DNA from: Mobilitalea sp.
Lineage (GTDB): Bacteria; Bacillota_A; Clostridia; Lachnospirales; Lachnospiraceae
Direction of reading: 5' to 3'
Assembly (NCBI GenBank): GCA_029974875.1
Contig: JARKQP010000720.1
Span: forward strand, 1-20,766
Length of the DNA: 20,766 nt
Shown here one piece after another: positions 1 through 20,766 of the stretch (positions within the stretch are counted from its first letter, which is position 1; each line of letters begins with the position of its first letter). The notes beneath the pieces were generated by a model, which worked only from the letters and a program-made list of their open reading frames with translations, did not search any database and had not been told where the DNA came from. Made by a program: the position numbers and the translations under genes.

Positions 1-865
1 TGGAAATCTTAATCAGGTTGACAGCCAGCGCCTTAAGCAACCCGGATACCTCCACAAATACATCATTATTCTGGGTAATATCCATCGGATACTCCGCCGT
101 AGCCAGCCCGATATCTGTTATATTCCTCAGCTCTTCTATGATGGCAAACCGGTATTTCCGTTCCGCATTACCGCCGGTTCCCACTGCCGTTCCTCCGATA
201 TTTACTTGTCTTAAGCGCTCCTCTACCTTATACAGCCTCCAACGGTCCCTGGCAATTGCCTGGGCATAGGCACCAAATTCAGAGCCAAGGGTAACCGGAA
301 CCGCATCCATTAATTCGGTACGTCCTAATTTCTTTATATCGTCGAATTCATTTTCCTTTATTTGAAGCGCCTGCTGGAGCTTCGCACAGGCCTCGCTGAG
401 CTCCCTTAACAGTTCAATTGCCGCAATCCGCAGCGCCGTCGGATATACATCATTCGTGGATTGACCGCGGTTAACATCGTCCAGGGGATGGATGATGGAA
501 TATTCCCCATACTCTTTTCCCAACAGTCTTAAGGCAAGATTAGCAATTACCTCATTCACATTCATATTGGTGGAGGTGCCTGCCCCACCCTGGAGGGCAT
601 CCACTACAAACTGCCCGTCCGCACTTCCGGCCAGAATCAGATTACATGCCTCTACAATTGCCTGGTAAGCTTCCTTCCCTCCAATATCCAGCTTTATATA
701 GGATAGGGCGGCCGCCTTTTTGATTTTTACAATGGCATAAATTAGTTTTAAATTCGTGCTATGGTAATCCAGTGCAAAATTTTCTTTCGCACGGGCTGTT
801 TGAAGCCCGTATGCCATTTCGTCCGCCAGCTCCACCTCACCAAGCTTGTCTTTTTCCTTACGCAT
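1..865 (-). CDS. aspA: Aspartate ammonia-lyase (aspartase), C-terminal part outside window
   Basis: Aspartase deaminates L-aspartate to fumarate and ammonia in the cytoplasm. The first 288 codons are visible; the gene runs off the left edge, so the conserved GSSxMPxKxN loop of the fumarase/aspartase superfamily is not seen. Visible signatures are QGGAGTSTNMNVNEV (about residues 92-106), HPLDDVNRGQSTNDVYPT (about 126-143), GRTELMDAVPVTLG and IGGTAVGTGGNA, which match aspartase/fumarase regions in order. ATG at 865 is preceded by AAGGGGTGG (870-878). The gene starts 54 bases after the hydF stop on the same strand, with no obvious terminator between, so the two are probably cotranscribed. An aspartase gene beside [FeFe]-hydrogenase maturases is known in several anaerobes. 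A fumarase is the main alternative; the start and the TNMNVNEV region fit aspartase better. Confidence 0.88.
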   Translation of the reverse strand, partial: MRKEKDKLGEVELADEMAYGLQTARAKENFALDYHSTNLKLIYAIVKIKKAAALSYIKLDIGGKEAYQAIVEACNLILAGSADGQFVVDALQGGAGTSTNMNVNEVIANLALRLLGKEYGEYSIIHPLDDVNRGQSTNDVYPTALRIAAIELLRELSEACAKLQQALQIKENEFDDIKKLGRTELMDAVPVTLGSEFGAYAQAIARDRWRLYKVEERLRQVNIGGTAVGTGGNAERKYRFAIIEELRNITDIGLATAEYPMDITQNNDVFVEVSGLLKALAVNLIKIS

Positions 866-919
866 CCTACCACCCCTTAATTTCCTTTAACTATAAGTAT
901 CCGACGTTGTTTTTTTATA

Positions 920-2125
920 TCATTCTTCAATCTCTGATAAAATATGTGGGAAGGGCTCCAGGCTTCTCTTTAGGATGCCCTGCATATAGGCAATCATAAT
1001 TCCATAATTGGTAATCGGTACAACCTGATCCTCTGCGCATTTCATACGGAATTTCACTTCCCGTTCCGGCAGCATGCAGCCGCCGCAATGTACGATTAAT
1101 TTATACTTTGTTAAGTCCTCATAGAATTCACCGCCGGAGGTAAATTCAAAATGGAGCTGCTTTCCGGTATAGTTCTTAATCCACCTTGGCAGCTTTACCT
1201 GTCCGATATCATCACATTGACGGTGGTGGGTACAGCCTTCGGAGATTAGTACATGATCCCCGTCCTCCAGCTTTTCTATGGCTGCTGCACCCTTCACTGC
1301 CTCCTCAAGCAAGCCTTTATATCTTGCGAAGAGAATGGAAAAAGAGGTCAGCATTATATCCTTCGGCGTATCAGCCGAAACCTTTGCAAATACCTGGCTG
1401 TCCGTGATCACCAGCTTGGGTTTCTTTCCAAGATTCGAAAGAGTTTCCCTCAGCTCATATTCCTTCACGACAATTGCGGTCGCATCCGCTTCCAGAATAT
1501 CACGGATGGTCTGCTGCTGGGGCAGGATCAGCCTTCCCTTGGGCGCCGCTTTATCGATTGGAGTGACCAGTACGACAAAATCAGAGGGGTTGATTAAATC
1601 GGCAACGATCTTTAGCTTCTGGTTCTCCACCGGGGCAAGGGAGGCAATCTTTTCTTTTAATGCTTCTATGTTAACCTTATCCTTTGCACTGACATAGATC
1701 TCATGCTCCTTTGCAGCCGGACAGGCTTCGAGTAAGTCTGATTTATTATAAACCACCATATAGTTGATATTTTTCTCCCTGAAGAACTGTATCAGTTCTT
1801 CATCCTCCGGCGACTTTCCGCAGGAAGCGTCCACAATCAGAACCGCCACATCCGTCTTATTCAGCACCTGCTTTGTCTTGCGTATCCGGAGTTCTCCAAG
1901 CATCCCCACATCATCAATTCCGGGAGTATCAATAATCATAACCGGCCCAATTGGAAGCAGCTCCATGGCTTTATAGACCGGATCCGTTGTTGTACCCTTC
2001 ACCTCGGACACTACGGCAAGCTCCTGTCCGGTTACTGCATTAACGATGCTGGATTTACCCGCATTGCGCTTTCCAAAAAAGCCTATATGAATTCTATCTG
2101 CTGAAGGTGTATCATTTAAACCCAT
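920..2125 (-). CDS. hydF: [FeFe] hydrogenase maturation GTPase HydF
   Basis: HydF is the scaffold GTPase that assembles the 2Fe subcluster of the [FeFe]-hydrogenase H-cluster and delivers it to HydA. The Ras-like G domain shows the P-loop GKRNAGKS, the switch GTTTDP, DTPGIDD, the NKSD specificity motif and SAK in order (about residues 18-147 from the chosen start). The C-terminal iron-sulfur motif is present as CTH followed 45 residues later by HCGGC, the family pattern CxH-x(45-53)-HCxxC. The frame also opens at a GTG at 2144-2146, but no ribosome binding site precedes it. ATG at 2125 has AAAGGA about 12 bases upstream and gives the usual HydF N-terminus (MGLNDTPSADRIHIGFFG), length 401. Followed by aspA. 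hydE, hydG and hydrogenase structural genes are not in this window. Confidence 0.96.
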   Translation of the reverse strand: MGLNDTPSADRIHIGFFGKRNAGKSSIVNAVTGQELAVVSEVKGTTTDPVYKAMELLPIGPVMIIDTPGIDDVGMLGELRIRKTKQVLNKTDVAVLIVDASCGKSPEDEELIQFFREKNINYMVVYNKSDLLEACPAAKEHEIYVSAKDKVNIEALKEKIASLAPVENQKLKIVADLINPSDFVVLVTPIDKAAPKGRLILPQQQTIRDILEADATAIVVKEYELRETLSNLGKKPKLVITDSQVFAKVSADTPKDIMLTSFSILFARYKGLLEEAVKGAAAIEKLEDGDHVLISEGCTHHRQCDDIGQVKLPRWIKNYTGKQLHFEFTSGGEFYEDLTKYKLIVHCGGCMLPEREVKFRMKCAEDQVVPITNYGIMIAYMQGILKRSLEPFPHILSEIEE

Positions 2126-2225
2126 TTTATATACCAATCCTTTCACACTTAAAAGCTTACATTTTGGTTATTATAAAGCTTACTCATGGAAACAAGCCTT
2201 GAACCACTTTCCAGTCCACCATAAA

Positions 2226-3194
2226 TTATTCTGAAAAATCTTTCGCTGCAACATAGCCGCCATAGGAATCAGCACTCCTAACCGCGTCTAAAATAGCGTG
2301 CTCAACTGCTTTGCAGGCAAGAATTCCTACCGCATCCAAAGTAGCTTCTACTTCCCCGGTGCACATAGCAAAGATGGTATCCCCATCATAAATCGTATGA
2401 GCCGGCCGGATACATCTTACAAGGCCATTGTGGGCAACCGCTGCCAGCTTTGTGCACTGCGCTTTGTTTAATTTGGCATTTGAAATTATTGTTCCAATCA
2501 CCGTGTTTCCACTGAATAAATCATTCTTCGTTTGAAATCTTTCTAAGATCACTTTCTCACTATCCGCAAAATGCTTTCCATCCTCCGTGCGGATACCTGC
2601 TATAATTTTACCCGTTTGGTTATCATAGATATCACCGACACAATTTACCGCAATGACGGCTCCAACAACAAGCTCCCCATAGCGAAAAGCAGATCTGCCG
2701 ATTCCACCCTTCATGGCACGTTCTATTCCACAGGTTGTGCCAATGGTCGCACCCGTTCCGGCTCCGTAATTCCCACTTTCCCAAAGAGTGTTTTCAAAGG
2801 CATCCCTGCAGGCAGCATATCCCATCCGGGCGTCCGGCCTTATCCTATAATCACCGCATTTTAAGTCAAACAGGATCGCACTGCAGACATTCGGGACAAC
2901 AGTTACACCTACATCACGGCCTATTTTCTTCTCTTCCAGGTATCTCATTACTCCGCCTGCAGCATCAAGCCCAAAGGTACTCCCTCCGGCAAGCACCACC
3001 GCATGTACTTTTTCCCTATTGTTAACCGGATTCAGGGCATCCGTGTCACGGGTTCCCGGGGATCCTCCCCGTACATCTACGCCACAAACAGCGCCTTTCT
3101 CACAAATAACAACAGTACAGCCTGTAGCTGCTTCCAGGTTCTGGGCCTGTCCAAGCTTGAATCCCTTGATCTCTTTCACGCTTATTGTTTCCAT
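2226..3194 (-). CDS. P1 family (DmpA/NylC-type) peptidase
   Basis: This 322-residue protein belongs to peptidase family S58/P1, N-terminal nucleophile hydrolases that self-cleave to expose a Thr or Ser. Characterised members are L-aminopeptidase D-Ala-esterase/amidase (DmpA), beta-peptidyl aminopeptidases (BapA) and nylon-oligomer hydrolase (NylC). Seen here are the glycine-rich segments VRGGSPGTRDTDALNP (41-56) and VLAGGSTFGLDAAGGVMRYLEE (67-87), GNYGAGTGATIGT (141-153) and the predicted autocleavage site N230-T231 in SGNTVIGTIISNAKL. A TTG at 3207-3209 lies in frame, but ATG at 3194 has GGAG nine bases upstream and sits four bases after the coaC stop. Its ribosome site lies inside the end of coaC, so translation is likely coupled. 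Position as last gene of a coaB-coaC unit is notable because P1 enzymes can release N-terminal beta-amino acids and pantothenate contains beta-alanine. Substrate unknown. Confidence 0.9.
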   Translation of the reverse strand: METISVKEIKGFKLGQAQNLEAATGCTVVICEKGAVCGVDVRGGSPGTRDTDALNPVNNREKVHAVVLAGGSTFGLDAAGGVMRYLEEKKIGRDVGVTVVPNVCSAILFDLKCGDYRIRPDARMGYAACRDAFENTLWESGNYGAGTGATIGTTCGIERAMKGGIGRSAFRYGELVVGAVIAVNCVGDIYDNQTGKIIAGIRTEDGKHFADSEKVILERFQTKNDLFSGNTVIGTIISNAKLNKAQCTKLAAVAHNGLVRCIRPAHTIYDGDTIFAMCTGEVEATLDAVGILACKAVEHAILDAVRSADSYGGYVAAKDFSE

Positions 3195-3198
3195 GTGC

Positions 3199-3738
3199 TT
3201 ATTCTCCAAGTGCTTCTTTTATGGTTTTTACAATTGTCCCGACGTCAGCAAGGGCACCTTTTCCAGTGTCACCGCATGCCAGCAGGGATTCTTTTGGTTC
3301 CACAAATTGATAACCATATTCCATCAGTTTTTTAATATTCTCCTGTGTAATAGGATTTTCATACATCGCCGTATTCATCGCCGGGCAAATGATAATGGGC
3401 TTTTGCTTCACCGCCATAACTACGGTCGAAAGCATGTCATCCGCTATTCCCGATGCGATCTTTCCTATTATGTTGGCAGTGGCAGGCGCAATAACACAGC
3501 AGTCTGCTCTTTGTGCCAGCGAGATATGTCTGACATCCGTATAATAGATTTCTTCAAACATATCCGTATATACTTTATTCTTTGTCAAGGTCTGCAGGGT
3601 AAGAGGCGTGATAAATTTGGTTGCTGAATCAGTCATAATTGCATGCACGAGAATATTACTTTTCGTCAATTGATTCGCAATCTCTGCCGCCTTATATGCA
3701 GCGATACTTCCGGTGATTCCCAATATAATTTCTTTCAT
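3199..3738 (-). CDS. coaC: Phosphopantothenoylcysteine decarboxylase (stand-alone)
   Basis: CoaC is an FMN flavoprotein that decarboxylates 4'-phospho-N-pantothenoylcysteine to 4'-phosphopantetheine in CoA synthesis. The 179-residue protein has the whole HFCD flavoprotein fold: GITGSIAAYKAA (8-19) at the FMN site, the catalytic histidine in RHISLAQRAD, the APATANIIGKIASGIADDML segment, PAMNTAMYENP (the substrate-binding PxMNxxMW-like motif) and LACGDTGKGALAD with the catalytic cysteine. In many bacteria this domain is fused to CoaB; here it is separate, as in streptococci and enterococci. ATG at 3738 is six bases after the coaB stop and has several AAAGGAG-like sites upstream, inside the tandem octamer repeat. 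It lies between coaB and the P1 peptidase gene. Confidence 0.94.
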   Translation of the reverse strand: MKEIILGITGSIAAYKAAEIANQLTKSNILVHAIMTDSATKFITPLTLQTLTKNKVYTDMFEEIYYTDVRHISLAQRADCCVIAPATANIIGKIASGIADDMLSTVVMAVKQKPIIICPAMNTAMYENPITQENIKKLMEYGYQFVEPKESLLACGDTGKGALADVGTIVKTIKEALGE

Positions 3739-3742
3739 ATGC

Positions 3743-3774
3743 CTTTACTCCTTTACTCCTTTGCTCCTTTTCTC
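3743..3774 (-). repeat. Four tandem octamers carrying Shine-Dalgarno-like cores at the coaB/coaC junction
   Basis: On the plus strand the octamers are CTTTACTC, CTTTACTC, CTTTGCTC and CTTTTCTC with no spacer, so on the coding strand GAGNAAAG recurs with an eight-base period and offers four AAAGGAG/AAAAGGAG cores. The array encodes the last residues of CoaB, contains its stop codon and ends just before the coaC start. Only the copy nearest coaC is at normal spacing. Eight is not a multiple of three, so gain or loss of one unit would change the CoaB C-terminus. Confidence 0.85.
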
Positions 3775-4533
3775 CCTTGCTGCCATAGTTGATACAGCTA
3801 TGACTTCTGCTATTTCTTCTTTTGTTGAATATTTTGTATAGTTTTTATTCTCATCAATCAAATAACCGATATGCTGCTCCTTTGATATGTCACGCAGATC
3901 ATTTGCCAGAACAAAGCTGCATTTATTATCTTTCAAAAGACAAAAGGCTGTATCGGTCAGTTCATCAAGCGGTACATGATCCAATAATTTAAATCCCACA
4001 AGGAGAGCCTCCGGTGCAATCGTCTGATATAGAGATATAACTTTTGGGGTTTGTTCCATACATAAAATTAAGTTATTTATATTCGAACGGATTTTTCCAT
4101 CATTACTTATGATAGTATCAGCATTCTGGAATAGGGAAAGGATAAAATCATCCGTCATTTGTTGCTGATTTACATTTGCTGAATCCAATTTAGAATTAAG
4201 GGCGCCCCGAAGCATTGATGCAGAGCTTACTGCCTTCACCCTGTAATCACTGACCGCCATGCTATGGATGATGATATCGATAGAATCATTCTTTATAATA
4301 TTTCTGACAGCATTCTCAAGGCTGACAACGGTATCAACATAGATTATCTCTACTTTCCCTGCTTCCGGCAGAATCGAATTTTTACCACAGACATAATATA
4401 TTTTTGTTATATCCTTTATTTTTTCATACGATCCGGCTATTAAACTTCCAAGCTTTCCAGTTGATGTATTGGAAATACTTCTTACACTATCGATTGGTTC
4501 CGTTGTTCCGCCTGCTGTTATCAGAACCTTCAT
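3745..4533 (-). CDS. coaB: Phosphopantothenate--cysteine ligase (stand-alone)
   Basis: CoaB joins cysteine to 4'-phosphopantothenate using a nucleotide triphosphate, the step before CoaC. The 262-residue protein starts with the nucleotide-binding signature LITAGGTTEPIDSVRSISN followed by STGKLG (4-28). It has IHSMAVSDY (89-97), a DGKIRSN region where CoaB proteins carry basic KI(K/S) residues, TPKVISL, VGFKLL, LANDL and TKEEIAEVI. This order matches the streptococcal-type separate CoaB rather than the C-terminal domain of fused CoaBC. ATG at 4533 has AGGTGG about six bases upstream. First gene of the coaB-coaC-peptidase unit, with a promoter at 4610-4638. The extreme C-terminus (AREKRSKGVKE) is encoded by the octamer array and is probably unstructured. 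Confidence 0.92.
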   Translation of the reverse strand: MKVLITAGGTTEPIDSVRSISNTSTGKLGSLIAGSYEKIKDITKIYYVCGKNSILPEAGKVEIIYVDTVVSLENAVRNIIKNDSIDIIIHSMAVSDYRVKAVSSASMLRGALNSKLDSANVNQQQMTDDFILSLFQNADTIISNDGKIRSNINNLILCMEQTPKVISLYQTIAPEALLVGFKLLDHVPLDELTDTAFCLLKDNKCSFVLANDLRDISKEQHIGYLIDENKNYTKYSTKEEIAEVIAVSTMAAREKRSKGVKE

Positions 4534-4609
4534 ATCATCCCACCTATCACATATTTTCCGTAGATAAAGTACCGCATTTTAAAAAATCTGTCAACTCTAT
4601 TGTTTATCA

Positions 4610-4638
4610 ATTATAACAGTATGCTTCTATATTCTCAA
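4610..4638 (-). promoter_or_regulatory. Sigma-A type promoter for coaB-coaC-peptidase
   Basis: Read on the minus strand, TTGAGA (4638-4633), a 17-base spacer and a perfect TATAAT (4615-4610). Transcription would start near 4603, giving a leader of about 70 bases before coaB. A second, weaker candidate is TTGACA (4594-4589) with TACTTT 17 bases on. Confidence 0.7.
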
Positions 4639-4716
4639 TCTTAAATATATAACGTAAGCCATTAAATCAAATGTCTTCCTGGATGGTACACTTATGAATA
4701 GCAGATAAACTTTGAA

Positions 4717-4766
4717 TTATAATAGCACTACCATTCATATTTCTACAAATGGTAGTGCTGTTATAA
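4717..4766 (-). terminator. Hairpin terminator after the GH3 gene
   Basis: A 19-base arm at 4717-4735 pairs with 4748-4766 (18 of 19 Watson-Crick positions) around a 12-base loop. It begins 14 bases past the GH3 stop codon and separates that gene from coaB downstream. On the minus strand the exit side is A/T-rich rather than a clean T run. Confidence 0.75.
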
Positions 4767-4779
4767 TTAATATTTGATA

Positions 4780-6483
4780 TTATAGCCTGGTATCCCACAT
4801 GCCGCAGAAAGCGTCTACCGGGCTAATTCCTTTGAATTCAGATCTTCCCATGAGCTTATCAACGAGGGCGTCTAAGACCGTATCAGTTGAACTATAGGTG
4901 TTAATATACGTTTTCACTCTTGGCGCATCCAGAAGATGATATGGGTTTTCTACCGAGATAAATATGGTTGGAACCGTATTTATGAAAACAGGTACATTCG
5001 CTCCCATCGGCTGTGCCCATTCGATCCGCACTGTAGTTTGGTTGCTCTTTGTTGCCATATTGGCAAGATAAATAATAAGATCATAGTTGTCAGCAATTTC
5101 ATCATAGCGTGTAGCCAGTCCTTCGTAACTGGGATTCGGCTGGAACACATCAATATCAAAGCCTTCCTTCTCAAGAAGCTTCTTAAAGCCTTCCGCCACA
5201 CCTGCTTTCACGGAATAAGCTATTCCTTGCTGGCTTTCGATGTCATAGTACAGCACCTTCTTATATTTCTCCGGGCTTAGAGGCAGAACCCCTTTTTCTT
5301 CCTTCACTATGGTAACCGCTTTGTCAGCACATTCTGCTGCCCAGGCTTTATGTTCCTCCGTTCCGATTGCCTTCTTCGCATCATTTAAGGTTGGCACTAA
5401 GGTACCTTCTGCTTGTTTCTTATGAAGCTTTAATGCAGCCTTAAGGGCAAGGATTTTTGTTACTGCCTCATTAAGCCTTTCCTTGGTTACGACCCCATCC
5501 TTTACACCGTTTCTCATGTATTCATAATCTTCGTTGACGTTCTTCGTAAATAAGAACATATCACAGCCGGCAGCAATTGCTTGCGGCACCAGCCTTGGCC
5601 TGCCCATCGGAATTGTCATTCCTGCCATGGTGGAGGCATCCGTTACTACCAGACCGTTAAAGCCTAGCTGCTCCTTCAATAGCTTCGTTACTAATTCGTA
5701 GGACAGCGTAGCCGGCAGGATATCCCCATCCTTAATGTCCGGATTAAATTTCTTAGTATATGCAGGCTGCATGATATGACCCACCATGACGGTCAGGGCA
5801 CCTTCTTCAATGCAGGCTTTGTATGCCGCACCATAAGTCTTATCCCAATCCTCACAGGACATGGAGTTGATGGAGGTTACGAGATGCTGGTCCCTCTCAT
5901 CCATGCCATCACCCGGAAAATGCTTAATGGAGGCTGCTACTCCATACTCCTGGACTCCCTTTACATATTGGACGCCCATGCGGCGTACCCGGTCCGGGTC
6001 AGACCCCAGCGTTCTTGTATTGGTAATAGGATTTCTAAAGTTGTAATCAATATCTATAATTGGCGCAAACGCCCAATTTGCTCCGACTGCTGCGCCTTCA
6101 CGGCCGCAAACCACACCCAGCTTATAGGCCATTTCATCATCATCCGTGGCTGCAACCTGCATTGGTGCTCCTATAAAGGTACCTTCCTGCACGATACCAT
6201 TTCCGCCCTTTTCTAAATTTGCTGAAATCAGCATAGGAATCCTTGAATTCTCCTGAAGTGTCCTGACTGAATTTATCGCCTGCTCCGCGGGCATAGGCCT
6301 GCACATTAAGCCGCCCGGTTGATATTTGGTGACAAGGTTTTTCAAATCCTCGTTGTCTGAATATGCCACCAGACAGAATAGCTGGCAGATCTTTTCGTCC
6401 TCCGTCATTCCTTCCAGGGTTTTCTCCACCCATTGTATATCCTCATCCGTTAGGTAAAATGGTTTTGCTTTCAAATCAAACAT
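4780..6483 (-). CDS. Glycoside hydrolase family 3, NagZ-like catalytic domain with C-terminal alpha/beta domain
   Basis: A 567-residue retaining exo-glycosidase without a signal peptide, so cytoplasmic. The TIM barrel spans about 15-350 and an alpha/beta C-terminal domain about 375-560. KHFPGDGMDERDQH (187-200) is the GH3 lysine-histidine motif. It retains the Asp-x-His pair (D198, H200) used as acid/base in beta-N-acetylglucosaminidases of the NagZ subgroup, although the usual KHFPGHG reads KHFPGDG. The nucleophile is D282 in VVTDASTM. The layout resembles two-domain NagZ of Bacillus. ATG at 6483 has AAGGAGG seven bases upstream. Divergent from the AraC-GH39 gene and followed by its own terminator, so probably monocistronic. 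Possible activities are beta-N-acetylglucosaminidase or a related beta-glycosidase acting on oligosaccharides from this locus; sequence alone does not settle which. Confidence 0.88.
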   Translation of the reverse strand: MFDLKAKPFYLTDEDIQWVEKTLEGMTEDEKICQLFCLVAYSDNEDLKNLVTKYQPGGLMCRPMPAEQAINSVRTLQENSRIPMLISANLEKGGNGIVQEGTFIGAPMQVAATDDDEMAYKLGVVCGREGAAVGANWAFAPIIDIDYNFRNPITNTRTLGSDPDRVRRMGVQYVKGVQEYGVAASIKHFPGDGMDERDQHLVTSINSMSCEDWDKTYGAAYKACIEEGALTVMVGHIMQPAYTKKFNPDIKDGDILPATLSYELVTKLLKEQLGFNGLVVTDASTMAGMTIPMGRPRLVPQAIAAGCDMFLFTKNVNEDYEYMRNGVKDGVVTKERLNEAVTKILALKAALKLHKKQAEGTLVPTLNDAKKAIGTEEHKAWAAECADKAVTIVKEEKGVLPLSPEKYKKVLYYDIESQQGIAYSVKAGVAEGFKKLLEKEGFDIDVFQPNPSYEGLATRYDEIADNYDLIIYLANMATKSNQTTVRIEWAQPMGANVPVFINTVPTIFISVENPYHLLDAPRVKTYINTYSSTDTVLDALVDKLMGRSEFKGISPVDAFCGMWDTRL

Positions 6484-6575
6484 TTCTTTTCCTCCTTAGG
6501 TTAATCGGTAGCCATACCTCTCTCCAATTGTGTACATATCTGATTATATTGGATCCCTCCATCGGATACCTTGCT

Positions 6576-6654
6576 TTTTTTGTCCTGTTTTGCTTAATTT
6601 CATCTCCTCATTTTGGCACCCCTTTTATCTTCATTTTGCCGATAGGACAAAAAA
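6576..6654. repeat. 11-bp inverted repeat in the GH3/AraC-GH39 control region
   Basis: TTTTTTGTCCT (6576-6586) and AGGACAAAAAA (6644-6654) are perfect inverted copies separated by 57 bases. They lie upstream of both divergent genes and could be a regulator binding pair. The poly-T/A part makes a chance match easier. Confidence 0.4.
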
Positions 6655-6686
6655 TTAAACTTTACCTACAATTAATATATACGGGA

Positions 6687-6695
6687 TGGTATAAT
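6687..6695 (+). promoter_or_regulatory. Upstream extended -10 element (TGGTATAAT)
   Basis: TGG immediately before TATAAT forms an extended -10. No good -35 is seen. If used, the leader before the AraC-GH39 start would be about 118 bases. Confidence 0.4.
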
Positions 6696-6775
6696 ATTCA
6701 CAGATATTATACTAGTATCAAACCAGTGTGTACGCATCCTGGAACACAATAGCCACACCACGAAGCTTGCAGGCA

Positions 6776-6784
6776 TGGTATAAT
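6776..6784 (+). promoter_or_regulatory. Extended -10 promoter of the AraC-GH39 gene
   Basis: TGG plus TATAAT (6779-6784) without a consensus -35, as expected for an activator-dependent or extended -10 promoter. Transcription would start near 6791, about 30 bases before the TTG start, leaving room for the TTAGGAGGAG ribosome site (6806-6815). Confidence 0.5.
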
Positions 6785-6820
6785 CAGGATTAAAAATGTC
6801 ACGATTTAGGAGGAGCCGCC

Positions 6821-9325
6821 TTGGACTACATCTATGAATCAATAAAGTTCAGCAAAACCTTTCCGGTCAATTTGTTTGTACATAAGGTTAACTATGTCCA
6901 AAATCATTGGCATGAGTCCATCGAGCTGCTTTTTATTTTGTCCGGCAGGGTGAGCCTTTCCATCGGTAACTTTGTCTACGAGCTTAAGGAAGAGGATATC
7001 ATCGTCATTAATTCGAGTGAAATCCACTCCACCAGCTCTTTGGAGGATAATATAATTTTAGCGTTACAGATTCCCGTAGATTATCTGAAAGCCCACTTTG
7101 AATGTGATGACGGTCTCCGGTTCAACTGCAAATCCTTTCTTTTTTCCGGGAACCAGCAGGACCGGTTTAATCAAATACGGACAAATTTGGCCGAGATGCT
7201 TTGGACCTATAGCAAAAATGAGCGCGGCTCAGAATTCAAGCTGCAAAGCATCTTATTGGAGCTGCTTTATATCCTGTACCGGGACTTTAGCATAGAAGCT
7301 CCGGAGCCTGACATGAAAAGCAACGAAAAATATTTTGACAGGCTGTCAAGAATCATACACTATATCAATGAGAATTATTCCACGGACATTTCGTTGAATT
7401 CACTGGCAAAGCAAGAGTATTTATCCGTTTCCTACCTTTCAAAGTTTTTTAAAAAATATGTGGGCACAACGTTTTTAGATTACTTGAACAGCATACGGTT
7501 AGAGCATGCCGTTAAGGATCTTATTTATACGGAGCATCCTATTTCCCAGATTGTATTACAGAACGGGTTTCCGAATGAAATATCTTTTCTGAATTTATTT
7601 AAGAAGGTTTATGGAGATACACCCAGACAATACCGGAAGAAGACGGCGGGCAATGTAAATGTAACAAAGGTGGATAAAAAATCCTATCTAAATTATTATG
7701 AGTTAGCGAATACCGATATTTTTAAACACCTGCTAAAGTATCTAAAGCCCGATTCCGGCCCGGCCCGGGAAAAACCGGATATCGTTTTTAAAGATTTAGG
7801 GAGTGTTGATGTAAACGCCACCGGGACAAGGATATTCCATAACTGGAAGAACCTTATTACCATCGGCAAGGCAAAGGAGGGACTTATTGCGGAGGTTCAA
7901 AGACAGCTTCAGCAGGTCCAGGCTGAAATTGGTTTTCGATATATCAGGTTCCATGGGATTTTTGATGATGAAATGATGGTATATGAGGAAGACGATATGG
8001 GCAATCCCATCCTAAACTTCTCCTATGTTGACAGCTTATTTCTCTTTTTCCAAAGCATAGGGCTAAGGCCTTTTATCGAATTAGGGTTTATGCCATCAAA
8101 ATTGGCAAAATCCCAAAAGACCGTCTTCTATAACAGCAGCACCATAAGCATGCCAAAGGACATGAAGAAGTGGAACTATCTGGTACGCAGCTTTATCCTT
8201 CACTGCATTGAGCACTTTGGCAAGGAGGAGGTTGAGCAGTGGTATTTTGAATTCTGGAACGAGCCTGATATGAAGCATCTATTTTGGTTCGATTCCGATG
8301 AGGACTATTTAAGCTTTTATGAAAGTACCTACCGTACCATAAAAGGGATATCCTTAAAGCTTAGGCTTGGCGGTCCGGCTACCTTTGTTAATCACGACCA
8401 CGGATTACACTGCCTTAGGAACTATCTCCAATTTTGCAGTGTAAAGGATTGTTCCCCTGATTTTATTTCCATCCACTGTTACCCGGATATTCTTCATCAT
8501 AACCCCTTGAGGAGCACCGGGGATAGCCATCCCGTGAAAACAGTCATATCCGAGGATGAAAATCTCTTGCACCATTCATTGGATGTCATAAGCGGGACGG
8601 TGGAGCACTTTGGTTTTAACAACGGGCTTGTCCATATTACGGAATGGAATTCCACCGCCTGGCACAGGGACTTAACCAACGACACCTGTTACAAGGCCGC
8701 CTATATCGTTAAAAACCTGGTAAACAACATGGATCTGGCAGCAAGCTTTGGATATTGGTCATTAACCGATTTCATGGAAGAAATGCATGCTTCCCATCTT
8801 ACCTTTCACGGCGGATTAGGTCTTATCACCAGCAACGGGTTAAAAAAGGCTGCCTATCATGCATTTTGGATGTTAAATAGATTAGGAACCCATGTCCTCC
8901 AGTCGGGAGACGGATATTATATCACCTCCAGCAATTCAGGTTATCAAGTGCTGTTTTATAATTACTGCCACTTTGACAAGCTATATGGAAGAAGGGATAC
9001 CTCGGCAATAGATTTAGTCAGCCGGTATGATGTGTTCCAGAATGATCATGCCAGGGAAATCAGTTTGCGGTTAAAGGGTTTGATGGAAGGACTTTATTTG
9101 ATTAAAGAATATTGCGTAAACCGCGACCATGGAAGTACCTTTGACCAGTGGGTAGCCATGGGTTCCCCTGAATATCTCTCCAGCGAGGATTTGATGTACC
9201 TTAAGAATAAGTCCGCGCTCAATTATAAAAAGCATAAAGTAAACATCAGCTCTGAATTTCAAATAAATACTGATATTTTACCCCATGAGGTCAAGCTATA
9301 CGAGATCAGCTTGATACCCACTTAA
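6821..9325 (+). CDS. AraC-type regulator fused to a GH39 glycoside hydrolase with intact catalytic residues
   Basis: An 834-residue fusion. Residues about 1-90 look like an AraC-type cupin (NHWHESIELLFILSGRVSLSIG). Residues about 170-275 form the AraC double helix-turn-helix: HYINENYSTDISLNSLAK, then SVSYLSKFFKKYVGTTFLDYLNSIR, then the second helix pair ending TPRQYRKK. From about 320 a GH39 (beta-xylosidase-like) TIM barrel follows, with acid/base E481 in FEFWNEPD and nucleophile E608 in HITEWNSTAW, then a C-terminal beta domain to 834. No signal peptide, so cytoplasmic. It should bind DNA and a xylo-oligosaccharide-like ligand and may also hydrolyse it. The start is TTG with TTAGGAGGAG just upstream. 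Divergent from GH3. GH39 also contains alpha-L-iduronidases and others, so beta-xylosidase activity is inferred. Confidence 0.9.
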   Translation: MDYIYESIKFSKTFPVNLFVHKVNYVQNHWHESIELLFILSGRVSLSIGNFVYELKEEDIIVINSSEIHSTSSLEDNIILALQIPVDYLKAHFECDDGLRFNCKSFLFSGNQQDRFNQIRTNLAEMLWTYSKNERGSEFKLQSILLELLYILYRDFSIEAPEPDMKSNEKYFDRLSRIIHYINENYSTDISLNSLAKQEYLSVSYLSKFFKKYVGTTFLDYLNSIRLEHAVKDLIYTEHPISQIVLQNGFPNEISFLNLFKKVYGDTPRQYRKKTAGNVNVTKVDKKSYLNYYELANTDIFKHLLKYLKPDSGPAREKPDIVFKDLGSVDVNATGTRIFHNWKNLITIGKAKEGLIAEVQRQLQQVQAEIGFRYIRFHGIFDDEMMVYEEDDMGNPILNFSYVDSLFLFFQSIGLRPFIELGFMPSKLAKSQKTVFYNSSTISMPKDMKKWNYLVRSFILHCIEHFGKEEVEQWYFEFWNEPDMKHLFWFDSDEDYLSFYESTYRTIKGISLKLRLGGPATFVNHDHGLHCLRNYLQFCSVKDCSPDFISIHCYPDILHHNPLRSTGDSHPVKTVISEDENLLHHSLDVISGTVEHFGFNNGLVHITEWNSTAWHRDLTNDTCYKAAYIVKNLVNNMDLAASFGYWSLTDFMEEMHASHLTFHGGLGLITSNGLKKAAYHAFWMLNRLGTHVLQSGDGYYITSSNSGYQVLFYNYCHFDKLYGRRDTSAIDLVSRYDVFQNDHAREISLRLKGLMEGLYLIKEYCVNRDHGSTFDQWVAMGSPEYLSSEDLMYLKNKSALNYKKHKVNISSEFQINTDILPHEVKLYEISLIPT

Positions 9326-9340
9326 ATACCTTGGAAAAGC

Positions 9341-9371
9341 TGCAGCTGTTGCATTATCTGCAACAGCTGCA
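9341..9371. terminator. Bidirectional terminator between AraC-GH39 and the flavoprotein gene
   Basis: A perfect 13-bp stem (TGCAGCTGTTGCA at 9341-9353 and its complement at 9359-9371) with a five-base loop lies between two convergent genes. On the minus strand a TTTT follows within two bases. On the plus strand the T run (CTTTT) is about 12 bases downstream, so termination is probably better on the minus strand. Confidence 0.75.
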
Positions 9372-9408
9372 ATCACGAAAGCTCTTTTAAGAAAGCTTCT
9401 ATACGCTT

Positions 9409-10380
9409 TTACCTATTGATAAAGTCTTCAAATTTTCTGAACTTCTCCAGCTCCTTTTCCAGCCTCTCCTTATTTGCCCTGATCTTAGGGCCGCAGATAG
9501 AACCGAATTCCTGTATTTCTACCGTATGCTCACGCAGGCCTGCAAAAGTTCCCCTGGCACGCGCCTGCTGTTTTTCTGAAAATTCCACCTTTAATTGCTC
9601 CCCTTCCACGGAAAGCTTACCCTCAATGCCGCAGATCGGACATTCCACCGTAGTTGTGCCGTTCATCATGAGCAGGTCCTGGTGGCAGACCGGGCAGGTT
9701 CCTTCCGGGCCAAACCATTCAATATCCTTGTCTTCCTTTCCATAGGCCGCAGCTGTCTGGCGCCCCATCTCATAGGTATTAGCGATCAACTCATCATCTA
9801 GCAGTGGATTGCCCGTGGTGCCCATGTGATGTGCATCATAATTGCCGATCACCTTCATCATTGCAGGAAATCCGAATAAATGCAGGGTTGCCGTACCCAT
9901 GGATACCCAGTTCAGTGTGCTGGCTCCTCCGACAGATATGTAGGAAACATAGCGTTTTTTCAGCCTTTCCTGGGGGAAGGCATCTGGATCCCCGGGAGCC
10001 TGTCCTGCACGCCTCTTATCTAATACCCAATTAATTGCAGATACATCATGACGGCAGGAAAACCTGTCTACCATATTCTTAAACTGTCCCACCGGCTGGA
10101 GGACATACACCGGCGCTCCCAGTATGATACAATCCGCTTCACGGATTGCATTCTCCACCATCTGCATATCATCCTTTACGATACAGTCATTGTCCCCACC
10201 CCGTTCCAGGCTGGTGGAACATGCCCCGCATCCGGTGCAGCGGTCAATCTTTAGCTTGTTCGTGTTAATAAAACGTATCTCCACCTCCGGAGCCGCTTCC
10301 CTTGCACCAAATAAGGCGTTTTTTACGAGGATATCCGTATTTCCCATCTTTTTCCCGAAGGATAAGCCTAAAATCTTCAT
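9409..10380 (-). CDS. Iron-sulfur flavoprotein-like NAD(P)H-dependent FMN reductase with C-terminal zinc ribbon
   Basis: A 323-residue flavodoxin-fold protein. The N-terminus MKILGLSFGKKMGNTDILV (phosphate-binding loop for FMN) and LGAPVYVLQPVGQFKNMVDR are typical of the NADPH-dependent FMN reductase family. CTGCGAC with a later cysteine (C48, C51, C54, C66) resembles the compact cluster motif of archaeal/clostridial iron-sulfur flavoprotein (Isf), though the last spacing is longer (11 residues). After the flavin domain comes a CPVC...CPIC ribbon (C229, C232, C247, C250), probably zinc- or iron-binding, and a charged helical tail (about 300-323). ATG at 10380 has GGAG 10 bases upstream. It lies 97 bases after the second permease gene on the same strand and may be the last gene of the transporter operon. 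Role in sugar use is unclear; an electron-transfer or redox-stress role is plausible. Confidence 0.82.
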   Translation of the reverse strand: MKILGLSFGKKMGNTDILVKNALFGAREAAPEVEIRFINTNKLKIDRCTGCGACSTSLERGGDNDCIVKDDMQMVENAIREADCIILGAPVYVLQPVGQFKNMVDRFSCRHDVSAINWVLDKRRAGQAPGDPDAFPQERLKKRYVSYISVGGASTLNWVSMGTATLHLFGFPAMMKVIGNYDAHHMGTTGNPLLDDELIANTYEMGRQTAAAYGKEDKDIEWFGPEGTCPVCHQDLLMMNGTTTVECPICGIEGKLSVEGEQLKVEFSEKQQARARGTFAGLREHTVEIQEFGSICGPKIRANKERLEKELEKFRKFEDFINR

Positions 10381-10477
10381 GTGATAAAATCTCCATTTCT
10401 GCTTTTTTATACTCTCAATGTTCTCTCAACCGTTGTATTATCTATCGTTATACCTACCATCCCTTTTCCGGGCACGC

Positions 10478-11371
10478 CTATTCCTTCACACCCCCGAGGG
10501 CAATTCCTTTTACAAAATACCTCTGGAAGAAGGGATACAAAACCAGCACCGGCAGTACACCGATTACAGCCATCGCCATCCGGATACTGGTTCCCGGCAG
10601 CTTCATCGTTGTCGTTACGTCCCCCATGGAAGACAATGCGGTGATATTCACCATGATATTATTCAACAATACCTGCAGGCTGTACAGATTCTTATCTGTA
10701 ATGTAATACAATCCGTTTACCCAGTCATTCCAAAAGCCCAGGCCGGACATCAGGCCTACCGTCGCCATGATCGGCAGGGACAGCGGCACGATGATCTTCC
10801 TGTAGATAAAGAATTCTCCTGCCCCGTCAATCTTTGCCGCTTCAATCAGCGCAGGGTGGATATTGTTGGTGAAGTTATTCTTGTACAGGATGATATAGAA
10901 CCCGTTTATAACCAGGTTCGGGAAAATCAATGCCCAGATCGTGTTCTTGATCCCGAAAATATTGGTCCACATCATATAGGAGGGCACGATTCCCCCGTTA
11001 AACAGCATTGTAAAAAACACATAGAAGGTAAACACCTTCCTCCTCGGGTAATCCCTCCTGGATAAGGGATAGGCCATCATTGGCCCGATCAGGAGGCTGA
11101 GCACCACACCTGCGACGGTGATAAAGAAGGTAATCCCATACGCCCGGAAAATGCTGGTCGCATTTGTAACAAATAAGTATTCGTAAGAATACAGGCTGAA
11201 TATGGTCGGCCAGAAGGTATACCCGTATTTCCTTAAAGCATCGTTATCCGTAAAGGAGGATGCAATCAGTATGATGAACGGGAGGATGACCGCCAAAGCC
11301 AGTATGGTCAGGACGATATAGCAGAGTACCTGGAACATGACCGTTCCTTTTCCTTTTACACTTGAATCCAT
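10478..11371 (-). CDS. CUT1 carbohydrate ABC transporter permease (LplC/YtcP-like)
   Basis: Membrane subunit of an oligosaccharide importer. The protein has six hydrophobic segments, and the cytoplasmic EAA loop that contacts the ATPase reads EAAKIDGAGEFFIYRKIIVP (177-196 from the chosen start). The C-terminus RYFVKGIALGGVKE is typical of the YtcP/LplC group. The frame is open upstream to a TTG at 11419 and holds ATGs at 11401, 11392, 11383 and 11371. I chose 11371 because MDSSVKGKGTVMFQ gives the usual short cytoplasmic N-terminus (297 residues), but its ribosome site is poor, so the start is uncertain. Partner of the permease ending at 11525. No ATPase gene is present nearby; CUT1 systems often share a distant MsiK/UgpC-type ATPase. 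Confidence 0.9.
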   Translation of the reverse strand: MDSSVKGKGTVMFQVLCYIVLTILALAVILPFIILIASSFTDNDALRKYGYTFWPTIFSLYSYEYLFVTNATSIFRAYGITFFITVAGVVLSLLIGPMMAYPLSRRDYPRRKVFTFYVFFTMLFNGGIVPSYMMWTNIFGIKNTIWALIFPNLVINGFYIILYKNNFTNNIHPALIEAAKIDGAGEFFIYRKIIVPLSLPIMATVGLMSGLGFWNDWVNGLYYITDKNLYSLQVLLNNIMVNITALSSMGDVTTTMKLPGTSIRMAMAVIGVLPVLVLYPFFQRYFVKGIALGGVKE

Positions 11372-11524
11372 GATTATGTCCATGCCTATCATTATGGGCA
11401 TTGCCCTTACACCGCACAAACAGCTATGAAAGTGCCGGCATGGACCCGATCCCCCCTCCGTTTATTATTTTAATTTCTTTCAATCTTTCACACCTTTCAG
11501 TTGTTACTGGTTTTTTATATATTC

Positions 11525-12883
11525 CTAGAACATTGCATTCTCGCGGTCGACCTTACGGACGAGGGCATTCACAGCCAGGACAACGATAAAGCCTATGATT
11601 GACTGGTACACGCTGGCCGCGGAGGCCTTCCCGATCTGGTTCAGCTGCATCAGGGCACGGTAGACGTAAGTATCAATAGTCTGCGTCGCATTAAACAGCA
11701 CACCCGCATTCATGGGAACCTGGTAGAAGAGCCCAAAATCAGAGTAGAACATCCTGCCCAGCTGCATCAGCAGCAGCGTGATGACCGTCGGCTTCAACAT
11801 CGGCAGTGTGACCTTACGGATCTGCTGCCATTTCGTAGCGCCGTCCACACAGGCGGCCTCATACAGGCTTTTGTCAATGCCAAGGATGGAGGACAGGTAA
11901 ATAATTGACGCATACCCAAGGTTCTTCCACACATTTACGAAGACCAGGATAAAGGGCCAGTAAAACTGGTCGGCATAGAAATCCACTGCCTTGTCCCCCA
12001 GTATCGTTTTATTGATGAAGCCTGCTTCGTTGCTTAAGAAGGCATATACGATATAGGCCACGATGACATAAGAAATCAGCTGGGGCATCAGGATGGTCGT
12101 CTGGAAAAATTTCTTCATAATGCCGGAGAACAGCTCAAAGAGCATGATCCCGACCATGATGCCCAGGATATTGCCAAGTGCGATAAAGGTGAGGTTATAC
12201 AGGATCGTATTCCTCGTCATGATAAATGCATCCTGGGTTAAGAACAGGTACCTGAAATTGTCAATCCCGACCCAGGGGCTTTTTAAAATACCCACACTGT
12301 AGTCAATGCTCTTAAATGCGATAAACATTCCGAACATCGGAAAATAGTTGTTAATCAAAAAATAAAGCGCTCCAGGCAGTACCATAAAATCCAAGGCCGT
12401 AACCACCTTATGCTTATATAAAAAGTATAGTCCCGTGGCAATCAGGATAATTCCAACTGCCGTAATCACGATTACTCCAACGCCCGGGGATACATTCTTT
12501 CCTTCGCTTAATACTGCTTTAATATCCTTGCTTAAAACAACACCCAGCACTAATTCCAATACACCAAAGACCGTCATCAGCATACCGGCCATCCGTACCT
12601 TCATCCGATGGAAGAATAATGCCAATAGAACCACCAGCACTGCAATAACAACAATACCCAAAGCCCAATAATTAACAGGAATCGTTACGGTCCCCCTCAT
12701 TACGCTGGCACCGGTGAGAAATCTTAAGCCCTTGATGCCATACGCCTTTTTGCTATATACATAGCCGGCAAAGGGCAGCATAAAGCTGATTAAGGTCAAC
12801 ACAGCTGCTGCTATCATTGTAATCCGAATCCCGCTATTTAGAGAAAGCAGGTTTTTTTTATTTATCTTACGGTTTTCCTTCAC
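11525..12883 (-). CDS. CUT1 carbohydrate ABC transporter permease (LplB-like) with four-helix N-terminal extension
   Basis: The C-terminal 290 residues are an LplB-type permease. It starts at LDFMVLPGALYFLINNYFPMFGMFIAF (from about 164), a family hallmark, and the EAA loop is EAACVDGATKWQQIRKVTLP (342-361). Before it lie about 160 residues with four predicted membrane helices (about 20-42, 71-91, 98-118, 133-155), absent from ordinary LplB proteins of about 300 residues. I start the gene at GTG 12883, because GGGAGG lies five bases upstream; an ATG at 12925 in the same frame falls inside an RNA hairpin and lacks a ribosome site. Second gene of the operon after the binding protein. The extension may be a fused small membrane protein with a regulatory or assembly role; its function is unknown. 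Confidence 0.9.
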   Translation of the reverse strand: MKENRKINKKNLLSLNSGIRITMIAAAVLTLISFMLPFAGYVYSKKAYGIKGLRFLTGASVMRGTVTIPVNYWALGIVVIAVLVVLLALFFHRMKVRMAGMLMTVFGVLELVLGVVLSKDIKAVLSEGKNVSPGVGVIVITAVGIILIATGLYFLYKHKVVTALDFMVLPGALYFLINNYFPMFGMFIAFKSIDYSVGILKSPWVGIDNFRYLFLTQDAFIMTRNTILYNLTFIALGNILGIMVGIMLFELFSGIMKKFFQTTILMPQLISYVIVAYIVYAFLSNEAGFINKTILGDKAVDFYADQFYWPFILVFVNVWKNLGYASIIYLSSILGIDKSLYEAACVDGATKWQQIRKVTLPMLKPTVITLLLMQLGRMFYSDFGLFYQVPMNAGVLFNATQTIDTYVYRALMQLNQIGKASAASVYQSIIGFIVVLAVNALVRKVDRENAMF

Positions 12884-12904
12884 GTGGACCTCCCTACTCT
12901 CACG

Positions 12905-12954
12905 TATGGCAAGCGGAAGCTGCATAAGCCATTATGCAGCAACCCCTTGCCATA
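12905..12954 (-). other. Intercistronic RNA hairpin between binding-protein and permease genes
   Basis: Arms 12905-12926 and 12933-12954 pair at 19 of 22 positions around a six-base loop. The hairpin starts 19 bases after the binding-protein stop and ends 21 bases before the permease start, and has no T run. This placement is typical of stem-loops that protect the upstream binding-protein message or let only part of transcription continue, giving excess binding protein over permease. Confidence 0.75.
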
Positions 12955-12972
12955 CATAACATTAAACCATTC

Positions 12973-14538
12973 TTATTTCTTTGCTGCCAGCCATTCATCC
13001 AGCTGTCTCTGTACCTCAGCCAGGTACTGCTCTAAGCCTGCATCCTGCATTGCCTTAATGAACTTCTCCTGATAGCCGTCAGGAGCGGAACCGCATACCA
13101 GGGCAGGTCTGTACTGGTCATTGCAAAGGGCGGATAACTGTGCATAAATATCACTTACCTTAGAGGTATCCAGGGAGAACCCGAGGATCGGGGATGCCTC
13201 TGCATTTTCCATGATTGCTTTTCCCTTTGCTGCATCGTTAGGGTCTCCGCCTTCCCATGTATTTGCCAGGAATGCGTTACCGATCAGCTGTACCATGTTG
13301 ATGTAGTAGCCGGAGGTACTCGCGTCAATGCCTTCAGGGAAGCCGATGGTTCCATCATCCTTCTTAACGTAATGGGTACCTTCAACACCATAATCAAATA
13401 AATTAACTATCCTTGCATCCGTAAATAACATGTTCATCAGCTTCACTGCTGCTTCCGGCTCTGTTGCAGAGGACGGGACAGCCCAGGTCATCTGGGTCAG
13501 GGCACCCGTTGAAATAACTCCGTCAGACAGCTTAATATAGGTGAGCTTATCGCCAATGGTAGTATCATAAGAAGACAGCTTTGTTGCATTCATTATAACA
13601 AATGATGTGGCAACATTTGAATCAGCTAATGGTTCACCGGCACCTTCCTTGTTGGCAAGATCCTTATCAATCAGTCCCATGTCATACCATTTCTTTAACA
13701 ATGAAACGCTTTCCAGCCATTCTTCCGTTTCATAACGGCTTACCACCTTAGTAGGATTATCAAAATCAGCGATTGCCGCAATTGCCGTTGCCTCACCTAA
13801 GGTATCATAATGGCCTCCTGTAAGAGCCTTCTGACCGGGATAGGTCAGGTTGACAGTCTTTGCATTTCCGCCTAACGTAATCATTTCCGGATTTGCCTTA
13901 TGTATTTCAACCATTGCATTCTCAACATCCGCCATAGTCTTGATGCTTGCCGGGTCAATACCGGAGTTCTCAAGCACAGAGGTCCTTGCTACCCAGTACA
14001 TATCACTGATCAGATTTTTATAGCAGGGAACTGACAGGATCTTGCCTTCCTTTGTGGTTCCATCCAGGTAAAAGTCCGGAAGTTCCGCTAATAAATCTTT
14101 ACCGTACTCATTTAACAAATCGTTCAAAGGTGTCAGCATGCCCTGTGAAGACATAACAGAATAATGGGCGCTGGCTGCCGGGAACGTGATCATCAGGTCA
14201 ACCTTCTCGTTGTTTGTTACCATCATGGATGCCTGGGTTAAATAGGTTCCCATATCCATAATGTTTAAATGTACCGTTACACCGATCTCCGGTTCCGTAA
14301 TCTTATTGATGGCTTCCTCAACCAAACCGATCTCTGTCGGAACGGTATTCAGTGTCCACATAATTACATTAACATCCTTTAATTCCTGCACCGGCTCTTC
14401 GTCCGGAGCCTCAGTTACTGTACTTGAACCTGGGTCCGTAGGTTGTTTGTCAGTCACGGTCTCCTCTTCCTTTGCACAGGCAGTAAATAATCCTAAAACC
14501 ATACACATTACAAGTAACATTGATAGAAATTTTTTCAT
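12973..14538 (-). CDS. Extracellular solute-binding lipoprotein of a CUT1 sugar ABC transporter (LplA-like, DUF3502-type)
   Basis: A 521-residue lipoprotein that captures an oligosaccharide outside the cell and delivers it to the two permeases encoded downstream. The signal peptide MKKFLSMLLVMCMVLGLFTAC ends in a lipobox-like FTAC with the lipidated cysteine at 21, followed by an acidic/Pro/Ser/Thr-rich linker (about 22-52). The rest fits family 1 solute-binding proteins. The C-terminal part (about 450-521), with LSLDTSKVSD, PDGYQEKFIKAMQDAGLEQYLAEVQRQLDEWLA, matches the DUF3502 pattern of proteins paired with LplB/YtcP permeases. ATG at 14538 has AGGAGGGAAGG upstream. Divergent from the degenerate AraC-GH39 regulator across a 297-base gap, which suggests that regulator controls it. 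Ligand unknown; xylo- or arabinoxylo-oligosaccharides are the context guess. Confidence 0.92.
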   Translation of the reverse strand: MKKFLSMLLVMCMVLGLFTACAKEEETVTDKQPTDPGSSTVTEAPDEEPVQELKDVNVIMWTLNTVPTEIGLVEEAINKITEPEIGVTVHLNIMDMGTYLTQASMMVTNNEKVDLMITFPAASAHYSVMSSQGMLTPLNDLLNEYGKDLLAELPDFYLDGTTKEGKILSVPCYKNLISDMYWVARTSVLENSGIDPASIKTMADVENAMVEIHKANPEMITLGGNAKTVNLTYPGQKALTGGHYDTLGEATAIAAIADFDNPTKVVSRYETEEWLESVSLLKKWYDMGLIDKDLANKEGAGEPLADSNVATSFVIMNATKLSSYDTTIGDKLTYIKLSDGVISTGALTQMTWAVPSSATEPEAAVKLMNMLFTDARIVNLFDYGVEGTHYVKKDDGTIGFPEGIDASTSGYYINMVQLIGNAFLANTWEGGDPNDAAKGKAIMENAEASPILGFSLDTSKVSDIYAQLSALCNDQYRPALVCGSAPDGYQEKFIKAMQDAGLEQYLAEVQRQLDEWLAAKK

Positions 14539-14740
14539 AATCAGCGCCTTCCCTCCTAGGTTATTTGATAATTAATTGCTTCTCCTTTATTATAAATTCC
14601 ATAGCCTCCTGCTTCCTCCCTATTCTTATTCTGTTTTTGTGAAACATGCTATATTTATTTAATTTTATTTCCTTTGCATAGTTGCTGTTGTAAATAAGTT
14701 AAATTATGATATACTATATTTATCTTTTATTGTCTTTATT

Positions 14741-14769
14741 TTGACGATTTTTTTACGCTTTTATATAAT
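14741..14769 (+). promoter_or_regulatory. Sigma-A type promoter of the second AraC-GH39 gene
   Basis: TTGACG (14741-14746), 17-base spacer, TATAAT (14764-14769). Transcription would begin near 14776, about 60 bases before the TTG start. The surrounding 14539-14835 gap is very A/T-rich and must also hold the binding-protein promoter on the minus strand, which I could not place with confidence. Confidence 0.72.
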
Positions 14770-14835
14770 TTATACATTTTGCCCTAGAGCTTTTTTGATT
14801 TTAATGGGTATTTTAACCGGATTGGATGTGATCAT

Positions 14836-17265
14836 TTGGAAAACAATATAGAAAAATTACCATTCAAGAAAATATCGATATTATCCCTGGAGGGTTCCTC
14901 CAGGCAAAATTCCAGCAATTATAATTTTTTATTCATATTAAACGGTTCCATCCGGATCCAGTCCTCCAAGGAAAACTTCTTTCTTGATTCCCAGGATATC
15001 CTGCTGCTGACCCCCAAGGAGGCCTACACCTTTTCCGGGCGGGGCAACACACTCCTGCTGTCCATTGAAATGGACAACAGCTTCCTCTTAAGGAACCAGC
15101 CGGCTTATATAGGAAGCTATATCTGCAATTCTTCCGCCGATAATGACCGGGATTATACGCCCATAAGGAATCTGTTATCACAAATTGCTACGGTTTATTT
15201 CAAAAACGAGGATTATAATAACCTGAACCTCTTTTCCCTGGCCTATCAGCTGATATACTATTTAAACTGCTATCATTTTGAAAAAGCGGAGCAGGCCGGC
15301 ACTCCACATATTAATCCAAAATATTGCGAACGGATCAACGACATATTAACCTATATCAACCAGAATTATGCCAATAATATTACCCTGCAGGACCTGGCGG
15401 ACCAGGTACACCTGACAACTCCCTATCTTTCAAAATTTTTTAAGAACAACTTTCATACTACCTTTAATAACTACCTTAATCATGTCAGGCTAACCTATGC
15501 GGTGGAGGATTTGGTCTATTCAAATGAATCCATCACCTCCATTGCCAACCACAGCGGCTTTGCAAGTATTAATGCCTTCAACAAGCTATTTAAGCTTGAA
15601 TACCATACCACACCGAACAAATACCGGCTCCAGCAGGCAGAAACCAGGTTAAAGCCGGATACCTCCGGTAAGATATCCTTAAAGGAAATGGACTATGATA
15701 CCCATAAGCAGCTCCTGCAGGAATATGCCCAAAGTGACACCGAGCTTCTTCCCAAGTTCCAGTTCCCGTCACAGCGGGAAATCCGGATCAAGGATGTCCA
15801 TGCCTACAAGCAGATCCGGCCCATATGGCATTCCATGATTAACCTCGGTTCCACGCTGCATATTGCAAAACGGGATATCAATAAGCAGATTGCCCTGCTC
15901 CAGGGCAGCATCAAATTCCAATATGCAAGAATTGAGGCCATATTAAATGACTTATTCATTCCCAAGGATCCTGACACCGGAAAATATAATTTCACCGCTT
16001 TTGACCGGGCCATTGACCTATTGCAGACCCAGGACCTCATACCATACCTTGACCTGTCCTACCCGGAGGAAGTCTTGGAGGCGACGGACCAGCGGATTAT
16101 CAGCTACAACCTGGAGAATTATCTCGATATCGTAAATGCGCTGATTATCCACAGCGCTAACAGCTTCGGCATCGACGAGGTTGAAAAGTGGGTTTTTGAA
16201 ATCGGCTATTTCCAGAACCTCGTGATGGACAAAATCGAATCCGTGGATCAATATGTGGACCGTTTTTTCCGCACCTACCAGTTGGTCAAAAACTATCTTC
16301 CCGAAGCAATGGTAGGAGGTATCAACTATCACCTGGCTTATCCCTGGAAGAGGCTGGAGGAGATTTTATCCTCCCTTGACAGACGGGGTTTTAATCCCGA
16401 TTTTATTTCCCTAAGCATATTCCCTTACGAGCTTACGGAAAAAAAGGATGCTCCCCTTACCGAAACAACCGCCTTTGTCTATTCCACGGATGCCAATTTT
16501 GCCAAGAACAAGCTTCAGGCTTTTAAAAAGCAGCTTTCCAAGTATAAGAACCTTGCCCCGAAGATATTCATCAGCGCCCTGGGTCCTTCGATCCGCAAGA
16601 GGAATTATATGAATGATACCTGCTACCAGGCAACCTTTTTTGTAAAAAACACCATTGACCTTCTGGACGAGGTGGACCTGCTTGGATATTACCAGCTATC
16701 GGACTCCGCCTTTGACCGGAATGAAAGCACCCACTTCCTGAACGGGCATAACGGCATCATGAACCAGTACGGCATCAAAAAGCCCGGATGGCTGGCGCTG
16801 GAAGCGATCAACCATAATGGACATTACCTGATCGACAAGGGATCAAAATATATGGTTACAAAGAGCCGCAGGGAAATTTATTACCTGACCATCTGTAATT
16901 ACATCCACGTTAATGATTCCTGCTGCCTTAACGTCCACAAGGAAATGTCCATAAAAGACGCCTACTCCGCCTATGCCGAGCCTAAGACCCAGAAGATCTC
17001 CGTCAGCCTTGGCAATATGGTAAACGGACTTTATCAGGTAATTACCTATAGGATCAACAAGAACCATGGCAGCCTGCTGGATGAATGGAGCAGGATCGGA
17101 TACTGGGAAGAGGTCACCAGAAGGGAATTTGACTATTTTAAAAATATAGTCCAGCCCAAGCGCAATTACCAGTACCTAAACTGTACTGACGGCATGCTGG
17201 AATTTAACCTGCAGCTGGCACCCCATGAAGTGATTTTTATTGAGGTCGCATTGGCGCTGGGGTAA
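14836..17265 (+). CDS. AraC-type regulator fused to a degenerate (catalytically inactive) GH39 domain
   Basis: An 809-residue paralogue of the fusion at 6821-9325, with the same layout: short cupin-like start (about 1-80, lacking the HWH of its relative), AraC helix-turn-helix (about 160-270: LTYINQNYANNITLQDLADQ, TTPYLSKFFKNNFHTTFNNY, TTPNKYRLQ), then a GH39-like barrel and C-terminal beta domain. Alignment by eye anchored on VEKWVFE and NDTCY places F459 where the acid/base glutamate should be (FEIGYFQN against FEFWNEPD), and A581 where the nucleophile should be (FISALG against HITEWN). Both catalytic residues are gone while the fold signatures persist, so it should bind but not cleave a sugar. 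TTG start at 14836 with a weak ribosome site. Divergent from the transporter operon, which it probably regulates. Confidence 0.88.
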   Translation: MENNIEKLPFKKISILSLEGSSRQNSSNYNFLFILNGSIRIQSSKENFFLDSQDILLLTPKEAYTFSGRGNTLLLSIEMDNSFLLRNQPAYIGSYICNSSADNDRDYTPIRNLLSQIATVYFKNEDYNNLNLFSLAYQLIYYLNCYHFEKAEQAGTPHINPKYCERINDILTYINQNYANNITLQDLADQVHLTTPYLSKFFKNNFHTTFNNYLNHVRLTYAVEDLVYSNESITSIANHSGFASINAFNKLFKLEYHTTPNKYRLQQAETRLKPDTSGKISLKEMDYDTHKQLLQEYAQSDTELLPKFQFPSQREIRIKDVHAYKQIRPIWHSMINLGSTLHIAKRDINKQIALLQGSIKFQYARIEAILNDLFIPKDPDTGKYNFTAFDRAIDLLQTQDLIPYLDLSYPEEVLEATDQRIISYNLENYLDIVNALIIHSANSFGIDEVEKWVFEIGYFQNLVMDKIESVDQYVDRFFRTYQLVKNYLPEAMVGGINYHLAYPWKRLEEILSSLDRRGFNPDFISLSIFPYELTEKKDAPLTETTAFVYSTDANFAKNKLQAFKKQLSKYKNLAPKIFISALGPSIRKRNYMNDTCYQATFFVKNTIDLLDEVDLLGYYQLSDSAFDRNESTHFLNGHNGIMNQYGIKKPGWLALEAINHNGHYLIDKGSKYMVTKSRREIYYLTICNYIHVNDSCCLNVHKEMSIKDAYSAYAEPKTQKISVSLGNMVNGLYQVITYRINKNHGSLLDEWSRIGYWEEVTRREFDYFKNIVQPKRNYQYLNCTDGMLEFNLQLAPHEVIFIEVALALG

Positions 17266-17289
17266 TGCCCCCCTATATAGAGCTTATAA

Positions 17290-17340
17290 AAAGGATTATG
17301 CCTCTCCCTGTCCATCGTTTCACGGGAGGCATAATCCTTT
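17290..17340. terminator. Bidirectional terminator between convergent AraC genes
   Basis: A perfect 15-bp stem (AAAGGATTATGCCTC at 17290-17304, complement at 17326-17340) with a 21-base loop sits between convergent stop codons (17265 and 17344). TTTTT follows on the minus strand; TTT closes the stem on the plus strand. Confidence 0.82.
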
Positions 17341-17343
17341 ACA

Positions 17344-18126
17344 TCATCTATTCCCCCGGGTTCCATACTGGCTCGGAGGACACCCGCAGATTTTTTTAAA
17401 GCATCTGGAGAAGTGGTAAATATCATTGAACCCTGTCATCCTGGCAATCTGTCCGATCTGCAGCGCCTCATTCATCAGAAGATACTTTGCCTTATCAATC
17501 CGGGCATTGATTAGCTCTGTCTTCGGGGAGGCGTAGAAGAATTTTTGGTAATAAGCGTAGACCTGGCTCTTTTCCAGATGTAATATCCGGCACATCCGTT
17601 CAATTGGCCAATCCTCCCCGCAATAAGTAAGCATCCTCAGACGCAGGGACTGCAGTTCAGAATATAGGGATGCATTAGCAGGAACCTCCTGCCTGTTCCT
17701 TTGAAAATTGCGGTCCAGATAAATCAAAAGCTGCCGTAAATAGGTATCAATCTGTTCTTCAAAGTGAAGGGGCTTTGTCACAAATTCTTTATGTATATTT
17801 TTTATATACCAATTGATATCCTCCACCCCTTCCGGGTAAAAGACAGTATTAAGCGGTATTTCAAACCGGTTCCCTCCCTCTTCCGCATCAAAAAAATGAA
17901 CATAACTATTGTAGAATTCCCCTACCGCCCGGTAGCTCTGCGCAAAGCCCGGAGTATACAGAATGCATGCGCCTGCCTTTACAGGAACCCTTTCCCCATT
18001 TATCTCAAAATCCATTGGCGCAAAAATCAATAAAAATAAATAGCTCGCACTGCCATTTGGTCTGTAAATAATATCCCCGGCCGGATTGTGGACATTATAA
18101 CCACAGTATTCAACGGTATACCTCAT
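17344..18126 (-). CDS. AraC family transcriptional regulator (cupin plus helix-turn-helix)
   Basis: A 260-residue regulator with an N-terminal cupin-like sensor (about 1-110: PAGDIIYRPNGSASYLFLLIFAPM, VPVKAGACILYTPG) and a C-terminal AraC DNA-binding domain (about 160-256). The second helix-turn-helix, IGQIARMTGFNDIYHFSRCFKKICGCPPSQY, is typical. The frame extends to a TTG at 18147, but ATG at 18126 has AGGGG eight bases upstream and is preferred. Divergent from the GH51 arabinofuranosidase gene with 191 bases between, so it is the likely activator of that gene, probably in response to arabinose or arabinoxylan fragments. Unlike the two other AraC-type proteins in the window it carries no glycosidase domain. 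Confidence 0.9.
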   Translation of the reverse strand: MRYTVEYCGYNVHNPAGDIIYRPNGSASYLFLLIFAPMDFEINGERVPVKAGACILYTPGFAQSYRAVGEFYNSYVHFFDAEEGGNRFEIPLNTVFYPEGVEDINWYIKNIHKEFVTKPLHFEEQIDTYLRQLLIYLDRNFQRNRQEVPANASLYSELQSLRLRMLTYCGEDWPIERMCRILHLEKSQVYAYYQKFFYASPKTELINARIDKAKYLLMNEALQIGQIARMTGFNDIYHFSRCFKKICGCPPSQYGTRGNR

Positions 18127-18187
18127 CCTGCATTCCCCTTCTTTCAATCAGTGAATTTATTGTACAATAGCCCTACATCCAATTCCT

Positions 18188-18217
18188 ATCATAATCCAAA
18201 ACCGGAGAAAATGTCAA
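18188..18217 (-). promoter_or_regulatory. Promoter of the AraC regulator gene
   Basis: On the minus strand TTGACA (18217-18212), 18-base spacer, TATGAT (18193-18188). It lies about 60 bases before the ATG at 18126. A 10-bp palindrome ATTGTACAAT (18159-18168) follows in the leader and might be an operator. Confidence 0.65.
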
Positions 18218-18237
18218 ATCAAGCGGAAGAAAACACA

Positions 18238-18267
18238 TTTATAAACCGATAGCCCTAATGATATAAT
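18238..18267 (+). promoter_or_regulatory. Probable promoter of the GH51 gene
   Basis: A good TATAAT (18262-18267) with only a weak TTTATA (18238-18243) at 18-base spacing. The poor -35 fits an activator-dependent promoter, with the divergent AraC protein as candidate activator. Confidence 0.5.
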
Positions 18268-18296
18268 GTGAAATAAATATTAAATAACTCCTGTAA

Positions 18297-19817
<1,521 letters not shown>

Positions 19818-19825
19818 GAAGCAGG

Positions 19826-19865
19826 CATCCCCCGTTATCTTGAATCGTTTAGAAAACAGGGGGTG
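19826..19865 (+). terminator. Possible terminator after GH51
   Basis: CATCCCCCGTT (19826-19836) can pair with AACAGGGGGTG (19855-19865), 10 of 11 positions including one wobble, with an 18-base loop. No T run follows, so this may only be a 3'-end stem. Confidence 0.35.
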
Positions 19866-19909
19866 GAAGATCTTTGGGCTACATTCGGATAGCCTTTTCT
19901 GGAAAACAC

Positions 19910-19938
19910 TTGAAATCCTTCATGAATTATGCTATATT
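19910..19938 (+). promoter_or_regulatory. Promoter of the antisense antitoxin RNA
   Basis: TTGAAA (19910-19915), 17-base spacer, TATATT (19933-19938). Transcription would start near 19945 and end at the terminator at 20008-20040, with no open frame of note in between. Confidence 0.68.
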
Positions 19939-19950
19939 AAACATAAAGAA

Positions 19951-19975
19951 AGCACCCACTCCAAAGGTGGATGCT
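19951..19975 (-). terminator. Probable terminator of the toxin mRNA
   Basis: The arms AGCACCCAC / GTGGATGCT form a nine-position stem with one mismatch and a seven-base loop. On the minus strand it is followed by the U-rich TTCTTTATGTTT. If used, the toxin message overlaps the whole antisense RNA. Confidence 0.5.
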
Positions 19976-20007
19976 CCGAGCATAGGTCAAATGTCCTTAC
20001 GGACACC

Positions 20008-20040
20008 GCCTATCCTGTGGCCGACAGGATAGGCATTTTT
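20008..20040 (+). terminator. Intrinsic terminator of the antisense RNA
   Basis: Perfect 11-bp stem GCCTATCCTGT (20008-20018) with its complement at 20024-20034, five-base loop, then TTTTT within two bases. It has no T run on the minus strand. Confidence 0.88.
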
Positions 20041-20155
20041 ATTTACGCTTTTTTCTCTTATCGAGAAAGGTAAGCAACGCAATAATCAAACCGCCAAAGG
20101 ACATCAGCAAAGCCAATATTCCGAGAAAGATCGTTATAATCTCATAAGCTGTCAT
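20039..20155 (-). CDS. Holin-like type I toxin (small hydrophobic peptide)
   Basis: A 38-residue peptide, MTAYEIITIFLGILALLMSFG then GLIIALLTFLDKRKKRK. It consists of a short MTxYE-type start, one membrane helix (about 6-31) and a basic tail, which is the pattern of the putative holin-like toxin / TxpA-type family that depolarises the membrane from inside. ATG at 20155 has GGGAGGTGG upstream at good spacing. It has its own promoter (20246-20274), a leader of about 84 bases that can hide the ribosome site, and a convergent antisense RNA across its 3' end. Not part of the neighbouring sugar genes. A non-toxic small membrane peptide is the alternative, but the antisense RNA argues for a toxin. 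Confidence 0.82.
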   Translation of the reverse strand: MTAYEIITIFLGILALLMSFGGLIIALLTFLDKRKKRK

Positions 20156-20163
20156 ATGCGCCA

Positions 20164-20213
20164 CCTCCCTTCCTATGTATTCCGGGAAACCGGTTTTCCA
20201 TTGGCTCGGGAGG
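20164..20213 (-). promoter_or_regulatory. Ribosome-site-sequestering pairing in the toxin leader
   Basis: On the minus strand the ribosome site GGGAGG (20169-20164) is exactly complementary to CCTCCC (20213-20208) upstream in the same leader. Between them is a nested self-complementary element centred on AAACCGGTTT (20187-20196). The fold would block ribosome entry, as known for several type I toxin mRNAs. Confidence 0.5.
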
Positions 20214-20245
20214 CTACCACCCTGTCATGGGTACTTTCATGAGGA

Positions 20246-20274
20246 ATTTTACCACATTTTTCCACTATTTTCAA
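20246..20274 (-). promoter_or_regulatory. Promoter of the toxin gene
   Basis: On the minus strand TTGAAA (20274-20269), 17-base spacer ending in TGG, and TAAAAT (20251-20246): a near-consensus promoter with an extended -10. The start would be near 20239. Confidence 0.7.
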
Positions 20275-20349
20275 CAGAATTTATTTGAGTATATATTATA
20301 TTCCCCTATAAGCATAGACAGCTTCCATGAATCCGGGTCTGTAATCCCA

Positions 20350-20766
20350 CTATAAAATCCGGTTTACGGAATCCCGCCTTATAAGGCTGCATTTCACGTA
20401 ATTTTCGCGGCCAGTCCTGATTTCCCTCTCATCCAGATTATCTACAATTAATTCAGCTGCCATCCGGCCAATCTCGCTTAAAGGAATAGCCATAGTCGTT
20501 AATGCCGGAAGAAATCCTGCACAGATTTCCCGGTTATCAAACCCAACCAGGGCAAAATCCCGGCCTATTAAAAGATTATTCTTATGGGCATAATCATATA
20601 CGCCCGCTGCCATATCATCATTCATGGAGAAAATTGCAGTGACCCCTTTTTTTATCAGGATATCTGCCGCCTCCCAGCCTTTTTCCCTTGACCAGTCCCC
20701 CTCGCAGATATAATCCGGGTTGCACAGGATCCCATTATCATAAAGGGCTCTCTGGTAGCCCTTCAA
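20350..20766 (-). CDS. LacI family transcriptional regulator, N-terminal part outside window
   Basis: The visible 138 residues are the C-terminal half of a periplasmic-binding-protein-like sensor domain. KGYQRAL at the edge follows the usual R-x-x-GY motif. ILIKKGVTAIFSMNDDMAAGVYDYA is the conserved 'AIF..ND.mA.G' stretch, IGRDFALVGFDNREICAGFLPALTTMAIPLSEIGRMAAELIV is the family signature, and CSLIRRDSV is the usual LacI C-terminal ending. The DNA-binding domain lies beyond the right edge; the first visible codon is TTG, an internal leucine and not a start. The regulator's target and sugar are unknown. Confidence 0.92.
   Translation of the reverse strand: MKGYQRALYDNGILCNPDYICEGDWSREKGWEAADILIKKGVTAIFSMNDDMAAGVYDYAHKNNLLIGRDFALVGFDNREICAGFLPALTTMAIPLSEIGRMAAELIVDNLDEREIRTGRENYVKCSLIRRDSVNRIL

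Follow-up and report, generated by a model that had tools for sequence, protein, structure and literature searches.

An AraC-type regulator with a GH39 barrel that lacks both catalytic glutamates, in a family where such residues are often missing

Why would a transcription regulator carry the barrel of a glycosidase whose catalytic residues have gone? The question is raised by one gene in a stretch of 20,766 nucleotides from Mobilitalea sp. (contig JARKQP010000720.1; "the window" below means this whole stretch). The reading frame is complete, from a TTG at 14836 to the stop at 17265. The best explanation of the gene is a one-component regulator of three modules: an AraC regulatory and dimerisation domain, a double helix-turn-helix and, at the C-terminus, a GH39 barrel followed by an accessory domain. 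They are placed as follows.

14836..17265, + strand: 809-aa AraC-GH39 regulator starting with TTG, without either catalytic glutamate of GH39
14851..15294, + strand: AraC-type regulatory (cupin-like) domain, residues 6-153 (fold match only, without Pfam match)
15316..15648, + strand: AraC double-HTH DNA-binding domain, residues 161-271 (Pfam and model)
15769..16830, + strand: GH39 (beta/alpha)8 barrel, catalytically degenerate, residues 312-665 (Pfam and model/fold match)
16831..17262, + strand: C-terminal GH39 accessory domain, residues 666-809 (fold match)

Pfam finds HTH_18 at residues 187-264 (63.8 bits, cut-off 33.6), HTH_AraC, and Glyco_hydro_39 at 316-778, and the double helix-turn-helix also has a fold match at 159-273. 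The GH39 part is recognised by both fold and profile, the latter with 95.3 bits versus 287.6 bits for a paralogue in the same window. The N-terminal fold matches the regulatory domains of AraC and BgaR. According to the model, residues 6-153 are a normal AraC-type sensor and dimer domain, and the barrel is an additional module. The full-length model is more confident in this domain than a separate model of residues 1-280, which was built on a 3-row alignment and has a pLDDT of 68.

The paralogue has the same domain order and a similar length, with 26% identity end to end, and it provides the reference for the catalytic positions.

6821..9325, + strand: AraC-GH39 paralogue with E481, E608 and the -1 subsite residues (Pfam, BLASTP, alignment)
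16210..16212, + strand: codon of F459, at the acid/base glutamate position (BLASTP, MAFFT, model)
16576..16578, + strand: codon of A581, at the nucleophile glutamate position (BLASTP, MAFFT, model)
15928..15930, + strand: codon of R365, retained pocket arginine (XynB residue 52 by counting), invariant in a 7-row clade
16690..16701, + strand: Y619, Q620, L621 and S622, end of beta8 (alignment)

Counted through the alignment, E481 of the paralogue is residue 160 of Thermoanaerobacterium saccharolyticum XynB, which we take to be its acid/base glutamate; R376 and H378 are XynB residues 52 and 54. The initial annotation had paired E481 with F459 and E608 with A581, and had described the flanking signatures (VEKWVFE and a C-terminal PHEV) as retained. 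Pairwise BLASTP bears out both statements, MAFFT concurs on the substitutions, and a separate pairwise pass gives the same result, so misalignment of the catalytic residues can be rejected for this protein. In clan-A glycosidases the acid/base lies on beta4 and the nucleophile on beta7. In the predicted model F459 directly follows the strand 453-457 and A581 lies within the strand 576-582, and the ends of beta4 and beta7 are without an acid. Together with P0002, P0003 and the fragment P0004, which are 62-78% identical to it, the regulator has F or Y at the acid/base position and A or S at the nucleophile position. As far as sequence can tell, catalysis is lost.

Is the rest of the sugar pocket kept? 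In relatives of the paralogue it is: R376, H378, N480, H552, Y554, W646 and E653 are present in 120 of 120, among the matches listed (of 493), and both glutamates in 119 of these 120 listed matches, the exception being P0089 with K and E. F436, F488 and E654 are also invariant in a 16-row subset of active rows. The -1 subsite residues of beta-xylosidases are listed for XacXynB in the available part of PMC7242879, and most of the residues invariant in the paralogue set appear, when counted through the alignments, to be the same ones. The regulator differs from the paralogue and its relatives here as well, since the seven further pocket residues that they keep beside the glutamate pair are not kept as a set. 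Its replacements are H378 to E (E367), F436 to I (I422), N480 to Y (Y458), H552 to S (S527), Y554 to F (F529), W646 to Y (Y619), E653 to F (F626) and E654 to D (D627). It is gapped at paralogue columns 437-444 and 487-489, the column of F488 included, and the aromatic loop of the GH39 pocket is deleted. R365, equivalent to R376, is the sole canonical pocket residue that it keeps among those compared. With most -1 subsite residues replaced and these gaps, the canonical xylose pocket is gone, beyond its two catalytic acids. The earlier expectation that the active-site subsites would be conserved without the glutamates has to be given up. What stands at the end of beta8 instead is Y619, Q620 and S622, three residues that all rows of the 7-row clade share and that differ from the majority letters of the active set.

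The low GH39 score and the loss of most -1 subsite residues could also be expected of a gene that lost its function recently and is decaying towards a pseudogene. We give this almost no credence. A reading frame on a Clostridiales MAG contig, L001, is 95% identical and carries the same F and A, and loss of both glutamates is common to relatives at 40-68% identity. Between the regulator and L001, a single genome pair analysed by the Nei-Gojobori method, the whole gene has a dN/dS of 0.060; by part, the barrel has 0.069, the C-terminal part 0.031 and the HTH part 0.028. Among the neighbours dN/dS is 0.059 for the GH51 gene and 0.018-0.123 for three importer genes. A value of 0.060 across the gene rejects the pseudogene reading.

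If the gene is maintained, is its pocket in use? We defined the pocket face as the final two residues of every barrel strand plus the following four. Among the close orthologues (the regulator, P0002 and P0003) identity is 0.80 on the face versus 0.61 in the rest of the barrel, a value reached by 4 of 2000 random sets and outscored by one of 69 shifted sets (0.854, shifted four residues strandward). In the wider 7-row clade the difference is small, 0.46 on the face versus 0.39 for the barrel (379 of 10000 permutations). In the acid/base column of this clade the letters are F F Y Q F T V, which suggests a position nearly free of constraint, and the face residues invariant in it are R365, L405, G495, Y531, Y619, Q620 and S622. 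Of 36 disjoint pairs taken from all over the family, 35 show higher conservation on the face than in the remainder of the barrel. The opposite rim of the barrel is a stricter control. Against it the face scores 0.757 versus 0.617 in pairs that keep only the nucleophile (n=15), 0.759 versus 0.604 in pairs with both glutamates (n=12), and 0.755 versus 0.740 in pairs that have lost both (n=4), the opposite rim being higher in two of these four. Individually the values are 0.83 versus 0.75 for the regulator and P0002, 0.75 versus 0.77 for L001 and P0003, 0.52 versus 0.60 for L101 and L082, and 0.92 versus 0.83 for L144 and L047. Pocket conservation as a proof of ligand binding is weakened by this control and by the one higher-scoring shifted set. 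Since the face is clearly above the opposite rim in nucleophile-only pairs, those proteins probably still bind a ligand in the pocket. Because it is hardly above in both-lost pairs, and the wider-clade difference is small, binding in the pocket of our regulator is plausible but unproven.

The features around the gene are as follows.

10478..11419, - strand: ABC importer permease B (Pfam)
11525..12925, - strand: ABC importer permease A (Pfam)
12973..14538, - strand: solute-binding protein (SBP_bac_1 and DUF3502), divergent neighbour (Pfam)
14539..14835, no strand: intergenic region between regulator and importer, divergent
14741-14769, + strand: candidate promoter TTGACG-17-TATAAT, sigma-70-like, towards the regulator
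17344..18147, - strand: second AraC-family regulator, 267 aa, without GH39 (Pfam)
18318..19817, + strand: GH51-type alpha-L-arabinofuranosidase (NCBIfam ArfA, 761 bits, cut-off 625)

The genes for the binding protein and the two permeases lie on the other side of the 297-bp gap and point away from the regulator, and gene order from importer to GH51 is identical in L001. A good sigma-70-like site in the gap scores 11/12, with 5 sites in the region versus 2.3 +/- 1.3 in shuffles. A 13-nt direct repeat (14646-14658 and 14711-14723) is spaced by 65 nt, and L001 keeps the same spacing. The gap is AT-rich, and both promoter and repeat may be due to chance. Among the loci examined, the closest binding protein besides those of L001 and the copy L010 lies beside L101_7175, a both-lost relative of 34% identity, with another ORF separating the two genes. 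Importer homologues occur within 6 kb of 17 of the 40 fusions that have at least 6 kb of flank, a count taken without a background rate.

Some further differences between loci may be recorded. In L001 a GH127 beta-L-arabinofuranosidase (15095-17805) lies between GH51 and LacI; it is absent from the window at 19818-20349. HydF and an FMN reductase flank different genes in the window (2226-6483 and 6821-9325) and in L001 (2034-5543), where a DUF4143 gene stands between them instead of the intact paralogue, GH3, coaBC-like genes and peptidase S58. At L082 (4280-5520) the binding-protein gene beside a both-lost regulator is split into two overlapping frames by a frameshift or sequencing error. In the paralogue at 6821-9325 the AraC regulator is joined to a GH39 domain whose catalytic residues are intact. 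This protein is possibly an enzyme which also regulates transcription, and it may consume or make its own inducer.

We propose that the gene encodes a one-component regulator controlling the divergently transcribed oligosaccharide importer, and that its barrel has been retained without catalysis, to act as an accessory receptor or an allosteric clamp. The barrel would respond to an imported oligosaccharide, most likely one containing arabinofuranoside, and this response would alter HTH occupancy at 14539-14835, the region shared with the importer genes. Ligand binding is our inference here, and we allow this proposal an even chance. The original idea that the barrel is the regulator's ligand pocket is thus partly supported: an accessory receptor is plausible, the canonical pocket is lost, and the protein also has an ordinary AraC sensor domain.

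That ordinary domain, with its fold like the regulatory domains of AraC and BgaR, could do all the sensing. The effector would then bind only the N-terminal cupin, and the GH39 part would be a ligand-free structural or oligomerisation module that holds a dimer or tetramer. The accessory domain is the most conserved part among the regulator, P0002 and P0003 (0.75), and C-terminal extensions promote oligomerisation of GH39 enzymes according to the available part of PMC7242879. Moreover, the positions of the former catalytic residues vary across the wider clade, and in both-lost pairs conservation at the pocket rim does not exceed that at the opposite rim. However, such a module would not lead one to expect invariant R365, Y531, Y619, Q620 and S622 at strand ends on the pocket side, or a pocket face that stands clearly above the opposite rim in the nucleophile-only majority. 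We consider a purely structural role unlikely. A barrel that still hydrolyses, by acids located elsewhere or with a weak activity that degrades the inducer, is in our opinion very improbable. Candidate acids do exist, as E367, D406 and E532 are invariant on the C-terminal face in the regulator, P0002 and P0003, but among the 48 face positions only that of D406 is always acidic in the 7-row clade. All 16 of 16 active rows have a glutamate (E420) at this position in addition to the catalytic pair, so D406 is not a relocated catalytic residue, and the beta4 and beta7 ends carry no acid.

We collected 102 distinct AraC-GH39 fusions of at least 600 aa, a set that contains L001 as a near-copy and the two window proteins. 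Some were gathered because they resemble the regulator and the others through PF01229 in 17 genomes, so the sample is non-random and biased towards the regulator. In the MAFFT alignment 19 keep both glutamates, 66 the nucleophile only, 2 the acid/base only and 15 neither; N480, E481 and E608 are all kept in 10 of 102. At the acid/base position Asp is the most frequent letter (30); at the nucleophile position it is Glu (85). A pairwise pass over the 101 fusions besides the reference put 62 in the nucleophile-only class, 21 in the class with both glutamates, 15 in that with neither and 3 in the acid/base-only class; letters agreed exactly with the alignment in 76 of 101 and class totals barely shifted. 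Single class calls in distant rows are uncertain, because 22 of the 81 fusions that lost the acid/base have an E within two residues of its position. L001 belongs to genome G001, where there are 14 AraC-GH39 frames (804-867 aa) plus three separate GH39 ORFs, and 21 fusions came from one other genome. Among 299 sampled genomes of G001's family, 28 or more contain a match that covers over 400 residues of the regulator, a lower bound as usually at most three candidates per genome were scored. The genome-contig scan for the regulator locus itself returned one locus, L001, and no gene neighbourhood of P0002 or P0003. A genus search of 34 genomes gave no relative nearer than L001, and a profile search with the clade alignment gave no further GH39 fusions among the 7994 candidates sharing most words. 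The regulator is thus a member of a large AraC-GH39 family, not a singleton. Most sampled members are without the acid/base and with the nucleophile glutamate, which the majority has probably kept as a sugar-contacting residue.

On a 126-row tree built after removal of nine pocket columns (quick LG+G4 without a mixture model), the four glutamate states need 23 changes, and the state with neither glutamate needs 10, at least 9 by starred branches alone. The tree is unrooted, which makes gains and losses indistinguishable, converging long branches are flagged, and several rows, e.g. P0009, are long-branched. A starred set of six rows, all with neither glutamate, unites the regulator, L001, P0002, P0003, P0005 and P0006. 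The enclosing starred set of ten adds L101_7175, L082_6994 and P0009, also with neither, and P0007 with aligned E and S. We infer, on this unrooted tree, that the regulator's clade went further than loss of the acid/base and rebuilt its pocket, in that order.

At six loci (L047, L144, L084, L085, L099 and L147) two AraC-GH39 genes stand head to tail, their frames -118 to 15 nt apart as measured from the preceding stop. Since one member of every locus falls in a set of the tree marked 98* and the other in a set marked 99*, they seem to be a pair that was inherited together from long ago and may form a heterodimer. At L047 and L144 one partner has both glutamates and the other neither.

A member of the family may be known already under another name. 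The best NCBIfam match of both window fusions is AryK (NF047455). Our regulator is not AryK itself, as residues 20-484 score 164.7 bits, below the equivalog cut-off of 850. The AryK profile aligns over positions 1-754 of 759 with an AraC-GH39 fusion of G001 (C55:236564-238927, L050) that has R at the acid/base and E at the nucleophile position. Compared by profile alone, Staphylococcus aureus AryK spans such a fusion end to end, and its C-terminal half is therefore probably a GH39-like barrel. AryK raises exotoxin expression in S. aureus, and the terms "xylosidase" and "glycosyl hydrolase" are absent from the available text of PMC3922988, where this is described. A remark in the methods of PMC8543862, in the part available, says that some GH39 xylosidases carry an N-terminal AraC-like domain. 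In the accessible portions of the open-licence PMC literature we found no treatment of the GH39 half of such proteins as a sensor.

A more general suggestion can be made, tentatively and with more doubt than conviction. AraC-GH39 proteins might be an expanded sensor repertoire of bacteria in which GH39 active sites were repeatedly turned into non-catalytic oligosaccharide receptors. The acid/base would have been lost first, with the nucleophile glutamate kept in most as a ligand contact, while a few clades, our regulator's too, rebuilt the pocket to take new ligands; AryK would be an unrecognised member, and some paralogues would have become fixed as tandem pairs. If correct, a glycosidase active site became the sensor of a regulator repeatedly within one bacterial group. 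Intact, half-dead and dead members would stand side by side in single genomes, and the steps from enzyme to receptor would be directly testable. The C-terminal half of S. aureus AryK, to which the literature found assigns no fold as far as its available text goes, would also gain a hypothesis about its structure, and there would be a route to guessing which glycans these bacteria sense.

We know of systems that resemble parts of this regulator. The GH39 beta-xylosidases T. saccharolyticum XynB (1px8) and Geobacillus stearothermophilus XynB1 (2bs9) share its fold over the C-terminal 500 residues, accessory domain included. Unlike these enzymes, the regulator has both glutamates and most -1 subsite residues replaced, and is fused to AraC modules. 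It stands at the extreme end of a family whose members have often lost catalytic residues. Unlike the regulator, AraC and the lactose sensor BgaR are not known to carry a C-terminal glycosidase barrel. In plants, BZR1-BAM7 and BAM8 are transcription factors with an inactive beta-amylase domain, and one catalytic glutamate is conserved even in inactive BZR1-BAM members (PMC6394054, in the part available). Their DNA-binding and glycosidase families are unrelated to those seen here, where the Pfam domains are HTH_18, HTH_AraC and Glyco_hydro_39 and both the BZR1 domain and the beta-amylase barrel are absent. The analogy is one of function only: in both, a transcription factor is joined to a catalytically inactive glycosidase.
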